DNA of 36,432 nucleotides from a virus. The DNA lies in IMG/VR virus record IMGVR_UViG_3300043419_000715, positions 1 to 36,432 of that record. The stretch is one strand, 5' to 3'. Below are positions 1-36,432 of the stretch, in pieces; the first letter of the stretch is position 1; each line of letters starts with the position of its first letter. The notes under the pieces are model-generated. The model searched no databases. It was not told the DNA's origin and saw nothing but the letters and a program-made list of their open reading frames with translations. The position numbers and the translations under genes are program-made.

Positions 1-1830
1 AGTGCCGCCATTGGAACCTGGAAGGATTCCGGTGACAGCACTGCCGCTCGCAAGGTTGATCGCACCGAAACCAAGCGCGGTGCCAGCCGAGTCAACACGG
101 AGCACCTGATTGGCAGTTCCCGAGATCGCCCCGCCATTCGCTGCAGACGAGGTCGAATTGCCAAACACAGACAGGCCAGCGATCTGCTGGAACTTGGCGT
201 ATGTGACCGCGTTCGCAGAGATTGTGAGCCCACCTGCCGCAGACAGCGTGGCGTCGCCCGACATGCCAACGAATGTCGGAACACCGCCAACACTACCAAC
301 AAGCAGTTGGCCGGAAGTAGGCGCAGCGGTTTGACCCATCGCGCTCGCACCGCCGTAGAACACACCGTTGGTTGTCCACGATGAAAGGCCTGTGCCGCCG
401 TTTCCAATCGGCAGGATTCCGCTGACGTGATTGGTCAGCGTGATTTTGCCCCAGCTAGGAGCAGTGCCGACACCCCCAGAAATCAGCGCGTTTCCAACAG
501 CCACGCCAGCCAGCTTGGACAGCGCGTTGGAGGCACTGGCGTAAAGGATGTCACCGATTGAGTACGAAGACTGACCGGTGCCGCCATTGGCCGCCGCAAG
601 CGTTCCGGTGACAGCAGCGGACTGGCTGATGTCGATAGCGCCAAACGCTGGAGCTCCACCACCGGATGGAATACGGAGCACTTGGTTTGCTGAGCCTGCT
701 CCAATAAACCCGATCGTAGTTGCGCCAGTGGCGTACGGAATCGTGTTCGCCGTGTAGTCTGAGTTCTGGGCGAAATTGAACTGGGTTCCGTTGAGAACCA
801 TGCCTCGCCCGGCCGTGTACGAACCAGCGCCAGAAAACTGAGTCCAGTTGAGCGGTGTAGTGTCGAGCGCGACCGGCGCATCGGCCGTCATCACCCAGCC
901 GGTGTCCTTGTTGACCGTGCCCTCTTCGATGAATGTGAACGATCCGGGGCTGGCATCAGCACTGGTGTCGAAATCGCTGGCGCGGGTCAAAACCCAAGCC
1001 ACGCTGTAACTGCCAGCATTGGTGACCGTGTAGATGCCGTTTTCGCTCGCACCATTTCCGGTGGTTTCGTTCTTAACCAGCACCCGGTTTCCAGCAGCGA
1101 GTGTAACACCATCAATGATGAGCGGAGTCAGGCCGCCCGTCATCGTCTTGGTGATGTTGTTGTAGGTGCCACCGAGATCAGCGGTGGTGGCAACACGACA
1201 AGACGCCTTGGGATCAAGGCCTTGAGCGAAACTCTCGACGAACTGGCGGTTGGCTGCGTCAGTTCCAGAAACAGGATCGGCGACGTTGGTAATCAGCTGG
1301 CCACCGAAAGACACAGGGCCAGTCGGAGCGCCCAGTTCTGACAGCAGGAAAGTGCTCTTGGCTACAGCAGCACCAACACCACTTCCGTTTCCAACTATGA
1401 TCTGGTTGTTCGCGAGTGTGATTTCCCCTGGAACAACTGAAAGCGCCGTGACGTTGAGGCTGATCGCTGCCGTCCCATCGAACCCAACACCAGCGGCCGT
1501 AGCCTTTCCGCTGATGGCAATGTTGCGAGCATTGGTGAGCTTGTTGGCCCGATCCGCAGGGCCGTTGAAGAACGTCGCTACAATCTCTCCAGCAGAGAAT
1601 CCGTTCGCGCCGTCACGAAGAACAGCGGTGTTGGCATTTGCAAGCGTGTCGAACGGGTAAATGGCACGCCAGTTAACCCCGTCACTCCAGTTGAGCCGGT
1701 TGTTCGACGTGTCCATCCACATCGAGCCTTTCCCAGTGCTCGCTGCATACGGGACAGTCGGGCTGTTGTGGATCTGCAGATTAACAATCTGCAGGTTCGA
1801 CATGTCTAGGATTGAGAGAAACTTGGGCAT
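1..1830 (-). CDS. Tail fibre protein (3' end missing, runs off the left edge)
   Basis: The minus-strand frame is open from an ATG at 1830 to base 1, giving 610 visible residues with no stop. An AGGA sequence sits just upstream of the ATG, 7 bases after the stop of the previous gene. The N-terminal part carries a segment of the kind seen in phage tail proteins (GSMWMDTSNNRLNWSDG). The distal part has the GxLPxxNGGTG repeats typical of trimeric phage fibres: one copy near 570-620, one near 385-435 and one cut by the window edge at 1-40. The protein is rich in Gly, Ala, Ser and Thr with few charged residues, as in beta-structured fibre shafts. It is the last visible gene of the virion operon and probably contacts the host surface. 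The receptor-binding tip lies outside the window. Confidence 0.85.
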   Translation of the reverse strand, partial: MPKFLSILDMSNLQIVNLQIHNSPTVPYAASTGKGSMWMDTSNNRLNWSDGVNWRAIYPFDTLANANTAVLRDGANGFSAGEIVATFFNGPADRANKLTNARNIAISGKATAAGVGFDGTAAISLNVTALSVVPGEITLANNQIIVGNGSGVGAAVAKSTFLLSELGAPTGPVSFGGQLITNVADPVSGTDAANRQFVESFAQGLDPKASCRVATTADLGGTYNNITKTMTGGLTPLIIDGVTLAAGNRVLVKNETTGNGASENGIYTVTNAGSYSVAWVLTRASDFDTSADASPGSFTFIEEGTVNKDTGWVMTADAPVALDTTPLNWTQFSGAGSYTAGRGMVLNGTQFNFAQNSDYTANTIPYATGATTIGFIGAGSANQVLRIPSGGGAPAFGAIDISQSAAVTGTLAAANGGTGQSSYSIGDILYASASNALSKLAGVAVGNALISGGVGTAPSWGKITLTNHVSGILPIGNGGTGLSSWTTNGVFYGGASAMGQTAAPTSGQLLVGSVGGVPTFVGMSGDATLSAAGGLTISANAVTYAKFQQIAGLSVFGNSTSSAANGGAISGTANQVLRVDSAGTALGFGAINLASGSAVTGILPGSNGGT

Positions 1831-1837
1831 GGCAGTC

Positions 1838-2455
1838 CTAATTTAGATACGCGGTTCCCGACACTTCTGCGTAAAACGTGACCACAAGAGAGTTGGAGTC
1901 AATGTATCGAACGTCCCCATAGAAGACGTTCTTAGACTGATCAACCACGGTGACTGATGGGAACCACCCCAGCCCGTGATTGATTGTCCATGAAGCCGAT
2001 GCAACACCCTGAGTGTGGATGTACCTCGCCGACTGAATGAGCGACTCAACCTCGTCAACCGTAACACCGCTGTCGGTGCTGATTGAGTCGATCTGGTTCT
2101 GAAGGTTGGTCGTGTTCGACACGATCAACTGGTTCAGCGAATCGATCTGAGAGTTGATGCTGGCGACCGCAGACTGAATCGCGCTTGAGATTTGATCGGA
2201 AACGTCGACCGCCTGAGCCTCGGTAACCGCAGTCGACTGCTGGGTCGGAATCGGAAACTGAGCCTGAAGGCTGATCCGCCACCGGTTTACGGCATCTGAA
2301 AACTCCCTGACAGTGGCATCATTGAGCTTCTGCGGAAGCTGCGGAAAGTCGGGTATTACAACGTCGGCAGTACCCAAGCCGGTATTGGCACCATTGCCCC
2401 TGCCAGGGGTTGATGCCAACCGCTTGATCAGGGTTGCCTTGGCGTTGGATGCCAT
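1838..2455 (-). CDS. Tail-associated structural protein
   Basis: This 205-residue protein has a heptad-rich middle (about residues 75-125, alternating Ile, Leu, Asn and Gln) that should form a coiled coil. A compact C-terminal domain follows, with the pattern H-T-Q ... W-x-I-x-H-x-L-G-W ... V-T-V-V-D ... F ... G-T-A-Y-L-N. That ending is a recognisable module at the C terminus of many phage tail and fibre-associated proteins. It ends 7 bases before the fibre gene and starts 4 bases after the stop of the glycosyltransferase gene, so it is co-transcribed. A role as fibre adaptor or short trimeric tail component is inferred from the coiled coil plus beta-domain layout and the position next to the fibre. 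Confidence 0.75.
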   Translation of the reverse strand: MASNAKATLIKRLASTPGRGNGANTGLGTADVVIPDFPQLPQKLNDATVREFSDAVNRWRISLQAQFPIPTQQSTAVTEAQAVDVSDQISSAIQSAVASINSQIDSLNQLIVSNTTNLQNQIDSISTDSGVTVDEVESLIQSARYIHTQGVASASWTINHGLGWFPSVTVVDQSKNVFYGDVRYIDSNSLVVTFYAEVSGTAYLN

Positions 2456-2458
2456 GGA

Positions 2459-3445
2459 TCAAACACTACTGAGAATGTCTAGTGCGACAACACGGAGTCG
2501 TTCCATGAACTTGGACTTGGTGAACTTGAACGACATCTCGTAAGACCTTGTTGCCTTCTCGTTCAGCAGGGGGCGATTGCTGTACGCCTCGCGCAAGGCG
2601 TGGATGACACCGTCTCTGGATGGCTTGCCTCCCTGCCCAAATCCGAAGTACGGCTTGTCGTCTGGCGCTTGGACCATGGTGTAAGGCAGGTGCCACGATG
2701 TCTCTGAAGTTGTGAAATCAGCAGGCCCTCCCCACGGGACGATGATCGACGGCCTTCCGGTCGCCATAAGCTCGCACGCTGGGAAGTTCCACCCCTCCAA
2801 CCCGGACAGGAACACACCGCAGTGGTGAGCCCCAAGCATCTCTTCATACTTGGATCGCGTTAACGTCTCTCGAGACACAGTGATTCGATCGTCTTGCGGG
2901 TCTAGCTTGTAGCAGTCGTTGCTGCTCTTGATTGTCAGCCTGACATCACGCTCTCGAGGGAACGCAAGCTTGAAGCACTCGATGAGTTCGTCCATGCCCT
3001 TGCGTGCTCGAACACCATTGTCTCGGCCGATAGACACGAACTTGAACACGTCATCAGGAGGCATTGGTGCCCATGGCGATTCACCCCATAGAGGGACCGC
3101 GTGGATCATTCCTCGATACCCACTGGACCTGAAGACACGGACATTCATCTTGCATGGCACGATCAGAGCCCTTGCAGACATGAACCCGGTTGCCGTCGGC
3201 GGAAGCTGAGTTGGCTCCCACATCGTGAACCGAATCGGTGACACCGAGACGTTGGTGGGGTCTGCCAGAACTATGTCCGGGTAATCGAGCGGTGACACAT
3301 GCACCGCATTGACCGCTTGCATGCAGGCCTCAGCAAGTCGGCCGTAACCGGTGGATGGGTCTGTGGCTGGCGTGTAGAACCTCAGCGGTCTACCGGAGAG
3401 GCGTGCATGGGAGGCTAGGGGAGGCCTAACATTGACCGTCAACAT
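2459..3445 (-). CDS. Glycosyltransferase, GT-B fold (GT4-like)
   Basis: This 328-residue protein looks like a retaining family 4 glycosyltransferase. It has an N-terminal Rossmann-like half with a glycine-rich GYGR segment near residue 33. Its C-terminal half carries the EX7E motif (E217 to E225, EGWNFPACE) followed by a loop of the type G-R-P-x-I-x-x-x-x-G-G. An FVSIGRDNGVRARKG segment near 137-150 fits the start of the second Rossmann domain. The length is typical of small GT4 enzymes. Its ATG overlaps the stop of the preceding gene by 7 bases. An enzyme in the middle of the structural operon is unusual. It may glycosylate a virion protein late in infection or alter host surface sugars; the sequence does not decide between these. 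Confidence 0.8.
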   Translation of the reverse strand: MLTVNVRPPLASHARLSGRPLRFYTPATDPSTGYGRLAEACMQAVNAVHVSPLDYPDIVLADPTNVSVSPIRFTMWEPTQLPPTATGFMSARALIVPCKMNVRVFRSSGYRGMIHAVPLWGESPWAPMPPDDVFKFVSIGRDNGVRARKGMDELIECFKLAFPRERDVRLTIKSSNDCYKLDPQDDRITVSRETLTRSKYEEMLGAHHCGVFLSGLEGWNFPACELMATGRPSIIVPWGGPADFTTSETSWHLPYTMVQAPDDKPYFGFGQGGKPSRDGVIHALREAYSNRPLLNEKATRSYEMSFKFTKSKFMERLRVVALDILSSV

Positions 3446-4206
3446 ACATCGGGAGGCATCACCTTGGGGCTGCGAACCGCTTGCTGAGCTTTGCGGCAGT
3501 CGTAGGCCAACTGTGAAATCGCGCTCGTGTACAGTGAGTTTGCGGTCTGGTAGTCGCTCATGTCCTTGGTCTCTCGGCGGGCCACTTGTGCGTCCAAGTA
3601 GACCTCGACCGCCTGCATGACATCGCGGCTCTCAAACGTCACCGGTATCACAGTCGTGTCGATGAACGTCCGCTGAATGCCGTTCCACTCAACCACGATC
3701 TGCTCGGTGCTGTCGATCGATGGAAACACGTAGACGGTGCCGCGATTGATGGACCAGTAGAGGGCTCCAGGTCCGGTGCGGAATCCCTTGTCCGTGCTCA
3801 CGCTTCCAGGGGCGTAGACAGGAGCGCCAACAGCATCATTTGGCGCATGAGGTGTCATGCCGTAAGCGTCACCCGGAAGGCAGCAGCGGTAGCTGTGGAT
3901 CATGTCGAGCATGCGGTCGTGGTCCACAAACATGGCCTCAACAGGATCGCAACCACCGTCCAGCGCGGACGTGTAGATGCGCTCAATGTTTCCGTCTACG
4001 GTGTCGAACGTGCTCGCACCGCAATGGAACAAGGTCGAAGACTGGCCGATGTAGTCCGCGTGATTGGTTCGCAGGCACGGGATTTTGGTCTGGATGTCGA
4101 TGAGCGCATCCTTCACGGCCAGCTTGTGAACGTGGACAAGGTTCTCAGCCTCGCCCTCAGGGAAGACGGCGGCACTAATCTGTGCGTAATATTGAGAGAA
4201 GTTCAT
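3439..4206 (-). CDS. Probable head-tail neck/adaptor structural protein
   Basis: This 255-residue protein has no motif that I recognise with certainty. It is soluble, with an alpha-helical start (NFSQYYAQISAAVFP), a beta-rich middle containing several Cys, and a helical C terminus (roughly residues 195-245). This composition resembles phage head-tail adaptor or tail tubular proteins. It lies in the virion operon, overlapping the upstream spanin-like gene by 4 bases and the downstream glycosyltransferase by 7. The neck assignment rests on position and overall architecture only; another minor virion protein is equally possible. Confidence 0.5.
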   Translation of the reverse strand: MNFSQYYAQISAAVFPEGEAENLVHVHKLAVKDALIDIQTKIPCLRTNHADYIGQSSTLFHCGASTFDTVDGNIERIYTSALDGGCDPVEAMFVDHDRMLDMIHSYRCCLPGDAYGMTPHAPNDAVGAPVYAPGSVSTDKGFRTGPGALYWSINRGTVYVFPSIDSTEQIVVEWNGIQRTFIDTTVIPVTFESRDVMQAVEVYLDAQVARRETKDMSDYQTANSLYTSAISQLAYDCRKAQQAVRSPKVMPPDVC

Positions 4207-4859
4207 CGTACAAGCCTTCCGCGCTGAGCCTCGATGTCGGCAATCTGGGCGTTCAGCATGCTGATTGTCTGGTTGTCGGTCGAGAGAATGGCGCGTTCTC
4301 TGATGCTTCTGATCTGCCCAGCAAGCACAGAGTCGAACGTCTGGTACGCTGCGTTCACGGCAAGGCTAGACTTCCTCGCCCGGTTGATCGCGAACAGCAC
4401 GGCGAGCATGCCCATCGCCATCAGAATCAGGTTAACACCCAGCGGAATTGAAACCGACTTTGAAATCGACTCGGTTGTCTTTTCCTTGTCTGAGGCATCC
4501 ACGTTGGACGAGTAGTGAATCTCTTCACGATACGGCTGCTGGGTTTGAGCCTGAACCGTTTTTTGGGTTTCTTTCGGAACCACTGGGACAGCGACCATTG
4601 CGACCTGAGGTGCCTGCGGAATCTGTTCCGGCTCTTTCGGGATCGTGACGCTCACCTTGTTTCCAAGTCCGCCAACGTGAAACTCCGTAGCGGTTTTGGG
4701 GTCAGGCCTCTGTCCTGTAACGATTTTGGAGAACTGCTCAGAACCCTTGAGCGTGGAAGCTGCCGCCTCTGATGTGGACGATGTGCGCTTCGCGGTGCTT
4801 GGAACCAAAGCACCACACCCTGCAATGAACAGAATCAGCGTAATCAGGAAAGGTTTCAT
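4203..4859 (-). CDS. Lipoprotein with C-terminal membrane anchor, candidate unimolecular spanin
   Basis: The 218-residue protein starts with a lipoprotein signal (hydrophobic residues 4-12, lipobox I-A-G-C with Cys15). A Ser/Thr/Pro/Gln-rich periplasmic stretch of about 120 residues follows, then a single membrane segment at about 138-158. Arg160, Arg162 and Lys163 directly follow this segment, which places the C terminus in the cytoplasm. An N-terminal lipid anchor plus a C-terminal inner-membrane segment is the topology of unimolecular spanins (phage T1 gp11 type), which bridge the two membranes and fuse them at lysis. The gene starts at TGATG with the holin-like gene directly upstream, which supports a lysis role. 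It is longer than T1 gp11, and its cytoplasmic tail of about 58 residues is unusual. A virion or signalling lipoprotein remains possible. Confidence 0.6.
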   Translation of the reverse strand: MKPFLITLILFIAGCGALVPSTAKRTSSTSEAAASTLKGSEQFSKIVTGQRPDPKTATEFHVGGLGNKVSVTIPKEPEQIPQAPQVAMVAVPVVPKETQKTVQAQTQQPYREEIHYSSNVDASDKEKTTESISKSVSIPLGVNLILMAMGMLAVLFAINRARKSSLAVNAAYQTFDSVLAGQIRSIRERAILSTDNQTISMLNAQIADIEAQRGRLVR

Positions 4860-5110
4860 CAGTCGTCTATTGATACACCAAGTTGCGTGGCCTTGGCTCG
4901 CAGTATCTTAAGCTCGGCTTCAACCTTCTTGATGTTCACGCGGCTCAAGCGAATGGCGTAGAAGCTCGCGCACATTGTGGCTACAGCTGCCGCCATCTGC
5001 ACCCAGCTTGGCAGACTGAAAATATGCGATATCGCCATGGCGACCATTCCACCGATGGACATGGCACCGGACTTGGCTGCAACGATGTGGTTGGCTTGAA
5101 TGTCACTCAT
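4859..5110 (-). CDS. Holin-like small membrane protein
   Basis: The 83-residue protein has two hydrophobic segments (about 14-34 and 36-55) joined by a very short turn. A charged, helical C-terminal tail follows, rich in Lys, Glu and Arg. This is the class II holin pattern: two membrane segments with a short loop and a cytoplasmic basic tail. Holins form inner-membrane lesions that release the endolysin and trigger spanin action. The start codon of the spanin-like gene overlaps this gene's stop (TGATG), forming a two-gene lysis cassette. The endolysin is not adjacent; the only candidate lies near the right end of the window. Confidence 0.65.
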   Translation of the reverse strand: MSDIQANHIVAAKSGAMSIGGMVAMAISHIFSLPSWVQMAAAVATMCASFYAIRLSRVNIKKVEAELKILRAKATQLGVSIDD

Positions 5111-5124
5111 GGGATGTGGCCTGG

Positions 5125-5586
5125 TTAGCGTTTCAGTTTTCCGACTGTCGGCTTTGAAACCTTGACCTCATCCGGTGAGGTGGATGGCGTTTGATCAGCC
5201 TGCTTCGGCTTGTCAGACGCGGGAACCACGGCCGCAGCAGGATCGCCTGACTGGAGTTGTGCCTGAGCTTGAACCGCCGCCAGAGTTAGACCCTGTCTGG
5301 TTAGCGACGGCTGCAGCGATTTCGAGGCGTTCTTTTTTTTTAACTCCTCGTCGTAAACCTCTTGTGTCATCTCCCAGATTCCGCCGCGCTTTTCGCGGAT
5401 TCGGAGCTCGAGTTCTGCGATAAAGACCGCGTCCTCAGTGGCCAGAAGACCAATACCAGCAGCGCCCTCAATGAACGGGACGGTGCGTCCGTCGGACGCC
5501 TGAATGGTGTTGTAAACGAGAGATTTTCCAAAGTACCGCATGGCGAGATTTTGATCAGGGTGTTGAGAGCCGCAACTGAAAGTCAT
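5125..5586 (-). CDS. Small protein after the capsid gene, with an internal slippery site
   Basis: This 153-residue protein has no family that I recognise. Residues 1-85 look folded and end in a charged helix (EMTQEVYDEELKKK). The rest is a low-complexity Ala/Gln/Pro/Ser/Lys tail. It is the first gene after the capsid terminator and 14 bases ahead of the holin gene. A run of nine A residues on the coding strand falls at codons 82-85 and contains the heptamer A AAA AAG. The position after the capsid gene suggests a minor head or decoration protein, but nothing proves this. Confidence 0.6.
   Translation of the reverse strand: MTFSCGSQHPDQNLAMRYFGKSLVYNTIQASDGRTVPFIEGAAGIGLLATEDAVFIAELELRIREKRGGIWEMTQEVYDEELKKKNASKSLQPSLTRQGLTLAAVQAQAQLQSGDPAAAVVPASDKPKQADQTPSTSPDEVKVSKPTVGKLKR
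5333..5341 (-). other. A AAA AAG slippery heptamer inside a nine-A run
   Basis: On the coding strand the run reads TTA AAA AAA AAG, which contains the same heptamer as the Escherichia coli dnaX frameshift site. The -1 frame stays open for 39 codons past the slip (starting E-R-L-E-I) before a TGA, giving a product of about 124 residues. The +1 frame stops after about 10 codons. The sequence shows the heptamer and the open frame; use of the site is inference. Confidence 0.35.
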
Positions 5587-5591
5587 CCAAC

Positions 5592-5626
5592 AAAAAGGGC
5601 GGGTGAGCCGTTAGACCCACCCGCCC
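5592..5626 (-). terminator. Rho-independent terminator after the major capsid gene
   Basis: A perfect 9-bp GC-rich stem (5597-5605 with 5618-5626) and a 12-base loop are followed, on the minus strand, by five T residues. It lies 15 bases past the capsid stop codon. It should end or reduce transcription there and so keep capsid mRNA in excess over the lysis and tail genes downstream. Confidence 0.8.
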
Positions 5627-5640
5627 AGTGCATTCACGGA

Positions 5641-7410
5641 TTAGACGTAGTACGAACCGTCGTTCGTGCTGTTTCCAATCGGGGCAGTGGAGCCCAGATT
5701 CTCCAGCACGAAGCTGGTGGTCTCAGCTTCCAGAACCGCCGTGTAGGTGGTGCTGGTCAGCTTGGTGGTCCGGCTCGGCACCTTCATCACGCAGGAGTAG
5801 CTGTCATCCACAGCGGCAAGCTGCTTCAGATCGCCAGTCTTGTTGGTGACGCTGTTCGAGTCGATGATGCCCTGGTAGACATTCTGCCAGTCGATAGCCC
5901 ACATCATGCGGCCAGCGGTCTCGAACCCAGCCGCCTTGTGGGCGGCGAGCATGTCGTCGAACATGCGGTGGGTGACGATGCGGAGCTCGACCTGCGGATA
6001 GTCGAGGGTGAAGCGGTAGAAGCGGAAGCCGAACGGCCCCTGCTCGCCACCCTGGTTCAGCTGCATGGTCAGGCGGAACACGTCGGAGCCGTACTTCGCC
6101 TTGAAGTAGTTCACCATACCGATGATGAACTGGTTCGCGTAGAACGAGTCGGTGAAGAGCTCGATGATGTCCGCCTTGGTGCCGGCAGCCTCGCGCTCCC
6201 GCTGGAGGCGGTAGAGCGTGTTGAACAGCTTGTTCAGGTCGAGGGTGTCAGCCTCCATGTCGTACACACGACCGCACTCGCCCAGCTGCTCGTAGATGCC
6301 GGTGGCGTTGGCCTTGCGACCAATGCAGCGACCGTCCACAGCGAGGTTCAAGGAGCCGGTAGGCACATTGATCGCCGGGAGGTTGTTGTAGTTCGCCAGC
6401 GTCTGGTTCGCGTTCAGCGGCTTGTTGAAGAAGAAGCTGTTGGCGTGACGGCGCTGGAAATCCTCAATGATCTGGCGGTTGAGCTCAACGGTCTCAACAT
6501 CACCAAACTGCTTGAAGAACGGGTTCGAGTCCCGAAGCGCCGAGAGGTACTTCTGGGTGAGCTCGTCTTCGCAGATCGAGTACCGGGTGGTCTCGATCCA
6601 GAACGGAAGCAGCTGGTTGTTGTTGATGCCCGGGATCTCAGCGCAGTGGCTCTCGTAGTCGGAGACGTTGGGAGTGCCGCGCACCACAAGACCGAGGACG
6701 GCGTCCGCAGCGAGGTTGGCCGGGATCTTCGCCTTGGCCTGAACCGCGGCAGCGTTGCCGGCAGCCGCAAACACGGAGCCAGCATTCTGCGGGGTGACGG
6801 TGATGCGAACGAACGCGCCGTTGGCATCGGAACCAGAGCTCACGTACGCCTTAACGACGAACGCAAGGCGGTAGGTGGTGTCGCCAGTGGCAGGGCTGCC
6901 AGAGCCGGCGTTCTTGCCGGACACGAAGATCCGGAGACCATTCGGGAACCAGCGGGAGTCGGCAGGGATCGAGCTCTGAGAGTAGATCTTCAGGTCGAGA
7001 TCAGCGGTCTGGGACGGGGTGGCACCAGTGGCGGCGGCCACGCGAGCGGTCCAGTATTCACTGTTCACCTGACGCTTCCGGCCCATCTTGATGAAGGGCG
7101 AGAGCTCCCAGACGCCACCAGCCACCTGCTGCACGCTCAGGCGCTTGCCGCCCATTACGCGCTTGTTGGCCTGGAGGAAGTCATAGAGCCCGTTCTGGCG
7201 GACGCCGACAGCCTTTCCCACGAAGTCCGCGGCAATCAGGTTGCCGAGAATGCGGTAGTTGGTGTCGTTCGATCCGTAGATCGACGCGAGATCACCGGAC
7301 GTGACGACCTTGGCGTCGCACGCGGTCACAGCGCCACAGGACTCAATGTTGGTCCCGATGGCCGGAAGACACCTGCTGAACAGGTTGTCGGTAGGGGTTG
7401 CAATAGGCAT
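5641..7410 (-). CDS. Major capsid protein
   Basis: The 589-residue soluble protein is encoded directly after a highly charged scaffold-like protein and downstream of the portal. It has its own AAAGGA ribosome-binding site (7421-7426) and a dedicated terminator after it. This arrangement of portal, scaffold, then an abundantly expressed alpha/beta protein identifies it by synteny as the major capsid protein. It is longer than the 300-400 residues of minimal HK97-fold capsid proteins, so an inserted domain is likely, possibly in the Gly/Ala/Ser-rich part around residues 150-230. I recognise no specific motif in it; the call rests on context, length and expression signals. Confidence 0.8.
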   Translation of the reverse strand: MPIATPTDNLFSRCLPAIGTNIESCGAVTACDAKVVTSGDLASIYGSNDTNYRILGNLIAADFVGKAVGVRQNGLYDFLQANKRVMGGKRLSVQQVAGGVWELSPFIKMGRKRQVNSEYWTARVAAATGATPSQTADLDLKIYSQSSIPADSRWFPNGLRIFVSGKNAGSGSPATGDTTYRLAFVVKAYVSSGSDANGAFVRITVTPQNAGSVFAAAGNAAAVQAKAKIPANLAADAVLGLVVRGTPNVSDYESHCAEIPGINNNQLLPFWIETTRYSICEDELTQKYLSALRDSNPFFKQFGDVETVELNRQIIEDFQRRHANSFFFNKPLNANQTLANYNNLPAINVPTGSLNLAVDGRCIGRKANATGIYEQLGECGRVYDMEADTLDLNKLFNTLYRLQREREAAGTKADIIELFTDSFYANQFIIGMVNYFKAKYGSDVFRLTMQLNQGGEQGPFGFRFYRFTLDYPQVELRIVTHRMFDDMLAAHKAAGFETAGRMMWAIDWQNVYQGIIDSNSVTNKTGDLKQLAAVDDSYSCVMKVPSRTTKLTSTTYTAVLEAETTSFVLENLGSTAPIGNSTNDGSYYV

Positions 7411-7522
7411 ATTCAGTTATTCCTTTCGCCGCTTATCTTGTCACTAGATTGACCTGTTTGTGAATAGGTCAGTCGATTTTGTGTTTTACAATCACCGCTG
7501 CTCTAATTTGCGCAGAGAGCCG
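7411..7522 (-). promoter_or_regulatory. Leader and candidate promoter region of the capsid gene
   Basis: This 112-bp gap between scaffold and capsid genes is the longest in the minus-strand operon. It contains the ribosome-binding site (AAAGGA at 7421-7426), a 5-bp inverted repeat GACCT...AGGTC (7451-7455 and 7466-7470) and the coding-strand octamer TTGTAAAA (7484-7491). The same octamer occurs in the leader of the first gene of the operon (12092-12099). A capsid-specific late promoter here is an inference; no clear -35/-10 pair of the host type is visible. Confidence 0.45.
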
Positions 7523-9070
7523 TCACAATCCGATACTCTGCCAAAACGCTTTAGGGAGACCGTTTACGTTCCCATTATCATCATTGCCAGCATCGGGCTG
7601 AGACACCTGAGCCCTGACACTCGGGGCGCTCGACTCGCGCTGCTGTTTTTGCTCCACCTTTTGTGAGGTTTTGCTCTCCGTTTTCGTGTAGCCCATGCGC
7701 TTGGCGAACGCCTCGGCCTTATTTTCAAGGTCAGCCTTTATGCGGCTGGCCTCGTATTGGGCGGTCTTGATGATCAGCTGGGGAACCAACTCCTCATCTC
7801 GCACCGTGTAGTACTTGGAACGCTGGGCGGCAGGCATGTTTGCGTAGTCGCGCATCGTTGAAAACTTGCGCCCGTCTTCCGCCACAGGACGCTCTTCGCG
7901 CGGGACTGAAGACAGCACCTTCTCGACGTGCAGTGCGGTGTTGACCAGTCGCTGAACCTCGGGCGACTTGTTGCTGTACCCATCCGGGTTGTTGATGACG
8001 CGCACAGCAGCATCGAGTGCAGGCAGACTCCACTGTTCGACCGTGGAGACAGCCTCCATGGCGATGGGGTCATTCTTGATCTCTTCAACCACCTTGGCTC
8101 TGTCAGTGGCGAACGTGTCCACAAGGTCGGGCCTCAGAACCTCCAAGAGGCTTTGGGACGCCATCTGGTCAACCTGCTGGCGCATTGGCGCAAGCTGGGC
8201 CTCAGCGCGAGATCGACGAACCTCCTCGATGTCCTGGCCGTACTTCTTGGAGAACCGCTCCTCAGCCTCCCTGATCGCCTGCTCCTTGATGATGGAACGC
8301 TCAGCGTTTTTCAGGTGACGCTCATCAACCTCGACAGCGTTTTGATCAACGAAGTCGGAGTGCTCCTCGTCTTCCCAGTCGAACTCAACTCCAGGGTTCT
8401 CCTTTCGCCACTTCTTCTCATAGTCCCGTTCTTTCTTGGAACTCTCGAGAAACTCCTTGGCAAGATCGCGGCCCTTGTAGTCGTTCGGGTGCAGCTTCTG
8501 GACCTCGCGAAGACGGTCAACCTCATCACGGAACTCTTCAGGAACCTCGACCTCTTCCTCACGACGGGCTGCCTCCTGCTTTCGGGCGTACTCAGCCTCG
8601 AGCCGTCGCTCTTCCATCTGCCGAATCGTTTCAGCGGTCGCCTCCGCAGCTGCCTTGCTGGCCATCTCGGTGATCTTCTCAGCCGAGATTTTCCGACGCG
8701 GCTTGGGTTCTTCAGGAAGATCTTCGGATTCCTCCTCGCTTGCCTTGGGAGCGGGCTTCTCAATGACCTTCTGCTCCGCTTTCGGTTCAGCCTTCTTTTC
8801 AGCCTTCTTTGCGGGTTTTTTCTCCTCGGGCTTCTTCGCGGGAGGCTCCTCATTTCCGGGCTCCTCGGTAGCCTTCTGACCATCTTCGGACTGCTGCTGG
8901 TTTTCCTCACCAAGCAGCTTGTCCAGCAGCATCATGCTCGCCTCTTTGGCGGCTTCGTTCATGGCTGCGGTTTCGGCAGGAGACTTTTCGGCCGGTGCGC
9001 TGCGGGCAGCATTCATCTGCCCGAGTCCTGTCTGGTCTACGTCTTGCGACTGCTGTTGTTCAGTTGTCAT
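7523..9070 (-). CDS. Capsid scaffold protein
   Basis: The 515-residue protein is extremely rich in Glu, Lys, Ala and Gln. A low-complexity Glu/Lys/Pro/Ala stretch lies at about residues 60-125, and long predicted coiled-coil helices cover about 130-180 and 250-310. The second half (about 320-450) is a more ordinary helical domain, and the end is again disordered. A mostly helical, highly charged protein between portal and capsid genes is the signature of an internal assembly scaffold that organises capsid subunits and is removed before packaging. It has no Ser/His protease motif that I can see, so self-cleavage is not supported. Confidence 0.8.
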   Translation of the reverse strand: MTTEQQQSQDVDQTGLGQMNAARSAPAEKSPAETAAMNEAAKEASMMLLDKLLGEENQQQSEDGQKATEEPGNEEPPAKKPEEKKPAKKAEKKAEPKAEQKVIEKPAPKASEEESEDLPEEPKPRRKISAEKITEMASKAAAEATAETIRQMEERRLEAEYARKQEAARREEEVEVPEEFRDEVDRLREVQKLHPNDYKGRDLAKEFLESSKKERDYEKKWRKENPGVEFDWEDEEHSDFVDQNAVEVDERHLKNAERSIIKEQAIREAEERFSKKYGQDIEEVRRSRAEAQLAPMRQQVDQMASQSLLEVLRPDLVDTFATDRAKVVEEIKNDPIAMEAVSTVEQWSLPALDAAVRVINNPDGYSNKSPEVQRLVNTALHVEKVLSSVPREERPVAEDGRKFSTMRDYANMPAAQRSKYYTVRDEELVPQLIIKTAQYEASRIKADLENKAEAFAKRMGYTKTESKTSQKVEQKQQRESSAPSVRAQVSQPDAGNDDNGNVNGLPKAFWQSIGL

Positions 9071-9377
9071 GCTTGTCCGTGATATGCACTTCTGCGGTTT
9101 TGAACTGGTATCCCTCTGAGGACACCGTTGCGAGAATGTCTAAGCACGTTTGGATACGCGCTGCTTGGGTGAGTGACTGAGACGCACGAGTGTCCAATCC
9201 CGCCTGGGCGCGGATTGCGTCAGCGTTTCTCGTGATGACGTTCGATGCAGTTGCCTGCAGAACAGCTACCTCAGCCAACAGGGCCTGCCTGAGGAGGTAA
9301 TACTCCGGGGACAGGAGCCATTTCTGGAGCTTGCCCGACTGGGTAGCCTCCAGCGACCTGACTTGGACTTCCAACAT
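9060..9377 (-). CDS. Small helical protein between portal and scaffold genes
   Basis: This 105-residue, mostly helical protein bridges the gap between portal and scaffold genes. Its start overlaps the 3' end of the portal gene by 107 bases, and its end overlaps the scaffold start by 11. The overlap falls where the portal tail is only Pro/Gly/Gln-rich, so little constraint is broken. The remaining part has the Ala/Leu/Gln periodicity of a helical bundle. There is no good ribosome-binding site for the ATG at 9377 and no other in-frame ATG, so the true start could be a downstream GTG or TTG. The family is not recognised; a head completion or portal-associated role is conceivable from position only. 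Confidence 0.6.
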   Translation of the reverse strand: MLEVQVRSLEATQSGKLQKWLLSPEYYLLRQALLAEVAVLQATASNVITRNADAIRAQAGLDTRASQSLTQAARIQTCLDILATVSSEGYQFKTAEVHITDKHDN

Positions 9378-11730
9378 TGGGATCTTGCTGTGCCGACTGG
9401 ATTATCTGAAACAGCCTGACCAGCGCCTGACTCTGTTGATCCTGCTGCTGGGCAAGCTGTTGAATTGCCTGTGTGGTCTGTTGCGACTGAACCTGCATCG
9501 GCTCCACCAGATTGGTCCGAAGACCCTCGCTGAGTTCCATCAGCTTTCCGTCGACAATCTGGCTGGCCATCTGAGCCAACTGCTCCTGTATCTGCTGCTG
9601 CTGAGCAGCCTGTTGCTGCTCTTGGGCCGCCTGCTGTTGCTGAGCCTCCTCGGGCGATGGTTGTTCCTGTTGAGGCTGAACACGCAGGCGGAAATCTTTG
9701 GGTGCACCGCTGTAGACGAGCACCTGATTGAAGAGGTCGACCAGCTGATCGAGACCAGCCGCTTGGGCGAGTACCGGGTTCGCGAAGATCGACTGGAACG
9801 TCTGGATCATCGTTCCGGCCAACTTGGAATCCACGATACGATCAGCGCCCTCACGATCACTCGAGAAGCCGTCAACTCGGAGGGCGTCTTTGCTGCCACG
9901 AATACCAGCAGTCGTGTTGCGGCCCTCAGGCTCATCCACCTTGAAGCCCATCTTGTCGAGAGTCTGCTTCTTCACCTCGTCAACCTCGGCGACATCAGCC
10001 AGCACCTCATCGTCTGAGTAGGCCAAGAAGGCCTCGTAAAGGAGCTTCTTGCGGGCCTTGATAGCTGCATCGATGAAGCTGCCGGTAAGCTCCAGCCGGT
10101 TGCTCGTGTTGCTGGCGATGATCTGAACCTCTTGGGCCGTCTGCTCGTGAGCGGCAGGAAGCCCGACCTCTTGAGGCGAGAACCCGAGTACGCGCTCCAT
10201 CATGGAGAGCAACTGGTTCACGCCGCTTGCAATCTCACCAGAAGAGCCTTGAGGCAGCTGGACAGGCGTGAATGCGTCACGCTCAGACTGCTGCTGCCAG
10301 CTGAGTTCGCGCTTGGAATACGGCACGAACGTGACGCCGCGGTACTTCTTCTCACCGAGGTTGTTGATGATGTCGATGTACTTCTGATCAACGACATCCG
10401 AGTTCCAGAAAACGATGCGCTCCAGGTTCTGCTTCACCGTCAGAATGTACTGGGTGAGCATGTTGGACAGATGGTCCTGAAACGGAAGAATCTCCAGCGC
10501 GAGCGAGGAGTTTCGGGCGCTGCCCATGTCCGCGTCGTAGAGGTAGGCAACCAGCGGGTTGTAGGCCAGCGGTACAGCATGACTGACAGTGTGAGATCCG
10601 GTATGGATGAATCGCATCCACACGGGGTTATCGTAGTCGAACAGGTTCCACTCAGAAGGAATGAGTTTCTGGAAGTAGCTGACCACGGTAACACCCTCGT
10701 CCTGGTGGTTCGTCGTGTACCGGTAGGCCTCGCGAATGCGATCCGTGTCACCGGCTCCAGGGCTAAACGCCGTAGGGTCCGGGAACTTGAGCATGCATGG
10801 GTTGATCTCGCGGTAGAAGTTGTACTTCGACTCAACCCAGCTTCCGTATTTGAACTGGATGTTTTTGGTGTTCCAGAACTGCTTGTTGTTCTTTACGTCC
10901 TTGTACCGAAGCACGTTCCAGAAGCCAGCGTACTCGATCCCGGTATCGGTGTTGGCAGTGCTCAAACGACTGTTGAGGTCGTAGAACATGCGGCTTGGGT
11001 GAGGGATCTCGAAGCGGACACCCTCCTTGATGGTGCGCTCAATCTCCTTCTTGTTTTCGATGTAGATCTGCTTCTCGCGATAGAAGTCCTCAGCAGGGAA
11101 GTTCAGACAGATGCCGTACTTCAGCATCTGCAAGATCGATTGGCGCTCGTCTTCGCGATAGCCCATTTCCTGAACCATGCGCTGAATGCGGCTGGTGATA
11201 ATCTCACAGCGCACACGGTTCTGCATCGTGGTGGACACCGGCTCGTACTTGTAGAGCGGATAGATGTCTCGATCGCTGAACAGCTTGGCCCAGCGCATCT
11301 TCGTGTACGCCTGAACCAGCGGAACGAAAATGTGGAAGAACGTCGGCATGTCCAGCTTCATCAGCGGCTTGCCGTCTGGCCCACACTTCTTGGTGCCATC
11401 CGAATTGCACAGCGGGAGCAGCATGTTCGACAGCCTCGACGTGAGGCCCATCGACTTCATGGCGTCCATCACCTTCTCCGTAGAGGTGCCCTTGGAAAGC
11501 AGGCCCTCAACGAGGGTGTAGGTAATCTGCCGCTGCGAAGCATCAAACGCCTGGTCAATCGCGTACCAAGTCCTAGCCTCGTTCAAGTTGCGCTGGATGC
11601 CCTCGTCGATACGCGACGAGTTCATGTCGATCAACGCCTTGATCTTGTCGTCGAGCTTCTCGGCCGTGAACTTCTTCTTGAGTTCTTCGACCGTTCCGCC
11701 GCGCTTCTTGAGGACTTCGAGATCGACCAT
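9271..11730 (-). CDS. Portal protein (large, with Gln-rich C terminus)
   Basis: The 819-residue protein sits just upstream of scaffold and capsid genes, as portal proteins do. Residues 1-650 form a mixed alpha/beta region with many Trp/Tyr/Arg. After residue 680 a long glutamine-rich stretch follows (repeated QQQ and QEQ), then a Pro/Gly tail. Portals form the dodecameric channel at one capsid vertex through which DNA is packaged by the terminase and to which the tail attaches. The size is closer to the large portals of podovirus-type phages than to the 400-500 residues of lambdoid siphophages. The poly-Gln segment may form the crown or barrel inside the head. Identification is by position, size and composition. 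Confidence 0.75.
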   Translation of the reverse strand: MVDLEVLKKRGGTVEELKKKFTAEKLDDKIKALIDMNSSRIDEGIQRNLNEARTWYAIDQAFDASQRQITYTLVEGLLSKGTSTEKVMDAMKSMGLTSRLSNMLLPLCNSDGTKKCGPDGKPLMKLDMPTFFHIFVPLVQAYTKMRWAKLFSDRDIYPLYKYEPVSTTMQNRVRCEIITSRIQRMVQEMGYREDERQSILQMLKYGICLNFPAEDFYREKQIYIENKKEIERTIKEGVRFEIPHPSRMFYDLNSRLSTANTDTGIEYAGFWNVLRYKDVKNNKQFWNTKNIQFKYGSWVESKYNFYREINPCMLKFPDPTAFSPGAGDTDRIREAYRYTTNHQDEGVTVVSYFQKLIPSEWNLFDYDNPVWMRFIHTGSHTVSHAVPLAYNPLVAYLYDADMGSARNSSLALEILPFQDHLSNMLTQYILTVKQNLERIVFWNSDVVDQKYIDIINNLGEKKYRGVTFVPYSKRELSWQQQSERDAFTPVQLPQGSSGEIASGVNQLLSMMERVLGFSPQEVGLPAAHEQTAQEVQIIASNTSNRLELTGSFIDAAIKARKKLLYEAFLAYSDDEVLADVAEVDEVKKQTLDKMGFKVDEPEGRNTTAGIRGSKDALRVDGFSSDREGADRIVDSKLAGTMIQTFQSIFANPVLAQAAGLDQLVDLFNQVLVYSGAPKDFRLRVQPQQEQPSPEEAQQQQAAQEQQQAAQQQQIQEQLAQMASQIVDGKLMELSEGLRTNLVEPMQVQSQQTTQAIQQLAQQQDQQSQALVRLFQIIQSAQQDPNVGSPSQVAGGYPVGQAPEMAPVPGVLPPQAGPVG

Positions 11731-11741
11731 GTGTCAGTAGG

Positions 11742-12050
11742 TTACTTCTTCTTAGGGCCACCGATCATAATGAGGATGCCCATGCCCTTGCCCTTCTTGC
11801 CGTGCATCATGGGTTTACCTTTCGGCTCGTCCCCGTACTCACCACCCTCGTCTTCTCCTTCCTCATCGTCGAGCTCGTATTCGTCCTCACCCATGTGCCC
11901 GCACTTCTTCACGTCGGTAAGCTCACCAACGATTTCAGTGTCAGACTTAGAGACGACGGTAAAAGTACCGTGGATCTCCATGGTTTCTCCCTCTTCGAGC
12001 GAGTTGATCGATTCGTCGAGGCCGTCCCGCTTGAGTGTGATTGAGTCCAT
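11742..12050 (-). CDS. Small acidic protein with a lysine-rich tail, first gene of the virion operon
   Basis: I place the start at the ATG at 12050 (102 residues) rather than the longer frame from 12134. The longer form would run through the inverted repeat of the divergent control region. The protein has an ordered first half, then a run of Asp/Glu (about residues 58-78), then Lys/Gly/Met-rich sequence and a hydrophobic GILIMIGG near the end. It ends 11 bases before the portal start. Small acidic proteins ahead of the portal occur in several phages, but I do not recognise this one and give no function. Confidence 0.6.
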   Translation of the reverse strand: MDSITLKRDGLDESINSLEEGETMEIHGTFTVVSKSDTEIVGELTDVKKCGHMGEDEYELDDEEGEDEGGEYGDEPKGKPMMHGKKGKGMGILIMIGGPKKK

Positions 12051-12119
12051 AGATGGCGACTTTCGATGGAGGATTTCCCGCGATCCTGCTCTTTTACAAC
12101 CGAAAGTCGCACCGACCTT
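12051..12119. promoter_or_regulatory. Divergent control region with a 10-bp inverted repeat
   Basis: This is the only divergent gene boundary in the left half: minus-strand virion genes leave to the left and the terminase gene to the right. GCGACTTTCG at 12056-12065 is matched perfectly by CGAAAGTCGC at 12101-12110, with 35 bases between. TTTTACAA at 12092-12099 lies in the spacer and also occurs in the capsid leader. The repeat could be an operator pair or an RNA hairpin. Nine bases of the half-site recur at 16066-16074. Confidence 0.55.
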
Positions 12120-13595
12120 ATGCAAGACACTCAAGGGCGGTGGTTGCCCGATCTTTCACCACGAGGGTTCGAGGTATTCAACTCGTATGCCAGATACCTC
12201 ATGGTGGACGGCCCTCGTAAAGCGGGTAAATCGCTTGCGATTGCACATCGTGTTGCACGCCACCTTTTCGAGAACAACAACGCCACCGTTGGCATCATTG
12301 CCAAGACCCTGAAAAACGGGAAGGTGGGTGTATGGTCTGATCTCACGAAGACCATCCTGCCTCAGTGGATGGACGCCAAAATCGGCATGAAGTGGACCAA
12401 GGAGCCCACCATGGACGTGGCGACCAAGATGTCATACGCCCGGGTCAGGAACGCTTACGGCGGAGAATCTGAGGTTCAGCTTCACTCTTTGGAAAACGTC
12501 TGGGAGGCATCAGCCAAGTTCAAGGGGACGCGCTTCTCGCTGCTGTGGCTATCGGAGGCTGATCAGTTTGAGGACCGAATTGTGTTCGACGTTCTGACTG
12601 ACCAGCTGCGTGTCGTTGAGATTCCATACGAGAACCACCAGATCATCGCTGACCTTAACCCGCCTGAGAACGGAGTGAACCACTGGCTGGCCGGAATCTG
12701 GCTCACACGCAAGCCGAGCGACAACGAGCAGTTTGAGTCGCAGTTCCAGCGCATCCAATTCAGCCTCAACGACAACACGTTCCTAGATCCGCGGGAGAAG
12801 CAAGACCTCATCAACAAGTACGCCTACGACAAGCAACTGTATGCTCGTTACGTGCTTGGAGAGTGGGTCGAGGACGTGAGCGATGGGCATTTCGCAGATG
12901 TCTTCGTGCCGAGCACTCATGTTGTTGGGAACGTGACCAGCGCAACTGAGGATGACCACGAGATCATCGTGCCTCCAAAGAACTGCTTCGAGTTGTTTAC
13001 TGGCTGGGACTTGGGTGACGTGAACCACGCCTGCTCGATCTCGTGCAAACGGATTGGAGACGACGGAAATTCAATCTTCGACATCCTCGACGAGGCAGTG
13101 GTTATCGACCGAAAGGTGTCGATCGCCGACTTCACCGAGTTGGTCATGGAGAAGATGCAGTGGTGGGAAGACTACCTCAAGGACACCCACGGAACCGCCA
13201 ACGTGCTGTGGCGGCACTGGTCAGACAACTCTGCTTGGAGATACCGCGCTGCCTCAGATGTGTATGACGAACTTGTTGTGCGGCAGGTATCGCAGGGTAA
13301 GATCGTGCTGCACGCCGTCACAAAAGGCTCCGGAAGCGTGAAGCAGCGCATCGGACTTCTGAAGAAGCTGCTCTTCGATAGGCGTGTATTCATATCGGCA
13401 CAGCTTCACAACACGATCAAGATGGTCCGAGAAATGAAGCCAGGTCCAAACCGGGCAGAGCCGATTCGCGACGGAGACAAGAACAAGCACATCTTCGACG
13501 CTCTCACCTACATGCTCATCAGCGAGACGCCCATGGATGTAGAACGACGGGCCATTACAGTGTCCAAGAAGCCGACGGTTGTTTTCACCCAATGA
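12120..13595 (+). CDS. terL: Terminase large subunit
   Basis: This is the motor ATPase and headful or end-cutting nuclease that pumps DNA through the portal. From the ATG at 12120 it is 491 residues long. A Walker A-like loop GPRKAGKS is at 31-38, a variant of GxxxxGK[ST] as is usual in terminases. A Walker B-like segment LLWLSEAD follows near residue 162. The nuclease domain has the expected acidic positions in FTGWDLGD and in HIFDALTYML near the C terminus. A longer start at 12066 exists, but it would begin inside the inverted repeat, so I prefer 12120. No small terminase subunit is recognisable nearby. The stop overlaps the next ATG (ATGA). Confidence 0.9.
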   Translation: MQDTQGRWLPDLSPRGFEVFNSYARYLMVDGPRKAGKSLAIAHRVARHLFENNNATVGIIAKTLKNGKVGVWSDLTKTILPQWMDAKIGMKWTKEPTMDVATKMSYARVRNAYGGESEVQLHSLENVWEASAKFKGTRFSLLWLSEADQFEDRIVFDVLTDQLRVVEIPYENHQIIADLNPPENGVNHWLAGIWLTRKPSDNEQFESQFQRIQFSLNDNTFLDPREKQDLINKYAYDKQLYARYVLGEWVEDVSDGHFADVFVPSTHVVGNVTSATEDDHEIIVPPKNCFELFTGWDLGDVNHACSISCKRIGDDGNSIFDILDEAVVIDRKVSIADFTELVMEKMQWWEDYLKDTHGTANVLWRHWSDNSAWRYRAASDVYDELVVRQVSQGKIVLHAVTKGSGSVKQRIGLLKKLLFDRRVFISAQLHNTIKMVREMKPGPNRAEPIRDGDKNKHIFDALTYMLISETPMDVERRAITVSKKPTVVFTQ

Positions 13596-14821
13596 AGCTC
13601 ACCTACTGCAATGATCGAGACATTGAACTGTGGGTGGTCAGCGACTCCGGCTGGGCCATACCCGTCAAGTGTCATCACTGCGTTATGGACGACGTTGGTT
13701 ACGTTCACGTCATCCCGGCAGTGCCGCTTGGTTTTGCTCAGTCTGGTGAACTGGAGCGGGTTCTGTTGTGCAGGGGTGCGACCGCTCTGAAGTCTGGTTG
13801 GCTCTTGGAGGTTAGCTCGTTCACTTCGGTTGCCTCCAAGGCTGGAGGTATCACGCCAGAGTTCTACTACATCTGGGACGGGTGTCAGGCGAAGCGTCCG
13901 ACGCTTGAACCTGAGCAGGTCAAGCAACCGAAGCAGCCGAAGAAGACTCATTCATCTGACCCGTTTATCGATCACGTTGCGTCAACTTCAGGCATCAGCA
14001 AAGATCTGCTGGTCGTCTCATATTTAGCGATTGCCCAAGCGATTCCAGGATGGCTGCTTGCTGGCAACACGTTGAATCTCGGATCGATTCGGTTGGCCGC
14101 GGTTCCGTACCGCCGAAACTGGAAGGAGATCGTCCTTGCACGCTACCCAACGCTGCGCAAGGCGCTCATGGTCAGAGAACCCAAACGCTTGATGTCGATG
14201 GCATTCACTGCTGCATCGAGGATCGTGAGGTTGTCTGAATTGACGGAGTGCCGCATGCGTCGAGGAAATCCGCTTTTCTCCTGGACCGTCGAAGTGATGC
14301 ACAACTCAGACTGGGAAAAAACATGCGACGATGTAGAGGGAAAGGCAGCCGCCCAGCTTGGCCCAATACCATACGTCAAACGCTGGGCTAACCGTGTTTC
14401 ACAGATTGAAGATACCGTTTATGAGATACTCTCTGCTCACATTCAAAAAGAGACTTCGCCGACTTGCAGAATACTGTGGCGTCGTGGCCAGCGGGGTATG
14501 CAGTTTGTTCAAGCATCTCCCACTGTCCTTGGCCCTGCCACGATTCTTGAATGCGACGAGGGCAGCGACAGCAGCGTTGATGATTTCCTCGGAATCGAAG
14601 ACTCCGCGAAGTATCTGGAGGAAAAGGCTGAACGCCTGTTCAAAATGTCCGCTTTACAACAAGCGAATGAAGACATGCGGACACCACGGGGAGACGATGA
14701 AGCACCGGGATTCGGGTCGTGCAACAGTGGGGTGCTGGTGTTACATACCCCTCGCTGCCAAGTTACTGGACAAGGAGTGCTGGCTAGTGGAAATGAACCT
14801 CAAGACAACCTGGATCAATGA
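13592..14821 (+). CDS. Unrecognised 409-residue frame; last third overlaps another gene
   Basis: The frame starts with an ATGA overlap on the terminase stop and ends with an ATGA overlap on the next start at 14818. Both junctions argue that it is translated. Residues 1-275 look like an ordinary folded protein. The final third shares its DNA with a different frame (14421-14837) that encodes a convincing cysteine-motif protein. Around 14640 this frame reads KAERL and the other reads RLNACSKC, so a +1 shift near there would join them into one plausible protein. I see three possibilities: true dual coding, programmed frameshifting, or an assembly error. No function is assigned. Confidence 0.6.
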   Translation: MKLTYCNDRDIELWVVSDSGWAIPVKCHHCVMDDVGYVHVIPAVPLGFAQSGELERVLLCRGATALKSGWLLEVSSFTSVASKAGGITPEFYYIWDGCQAKRPTLEPEQVKQPKQPKKTHSSDPFIDHVASTSGISKDLLVVSYLAIAQAIPGWLLAGNTLNLGSIRLAAVPYRRNWKEIVLARYPTLRKALMVREPKRLMSMAFTAASRIVRLSELTECRMRRGNPLFSWTVEVMHNSDWEKTCDDVEGKAAAQLGPIPYVKRWANRVSQIEDTVYEILSAHIQKETSPTCRILWRRGQRGMQFVQASPTVLGPATILECDEGSDSSVDDFLGIEDSAKYLEEKAERLFKMSALQQANEDMRTPRGDDEAPGFGSCNSGVLVLHTPRCQVTGQGVLASGNEPQDNLDQ

Positions 14822-14837
14822 CGCCAATCCCAGCTGA
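14421..14837 (+). CDS. Small cysteine-motif (probable zinc-binding) protein in an overlapping frame
   Basis: This 138-residue frame contains C-S-K-C-P, then K-T-C-G, G-C-W-C-Y and K-E-C-W in its last 60 residues. The same C..C, C, C-x-C, C spacing with a helical basic start is familiar from short phage proteins of unknown function, and chance is unlikely to produce it. The N-terminal part (basic and hydrophobic, from MRYSLLTFKKR) is less convincing, and the true start may be different or may come from the overlapping frame. It overlaps the next gene by 20 bases. Zinc binding is inferred from cysteine spacing only. Confidence 0.55.
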   Translation: MRYSLLTFKKRLRRLAEYCGVVASGVCSLFKHLPLSLALPRFLNATRAATAALMISSESKTPRSIWRKRLNACSKCPLYNKRMKTCGHHGETMKHRDSGRATVGCWCYIPLAAKLLDKECWLVEMNLKTTWINDANPS

Positions 14838-15336
14838 ACAAAACGACCCTCCTGCTCATCCCGCACGGCCAGCGGGTGGCAAGCCTCCGATCTCCATGGC
14901 GGTGGCTGAAAAGGCAGCCCGCGAGGCTGGTTTCAATATCATTGACGCCAAGCAGCTGAAGGCCGCCGGCATCTTTGGCGAGTTCGTATCTCAGGTTGGA
15001 GCCATTCATCTCGGCCGATCGCGGCTCGCCATGAATCTGGCACGTACTGACAGGGCCATGGACTTCTGTGAATCTGCGATCGAGAACCGAGAGTTCCCTG
15101 ACCCAGAATCAATGATCGGCGTGATGAAGGTTCACGCATCACTGATCAGCGAATCCAACAAGGCTGCCGAGCTTCTAATCAAGTCGGCTCAGCAGGCGGC
15201 CGAGACAGCTAAAGCCGAAGCCATGGTTGTATTGCCAGGATTCGCTCCGCGTGCTCAGGTTGGCCCAACGCAGGTCAACGTGATGGTTAACGCCACCAAC
15301 GGAGCCGCCGATACGGTTGAAATCAAGGAGAACTGA
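14818..15336 (+). CDS. Small helical protein of unknown function
   Basis: This 172-residue protein has a Pro-rich start (residues 5-25), a helical middle with Ala/Glu/Lys-rich segments, and a short beta-like tail. The first ATG gives the ATGA junction with the upstream frame; an ATG at codon 27 is an alternative start, and neither has a clear ribosome-binding site. Its position after the terminase and the helical content would fit a DNA-binding packaging accessory, but there is no recognisable helix-turn-helix. Function is not assigned. Confidence 0.65.
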   Translation: MTPIPAEQNDPPAHPARPAGGKPPISMAVAEKAAREAGFNIIDAKQLKAAGIFGEFVSQVGAIHLGRSRLAMNLARTDRAMDFCESAIENREFPDPESMIGVMKVHASLISESNKAAELLIKSAQQAAETAKAEAMVVLPGFAPRAQVGPTQVNVMVNATNGAADTVEIKEN

Positions 15337-15339
15337 ACC

Positions 15340-15657
15340 ATGCCAGCAATCAAGGGTATCAAACGTCTTCCGTCAGGTGGCGTGATCTATCGTGGCGAGC
15401 GGTTTCCCGGTTTCAACAAGCCCAAGGCAGCCCCTGCCGGTGATACACACAAGAAGCGTGTGCTCGCCAAAAAGGGCAACAAGGTCAAGGTCGTCTCATT
15501 CGGCCACCGAGCCTACAGCGACTTCACTAAGCACAAGAACCCAAAGCGCAGGGCCAACTATCTCGCTCGCTCAGGAGGCATACGAAACAAGAGCGGCGAG
15601 TTGACCAAGAACGACAAGTTCTCCGCGAACTACTGGGCGAGAAGGATTCTCTGGTGA
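15340..15657 (+). CDS. Small basic protein with conserved GHRAYSDFTKHKN / YWARRILW signature
   Basis: The 105-residue, strongly basic protein has a beta-like first half. A conserved-looking core follows: V-x-F-G-H-R-A-Y-S-D-F-T-K-H-K-N, then R-R-A-N-Y-L-A-R-S-G-G-I-R-N-K-S and a YWARRILW end. I recall this layout from short proteins of many phages and from large DNA viruses of eukaryotes, of unknown function; this is recollection, not a search result. The next gene overlaps it by 4 bases and is also basic and of a widely distributed viral type. Small basic proteins encoded as a pair could be packaged with DNA. Confidence 0.65.
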   Translation: MPAIKGIKRLPSGGVIYRGERFPGFNKPKAAPAGDTHKKRVLAKKGNKVKVVSFGHRAYSDFTKHKNPKRRANYLARSGGIRNKSGELTKNDKFSANYWARRILW

Positions 15658-16058
15658 AAGTTGCATCCAAGTCCAACCCGTCTCTCTGGAGCCGGATCGT
15701 CCGCGAGGTGAAGGCGTCGTCGAAAGGCGGCAGGCCCGGACAGTGGAGCGCCCGCAAGGCTCAGATTGCAGTGAGCCGCTACAAGGATCGGGGCGGCTCA
15801 TACAAGGGTTCCAAGTCTCCGTCGAACAGCCTGTCCAAATGGACCCGTGAAGATTGGGGGACCAAGAGCGGCAAAAACTCCGTCGTCGGCCGTGGTGCCA
15901 CAGGAGAGCGATACCTGCCTCGAAAAGCTCGAGAGGCACTGAGTGACTCGGAGTATTCCGCAACGAGCGCGAAGAAGCGTGCCGGCATGAGGGCTGGTAA
16001 ACAGTTCGTTCGCCAGCCTGATTCTATCGCTCGCAAGACCGCCAAGTATCGCGACTGA
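15654..16058 (+). CDS. Small basic DUF5872-like protein
   Basis: The 134-residue protein has the pattern LWSRIVREVKASSKGG-x-PGQWSARKAQ followed by Y-K-D-R-G-G-S-Y-K-G, N-S-L-S-K-W-T-x-E-D-W-G-T and R-Y-L-P-R-K-A. This matches my memory of DUF5872, found in phages, some bacteria and giant viruses and without known function. It is very rich in Lys, Arg and Ser. It starts by ATGA-type overlap with the previous gene. A role in DNA condensation or as a virion internal protein is a guess from charge. Confidence 0.6.
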   Translation: MKVASKSNPSLWSRIVREVKASSKGGRPGQWSARKAQIAVSRYKDRGGSYKGSKSPSNSLSKWTREDWGTKSGKNSVVGRGATGERYLPRKAREALSDSEYSATSAKKRAGMRAGKQFVRQPDSIARKTAKYRD

Positions 16059-16078
16059 GCGACTCCGACTTTCGCCTC

Positions 16079-16093
16079 ACACGGAAACCGTGT
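16079..16093 (+). other. Short perfect hairpin in an intergenic gap
   Basis: ACACGG (16079-16084) pairs perfectly with CCGTGT (16088-16093) across an AAA loop, in the 51-bp gap before the structural gene at 16110. There is no T-run after it, so it is not a classic terminator. It may protect or process the mRNA 5' end of the following gene. Confidence 0.4.
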
Positions 16094-16109
16094 AGGCACC
16101 AAACGATTT

Positions 16110-16577
16110 ATGGCTACGACCACCATCTACAACAAGGCCCTGGAGCAGATCATCTCCGGGACCATGACTCTCGCCACAACTCCTGTCGGATCGACGCCTC
16201 CTTACAAGGTGCTGCTTCTCGGATCGGGCTCGAGCTACACGCACTCCAAGGCTCACGTCTATCTGAGCGACGCGATTGCTGCTGGTGCCGTGGAGGCATC
16301 TGGGTCTGGGTACGACACTGGTGGCAAGACCCTCGGTAACATTTCGACCACGACCAACCAGTCCGGCAATTTCGTGCAGGTTGAAATCAACGACGTACAA
16401 TGGGGCACTGGTGCTGGCGGTTCCACAATCACCGCAAAAGGTGCGTTGATTTACCTGCCCACCGGAAACCCGGCCACGAGCCCGCTGCTGGCGTACATCA
16501 ACTTCGACGGAACCGTGTCGTCAAACGCATCGGTGTTCACCATCGACTTCCAGACCCCTCTGAAGTTCCAGAACTGA
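16110..16577 (+). CDS. Phage structural protein (small beta-rich virion protein)
   Basis: The 155-residue protein is rich in Thr, Ser, Gly and Ala. Its pattern is NKALEQIISGTMTL, then a Y-K-V-L-L-L-G strand, S-G-Y-D-T-G-G-K-T-L, V-Q-W-G-T-G, A-L-I-Y-L-P and L-L-A-Y-I-N-F-D-G ... F-T-I-D-F. This pattern is common in short phage virion proteins encoded near the packaging genes and reads as an immunoglobulin-like or jelly-roll beta sandwich. Head decoration or head-tail completion is plausible. It lies on the opposite strand from the main virion operon, which is notable. Confidence 0.7.
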   Translation: MATTTIYNKALEQIISGTMTLATTPVGSTPPYKVLLLGSGSSYTHSKAHVYLSDAIAAGAVEASGSGYDTGGKTLGNISTTTNQSGNFVQVEINDVQWGTGAGGSTITAKGALIYLPTGNPATSPLLAYINFDGTVSSNASVFTIDFQTPLKFQN

Positions 16578-16584
16578 ACATCAC

Positions 16585-17097
16585 ATGGCCAACCTGATTG
16601 CGTTCGCGGGTTACGCCCGTGAAGGTAAGGACGCCGCCGCGACGAGGCTCATCAACCTCGGATGGAAGCGAATTGCGTTCGGTGACATCATCAAGCGCCA
16701 GATCGACTCGCTGGTGCAGCAGCATCTTGGGTTCTCGGCATTCACTGAGAACGACACCCAAAAGAAGCAGATCCGGCCGATCTTGGAACAGTGGGGCGAG
16801 GTGAACTACGACGGGGTGATGAAGGAGTTCTTCGACTCTCTTCCAAACTACGCCGTGAACACCCGGCTGGTTCGCCTGCGTGAGGCCAAAGAATGGATCA
16901 AGCGAGGCGGCATTATCCTGCGAATCCGACGGCCCGGAGTGGAGCCCGCAACCGAATGGGAGAGAACCCGCCTGCAGGAGCTCTACGACGGAGGCGTGAT
17001 CCACGACACCATCATCAACGACTCGTCGATCGATGTGCTGTGGGATCGGGTCGGCCGTTTCGCTGCCGTTGGCGACGCATATCTCCAGACTCGTTAG
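16585..17097 (+). CDS. Deoxynucleoside monophosphate kinase
   Basis: The 170-residue P-loop kinase has the sequence AFAGYAREGKDAAATRL near its N terminus. The loop G-Y-A-R-E-G-K-D (residues 9-16), with Asp in place of the usual Ser/Thr after Lys, is characteristic of phage dNMP kinases of the T4 gp1 type. An R-R-P-G-V-E-P-A-T-E-W-E segment (about 112-125) fits the substrate or lid region. The enzyme phosphorylates dNMPs released from host DNA or made by ThyX, feeding dNTP synthesis for phage replication. It ends just before the first palindromic promoter-like site. Confidence 0.8.
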   Translation: MANLIAFAGYAREGKDAAATRLINLGWKRIAFGDIIKRQIDSLVQQHLGFSAFTENDTQKKQIRPILEQWGEVNYDGVMKEFFDSLPNYAVNTRLVRLREAKEWIKRGGIILRIRRPGVEPATEWERTRLQELYDGGVIHDTIINDSSIDVLWDRVGRFAAVGDAYLQTR

Positions 17098-17122
17098 GTA
17101 TTGACTCACGGTGTTTTACACC
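17094..17122 (+). promoter_or_regulatory. Palindromic operator/promoter-like site 1, before the Sak4-like gene
   Basis: GGTGTTTTACACC at 17110-17122 is a 13-bp palindrome of the family seen at 19674, 22778, 23220 and 27951. Here the hexamer 14 bases upstream of TTTTAC is only TTAGGT, while a TTGACT sits 7 bases upstream, so this copy departs from the others. A hairpin CTTGGC/GCCAAG (17132-17147) follows in the leader of the next gene. Confidence 0.55.
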
Positions 17123-17159
17123 TACTCTCGGCTTGGCGCTAGCCAAGTCATTCAAAACC

Positions 17160-18026
17160 ATGTCTACACCACTGTTTCGCAAAGCAACCCGCGAGAAGGT
17201 CTTCCTGAAACTCGCGGTCACCGGTCCGTCTGGTTCCGGAAAAACGTACTCGTCTCTTCGGCTCGCGCGAGGCCTTGTTGGCCCCACCGGAAAGATTGCC
17301 CTCATCGATACTGAGAATCGCTCTGCGTCCCTGTACGCCGACCGATTCGACTTCGACACGCTCGACATTGCTCCTCCGTTCGACAACGAGAAGTTCATCG
17401 AGGGCGTCGACGCGGCTGTAGAAGCTGGATACGGAGCCATAGTTATCGATAGCGCATCGCACTTCTGGGAGGGAATCCTTGATTACAAGGACAAGCTCGA
17501 TCAACGCGGCGGCAACTCCTACACCAACTGGAAGATTGCCGGCGACAAGTTCGGCGGAATCGTGAAGGCCGTGTTGCAGTCTCCGGCACATGTCATCTGC
17601 TGCATGCGCTCCAAGATGGACTACGTTCAGGAGAAGGATGACCGAGGCAAGACCCAGATCAAGAAGGTCGGCCTGGCTCCGATCATGCGTGACGGAATCG
17701 AATACGAGTTCACCACGGTGTTCGATGTGGCTCTCAATCATCAGGCCGCTGTCTCCAAGGACCGCTCTGGCCTTTTCGTCGACAAGATTTTCCAGATCAC
17801 CGAGGAGACAGGTGCTCAGCTTGAAGCGTGGCGTCTGTCCGGAGGTGAGCCTGTGTGGAAGACGCAGTTGGCCGCCGTCATCGGCGCTAATGAACCCAAG
17901 GCCAATGCGTTCCTCGTGACGCTTGGATGGATCAGGGAAAGCCAAACATTCCGAGATCTGTCTGTAACCAACGCGGAGAAGATCCTGTCAAATACGGCCG
18001 CGTTCCTCGCCAAGGCCACCGCCTAA
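17160..18026 (+). CDS. Sak4-like RecA-fold ATPase (recombination)
   Basis: The 288-residue protein has Walker A GPSGSGKT at residues 22-29 and an IALIDTENRSA strand. A Walker B-type segment AIVIDSASHFWE sits near residue 93-104, and a C-terminal helical region follows. This is the layout of the phage AAA/RecA-fold proteins related to Sak4, which promote single-strand annealing or exchange with single-stranded DNA-binding protein. I start it at the ATG at 17160; the upstream extension to 16893 reads through the dNMP kinase gene in another frame. The exonuclease gene follows 12 bases after its stop, making a likely annealase/exonuclease pair for recombination-dependent replication. Confidence 0.75.
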   Translation: MSTPLFRKATREKVFLKLAVTGPSGSGKTYSSLRLARGLVGPTGKIALIDTENRSASLYADRFDFDTLDIAPPFDNEKFIEGVDAAVEAGYGAIVIDSASHFWEGILDYKDKLDQRGGNSYTNWKIAGDKFGGIVKAVLQSPAHVICCMRSKMDYVQEKDDRGKTQIKKVGLAPIMRDGIEYEFTTVFDVALNHQAAVSKDRSGLFVDKIFQITEETGAQLEAWRLSGGEPVWKTQLAAVIGANEPKANAFLVTLGWIRESQTFRDLSVTNAEKILSNTAAFLAKATA

Positions 18027-18038
18027 TCGCGATCACCC

Positions 18039-18980
18039 ATGAGAACGATACTTGACGAGAACGGGTTGGTCCATGACGGCATTCATCACCTGCTGGACGA
18101 GCGGGTGTATCGAAACGATCCGGCAATCGCCATCTCAGACCTCAAGGAGATGTCGCTGTCGCCGCTTCACTTCTGGTCCAAGAAGTTTGGTGGATATCGC
18201 GCTGAACAAACCGAGGCTCAGGAGATCGGAACGCTTACCCACCTTTCGGTTCTTGAGCCTGAGGAGTACGCCAAAAAGACGGTCCTCAAGCCGGCTGACG
18301 CTCCCCGGAAGCCTACCGACGCTCAGCGTAACGCCAAGAAGCCGAGCGAGGACACCATCGCAGCCATCAAGTGGTGGGACGATTGGAGTGCCGTCAATGC
18401 TGGGAAGACTGAGCTTTCTCAGGACGACTCGACCCAAATCGCCGGAATCACTCAAGGCGTCATGTCCAATGCAGACGCAGTCAAGCTGATGGATGGGGCT
18501 TTGAAGGAGGTGGCCATGTTCAAGACGATCGTCGTCAACGGAGTAACCATCCGAACCAAGGGCAAGGCTGACATCATCTGCTCAAGCAAGGGAAGCGATG
18601 CGGAGGCGATTGCGGACCTCAAGACGGTAGACCGCGGATACGCGAACCCAGACGACTTCTCGTACTCCATCAAGAAGTGGGGGTACGCCCAACAGGCGGC
18701 GTGGTACATCGACCTGTACAACATGTTGACCTCGACAGACGATCCATTCACGACTGATGTGAAGAAGAGTCGGTGGGTCTTCATTGTGGCGGAGAAGTTG
18801 CCGCCGTACGTGTGCGTTACACTCGAGCTCGATGAGGACTCGATCGAGGCTGGCCGAGCGATCAACAAGCGGCACCTCGAAACACTCGCAGAGTGCTTCA
18901 AGACGAACGTCTGGGAGCGTCCTCTAAATGGAATGCGCGGTCGTGTATCCATTCCTGAATGGGCCAGAAAGAAGAGTTAA
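18039..18980 (+). CDS. RecB-family PD-(D/E)XK exonuclease
   Basis: The 313-residue protein has the motifs of the RecE/RecB-like exonuclease family. GTLTHLSVLEPEEY (64-77) contains the His of motif I. KGKADIICSS carries the Asp (D178), IADLKT carries D193 and K195 of the D-x-K core, and QAAWY (219-223) is the QxxxY motif. Such enzymes resect double-stranded ends to produce the single strands used by the annealing ATPase encoded directly upstream. The length fits the C-terminal nuclease domain of RecE. It overlaps the following zinc-finger gene by 22 bases. Confidence 0.8.
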   Translation: MRTILDENGLVHDGIHHLLDERVYRNDPAIAISDLKEMSLSPLHFWSKKFGGYRAEQTEAQEIGTLTHLSVLEPEEYAKKTVLKPADAPRKPTDAQRNAKKPSEDTIAAIKWWDDWSAVNAGKTELSQDDSTQIAGITQGVMSNADAVKLMDGALKEVAMFKTIVVNGVTIRTKGKADIICSSKGSDAEAIADLKTVDRGYANPDDFSYSIKKWGYAQQAAWYIDLYNMLTSTDDPFTTDVKKSRWVFIVAEKLPPYVCVTLELDEDSIEAGRAINKRHLETLAECFKTNVWERPLNGMRGRVSIPEWARKKS

Positions 18981-19198
18981 CGAAAACCTGCATACGTTGT
19001 GGGCGCACTCAGCCGGCCAAGAACTTCTGGTCGGGCAGGCCAACCTGCGTTGAGTGCGCCCGCAAACTTTGGTACGCGCCCAAGTGTAACGCCGATCCAC
19101 GTCGCGGACCTAACTGGCCCATGATGGAGCGTATGTGGAAGGCCGGCCTTATCAGTTACCCACCTGAAGCATTCACCGATGATCCAAACCCCAAGTGA
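18959..19198 (+). CDS. Small zinc-ribbon protein
   Basis: The 79-residue protein has C-I-R-C at about residue 11-14 and C-V-E-C at about 30-33, a treble-clef or zinc-ribbon spacing. A basic, Pro-rich second half follows, with one more Cys. It sits between exonuclease and resolvase genes and overlaps both (22 and 20 bases). A nucleic-acid-binding accessory to recombination is plausible. No specific family is recognised. Confidence 0.65.
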   Translation: MGQKEELTKTCIRCGRTQPAKNFWSGRPTCVECARKLWYAPKCNADPRRGPNWPMMERMWKAGLISYPPEAFTDDPNPK

Positions 19199-19661
19199 CT
19201 ACTGGCACATCGCCATCGACCCGGGAGCCTCAGGCGGCATTGCATGGAAGAACGGCGATGGGCCAATGACCGCGGTGCCCATGCCTCAGGAGCCGACTGA
19301 CACGGTCAAGCTCTTGAGCGATCTGGTGCTGAAGGGTTACACCGTTCTTCACATCGAGCAGCTTCCGCGGTTTGTTCCAATGGGCGGTGGCAAGGGCATA
19401 CCCGGCTCCATGGCCGCGGTGATGTTCGAGAACTTTGGAATCGTCCTTGGGGCCGCCATGGCCCTCGGCTACCGCATCGAGCGCGTTCCTCCGCAGACGT
19501 GGCAGAAGGAACTCGGCCTCGGAAACTCCAAGGGTCTCTCAAAGACAGAGTGGAAGAACAAGCTCAAGGGCCGCGCCCAGGAGCTCTTTCCAGGCATTCC
19601 GATCACACTCAAGACATCGGACTCCCTCCTGATCTGGGAGTATGGACGAAGACGCTGTTGA
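19179..19661 (+). CDS. RuvC-like Holliday junction resolvase
   Basis: The 160-residue protein starts with IAIDPGASGGIAW, an RNase H-fold first strand carrying the catalytic Asp. A second acidic strand LHIEQLP follows, then the P-P-Q-T-W-Q-K-E-L-G-L helix start and a C-terminal T-S-D-S-L-L-I-W-E-Y-G-R-R with the last catalytic Asp. This order of D, E and D is that of RuvC-type junction resolvases, which cut branched DNA produced by recombination or replication before packaging. It is the last gene before the attenuator-like region. Its TGA stop lies inside the TTGACA of the next promoter-like site. Confidence 0.8.
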   Translation: MIQTPSDYWHIAIDPGASGGIAWKNGDGPMTAVPMPQEPTDTVKLLSDLVLKGYTVLHIEQLPRFVPMGGGKGIPGSMAAVMFENFGIVLGAAMALGYRIERVPPQTWQKELGLGNSKGLSKTEWKNKLKGRAQELFPGIPITLKTSDSLLIWEYGRRRC

Positions 19662-19686
19662 CAGGCTGTCTGCGGTGTATTACAAG
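19658..19686 (+). promoter_or_regulatory. Promoter-like site 2 (TTGACA, 14 bases, TATTAC palindrome)
   Basis: TTGACA (19658-19663) is followed after exactly 14 bases by TATTAC (19678-19683). The latter sits inside GGTGTATTACAAG, an imperfect copy of the 13-bp palindrome. The geometry is identical to sites at 22762, 23204 and 27935. Transcription from here would run into the folded leader and terminator ending at 19832. Confidence 0.65.
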
Positions 19687-19689
19687 GTC

Positions 19690-19832
19690 AGTGTCCTCGG
19701 CGATCGGTGAGAGGAGAGTCGAGGGTGTTCAATAGGCGCGGTTCAATCACAGTTTTTTGCCCCACGTTTTCCGAGGTTTCGCTGATCCGCCCCAGCGATC
19801 TCTCCCCCTCGGACTACGTGGGGTTCTTTTTT
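19690..19832 (+). ncRNA. Folded leader or small RNA ending in a terminator
   Basis: No open frame of note lies between the resolvase stop and the initiator start. The 3' half folds into a nested structure: CCCCACGT (19760-19767) pairs with ACGTGGGG (19816-19823), CCGAGG (19771-19776) with CCTCGG (19807-19812), and CGCTG (19780-19784) with CAGCG (19793-19797). TTCTTTTTT follows. Together with the promoter-like site just upstream this would make a transcript of about 140-150 bases. It is either a free-standing small RNA or an attenuated leader of the replication genes that start at 19866. Confidence 0.55.
19760..19832 (+). terminator. Rho-independent terminator ahead of the replication genes
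   Basis: The 8-bp outer stem is closed over two inner stems and directly followed by TTCTTTTTT (19824-19832). The strength and the U-rich tail make termination of plus-strand transcripts very likely. The replication initiator gene starts 34 bases downstream, so expression of the replication genes may depend on read-through or on a promoter hidden in the short remaining gap. Confidence 0.8.
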
Positions 19833-19865
19833 CCCGTTCACTGAAACGGGCTGTTTCAACGACCG

Positions 19866-20738
19866 ATGAAAACCATCATCCGAGTAAAGCGACAGCAGGG
19901 TGGATTCACCATCATCCCAAACGAACTTCTTCGGAAGAAGATGTCTCTTCGCGCCAAGGGGCTCCTGTGCATGATCCTGTCCAATATGGACGAGTGGGTG
20001 GTCACCAAGTCGTGGGTAACTGAGCATTGCTGCGAGGGGCGTGATGCCATCGCGGCCGTGTTCAACGAGCTCAAAGAGCTTGGGTACGCATCCCTTGAGG
20101 AAACAGAAACGGCCGCTGACGGAAGGTTTTCCAATCGAATTTGGACCTTTACCGACACTCCCACCGTTGACTGGAAATCCGCGCAAAACACCCCTTTATG
20201 CGCGGAAAACCAGTGCGGGTTTCCAGTAACTGGAAAGCCGTCACCTAAGAATACTATAGAAGAAGACCATAAGAAAGAGAGCGGCGGTGCCGCGAAAGAG
20301 CGCCCGAGGAACGAGCTTGCAGACCATCTGGCCAAGGCTTGCGGATCGGACGTGGCACGCATGACCGAGGGCGAGTGGAAGCGGGTGGGAGTTGCTCTGG
20401 CCGGAATCAAGAAGGTCGAGCCCAGTCTGACCAAGGAGATGATCGATGCCCACGTCGCTGGCTATCGGCGCATCTTCCGCGATGCCATCCTGACTCCGCT
20501 GGCCTTGATGAACAACTGGGGCGCTACGGCTCCAATGGCGCGTCATGACACCAAGTCCGCTGTCTCCACCCCAGACGAGCTTAAAAACCTCGTGGAGCGG
20601 CTTTCTGGGCACGTGGCGAACCCTCGGCATGAGGCGATGTTCGGAGATCTCGTGACCGAAGCCCAGAAGCAGGAGTTTGCGGCCATGAAGGAGCGGTACT
20701 TCCAACTCAAGGCCCAGCTTGGTGGAGGCACCAAGTGA
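19866..20738 (+). CDS. Replication initiator-like helix-turn-helix protein
   Basis: The 290-residue protein begins with a winged-helix-like domain: F-T-I-I-P-N-E-L-L-R-K-K-M-S-L-R-A-K-G-L-L-C-M-I-L-S, a W-V-V-T-K-S-W recognition region and F-N-E-L-K-E-L-G-Y. This is the pattern of the N-terminal domain of many phage replication initiation and helicase-loading proteins. The middle (about 110-140) is a linker and the C-terminal half is helical. The DnaB-type helicase gene overlaps its stop (GTGA), which supports a role in opening the origin or loading the helicase. Short repeats that would mark an origin are not obvious within the gene. Confidence 0.7.
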   Translation: MKTIIRVKRQQGGFTIIPNELLRKKMSLRAKGLLCMILSNMDEWVVTKSWVTEHCCEGRDAIAAVFNELKELGYASLEETETAADGRFSNRIWTFTDTPTVDWKSAQNTPLCAENQCGFPVTGKPSPKNTIEEDHKKESGGAAKERPRNELADHLAKACGSDVARMTEGEWKRVGVALAGIKKVEPSLTKEMIDAHVAGYRRIFRDAILTPLALMNNWGATAPMARHDTKSAVSTPDELKNLVERLSGHVANPRHEAMFGDLVTEAQKQEFAAMKERYFQLKAQLGGGTK

Positions 20739-22057
20739 GAGAGCCTCCGTTCTCGCAAGAGGCCGAACTTGGCGTGATAGGGTGCTGTTTGCTGAATAAC
20801 AACGCCATCGATGACGCGATAAACGGTGGTATCAAGGCGGACTGGTTCTACGATGTTCGATGCCATGACCTGTGGGAGATCATCATCAAGATGCGGGACG
20901 ACCGCATTCCGATCGATATGGTCACGATCGCGAACCGGCTCAAGGGCGACTCGTTCAACCGTGTCGGCGGGATTGCGTTCGTGTCTGAGGCGATGGACGC
21001 TGTCCCGAGCGCATCAAACCTCCCCTACTATCTGGACATTGCACGGGACAAACAGCGGGCCAGAAAGCTCATTGAGATCTCGCAAGAGGCCATAAACACG
21101 GCCTATTCCGGGGCTGCCAAGGTGGACATGGTGCTGGACAGTTTTGAAGCCAAACTGATGGGGATCAGGAATGAGCACTCCGTTGACAGCGACTTCACCG
21201 CCAAGCAGATAGCCACTTCGGCCATCGACCTCATTCAGGAGCGGTGTGCCGGAAAGAGCGACGCTATCCCAACCGGTTGGACCTTCATGGACAGAATCCT
21301 CAGGGGAGGACTGAGGCCTGGCCAAGTATTCGTGGTTGCTGGTCGCCCGGGTGCCGGCAAGACGGCGTTCACCTTGAGTCTTTTGACCTCACTCTGCTCA
21401 AGCGGCGTGCAGACGGGGTTCGTGAGCCTCGAGATGAGCGCCGAGGAGGTGGGCATGCGAATGCTGGCAATCGAGTCTCAGGTGGATGTCGGGCGGTACG
21501 ACGAGCGCAACCAGCCGAACGAGGGCGAGCTCAGGAAGCTGACGACAGCTACAAGTCGGCTTGCCCGTCACAAGATCATGGTCAACGACAAGCCCAACCA
21601 GACCGCTCAGAGCATTGCTGCCAAGGCTCGTCGCTGGGTTCGATCTTCAGGATTGAAGGTGCTTGCGATCGACTACCTGCAGTTGATCACGGCCTCCGAG
21701 GGCAAGGAGAGGCGCGAACAGATCGATGCGATCAGCCGAAACATGAAGCTGCTGGCCAAGGAGCTCAAGATACCGATCGTGCTTCTGGCCCAGTTGAACC
21801 GCGCCATTGAGCGTGATGGAAACCGAAAACCTAGGCTCAGCGATCTGCGCGAGTCAGGTGCCATTGAGCAAGATGCTGACCTTGTCGGCATGCTCTATCC
21901 CGCTGAGCAACAGGACTCAGAGGCCACCCAATCTGGACCGAGGAGAATCAACCTGTTCATCGCCAAGCAACGGGCGGGTCAGGCAGGGGTGGATATCCCG
22001 TTCAGCTTCAGGCCAGAGCTCACACGATTCGACCCAACATCACTATTCGACGAATGA
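20735..22057 (+). CDS. dnaB: Replicative DNA helicase, DnaB type
   Basis: The 440-residue protein starts at GTG (20735), overlapping the previous stop. The N-terminal DnaB domain (P-P-F-S-Q-E-A-E-L-G-V-I-G) is followed by the RecA-like helicase domain. It has Walker A GRPGAGKT (203-210), the H1a-type FVSLEMSAEEVGMRM, Walker B LAIDYLQL (about 305), LLAQLNRAIE and SDLRESGAIEQDADLV. It unwinds the phage replication fork as a hexamer. No phage DNA polymerase or recognisable primase is visible in the window, so replication probably recruits host enzymes or uses genes outside the window. Confidence 0.92.
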   Translation: MREPPFSQEAELGVIGCCLLNNNAIDDAINGGIKADWFYDVRCHDLWEIIIKMRDDRIPIDMVTIANRLKGDSFNRVGGIAFVSEAMDAVPSASNLPYYLDIARDKQRARKLIEISQEAINTAYSGAAKVDMVLDSFEAKLMGIRNEHSVDSDFTAKQIATSAIDLIQERCAGKSDAIPTGWTFMDRILRGGLRPGQVFVVAGRPGAGKTAFTLSLLTSLCSSGVQTGFVSLEMSAEEVGMRMLAIESQVDVGRYDERNQPNEGELRKLTTATSRLARHKIMVNDKPNQTAQSIAAKARRWVRSSGLKVLAIDYLQLITASEGKERREQIDAISRNMKLLAKELKIPIVLLAQLNRAIERDGNRKPRLSDLRESGAIEQDADLVGMLYPAEQQDSEATQSGPRRINLFIAKQRAGQAGVDIPFSFRPELTRFDPTSLFDE

Positions 22058-22770
22058 AAATCAGATCCTACCAAGAGCGCGTCTTCAACTGGCAGCGCGA
22101 TGTCGCAGCCCAGCCCGTTACGAAGACACCAACGCAACGCGATCCCGAGTTCTGCAAGAAGCAGTTGGGGTTCGTGAAGTCCGAGTGGTATGACGAGTAC
22201 ATCATCCACGCCTCCACCTACAACGAACTGCTCAGTTCGGTTCCAGCACTGTTCGAGGAGGGCATCGCCAAGAAGATCGACAACATCCGGGAAAACATCG
22301 CCGATGATATCGGAGACGTGGCTTTCACGGTTCTAGGGCTTCTTAACGCCTACGGTGTCATGCTCGATAACATCTCGTTCTCGAGGTCAACCGACATGAA
22401 CGTGCTCGCCCTTGAGAGGCGTGTCGACCTGTTCATCAAGGGTGTTGAGGACACGGACAAGCTGCAGGCCTCTGATGCCAAGGCGGTGCTGCTGGATCTG
22501 ATCGCGCTGTCCACGTACTACTCGGTGCGATTCTGGGACGCTCTGGGCGCTGTGTGTGCCAGCAACGACACCAAGCTCTGGACGTTGCCTGAGGTGCATG
22601 ACAACCAGCTGAAGATCGAGAGCCTGAAGTGGACCGAAACCAAGGTTGCAGGCGTGACCGGTGGCCGGTGCTACCGCATCAAGAATCAGGACGGCAAGCT
22701 GATGAAGAGCCCGTCTTTCACCGGTCCGGACCTCCGATCTGCTCTGATGCAATTCGTGTCCTTGACATGA
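22054..22770 (+). CDS. MazG-like nucleotide pyrophosphohydrolase domain protein
   Basis: The 238-residue protein has an N-terminal half with the all-alpha MazG-type pattern. It starts Y-Q-E-R-V-F-N-W-Q, then has V-K-S-E-W-Y-D-E-Y (acidic helix) and E-N-I-A-D-D-I-G-D-V-A-F-T-V-L-G-L-L (second acidic helix with the ExxxD spacing). Such enzymes hydrolyse NTPs or dNTPs, and in phages are linked to nucleotide pool control or alarmone lowering. The C-terminal half (about 120-238) is not recognised. Its start overlaps the helicase stop (ATGA) and its stop lies just after a TTGACA. Confidence 0.65.
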   Translation: MKIRSYQERVFNWQRDVAAQPVTKTPTQRDPEFCKKQLGFVKSEWYDEYIIHASTYNELLSSVPALFEEGIAKKIDNIRENIADDIGDVAFTVLGLLNAYGVMLDNISFSRSTDMNVLALERRVDLFIKGVEDTDKLQASDAKAVLLDLIALSTYYSVRFWDALGAVCASNDTKLWTLPEVHDNQLKIESLKWTETKVAGVTGGRCYRIKNQDGKLMKSPSFTGPDLRSALMQFVSLT

Positions 22771-22790
22771 ACCATTCGGTGTATTACACC
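22762..22790 (+). promoter_or_regulatory. Promoter-like site 3 (TTGACA, 14 bases, TATTAC palindrome)
   Basis: TTGACA (22762-22767), 14 bases, then TATTAC (22782-22787) inside the perfect 13-bp palindrome GGTGTATTACACC (22778-22790). The ATG of the next gene is only 7 bases past the palindrome. If TATTAC acts as a -10 element, the transcript would be almost leaderless. No ribosome-binding site is present. Confidence 0.7.
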
Positions 22791-22797
22791 TTTCCAC

Positions 22798-23004
22798 ATG
22801 ACTGAAACACCAGACAAGAAGATCGACGTTTCCAAGATGGAGCAGTTCGATCCGCCGCATTGCCCGATTCATGGAGGCTCGATGCCAGTCATCAACACGA
22901 CGCCGAACAACGGTGTCGACCTTCACGGAATCGCCGGCAAGTGGTGCGGAGTGTGCATCATCAAGGCGCTCGAGAAACTCGGTGTCCAGAAGTGCATCGT
23001 ATGA
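22798..23004 (+). CDS. Small Cys/His-containing early protein
   Basis: This 68-residue protein has C-P-I-H-G-G near residue 22-27 and W-C-G-V-C-I-I near 48-54. A Cys/His pair followed by C-x-x-C could bind zinc. It is the first gene after promoter-like site 3 and is not recognised. The next gene overlaps its stop (ATGA). Confidence 0.6.
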   Translation: MTETPDKKIDVSKMEQFDPPHCPIHGGSMPVINTTPNNGVDLHGIAGKWCGVCIIKALEKLGVQKCIV

Positions 23005-23192
23005 ATCCAGGAGACAAGTACCAGAGTGTCCACAACCCAAACACCGTGGTTGAAATCGTGTGCCCTGTCGCCGAGTTCAGGATCGGAGAGGTCCGGCAGC
23101 CGTGCATAATCTACACCAAGAGACAGCGGTTTTACGTGCGAACCGAAGCTGAGTTTCTCGCGAAATTCAGGCCGATTCAATCGGGCCAATGA
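23001..23192 (+). CDS. Small beta-rich protein of unknown function
   Basis: The 63-residue product begins with the ATG that overlaps the previous stop (ATGA). Its pattern, P-G-D-K-Y-Q-S-V-x-N-P-N-T-V-V-E-I, I-I-Y-T-K-R-Q-R-F-Y-V-R and F-L-A-K-F, is that of short phage proteins with an SH3-like barrel. The start inside the longer open frame was chosen because of the overlap and the good length. The role is unknown. Confidence 0.6.
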   Translation: MNPGDKYQSVHNPNTVVEIVCPVAEFRIGEVRQPCIIYTKRQRFYVRTEAEFLAKFRPIQSGQ

Positions 23193-23203
23193 CCAATTCA
23201 GAT

Positions 23204-23232
23204 TTGACAATCACACCTCGGTGTAAGACACC
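23204..23232 (+). promoter_or_regulatory. Promoter-like site 4 before the ribbon-helix-helix gene
   Basis: TTGACA (23204-23209), 14 bases, then TAAGAC (23224-23229) inside GGTGTAAGACACC (23220-23232). An extra ACACC half-site (23213-23217) lies just upstream, so this copy has three half-sites. Such an arrangement suits cooperative binding by a dimeric regulator, and the gene that follows encodes a regulator-type protein. Confidence 0.65.
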
Positions 23233-23245
23233 TTCCGAAACGAAG

Positions 23246-23464
23246 ATGCCTAACCAACGGGGAAAATCCCAAGCACTACTCGCAGTATGGATCTCCAAGC
23301 CTCAGCTGAAGGAACTGGACAAGTCTTCCGCCTCCAAGCAGATGACTCGGTCCGAGTACGTCAGGCATCGCCTGTTCCAATCCGACGAGTCGCAGCAAAG
23401 CGCCAAATCGGCACGTTCCAAGTCGGTGGTCGCAGCATTACGGCGTGGGTCGAAAAAGGCATGA
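23246..23464 (+). CDS. Ribbon-helix-helix DNA-binding protein, candidate regulator
   Basis: I start this 72-residue protein at the ATG at 23246, downstream of promoter-like site 4. A longer frame from 23189 would be translated across that site. The pattern L-L-A-V-W-I-S-K-P-Q-L-K-E-L-D-K followed by M-T-R-S-E-Y-V-R-H-R-L is that of the ribbon-helix-helix (CopG/Arc) fold: a short beta strand, then two helices with the turn between. The tail is Ser/Lys/Arg-rich. Proteins of this class bind palindromic operators as dimers or tetramers and usually regulate their own gene. The nearest palindrome lies only 13 bases upstream of its ATG. Confidence 0.7.
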   Translation: MPNQRGKSQALLAVWISKPQLKELDKSSASKQMTRSEYVRHRLFQSDESQQSAKSARSKSVVAALRRGSKKA

Positions 23465-23562
23465 TCTGCTTCAGGCAGAAGTACAGCCGCAAGGTTGAGC
23501 GTATCAGCCTTGATGAGACCTGGCATCATGCCATCGGCCAGTTGGAGATGCGCCTGAAATGA
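23461..23562 (+). CDS. Very small basic protein (33 residues)
   Basis: The ATG at 23461 overlaps the stop of the ribbon-helix-helix gene (ATGA), and the stop overlaps the next ATG (ATGA at 23559). These two junctions are the main support for translation. The peptide MICFRQKYSRKVERI and the rest is basic and partly helical. It is not recognised. Confidence 0.45.
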   Translation: MICFRQKYSRKVERISLDETWHHAIGQLEMRLK

Positions 23563-23801
23563 GCAAGACAATCTCCAGCGTGACCCGTCTTTCCCTCACT
23601 GGTGGTCGCACCGTGACGGTGTGGCGGTCGGAGACTGGACTCCTCAAGGAGTACGAATACAACGACGTGATCGGTCACGCGATCATGTCGACTGGGATGC
23701 CAGTTCATAAACTGGCAGACAGCATTTTCACGAACCTCAAGAACATCCGGGCGGTCGAGGTAATCGACGGCAACGGACAAGGGGTTCGCATCGAGAAGTA
23801 G
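23559..23801 (+). CDS. Small protein of unknown function
   Basis: The 80-residue protein has a beta-rich first half (S-S-V-T-R-L-S-L-T-G-G-R-T-V-T-V-W-R) and a mixed second half. It completes the four-gene overlapping run that began with the small gene at 22798. It is not recognised. It is followed by a 143-bp gap containing a strong hairpin. Confidence 0.6.
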   Translation: MSKTISSVTRLSLTGGRTVTVWRSETGLLKEYEYNDVIGHAIMSTGMPVHKLADSIFTNLKNIRAVEVIDGNGQGVRIEK

Positions 23802-23890
23802 TTTTTGGGCGGTTTGCCCCGCCTGAAATTCACGAGTTCGGATCGGCTCCCGAGTGGGATGACCGAATCAATCCGGCCCGTGTGGTCTAT

Positions 23891-23920
23891 GCCCCCTGGT
23901 GCGCGATGGCACTGGGGGGC
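23891..23920 (+). terminator. Strong 12-bp hairpin in an intergenic gap
   Basis: GCCCCCTGGTGC (23891-23902) pairs over its full length with GCACTGGGGGGC (23909-23920), with two G-T wobbles and a 6-base loop. It lies in the 143-bp gap after the run of early genes. The tail is CT-rich rather than a pure T-run, so termination is likely but not certain. A second, weaker GGCGG/CCGCC hairpin follows the stop at 23801. Confidence 0.6.
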
Positions 23921-23944
23921 TCTCCTCCTAACACCAGCAGAACC

Positions 23945-24136
23945 ATGAAACCAAACCTGTACGCAATCATCAGCCGCCTAGTCCTTGACGGAGTTAGTCA
24001 AGGCATCCGCAACACCGAAAGTGCTGCGCCATCAGTCCAGCCGAGAACTGTCGAGAACCTCACCGAGAACATCCACATGGCAGTCATGCGGGAGCTCACC
24101 GAGTACTTCACATTCAAAGACGATGATAAGCAGTAA
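23945..24136 (+). CDS. Small helical protein of unknown function
   Basis: The 63-residue product starts at the ATG at 23945, after the hairpin; the longer frame from 23882 would run through the hairpin. It is helical, with a polar middle (residues 25-40). Its end overlaps the following helix-turn-helix gene by 14 bases. It is not recognised. Confidence 0.55.
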   Translation: MKPNLYAIISRLVLDGVSQGIRNTESAAPSVQPRTVENLTENIHMAVMRELTEYFTFKDDDKQ

Positions 24137-24491
24137 GCCGATTCGGCTGCCGTTGGATGACATCAATGGTGTCATCAACGATTTGAAGAGAGGCTGCACC
24201 GTGGCTGAAATCACGAGCAAGTGGCACATCTCAACGAGAACATTCTACAGGATCAAGTATCTCGAGAAGCTGCCAACCAAGGACATCTACACACGTGGGG
24301 ACTCACATTGGCCCTGCGTTCACAGCGAGGAGAAAATCCGAGCAATCGTCGCAGAGCGCAAGAAGGGGGTGCTGCTCAAAGACCTGTCAGCCAAGTACGG
24401 AGTCGCACAGAGCTACATCAGCAGCATTATGAACGGTCACAAAAGGGAGAAAACAAAATGGACGCGGAACACCAAGAAAAGTCGGAATTGA
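24123..24491 (+). CDS. Tandem helix-turn-helix DNA-binding protein
   Basis: The 122-residue protein starts at ATG 24123. It contains two helix-turn-helix units: one about residues 15-40 (I-N-D-L-K-R-G-C-T-V-A-E-I-T-S-K-W-H-I-S-T-R-T-F) and one about 68-100 (I-R-A-I-V-A-E-R-K-K-G, L-K-D-L-S-A-K-Y-G-V-A-Q-S-Y-I-S-S-I). Both resemble the DNA-reading domains of resolvases and homing endonuclease tails. No catalytic domain is attached, so a transcription regulator is the likely role. Confidence 0.65.
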   Translation: MISSKPIRLPLDDINGVINDLKRGCTVAEITSKWHISTRTFYRIKYLEKLPTKDIYTRGDSHWPCVHSEEKIRAIVAERKKGVLLKDLSAKYGVAQSYISSIMNGHKREKTKWTRNTKKSRN

Positions 24492-24718
24492 TTCAGAGCC
24501 TGATCGAGAGCATCGAAGACAGGTTCAACACCATTCAGGTGTTCACCACCTCGCACGATCCGGCAACCGGAGAGACGACATACATCGGAATGGGGACAGG
24601 GAACTTCTACGCTCGCATTGGTCAGATTGATGAGTGGCTGCGAATGCAGAAAGAGATCGTGAGCGAAAAGGCCAAGCAGATTGCCGGATCAGAAAACACC
24701 GATTTTAGTCAGAACTAA
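24458..24718 (+). CDS. Small helical protein of unknown function
   Basis: The 86-residue protein has a good ribosome-binding site (GGGAG) ahead of the ATG at 24458, which decides the start. It is acidic and helical with a short central beta part. It overlaps the previous gene by 34 bases. It is not recognised. Confidence 0.6.
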   Translation: MDAEHQEKSELIQSLIESIEDRFNTIQVFTTSHDPATGETTYIGMGTGNFYARIGQIDEWLRMQKEIVSEKAKQIAGSENTDFSQN

Positions 24719-24745
24719 CAGCATCGAAACACACCAGGAAACCAC

Positions 24746-25723
24746 ATGAAACTAGCCAGCATCGAGGTCATCAAGGAGATCGCACCTCACTCCAACGCAG
24801 ACTCGCTCGAAATCGCCAAGGTTCTCGGATGGCAGATCATCGTCCGCAAGGGCGAGTTCAAGGCCGGTGAGTCCATCGTTTTCATCCCCATCGACACCAT
24901 CCTGCCCGACGCCGAGTGGTCGGCGTTCCTGAAGAAGGGAGACAAGCCGATTCGGCTCAACACCATCCGTCTGCGCGGCGAGTACAGTCAGGGGCTGATC
25001 CAGCCGCTCTCGATCCTGCCTGAGCACGTCCGTGGCTGGCAGGAGGGCGCTGACGTGGGCGGCGAACTGGGCATCAAGAAGTACGAGAAGGAGATCCCGG
25101 CGTGTCTGTCGGGTGAGGTGGCTGGAGGGTTCCCCATCCACATCGCCCCTAAGACCGACGAGGACAACGGCCTGAGCCATCCCGAGATCGTGAAGCACAC
25201 GCTCTCGAAGCCCTGCGTTGCCACGCTGAAGCTGGATGGTTCGTCCTGCACGATCGTCGTGAACGGCGGTCAGATCACCCACGTCTGCAGCCGCAATCTG
25301 TCGCTCAAGGAGTCCGATCGCAACGGGTTCTGGATCGCGGCGAGGAAGCTGAAGATACCCGAGAACGCCAACTGCGTCATCCAAGGCGAGTTGATGGGGC
25401 CGGGTGTGCAGGGGAACCAGTTGAAGCTCACTGAGCCTACGCTCGTCGTCTACCAGATCCGTGATCTCACCAATGGCAAATGGCTTCGATACATCGATAT
25501 GGCTCAGGTATGCCGAGACAAGTTCCAGTGCAAATGGGTGCCTGTGGTTACCGTTACTCTCGATGAAACCATCGAGCACCTGCAGAGCGTTGCCGACATC
25601 GTGACGCTGCCTGACGGCAAACCTGCCGAGGGAATCGTCGTTCGCCCAATCGATGGAGAGGCTATGGGCATCGGTCGCCCGCTTGGATTCAAGATCATCA
25701 ACCGCAACTACAAGGACCAGTAA
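24746..25723 (+). CDS. RNA ligase, DRB0094 (Deinococcus Rnl) type
   Basis: The 325-residue protein opens with an OB-fold-like domain (S-I-E-V-I-K-E-I-A-P-H-S-N-A-D-S-L-E-I, G-W-Q-I-I-V-R-K-G-E-F-K-A-G). A nucleotidyltransferase domain follows. The nucleophile motif is K-L-D-G at 162-165, and later motifs are present as E-G-I-V-V-R-P and F-K-I-I-N near the C terminus. This domain order, with the OB domain first, is that of the Deinococcus DRB0094 RNA ligase. Enzymes of that type seal 5'-phosphate/3'-OH nicks in which the 3'-OH strand is RNA. In phages, RNA ligases can repair RNAs cut by host defence nucleases. No polynucleotide kinase is visible. AGGA precedes the ATG. Confidence 0.85.
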   Translation: MKLASIEVIKEIAPHSNADSLEIAKVLGWQIIVRKGEFKAGESIVFIPIDTILPDAEWSAFLKKGDKPIRLNTIRLRGEYSQGLIQPLSILPEHVRGWQEGADVGGELGIKKYEKEIPACLSGEVAGGFPIHIAPKTDEDNGLSHPEIVKHTLSKPCVATLKLDGSSCTIVVNGGQITHVCSRNLSLKESDRNGFWIAARKLKIPENANCVIQGELMGPGVQGNQLKLTEPTLVVYQIRDLTNGKWLRYIDMAQVCRDKFQCKWVPVVTVTLDETIEHLQSVADIVTLPDGKPAEGIVVRPIDGEAMGIGRPLGFKIINRNYKDQ

Positions 25724-25725
25724 TC

Positions 25726-25962
25726 ATGCCAACCAACACCACCGCGCACGAGGACCGAGTCCTTAACGACGCAGAACACATCGTCACCGGGAAGATCCAG
25801 TCCCTCATCGAGGTTGTCACCAGACTCGATGATGTCATCGACGAGAAGGACAAGGAGATCGAGACGCTGAAAGGGAAGGTCACAGACCTTGAAGGAGAGA
25901 TCGAGGAGTTGAAGTCGCAGATCTCCTCGATGAATGACGAGATCAAGAGCCACGGAGGATAA
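25726..25962 (+). CDS. Short coiled-coil protein
   Basis: The 78-residue protein is almost entirely one coiled coil: from about residue 22 to 73 hydrophobics (I, L, V) recur with heptad spacing among Asp, Glu and Lys. It starts 2 bases after the RNA ligase stop. It probably oligomerises. No family is recognised. Confidence 0.65.
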   Translation: MPTNTTAHEDRVLNDAEHIVTGKIQSLIEVVTRLDDVIDEKDKEIETLKGKVTDLEGEIEELKSQISSMNDEIKSHGG

Positions 25963-25964
25963 CC

Positions 25965-26165
25965 ATGCGAATCAAAACCAAGCCTCCAGAACCGAAGAAG
26001 GCCATTGTCAAGACGCTCAGGGAGCGAGACCCGTACAAGGTGGTTTTAGTGTCACCTGAGACTCACGCACGTTTCAAGGCGTTCGCTCAGAAGACCGGCT
26101 ACAAGCTCCAGTACGTCGCAGATGTGGCTCTGGATGAGTTCATCAAGCGGCAGGAGGTGAAATGA
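25965..26165 (+). CDS. Small protein, possible ribbon-helix-helix
   Basis: The 66-residue protein has a basic, Pro-rich start, then V-V-L-V-S-P-E-T-H-A-R-F-K-A-F-A, and T-G-Y-K-L-Q-Y-V-A-D-V-A-L-D-E-F-I-K. One strand and two helices in this order resemble ribbon-helix-helix or antitoxin-like proteins. A second DNA-binding regulator is plausible but less certain than the one at 23246. Confidence 0.55.
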   Translation: MRIKTKPPEPKKAIVKTLRERDPYKVVLVSPETHARFKAFAQKTGYKLQYVADVALDEFIKRQEVK

Positions 26166-26593
26166 CAACCTCCACTGAAATTCTGGTAGCGGCGATGCGT
26201 GCGCTCGCCAACGACATCCAGTCAGAGGACGGGGTGGCCAATGCTGCAATTGCTGAGGCGGCTCAGCGTCTTGAGGAGCAGAGCGCGAAGATCAAGCGGC
26301 TGCGCGACGGAATCGCTAAGCAGAACATGGAGATAGAGCAGACCTGCGGAAAGGCGCTCGACTACCCGTGGTTCAAGGACGACCAGAAGAACTTCCCCGG
26401 CGCGACAGAGAAGGACGGCGTGTGCGTTGGTGACCATGTGGCTGAGACCATCGCGGCCGAGTTGGCGCGGAAGTACACGGAGGCGCAGAAGCGCATCAAG
26501 CGGCAGGAGAACGTAGAAAACAGCCATGCTGCTGTTCTAAATGCCATCGACAACTGGATTCAGCAGCACAAAGCCAAGGAGGCCAAGCTGTGA
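26162..26593 (+). CDS. Small accessory protein with a conserved-looking DDQKNFPGAT core
   Basis: The 143-residue protein has coiled-coil helices at both ends and a central non-helical core: Y-P-W-F-K-D-D-Q-K-N-F-P-G-A-T, then G-V-C-V-G-D-H-V-A-E-T-I-A. Cores of this type occur in many phage accessory proteins of unknown function, as I recall. It ends in a 23-base sequence (26566-26588) that recurs exactly at the end of the gene at 26934. The start overlaps the previous stop (ATGA). Confidence 0.6.
   Translation: MTTSTEILVAAMRALANDIQSEDGVANAAIAEAAQRLEEQSAKIKRLRDGIAKQNMEIEQTCGKALDYPWFKDDQKNFPGATEKDGVCVGDHVAETIAAELARKYTEAQKRIKRQENVENSHAAVLNAIDNWIQQHKAKEAKL
26566..26588 (+). repeat. Direct repeat copy 1 at a gene junction (23 bp)
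   Basis: These 23 bases encode the end of the gene at 26162 (H-K-A-K-E-A-K) and recur exactly at 27167-27189, the end of another gene. Both copies are followed by the same GTGAG stop/start junction. This suggests duplication or recombination of small gene cassettes at junctions. Confidence 0.8.
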
Positions 26594-26937
26594 GTGCGTT
26601 GATATTGGAAGACATCGCTGAAACCGGAATTGTAGCGAAACCAAGCGTTGCGGTGGTCAGCGTAAAAACCAGCTACTACAGCACCAAGCGAGGGTTCGCC
26701 ACGACGAAGCGAATCGATTTCCTCAAACGCAAGAGCGACTGGGAGTGCGTCTACTCCATCAAAGAAGATGCATCCTTTTGCGGCGCCGATGCAGTCATTG
26801 GTCGAATAATCAACCTGAATGATGTCAAGGACGGAATTTACCGAATGATCTTCATCAACGAACACCGCGACTGGGATTCTGGACACATTGAGGACTGGGA
26901 CTACAAGTTGGTTCCGCATGAGGAGACCAAGCCGTGA
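26590..26937 (+). CDS. Small protein of unknown function
   Basis: The 115-residue protein starts at GTG, overlapping the previous stop (GTGA). It is mixed alpha/beta with a Trp-rich C terminus (E-H-R-D-W-D-S-G-H-I-E-D-W-D-Y-K-L-V). It is not recognised. It ends in K-P at the recurrent CCAAGCCGTGAGC-type junction. Confidence 0.6.
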   Translation: MSALILEDIAETGIVAKPSVAVVSVKTSYYSTKRGFATTKRIDFLKRKSDWECVYSIKEDASFCGADAVIGRIINLNDVKDGIYRMIFINEHRDWDSGHIEDWDYKLVPHEETKP

Positions 26938-27194
26938 GCATTGAAGAGCGAATCATAAAAGTAGTTGAAGAGCCGCTTGGTCTATGGGCGGTGCAGCGCA
27001 ACAAGCGCGAACTCCGCGCAATCGCTCTCGAAGTCCACAAGCTGGAGGACCGCATCAAGCGGCTGGAGGAGGCTGGGGATGCGATGCTGAACGCATGGTT
27101 GATGCCCGAAGACTCCATGGAGTATTGCGACTGGATTGCGTTGAGCGCAGACGCAAAAGCAAAGTGGCACAAAGCCAAGGAGGCCAAGCCGTGA
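26934..27194 (+). CDS. Small helical protein, cassette family
   Basis: The 86-residue protein starts at GTG. It has a coiled-coil middle (H-K-L-E-D-R-I-K-R-L-E-E) and the end H-K-A-K-E-A-K-P shared with the gene at 26162. The I-K-R-L-E-E coding segment is repeated exactly in the next gene (27329-27348). It is not recognised and is probably part of a recombining cassette array. Confidence 0.6.
   Translation: MSIEERIIKVVEEPLGLWAVQRNKRELRAIALEVHKLEDRIKRLEEAGDAMLNAWLMPEDSMEYCDWIALSADAKAKWHKAKEAKP
27051..27070 (+). repeat. Internal 20-bp direct repeat of the cassette genes, copy 1
   Basis: These 20 bases, which encode R-I-K-R-L-E-E, recur exactly at 27329-27348 in the next gene, in the same frame. 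A related sequence occurs near 26493. Shared linker DNA inside otherwise unrelated small genes points to recombination at the coiled-coil segment. Confidence 0.75.
27167..27189 (+). repeat. Direct repeat copy 2 at a gene junction (23 bp)
   Basis: This is an exact copy of 26566-26588, 601 bases away, at the end of the gene at 26934. Confidence 0.8.
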
Positions 27195-27460
27195 GCGAGG
27201 AACCTAGATGCCCTAGGTGCAATGCTCCATTCTGGTATTTGATTGGAGTTAACACGCGCAAGTTTGAGTGCGGATCATACACTCAGTTTCCGTCCATGGC
27301 TTGCAGGTACGCATCGCACCTTCAGGAGCGCATCAAGCGGCTGGAGGAATTCACTAACCGATTCTTAGATCCAGAGGATCTTGGATACGTCGTGAATAAC
27401 TACGTCCGCGATGATGCGCGTGAGGCTCTCGGGCGTGAACGAGTGGAGGCCAAGCCGTGA
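27191..27460 (+). CDS. Small zinc-ribbon-like protein, cassette family
   Basis: The 89-residue product is read from the GTG at 27191, which overlaps the previous stop, instead of an upstream ATG in the same frame. It begins with C-P-R-C and has two further Cys (F-E-C-G, M-A-C-R), so it may bind zinc. The coiled-coil I-K-R-L-E-E segment follows, and it ends in E-A-K-P. It is not recognised. Confidence 0.55.
   Translation: MSEEPRCPRCNAPFWYLIGVNTRKFECGSYTQFPSMACRYASHLQERIKRLEEFTNRFLDPEDLGYVVNNYVRDDAREALGRERVEAKP
27329..27348 (+). repeat. Internal 20-bp direct repeat of the cassette genes, copy 2
   Basis: This is an exact copy of 27051-27070, 278 bases away, in the same reading phase of a different gene. 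Confidence 0.75.
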
Positions 27461-27795
27461 GCACCCATGTGAATATTCCGCATGGATACGGCGAGGGTGT
27501 TGTCAACGGTCGCACCTACTGTTGGACATACAGCGAATGGCTTGGACCGCTGTTCCACAATAAGCACGGCGATGAGCTCAAGAGACAGCCGGGTCCGCGC
27601 AATCCAGTTTGGAGGCAGTTCGAGGCGTGGGAGATGGGGTATTACTGTGGCGAGGATCGTATCGATCGGCTGAGGAAGCGTGTGCAGGAGTTGGAGGCCG
27701 CGATCCTCAATACCCTGAACCAGCACCGCAACCTAGCTGACGGCACCGACTGCACCCTTGCCGACCTCAAGAAAGCGGTCCCTGATTGGACATGA
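27457..27795 (+). CDS. Small protein of unknown function, cassette family
   Basis: The 112-residue protein starts at GTG. It has an aromatic N-terminal half (Y-C-W-T-Y-S-E-W, W-E-M-G-Y-Y-C-G) and a helical C-terminal part (D-R-I-D-R-L-R-K-R-V-Q-E-L-E) of the same type as its neighbours. It is not recognised. Confidence 0.6.
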   Translation: MSTHVNIPHGYGEGVVNGRTYCWTYSEWLGPLFHNKHGDELKRQPGPRNPVWRQFEAWEMGYYCGEDRIDRLRKRVQELEAAILNTLNQHRNLADGTDCTLADLKKAVPDWT

Positions 27796-27938
27796 TCAAG
27801 AAGATCCTCTTGGAGCTCTGGTGCATGAGCTACGGCCTCGGCCTCTTCATCCTCGCGACGTGGCCGATCGCCCTCTCGCTTGGTGTGTGCATCCTGTTCG
27901 TTGCGATTCCCCGAAAAAAACGCAATCGGGTCTCTTGA
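27792..27938 (+). CDS. Small membrane protein (48 residues)
   Basis: The ATG at 27792 overlaps the previous stop (ATGA). The product is strongly hydrophobic from about residue 5 to 40, enough for one long or two short membrane segments. It ends in the basic tail R-K-K-R-N-R, which should stay in the cytoplasm. Short phage membrane proteins in early regions often act in superinfection exclusion or membrane modification; that role is a guess. Its stop codon lies within the TTGACT of promoter-like site 5. Confidence 0.6.
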   Translation: MIKKILLELWCMSYGLGLFILATWPIALSLGVCILFVAIPRKKRNRVS

Positions 27939-27963
27939 CTCGGGATATCGGGTGTATTACACC
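27935..27963 (+). promoter_or_regulatory. Promoter-like site 5 (TTGACT, 14 bases, TATTAC palindrome)
   Basis: TTGACT (27935-27940), 14 bases, then TATTAC (27955-27960) within the perfect palindrome GGTGTATTACACC (27951-27963), identical to site 3. The next ATG lies 12 bases past the palindrome. Confidence 0.7.
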
Positions 27964-27975
27964 TGTTCCCGCTAC

Positions 27976-28578
27976 ATGAAACCATTCAGTCAACTCACCA
28001 GAAACGAGACACTCGATCTGACCAACGAAGAGCTCAACGACGCGATCCGTCTTGAGGCCATCGATCGAGGCATCAAACCCCCAATCACGCTCTCTGAAGC
28101 ACTACGTCGCAGCGAGTGGCGCGGCTACCAGAAACCAGCAGAGGCAGTCAAAGTCTTCCGTCTGCGTCAGGGGTGGTACGCCACCGACTTCGCGTGGCTC
28201 GACGAGGCCAAGGCTATCGCTGCTTTGGAGGGTTTGGTGAAGATCGAGAAAGTTGGCTACAAGGACGACAACCTGAAGATCGTTAATTCAGAAGTGAACG
28301 TCGAGACCGTCTTCGTCGGCGTGAGCAAGCACGAGACCAAGGTGGCGAAGTTCATGGAATACTTCGACGACACCACCGAGTTCGACAAGGTGAGCGAAGA
28401 GTGTCTTGAGAAGTTCAGTGCGGTGCGTCAGCAAGCGTACAACGCCAAGGTTCGCGCTGAGCGCAAGGCCGAGTACCTGCGTCTGGCTGGTGGCAACGAG
28501 GAGATCGCCAAGAACTTCTGGGCTAAAGCCGAGGGAACCGCGTGGCCTACCGCTGAAGAGATTACCCTGAACGCCTAA
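27976..28578 (+). CDS. Early protein of unknown function
   Basis: I start this 200-residue protein at the ATG at 27976, after promoter-like site 5; the longer frame would cross that site. It is acidic and helical, with a central part (F-R-L-R-Q-G-W-Y-A-T-D-F-A-W-L-D-E-A-K-A) and charged C-terminal helices. No family is recognised. Its stop overlaps the ThyX start by one base. Confidence 0.6.
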   Translation: MKPFSQLTRNETLDLTNEELNDAIRLEAIDRGIKPPITLSEALRRSEWRGYQKPAEAVKVFRLRQGWYATDFAWLDEAKAIAALEGLVKIEKVGYKDDNLKIVNSEVNVETVFVGVSKHETKVAKFMEYFDDTTEFDKVSEECLEKFSAVRQQAYNAKVRAERKAEYLRLAGGNEEIAKNFWAKAEGTAWPTAEEITLNA

Positions 28579-29324
28579 TGAAAGTCTCCTCTATCGCTGT
28601 CACCAAATCGCTCGTCACCGACAATGGTCGCGAGCTCACACCAGACGAGCTCATCGTCTACGAGGCTCGGGTCTCAAACCCGAACAACCAGCACAACCAC
28701 GAGACCGGGCCGAAGCTGCTGCACTTCTGCATGCGCGAGGGTCACTGGTCGGTGTTCGAGCAGGCCGACCTGACCGTCGAGATCGAGACCAGCATCTCCA
28801 TCTCGATGCAGATCCTGCGCCACTGGAGCGCACGGTTCCAGCAGTTCAGCCAGCGGTACGCCGACGTGCGTAAGCTGGAGACCATCATCGAGCCGATCAC
28901 GCTGCGCCGGAAGGCGGCTGGCGGTAACCGGCAGGGCAGTGGAGAGGAGATCTCCACTGATGACATTCTGCACTTCGTCTACAAGCACGCGGTCGAGCAC
29001 TCGGTGCGTGCCTACGAGACCCTCATCGAGGGTGGTGTTGCACCGGAGAGCGCCCGCTTCGTCCTGCCGCTGGCCACCAAGACGCGGATGTTCATGAAGG
29101 GTAGCGCGAGGACGTGGATTCACTACCTCGACCAACGCACGTCGCCGCACGCCCAGAAGGAGCACCGTGAGGTGGCCGAGGCGATCCGCGCTGAGTTCGC
29201 CAAGCATTTCCCGACGGTCCACGAGGCGATGGGCCTGCGGGTGAGCGAGATCCAGTCGCTCAAGAACGAGATCGAACGCCTGAAGCTGGAACTGAACAAC
29301 ATGAAGAAAGAGAACGTATGCTGA
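28578..29324 (+). CDS. thyX: Flavin-dependent thymidylate synthase
   Basis: ThyX makes dTMP from dUMP with methylenetetrahydrofolate, FAD and NADPH, supplying thymidine for phage DNA. This 248-residue protein has the ThyX signature region at 81-94 (RHWSARFQQFSQRY) and the later R-F-V-L-P-L-A-T-K-T and S-A-R-T-W-I-H-Y-L-D-Q-R segment with the substrate-binding Arg. The signature departs from RHRxxSxNxxSxR: position 3 is Trp, position 6 is Arg (R86) in place of the usual Ser, and Gln replaces Asn at position 8. A coiled-coil tail of about 27 residues (E-I-E-R-L-K-L-E-L-N-N) is also unusual. The homotetrameric fold is expected to be kept. Confidence 0.88.
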   Translation: MKVSSIAVTKSLVTDNGRELTPDELIVYEARVSNPNNQHNHETGPKLLHFCMREGHWSVFEQADLTVEIETSISISMQILRHWSARFQQFSQRYADVRKLETIIEPITLRRKAAGGNRQGSGEEISTDDILHFVYKHAVEHSVRAYETLIEGGVAPESARFVLPLATKTRMFMKGSARTWIHYLDQRTSPHAQKEHREVAEAIRAEFAKHFPTVHEAMGLRVSEIQSLKNEIERLKLELNNMKKENVC

Positions 29325-29560
29325 ACTTCGGACAAGCATTGGGGTGGCTCAAGAAGGGTAAGGCCGTCTACCGATCAGGGTGGAACGGCAAGGGCATGTG
29401 GCTGCAGCTGCAGACGCCCGACGCCAATAGTAAGATGACGCTGCCATACATCTACATCGAGTACCCCAAGGGTCACCCGGCCTACCCCAACGGATCGCGT
29501 GTGCCGTGGCTGGCCTCGCAGACCGACCTCCTCGCCGAGGACTGGAACTACATCGCCTGA
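29318..29560 (+). CDS. DUF2829 / Tad2-like anti-defence protein
   Basis: The 80-residue protein follows the DUF2829 pattern: an F-G-Q-A-L-G-W-L-K-K-G-K start, R-S-G-W-N-G-K-G-M-W-L, P-Y-I-Y-I and the end V-P-W-L-A-S-Q-T-D-L-L-A-E-D-W. DUF2829 includes Tad2, a phage protein that blocks Thoeris immunity by binding its cyclic nucleotide signal. The length is typical of that small tetrameric sponge. The family call is strong; anti-Thoeris activity for this copy is inferred. It overlaps the ThyX stop by 7 bases. Confidence 0.82.
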   Translation: MLNFGQALGWLKKGKAVYRSGWNGKGMWLQLQTPDANSKMTLPYIYIEYPKGHPAYPNGSRVPWLASQTDLLAEDWNYIA

Positions 29561-29564
29561 CGCC

Positions 29565-29600
29565 ATGATCCCGAAATTCGTTTCGGGATCATCCCCCTTT
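29565..29600 (+). terminator. 12-bp perfect hairpin with TTCG tetraloop
   Basis: ATGATCCCGAAA (29565-29576) pairs perfectly with TTTCGGGATCAT (29581-29592) around a TTCG tetraloop, and CCCCCTTT follows. The stem is very stable but the T-run is short. It separates the Tad2-like and DHH genes and is likely a terminator or an mRNA-stabilising end. Confidence 0.7.
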
Positions 29601-29606
29601 CACACC

Positions 29607-30596
29607 ATGAAATTCGCAATCATCTACCACGATGCCGACTTCGACGGAAAGCTGTCGAACGAGGTTTGCCGCTACTGGCTGAACCGCCTGCATCCCAACG
29701 CCACAATCCACTCCTACGGGTGGGACTATGGACGGCCCGTGCCTGACGAGAACGCTCGCACTCACCGCATCACCGTCGAGGGTGGATCGGCAAACACGAC
29801 CTACGAATGGACCGACTACGACGCCATCTACATCGTGGACCTATCGGTGGACGAGTTGATGGCTCGCACCGATCTCGACGAGAAGATCATCTGGATCGAC
29901 CACCACAAGAGCGCCATTGAGAAGTGGGACAATCCGTTGGTGGAGCGGCTAGTGATCATGGGCTACCGCATCGACGGCGTGGCTGCATGCCGCCTATGCT
30001 GGCAGTGGTTCGTCAATTCGGCTGGTTATCTTGGCGTGCTGCCTTCCAAGCAGGACTTCATCGACCGCAATGTGCAGGAGCCCGCCTTGATCCGCCTTGC
30101 CGGAGAGTACGACATCTGGGACCACCGAAACCCGAATGGGAAGTTTCTACAGTTTGGTCTTCGATCGATTGATGATGCTGAGTTTCGAGAGCTTTTAATG
30201 GCTCAGTTTTCGGGATTAGACGACAATCATTTGGCAGCCGTGATCGAAACAGGTGTGTCCATCAAGTCCTACTGCGACAAGATGGCTGACGAGTACAGCG
30301 CGGCCTACGCGCACACCATCAAGTGGAATGGGTTGACGTTCTGCGTATTGAACATCGGGCAGCGCGGCAACAGTGATCTGCTGCGTGGAGGTATCAAGCC
30401 GGAGCACGATGCGTGTTTCGCGTGGCGCTTCGACGGCAAGCAGGTGATGGTGAGCCTCTACCACATCGAGGGGAAGACGCACCACGACCTGTCGCTGATC
30501 GCCGTGAAGTACAAGGGCGGTGGGCACAAGGGGGCGTGCGGGTTTCGGGTTCCGCTGGGCAAGCTGGAGGAAATCCTGAACGGAGGTGCCGTGTGA
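29607..30596 (+). CDS. DHH/DHHA1 phosphoesterase
   Basis: The 329-residue protein (start ATG 29607, after the hairpin) has the DHH-superfamily motifs in order. They are H-D-A-D-F-D-G near residue 8-14, I-V-D-L-S, W-I-D-H-H-K-S (the DHH triad), E-Y-D-I-W-D-H and the C-terminal DHHA1 glycine motif G-G-G-H-K-G-A-C-G-F. Members are manganese-dependent phosphodiesterases acting on short RNAs, pAp or cyclic dinucleotides. In a phage it could degrade oligonucleotides from host DNA or RNA, or remove nucleotide second messengers of immune systems. The second idea is suggested by the Tad2-like neighbour, but is not shown by sequence. Confidence 0.85.
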   Translation: MKFAIIYHDADFDGKLSNEVCRYWLNRLHPNATIHSYGWDYGRPVPDENARTHRITVEGGSANTTYEWTDYDAIYIVDLSVDELMARTDLDEKIIWIDHHKSAIEKWDNPLVERLVIMGYRIDGVAACRLCWQWFVNSAGYLGVLPSKQDFIDRNVQEPALIRLAGEYDIWDHRNPNGKFLQFGLRSIDDAEFRELLMAQFSGLDDNHLAAVIETGVSIKSYCDKMADEYSAAYAHTIKWNGLTFCVLNIGQRGNSDLLRGGIKPEHDACFAWRFDGKQVMVSLYHIEGKTHHDLSLIAVKYKGGGHKGACGFRVPLGKLEEILNGGAV

Positions 30597-30913
30597 GCGA
30601 AATCACCACCGACAAGCTGACGGAGCTTCTGCACCAGAAGGCGGACGCTGAGCTCAACCAGAAGCTGAGCTATCTCGACAAGTGCTGGGAGAAAGACGAC
30701 GCATTCAAGGTCTACACCAAGTCGGAGCACACGAACGGCGCGAACATCATAATCCGCAATGATACATGGATTCCCGCCCTGATGATCACCGTTCGCAAGG
30801 CGGTCTTCGAGGCGATGCGCGACAAGAACCGGGAGCGGTACGTATCGGAGTGGCTGTACAAGGTAAACCAGACGCTCGACGCGGTGAACGACCTGCAGGG
30901 AGGTGAGCGATGA
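30593..30913 (+). CDS. Small helical protein of unknown function
   Basis: The 106-residue product begins at GTG 30593 in the overlap GTGA with the DHH stop. The start is fixed by this junction. It is mostly helical with Lys/Glu and several Trp. It is not recognised. Its stop overlaps the next ATG. Confidence 0.6.
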   Translation: MSEITTDKLTELLHQKADAELNQKLSYLDKCWEKDDAFKVYTKSEHTNGANIIIRNDTWIPALMITVRKAVFEAMRDKNRERYVSEWLYKVNQTLDAVNDLQGGER

Positions 30914-31176
30914 GCGAGACGCCTCCATCAATCAAGGACATGAGCGACAAGGCCAGCATGCTCCTGACCGGACGGCAGTACGCGGCGATCCACCTCTGCG
31001 TGCCGGACAGCGGGGAGAAGTGGCTGGATGACATGATTAAGAAGGCGCTCCGAGATAGGTTTGCGTCCGCTGCACTGCAAGGGTCGCTGTCACATCCGGC
31101 AGCGCACGGAACTGCAGAAGAAGAAGCTGAAAGAGCTTACGAATTTGCCGAAGAGATGCTGAGGAGGGGAACGTGA
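30910..31176 (+). CDS. Small protein of unknown function
   Basis: The 88-residue protein has a helical C terminus (E-E-E-A-E-R-A-Y-E-F-A-E-E-M-L) and a strong ribosome-binding site (GGAGG) before the following gene. It is not recognised. It is joined on both sides by stop/start overlaps. Confidence 0.55.
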   Translation: MSETPPSIKDMSDKASMLLTGRQYAAIHLCVPDSGEKWLDDMIKKALRDRFASAALQGSLSHPAAHGTAEEEAERAYEFAEEMLRRGT

Positions 31177-31340
31177 ACGTCTTTGATAGCAAGCGAGTCA
31201 GCAAGGCCGTGCAGAGCGGCATCAACAGCAGTCCAATGACCAGACGCGATGCGGGTGAAGCTCACCGCGCAGCCAAGGCCTACAAGCTCAAGAACGACAT
31301 CACCATCTACAACCGCAGACATAGAAAGAAGACCACATGA
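31173..31340 (+). CDS. Very small basic protein (55 residues)
   Basis: The GTG at 31173 overlaps the previous stop and lies after GAGGAGG, a strong ribosome-binding site. The stop overlaps the next ATG (ATGA at 31337). The product is basic with an R-R-H-R-K-K end. The good ribosome-binding site and both overlaps support it as a real gene. It is not recognised. Confidence 0.6.
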   Translation: MNVFDSKRVSKAVQSGINSSPMTRRDAGEAHRAAKAYKLKNDITIYNRRHRKKTT

Positions 31341-32176
31341 CAAGGAAACAAGCGAACCTGATCAGCGTCATGATCCGCAGCCAAACCACGGCTGTATTCC
31401 ATGAAGCCCGCAAAGAACTACTGGCAAGCTGCGAAGAGCAGAAATCCGACACCGCAGCACCGCAGCCGAGTGTGACAGTGACGGCAACCTCGAGCCAATC
31501 CGAGCCGGTGCAGCCCAGCACTCCGCAGCCGACTGGCTTCGACTACAAGAAGTCACTACTGGAAGGTGAGAAGAGCACCACGCTCAGGATGTACATGGAT
31601 GCAGTTGAGAAGTCGAATAAGCTGCAGGCCGAGGTCAAGTCTCTCAAGGAGGTGATCGGCTCTCAGGATGGGAAGATCGCATCGCTGAAGGAGTCTGTTG
31701 AAAACAGAACCAAGACGATCGAGATGCTGAAAAACCAGATCGAGTTGCTGACGAAGCGGATCAAGGACGACAGAGAGCACTGGGATGGATGCCGCGAGCA
31801 CAACAACGAACTGGTGGCGGCGAACGCCGAGATCTACCAGTCGCTGAGGCACTGGGGGCTTGAGCAGTCGGAACCATGCAGCCTCGTCAACAACGTCAAG
31901 CAGGTCATCCAGCTGTGCGCCGAGCGCGGTAAGGAGATCGCGGAGAAGGACGTGAGGGCCATGCGGATGTCCGACAACGTCGCCAAGCTGCGCCACGAGA
32001 AGGATTCCGACGAGGCCAGCTACATCAAGAAGCTCACGGACAAGTCCCTCAGGATCGCGGTGCTGAAGAAGGCTGGAAACGACCTCCACGCATGCCTCAA
32101 GCGTTACCACTACAGCGACACCCAGCAGCCCCAAGTTGTGATCGCCCTGCGCGACTGGGAGAAGAGTATCAAATGA
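31337..32176 (+). CDS. Coiled-coil protein
   Basis: The 279-residue protein has a Ser/Thr/Pro/Gln-rich disordered region (about 40-68), then a long coiled coil (about 78-150, S-N-K-L-Q-A-E-V-K-S-L-K-E type). A helical second half has a few Cys. It may act as a scaffold or phage-encoded structural organiser in the infected cell; no family is recognised. Confidence 0.65.
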   Translation: MTRKQANLISVMIRSQTTAVFHEARKELLASCEEQKSDTAAPQPSVTVTATSSQSEPVQPSTPQPTGFDYKKSLLEGEKSTTLRMYMDAVEKSNKLQAEVKSLKEVIGSQDGKIASLKESVENRTKTIEMLKNQIELLTKRIKDDREHWDGCREHNNELVAANAEIYQSLRHWGLEQSEPCSLVNNVKQVIQLCAERGKEIAEKDVRAMRMSDNVAKLRHEKDSDEASYIKKLTDKSLRIAVLKKAGNDLHACLKRYHYSDTQQPQVVIALRDWEKSIK

Positions 32177-32430
32177 GCGACCCCCAGCCAGCCGAGTACA
32201 GCATCATGGACCTGGTCAGGGACTACCGCGCCCACCGGGACAGCCTCAAACGGTACAAGCAGCAGCACTTCAAGAGCGGCACCAAGGTCCAGGTGGACAA
32301 CACACGCCACCGGGGCTACGGCGAATGCCTGCCACCAGATGCCTCGCGCCCGGACCGGGTGGAGGTGCTGATGGAAAGCGGAGCAAGATGGATGTTCGAG
32401 TTCGACCACGTTAAGCTCGTCGTGCAATGA
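32173..32430 (+). CDS. Small beta-rich protein of unknown function
   Basis: The 85-residue protein starts at ATG 32173 (ATGA overlap). After a helical N terminus it has the sequence S-G-T-K-V-Q-V-D-N-T-R-H-R-G-Y-G-E-C and R-V-E-V-L-M-E-S-G-A-R-W-M-F-E, typical of a small beta barrel. It is not recognised. Confidence 0.6.
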   Translation: MSDPQPAEYSIMDLVRDYRAHRDSLKRYKQQHFKSGTKVQVDNTRHRGYGECLPPDASRPDRVEVLMESGARWMFEFDHVKLVVQ

Positions 32431-32957
32431 ATACCGGAGCGAGAGTCAAGCTGTCATGGTACGAGGCTGCCATAGGCTCGTACGTGGGAATGCTACGCCA
32501 GCTTGCATCGCTCAAACGAGGACTCCAGCAATGCGCCGGCCATGAGGGCGCATCCTGGAACGTCCATCTGGAGGGGGCCAGTGGCGAGATGGCCGTGGCC
32601 AAACACCTGAACGTCTACTGGGGAGGAGGAATCAACACCTTCAAGGACGACGACCTCCCGGGCCTCCAGATCAGGCTCAGAACCAGACACGACCACGACC
32701 TGATACTCCGAAGACAGGACTCGGAAAAGGCCATCTGGGTTCTCATCACCGGCACCTCCCCGGACTTCTGGATCAGAGGCTGGATCTACGGCCACGAGGC
32801 CAAGACACCGGAACGCCTCCAGAAGTACGGCAAGGATCGCTCAGAGGGCTACGTGATACCCGCGGAAGCCCTCCACCCTATCGAAACCCTCCCCGGCTAC
32901 CAGAAGAGCCAGAAGGCGGCTTCCTGCGATAGCCCTGAGCCCACAGATGCCGGGTGA
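32427..32957 (+). CDS. PD-(D/E)XK-like phage protein
   Basis: The 176-residue protein has L-E-G-A-S-G-E-M-A-V-A-K-H-L, then F-K-D-D-D-L-P-G-L-Q-I-R, and a W-V-L-I-T-G ... F-W-I-R-G-W-I-Y-G-H-E-A strand. A helix with Glu, then D and Q-x-R, resembles the restriction-endonuclease-like fold of small phage proteins, although the usual E-x-K is Q-I-R here. It may be inactive or use a variant active site. The final 80 bases overlap, in antisense, the end of the metallopeptidase gene on the minus strand. Confidence 0.55.
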   Translation: MNTGARVKLSWYEAAIGSYVGMLRQLASLKRGLQQCAGHEGASWNVHLEGASGEMAVAKHLNVYWGGGINTFKDDDLPGLQIRLRTRHDHDLILRRQDSEKAIWVLITGTSPDFWIRGWIYGHEAKTPERLQKYGKDRSEGYVIPAEALHPIETLPGYQKSQKAASCDSPEPTDAG

Positions 32958-33177
32958 GATAGTTCGCTGCCTGGATCACCTCCTTCTCCCTCCAGGCAGG
33001 CCTCATCAGATGCAGTAGCTCATGGATCAGCGTATCGAGCCTCTCGCTCTCGCACTGCTTGTCATGGATCTCGATCAGCCTCAGATCATCGTACGAGATC
33101 CCCCAGGCCTTATCCTTGCTGAGATCCTTCTCCACCACCTTCACTCTCACAGGATAGGGCATCCCCAAACAGAGCAT
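32878..33177 (-). CDS. Small HEXXH metallopeptidase-like protein
   Basis: The 99-residue protein contains T-L-I-H-E-L-L-H-L-M, a zinc-binding HExxH motif, in a small SprT-like or minigluzincin arrangement. The N terminus has a beta strand pair, and the end (N-Y-L-T-R-H-L-W-A-Q-G-Y-R-R-K) resembles that family's C-terminal helix. An ATG at codon 6 (33162) is an alternative start. It is the only minus-strand gene in the right half of the window and it overlaps the end of a plus-strand gene by 80 bases. This convergent overlap could give antisense control. Substrate and role are unknown. Confidence 0.7.
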   Translation of the reverse strand: MLCLGMPYPVRVKVVEKDLSKDKAWGISYDDLRLIEIHDKQCESERLDTLIHELLHLMRPAWREKEVIQAANYLTRHLWAQGYRRKPPSGSSGSRGGFR

Positions 33178-33206
33178 CCCACAGCACCGCTCTCAAGTGA
33201 AAATGC

Positions 33207-33235
33207 TTGACAGGTTTCGGGAAACCCCCTTTAAG
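33207..33235 (+). promoter_or_regulatory. Sigma-70-like promoter at the start of the non-coding region
   Basis: TTGACA (33207-33212), 17 bases, then TTTAAG (33230-33235). This is the usual spacing, unlike the 14-base spacing of the other sites, and TAAGAT is also present two bases later. The spacer holds GGTTT...AAACC, a small inverted repeat. Initiation would be near 33243, at the left end of the gene-free 1-kb stretch. Confidence 0.65.
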
Positions 33236-34055
33236 ATATCCCCCAGAAACCCTCGACCGTTTAGGACAGTGAAGGTCCGCGTCGATCCTCGACGGCCCTA
33301 GACGTCGAGGTAGTACATCCCCTACTGCTGCCCCGCATGCCAGGTGACCGGTTCGCTTAGCCGCTTCCAGCGGCGCGTGTGGGTGATTCTTTCAGCGGGA
33401 GCCCGGGTTCAAACGGGGTGATTTGGCCGAGAGTTGAGAAGGGGGGTACACCCATACCCTCACGACTTTATGCGCGAACCCCCGGTTACCCCCCCGGGGT
33501 GTGCGCATACGCGGGCACGCACGCACGCGCACGTCACGCACACACGCGGTATTCCCTCGCGTCGCACGCGTTCTTTCTATCGTTGGAAGGACTCCGGAAT
33601 TGGGGCCGACAATTCGGAGCAAAGATACGGGTTTCCTAGGGGTGTTGTCGGTTGTTCTTTCAATAAAACGGTTCGGCAAGGAGCGGAAACTCCAACGTCA
33701 ACAGGGCGTCACTATGACCCACGAGGAAGGCACCCGTGGTGAGTGTTATGTGGTCTGACAAGCAAGTCTAACGGCTTGCCCACACCCGGCGTTGGTTACC
33801 CATGCAAAAGACCTTGGGACGAACTAAAGGCCACCATGCGGCTAAATGCATGTGTTGTGCGTGACGATACCCAATCCACTTGGGGACTCGAATCTGCGCC
33901 ACCCCAGAGCAACGGTTGTGGACTCGAAGCGGGGTGGAGTGGCAGTCGACGGCGGGACGCAGCGTAAATGGCAGGAATCAATAGGCCATGGGTTACCGTA
34001 AAAAACCCCAACGCATCCTTGCCGTGCCCCAACTTTACCGGGGTACGGTCGACCA

Positions 34056-34090
34056 AAAACGGCGTGTCAGACGGTACGAAAAGCCGTTTT
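34056..34090 (+). terminator. Terminator-like hairpin inside the non-coding region
   Basis: AAAACGGC (34056-34063) pairs perfectly with GCCGTTTT (34083-34090) around a 19-base loop. The stem's last four bases on the 3' side are T. This may be a terminator of the large RNA, or part of its fold. Confidence 0.4.
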
Positions 34091-34243
34091 CATTCACCAC
34101 ACAAGCTGAACAGGGCACGGGGCAAGTTCTTCGGAACGGCGATTGCCACCCCGCTAGGTGCTAAGTGCCTAGCCTGCCAAGTAGGCTTGTGGAGTGAATG
34201 GATTCCCGGGTCAATTTCGATCCGGGCATCCACCACACTCCAC
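34091..34243 (+). promoter_or_regulatory. Switch-like RNA domain upstream of the gene at 34257
   Basis: CATTCACCACACAAGC (34091-34106) pairs with 34185-34200: 7 bp, a 2x2 internal loop, then 7 bp. It closes a domain with three hairpins: a GTTC-TTCG-GAAC hairpin inside a GCAA/TTGC stem, GCTAGG/CCTAGC, and GCCT/AGGC. Its 3' arm also pairs with downstream sequence: GTGGAGTG (34189-34196) with CACTCCAC (34236-34243), TGGAT with ATCCA (34199-34203, 34228-34232) and CCCGGGTC with GATCCGGG (34205-34212, 34219-34226). The two forms exclude each other. Confidence 0.6.
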
Positions 34244-34256
34244 AACTCCGAATCAA

Positions 34257-34646
34257 ATGACCCTCGCACTGTCTACCGTCACTGTCGAATCCAAGGCCGT
34301 CCGCTACGCCACCAACAAGTCTGGAGAAGGTGTCGTCATCGTCTCCCAGAAAGAGCTTGGCAAGATCACCGGCCTCAAGGGCTCAGCCCTGAAGAAAGCG
34401 CATTTCGAGTACCGTCTCGAAGCGGGCAAGGCCATGAACGCCGCCCTGTCCGCAGGAATGGCCTCCGGTGAGATTATCGGCCGGTCTGCGGTCCCCACCA
34501 AATCGGGCGACCTCAAGGTTATGTACTCCCGGGTTTCCAATCTCAAGGCTCCCGCCGAGAAGCCCCGCGTCGTGTCGCTGGCCCAGCAACTGGTTAACCG
34601 TGGCAAGTTTGCCACCTTGGCCGAGGCCGAGGCCTTCCTCGCCTGA
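34257..34646 (+). CDS. Small protein of unknown function downstream of the RNA region
   Basis: The 129-residue protein starts at ATG 34257; the longer frame from 34194 would run through the folded RNA. It is basic, with a beta-rich first third (L-S-T-V-T-V-E-S-K-A-V-R-Y), a helical centre and an E-A-E-A-F-L-A end. No family is recognised. There is no ribosome-binding site, so translation may depend on the structured leader. Confidence 0.6.
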   Translation: MTLALSTVTVESKAVRYATNKSGEGVVIVSQKELGKITGLKGSALKKAHFEYRLEAGKAMNAALSAGMASGEIIGRSAVPTKSGDLKVMYSRVSNLKAPAEKPRVVSLAQQLVNRGKFATLAEAEAFLA

Positions 34647-34713
34647 GCGGTCCCGGCCCATAGCTGAAGAGATCCCGGCCTTGTAGGGACGAAACGGGCT
34701 TCTGGCCCGTCCT
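34647..34713 (+). terminator. Intergenic hairpins between two small genes
   Basis: GTCCC (34650-34654) pairs with GGGAC (34686-34690), and ACGGGC (34694-34699) pairs with GCCCGT (34705-34710) across a five-base loop. No T-run follows. The structure may be an mRNA processing or stability element rather than a terminator. Confidence 0.4.
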
Positions 34714-34965
34714 ATGGTTATCTCTGAATCACCTGTCAGCATCGCCTCAAACAAGGCGTTCGTGTGTCGCGTAGTCCGCCACCTGTTTGAAGCCGCGTTT
34801 CATCTTGGTCTTGGATACGAGGATGAAATGGCTATTCAAATTGAAAGAAAGGCCCACGCCCTGTGGCGCGAGGCTGGCGAGACCGATATGCCCACACTCC
34901 GACTCTGGGAGCACGTCCAAGACGTGGTTCTTGGGTTGGAAGCCGGAACGATTGTCGCCAACTAA
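34714..34965 (+). CDS. Small helical protein of unknown function
   Basis: The 83-residue protein is helical, with acidic patches and two Trp. It is not recognised. It starts three bases after the hairpin at 34694-34710 and ends one base before the next start. Confidence 0.55.
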   Translation: MVISESPVSIASNKAFVCRVVRHLFEAAFHLGLGYEDEMAIQIERKAHALWREAGETDMPTLRLWEHVQDVVLGLEAGTIVAN

Positions 34966-34966
34966 C

Positions 34967-35182
34967 ATGAGCGCCACCCTATCTGACAGCCTCCGGGCTG
35001 TTGAATTGTCCCCCTGTCTCACCGTCGCCGTGCTTCCCGTCCCCCTTGGATGGGACAGCGTGAAGCCACTGGTCGGCCGCGTTCTGATTGTCGGCGGTGT
35101 TTCCTACGGGTACACCGGATGGAACTCTGACAAGCTGGTCGCCTACTTCAAGGTGGGTGGAATCACCGGGAGGCTCGCGTGA
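34967..35182 (+). CDS. Small beta-rich protein of unknown function
   Basis: The 71-residue product is read from the ATG at 34967, directly after the previous stop; the longer frame from 34787 overlaps that gene out of frame. It has the strand pattern L-T-V-A-V-L-P-V-P, G-R-V-L-I-V-G-G-V-S-Y-G-Y and K-L-V-A-Y-F-K-V-G-G. It is not recognised. Confidence 0.55.
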   Translation: MSATLSDSLRAVELSPCLTVAVLPVPLGWDSVKPLVGRVLIVGGVSYGYTGWNSDKLVAYFKVGGITGRLA

Positions 35183-35364
35183 TCATCGAATGTCGCTCCC
35201 GGCCTTGGGGCATCGGATATGCCCGCCAAGCGTGGCCCAAAGCTAATCACCACATCGCCCGTGTCGGCACCCGTGAAGTCCGGGTGATCGTGGAGCACGG
35301 CGAGACACCAACGGCCCCGGCAATCCTCAGTCTACTGGTCGCCGGTCTACTGCTTCGGTTCTAA
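35179..35364 (+). CDS. Small protein with a C-terminal hydrophobic segment
   Basis: The 61-residue product starts at GTG 35179, overlapping the previous stop (GTGA). It ends in a hydrophobic stretch (A-I-L-S-L-L-V-A-G-L-L-L-R-F), which could be a membrane anchor. It is encoded 104 bases before the endolysin gene. A holin-like or membrane-tethered role is conceivable but unproven. Confidence 0.5.
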   Translation: MIIECRSRPWGIGYARQAWPKANHHIARVGTREVRVIVEHGETPTAPAILSLLVAGLLLRF

Positions 35365-35468
35365 TCGCAGAGTGACGGGCTTCGGCCCGGTAATGCGGCA
35401 CGCTGGTCACAAGCCCAGCGACGTTCCTCGTTCCGTTCCCGTCCGGTTGGCGGGTTTTCACTGTTCAC
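35365..35468 (+). other. Intergenic region with two hairpins before the endolysin gene
   Basis: CGGGC-TTCG-GCCCG (35376-35389) is a short, stable hairpin with a TTCG loop. A second inverted repeat (CGCTGG...CCAGCG) lies near 35410-35430. No T-run follows either. They may form mRNA-end structures. I see no promoter of the families found elsewhere in the window. Confidence 0.4.
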
Positions 35469-35837
35469 ATGAATCCCTACGCTCAATTGATTGCGGCCCT
35501 CATGGCCGTGGAAACCGGAGGCTATCGCAACCCTGACACCGTCACTGGCGACAAGGGCAAGGCGATCGGCGCTCTTCAGATCCACCGCGGTGTGGTCGAG
35601 GACGTCAACCGTCTCTCTGGCACCCACTACAGCTGGGCTGGAATGACCAACAGGGCCGACGCCCGCCGTGTGTGTGAGCTCTACCTGAAGCACTACGCCA
35701 AGGGCAAAAGCCCTGAAGAGGCCGCTCGCATTTGGAACGGCGGACCCAATGCAAACACCAAGTCTCGCCGCCACCTGACCGACGCCTACTGGGCCAAGGT
35801 CAACCGTCACCTGTCACCCGAACTCGCCAAGAACTAA
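35469..35837 (+). CDS. Endolysin, lysozyme-like/transglycosylase fold
   Basis: The 122-residue protein has the features of a minimal lysozyme-like muramidase or lytic transglycosylase. The catalytic Glu is at E15 (A-V-E-T-G-G), followed by G-A-L-Q-I and a C-terminal A-A-R-I-W-N-G-G-P-N. It degrades host peptidoglycan at lysis. No signal or anchor sequence is visible, so holin-dependent release is expected. It is far from the holin/spanin pair, at the other end of the window, but the two could be close on a circular map or on the full genome. Confidence 0.8.
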   Translation: MNPYAQLIAALMAVETGGYRNPDTVTGDKGKAIGALQIHRGVVEDVNRLSGTHYSWAGMTNRADARRVCELYLKHYAKGKSPEEAARIWNGGPNANTKSRRHLTDAYWAKVNRHLSPELAKN

Positions 35838-35839
35838 CC

Positions 35840-36274
35840 ATGAACACCACACTTCAAGAACTCCGGGCCACACACGAGAGGCTTGGAAAACTGATAGAGG
35901 AAATCTCCGCCAACGATTCTCTACAAAAGCTAATGTCTCTCATTGGCTCATGTTATTCAACTGTTAGTGATAGATCTATTGTAGCATATCGGATCAACAG
36001 GATCGACGCGCAAGCCGAGGTCAAGTTCGGTGGCAGAAACATCCTAATCTACATAGATAGTGCAGAGGTGTTCTCTGGTGACAATAGCACCGAGATATCA
36101 GTTTCACGAGACAAGTGTGTCAGATACACGCTCAGTGAAGCGTTGCAGTTTTCGCTGAATTACAGTGGAGGCGCAAAGCTGATAAAGTGCTCTCAGTTTG
36201 AATCGATAATCAATATCGCGAGCAATCGACGCGAAAGCATATTGTCTGACGTTCTCGACGCAGCATCCGTCTAA
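35840..36274 (+). CDS. AT-rich gene of unknown function
   Basis: The 144-residue product starts at ATG 35840, three bases after the endolysin stop. Its base composition is clearly more AT-rich than its neighbours, with many A- or T-ending codons, which suggests recent acquisition. The sequence is mixed alpha/beta. It is not recognised. Confidence 0.55.
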   Translation: MNTTLQELRATHERLGKLIEEISANDSLQKLMSLIGSCYSTVSDRSIVAYRINRIDAQAEVKFGGRNILIYIDSAEVFSGDNSTEISVSRDKCVRYTLSEALQFSLNYSGGAKLIKCSQFESIINIASNRRESILSDVLDAASV

Positions 36275-36277
36275 CCT

Positions 36278-36432
36278 ATGAAACACAAACCGAAACCAAT
36301 ACCTGCAGTGCCCTGCCTCGACACCTATCGGGGCAAGCGGTACTTCAAGTTCACCGTTGTCGCTGTGACCAGCGGCCTGTTCTGGTCCAAGAAACGGGTG
36401 TTCTCGCCCGTCATTGCCGAGTCTGCAGCCTC
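36278..36432 (+). CDS. Partial gene at the right edge
   Basis: The frame is open from ATG 36278 to the window end (51 codons). It starts with a basic, Pro-rich part (M-K-H-K-P-K-P-I-P), then has beta-like sequence. It is incomplete, so no assignment is made. Confidence 0.5.
   Translation, partial: MKHKPKPIPAVPCLDTYRGKRYFKFTVVAVTSGLFWSKKRVFSPVIAESAA

Follow-up and report, generated by a model that had tools for sequence, protein, structure and literature searches.

The window analysed here, that is, the whole stretch of 36,432 nucleotides, represents a genome fragment (36.4 kb) from an uncultured tailed phage, IMG/VR record IMGVR_UViG_3300043419_000715, and genes for terminase, DnaB helicase and ThyX are recognised in it. 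Between a minus-strand ORF and a plus-strand ORF that begins with an ATG at 34257 lies a region of about 1.1 kb in which a preliminary description had found no credible gene. The features of the locus and of the sequence that follows it are:

32878-33177, minus strand: ORF with a weak match to M78 metallopeptidases, divergent, bordering the gene-free region upstream
33178-34256, plus strand: gene-free region (probable large RNA) between the minus-strand ORF and the 129-aa ORF
33207-33237, plus strand: promoter-like element TTGACA-N19-TAAGAT (TTGACA 33207-33212, TAAGAT 33232-33237), putative function
33287-33310, plus strand: 5' hairpin with an invariant CCCUAG loop and compensatory stem changes
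33429-33500, plus strand: most conserved primary motif, GAGAGUUGAGAAGGGGGGUAC, with a C-rich partner; the exact motif occurs in 14 IMG/VR stretches
33791-34094, plus strand: multi-helix central domain, type C1 (core 33855-33964), common to W, L014 and L005/L006
34119-34246, plus strand: 3' domain, type D1, common to W, L002 and L005/L006, ending 10 nt before the ORF
34257-34646, plus strand: basic ORF of 129 aa and no known family; N-terminal domain about residues 1-106
34658-34717, plus strand: hammerhead-like ribozyme of type I topology (Rfam Hammerhead_1, 22.7 bits, gathering score 34, E 0.0095 in 1 kb)
34714-34965, plus strand: ORF of 83 aa whose AUG lies within stem I of the hammerhead
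35366-35418, plus strand: Twister-P5 self-cleaving ribozyme (Rfam RF02684, 59.7 bits, gathering score 37.6)

W is the version in the window, and the remaining labels denote homologous loci. Two further observations were made in the window. At 34240-34260 and at neighbouring ORFs, several start codons have no Shine-Dalgarno sequence and are preceded by A/C-rich leaders (ACACAC..ATG in relatives), which points to a host with non-SD initiation. At 26921-27677, the near-repeats AGGAGCGCATCAAGCGGCTGGAGGA and AGGAGGCCAAGCCGTGAGC recur with a spacing of about 260-330 bases at successive small ORFs, with a match in L002, and they are possibly duplicated small genes.

The absence of a gene from the region is borne out by comparison with L014. 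Over the RNA region both versions are 76% identical, the substitutions per codon phase are flat (0.26/0.23/0.24, p=0.92), and 15 of the 17 indels have lengths not divisible by three. The adjacent ORF, treated identically, gives 0.21/0.16/0.42, an excess at third positions, and zero indels. Besides, no ORF conserved in position was found within the RNA region across the homologous versions. Flat codon phases and frame-breaking indels mean that the ORFs inside the region are there by chance and that the region is non-coding, so a protein-coding reading of 33178-34256 is ruled out. The homologues from related phages are likewise free of coding conservation.

Three queries against IMG/VR, namely the ORF downstream, the motif GAGTTGAGAAGGGGGGTA at 33431 and the peptidase upstream, recovered homologues from related uncultured phages; alignment A1 was too divergent to serve as a query, and two loci pulled in by the pattern GAACCCCGCTMTACCCC (L072 and L073) were chance matches. 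Seven independent full-length versions were obtained, W, L002, L003 (99% identical to L004), L005/L006, L013, L014/L017 and L028, together with partial versions (L007, L008/L012, L009, L011 and L018). All seven share a common architecture, in which a promoter-like element is followed by about 0.8-1.1 kb without genes and by a basic ORF of 127-139 aa, with a hammerhead-like ribozyme after the ORF in six of them. Outside IMG/VR, the annotated collections of GenBank phages and plasmids contained no relative of the region (a single 29-nt chance match), and the RNA motif had no match in the genome collection. The region was also not found in most of the 36 terminase relatives, which are mainly fragments. 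The sole terminase relative in the genome collection (L069, CAIRTT010000534.1, 81% identity) belongs to an Armatimonadetes MAG in which the RNA was looked for and not found; this match gives a clue to the host, though it may be an artefact of binning.

Homologous contigs reach 60-70 kb, and six of the 14 motif-bearing contigs end inside the RNA (L007, L008, L009, L011, L012 and L018), as expected if strains within one sample differ there. One contig of 69,965 bases ends in it with a 127-base overlap between its ends, and terminal overlap is the usual sign of a circular assembly. The breaks thus fit strain variation and not a physical end of the molecule, which suggests that the RNA spot is hypervariable at strain level in natural populations.

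The 5' part begins with the promoter-like sequence that had been said to open the region, and this element is retained in each of the 12 distinct homologues aligned. A consensus promoter scan with spacers of 16-18 nt did not report it, its spacer being 19 nt. On this basis a transcript would be expected to start near 33244. The spacer (33213-33231) contains a dyad, GGTTTC..GAAACC, only partly conserved in relatives; 19-nt spacers with a dyad are seen in MerR-type regulated promoters. Downstream, the hairpin at 33287-33310 shows compensatory changes in six of the seven pairs counted, its stem being rewritten in L003, L002, L013 and L014, and 91% of its cells are paired versus 26-46% when the partners are slid (0 of 500 shuffles). 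The motif at 33429-33500 and its C-rich partner could form a long helix, GGGGGGUA/UACCCCCC, in which covariation is uninformative because the helix is invariant. Taken whole, the alignment of the 5' leader (block A) shows no sign of folding on the plus strand (z -0.7 to -1.0) although one hairpin covaries, so the 5' part is perhaps only partly structured. The base composition had been described as unusual; the C- and G-rich runs and the purine-pyrimidine alternation (about 33480-33570) are real in W, but the alternation is absent from L005/L006 and is therefore not an essential part of the RNA.

Strong folding of the RNA, which had been proposed from the stems visible in one sequence, holds across the homologues. 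The plus strand of W folds with z -2.8 against chance and the seven versions with z -2.1 to -4.2 against dinucleotide shuffles, whereas four coding controls from the same phage range from +0.9 to -1.5. Alignments were compared with column-shuffled alignments on both strands. The central domain gives z -4.1 for W/L014 and, for W/L014/L005, -3.2 on the plus strand versus -1.0 on the minus strand; the corresponding values for the 3' domains are -8.0 and -5.4 for type D1 (W/L002) and -6.0 and -3.9 for type D2 (L003/L014), and the plus strands of coding controls give -0.6 to -1.7. The plus strand is the one favoured for folding.

In the central domain, compensatory change is found in 20 of 76 pairs, one-sided changes keep the pairing through G-U, and 92.5% of positions pair versus 38-43% with partners slid. 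The D1 domain is composed of the hairpins CUAGGUGC/GUGCCUAG and CCCGGGUC/GAUCCGGG, the latter nested inside a long helix, UUGUGGAGUG/CACUCCACAA; its 40 pairs show seven compensatory changes, three one-sided and none broken between W and L002. The G-T pairs noted earlier in the stems do occur in the consensus helices, and compensatory pairs are counted in three distinct regions of the RNA. This covariation is strong per helix yet shallow, since it comes from only seven independent sequences, and the few sequences used to score it also served to derive the structures. Altogether, the region is very probably a real structured RNA.

The versions differ from one another by whole blocks. Up to 33655, W and L003 show 89% identity; they are unrelated at 33655-34577 and return to 88% identity from 34578, so that the exchanged block extends beyond the RNA and ends inside the ORF. 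W and L014, members of one backbone clade, have a common central domain (up to about 34099, 76% nucleotide identity) and differ in the 3' domain and in the N-terminal domain of the ORF, and L014 has the same 3' domain as L003. Related to this, the covariance model of the central domain (R1) matches only W, L014 and L005/L006, its source sequences; it misses L002, L003, L013 and L028, whose central domains are therefore different modules. The patchwork of similarity and the restricted range of this model mean that RNA domains have been exchanged between phages, and the RNA is, as judged from these comparisons, a mosaic of exchangeable domains.

The exchange extends into the 129-aa ORF, whose N-terminal domain follows the type of the RNA 3' domain while its C-terminal tail follows the phage backbone. 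The 5' RNA and the C-terminal tail group the versions as W, L003 and L014; L002, L006 and L028; and L013 apart. On the other hand, the N-terminal domain and the 3' RNA domain, the latter assigned in the most divergent members from shared motifs and structure, group them as W, L002 and L006; L003, L014 and L028; and L013 apart. Backbone and module are seen in all four combinations, and the 3' domain and the N-terminal domain are separated in none of the seven versions. Between W and L003, the N-terminal domain is 25% identical and the C-terminal tail 91%. The N-terminal domain is basic (pI 10.1 in W, 9.8-10.8 in the others). Searches of Pfam, PHROGs and NCBIfam with the ORF gave no significant match; its AlphaFold model is a beta-hairpin/helical structure of moderate confidence (pLDDT 74.5), and a fold search with this model returned nothing significant, no RNA-binding fold being recognised. 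The 3' domain adjoins the N-terminal coding sequence and linkage alone could make them co-segregate; binding of one by the other is thus something that we infer.

In six of the seven loci the basic ORF is followed, after 12-28 nt (13 nt in W), by a hammerhead-like motif. In W, alignment and motif scan show the CUGANGA...GAAA core, three stems and a NUH cleavage site, with a single A bulged out of stem II; an extra or bulged base in this stem is also present in some of the others. The topology is type I in W, L003 and L014 and type III in L002, L005/L006 and L028, and this change of topology at a constant position speaks for the importance of cleavage at that point. The type III motifs have Rfam E values of 1e-6 to 1e-10, the best being L028 (45.4 of 48.5 bits, E 1.3e-10); all the matches are below the Rfam gathering score, for which reason they are called hammerhead-like. 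No hammerhead was found after the ORF of L013. In W, cleavage is predicted after C34711. Here, as in L003, the predicted cut falls two bases ahead of the start codon of the following ORF, which lies within stem I; in W it would leave the mRNA of the 83-aa ORF almost leaderless. The Twister-P5 ribozyme, also present in the L014 and L004 contigs, sits between a 61-aa ORF and a lytic-transglycosylase-like ORF (35469-35837).

Hammerheads flanking phage and prophage genes have been proposed to process long transcripts (PMC3088659), and the motifs described here are likewise predicted self-cleaving motifs between phage genes. In the parts of that report consulted, hammerheads are not described as adjoining a large structured RNA (PMC3088659). 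The present ones also differ from known phage hammerheads in that their place right after the ORF is conserved and their topology (I or III) is not. A viroid-like circular RNA made by paired ribozymes was considered and set aside, no ribozyme having been found upstream of the RNA. The window also encodes an ATP-dependent RNA ligase (24746-25723, plus strand; TIGR02306, DraRnl type, above the curated cut-off). It was considered as a partner of the ribozymes; its gene was found in the W clade only and not in contigs of the L002 clade.

Whether the RNA belongs to a described class was addressed with Infernal against Rfam. At E<=10, the stretch 32950-34400 gave only chance matches, and neither GOLLD, ROOL, OLE nor HEARO nor any other credible family; the whole window at the gathering threshold also gave no GOLLD, ROOL, OLE or HEARO, and the seven homologous loci at E<=0.5 no GOLLD or ROOL. 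No description of such an RNA was found in the literature searched (open-licence papers). Of the two options first considered, a new class or a divergent member of a known one, the former is preferred as far as sequence and structure models tell: non-coding, with conserved structure and no match to an Rfam model, the RNA is rated as a new class of large phage RNA within a known kind.

GOLLD and ROOL are the comparable large phage RNAs (PMC12286853). Like GOLLD, the RNA described here is phage-encoded, around 0.8-1 kb long and highly structured, with a conserved half and a variable half (PMC12286853); unlike it, the 5' half is the more conserved and the 3' half the variable one (the reverse of GOLLD), there is no Rfam match, no tRNAs lie nearby and the RNA is tied to a small protein gene. 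ROOL is also a large structured phage RNA whose function is not established, found near tRNA islands and with no known protein partner (PMC12286853), but here there is no Rfam match to ROOL and a small ORF is attached. In OLE, on the other hand, ole and oapA are almost always in tandem and OapA binds OLE RNA (PMC9723947). The likeness lies in a large RNA in tandem with a small-protein gene found only with it, with its own promoter and processing (PMC9723947). OLE differs in being bacterial, about 600 nt long and provided with a transmembrane partner, whereas the protein described here is basic, without recognised membrane or OapA features, and the RNA domains are exchanged. The RNA would thus seem closest to OLE/OapA in logic and to GOLLD and ROOL in look, and the Rfam models place it in none of these classes.

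The explanation that we favour, with roughly even chances of being right, is that the RNA and a cognate RNA-binding protein form a phage ribonucleoprotein, co-transcribed and ribozyme-trimmed in the manner of OLE/OapA. A plus-strand promoter near 33207 would drive a transcript running through the 129-aa ORF, the first 1 kb or so of which, from near 33244, would fold into the large RNA, and the small protein would be translated from the same transcript. The hammerhead probably cuts after the ORF, giving an RNA of about 1.45 kb that comprises the structured RNA and the ORF, and releasing the gene that follows. The N-terminal domain, which is basic, would most likely bind the 3' domain (D1 in W), and the C-terminal tail would link the ribonucleoprotein to something specific to the phage backbone. 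In favour of this are the seven independent loci with the same order of promoter, RNA and basic ORF, six of them with a hammerhead. Against it, the hammerheads score below gathering and L013 has none. A more specific form, put forward tentatively, is a type-specific code in an RNA of about 1 kb made of interchangeable domains. Its 3' domain would be recognised by the N-terminal domain of the co-transcribed protein, both moving between phages as a single specificity cassette and the remainder staying with the backbone, and the hammerhead would set the 3' end.

The distance of about 10-25 nt between the end of the 3' domain and the start codon also suits a translational leader. In that case the RNA would be a giant structured 5' leader, whose adjacent 3' domain is bound by the ORF product to repress or activate its own translation, and the hammerhead would uncouple the next genes. 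The last helix stops right in front of the ATG, there is no separate promoter, and the co-segregation of the 3' and N-terminal domains fits autoregulation equally well. Leaders of ribosomal protein genes provide an autoregulatory precedent, much smaller than the leader proposed here. However, the start-codon region is not consistently sequestered, with an unpaired probability of 0.30-0.94 just upstream of the ATG in the seven versions, and an RNA of about 1 kb with at least three separately exchangeable domains far exceeds the autoregulatory leaders known to us. Such a leader is therefore possible, if doubtful.

An unlikely alternative is an ornate RNA that acts alone in the manner of GOLLD and ROOL, an RNA-only assembly, such as the 14-mer nanocage that GOLLD forms, to which the ORF is merely adjacent. 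Its size, phage origin, elaborate domains and combination of a conserved and a variable half are those expected, with GOLLD and ROOL as comparable phage RNAs (PMC12286853), but Rfam gives no match to either, no tRNA was found in the window though both often lie near tRNA islands, and the co-segregation with the N-terminal domain of the ORF is strict. That the region is a DNA element, for instance an origin of replication or a packaging site, with single strands that fold by chance, is very improbable: its divergent intergenic position, repeats, G/C runs and the six of 14 contigs breaking inside it would suit such an element, but the plus strand is favoured in the three-way alignment (z -3.2 versus -1.0), one-sided changes preserve pairing through G-U, the promoter is conserved, the ORF and ribozymes are on the same strand, and the contig ending in the region has the 127-base end overlap typical of circular assembly.

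The ribozymes, the domain exchange and the link to the ORF are additions to the preliminary description. The number of large ornate RNAs described so far is, to our knowledge, very small, and the functions of most are not settled. A phage RNA class with its own candidate protein partner, in swappable matched types (D1 and D2), is a natural experiment, and a comparison of cognate with non-cognate binding would reveal directly whether such RNAs act as ribonucleoproteins, as proposed above. Large phage RNAs are moreover now linked with the proposed processing of phage transcripts by hammerhead and twister ribozymes.
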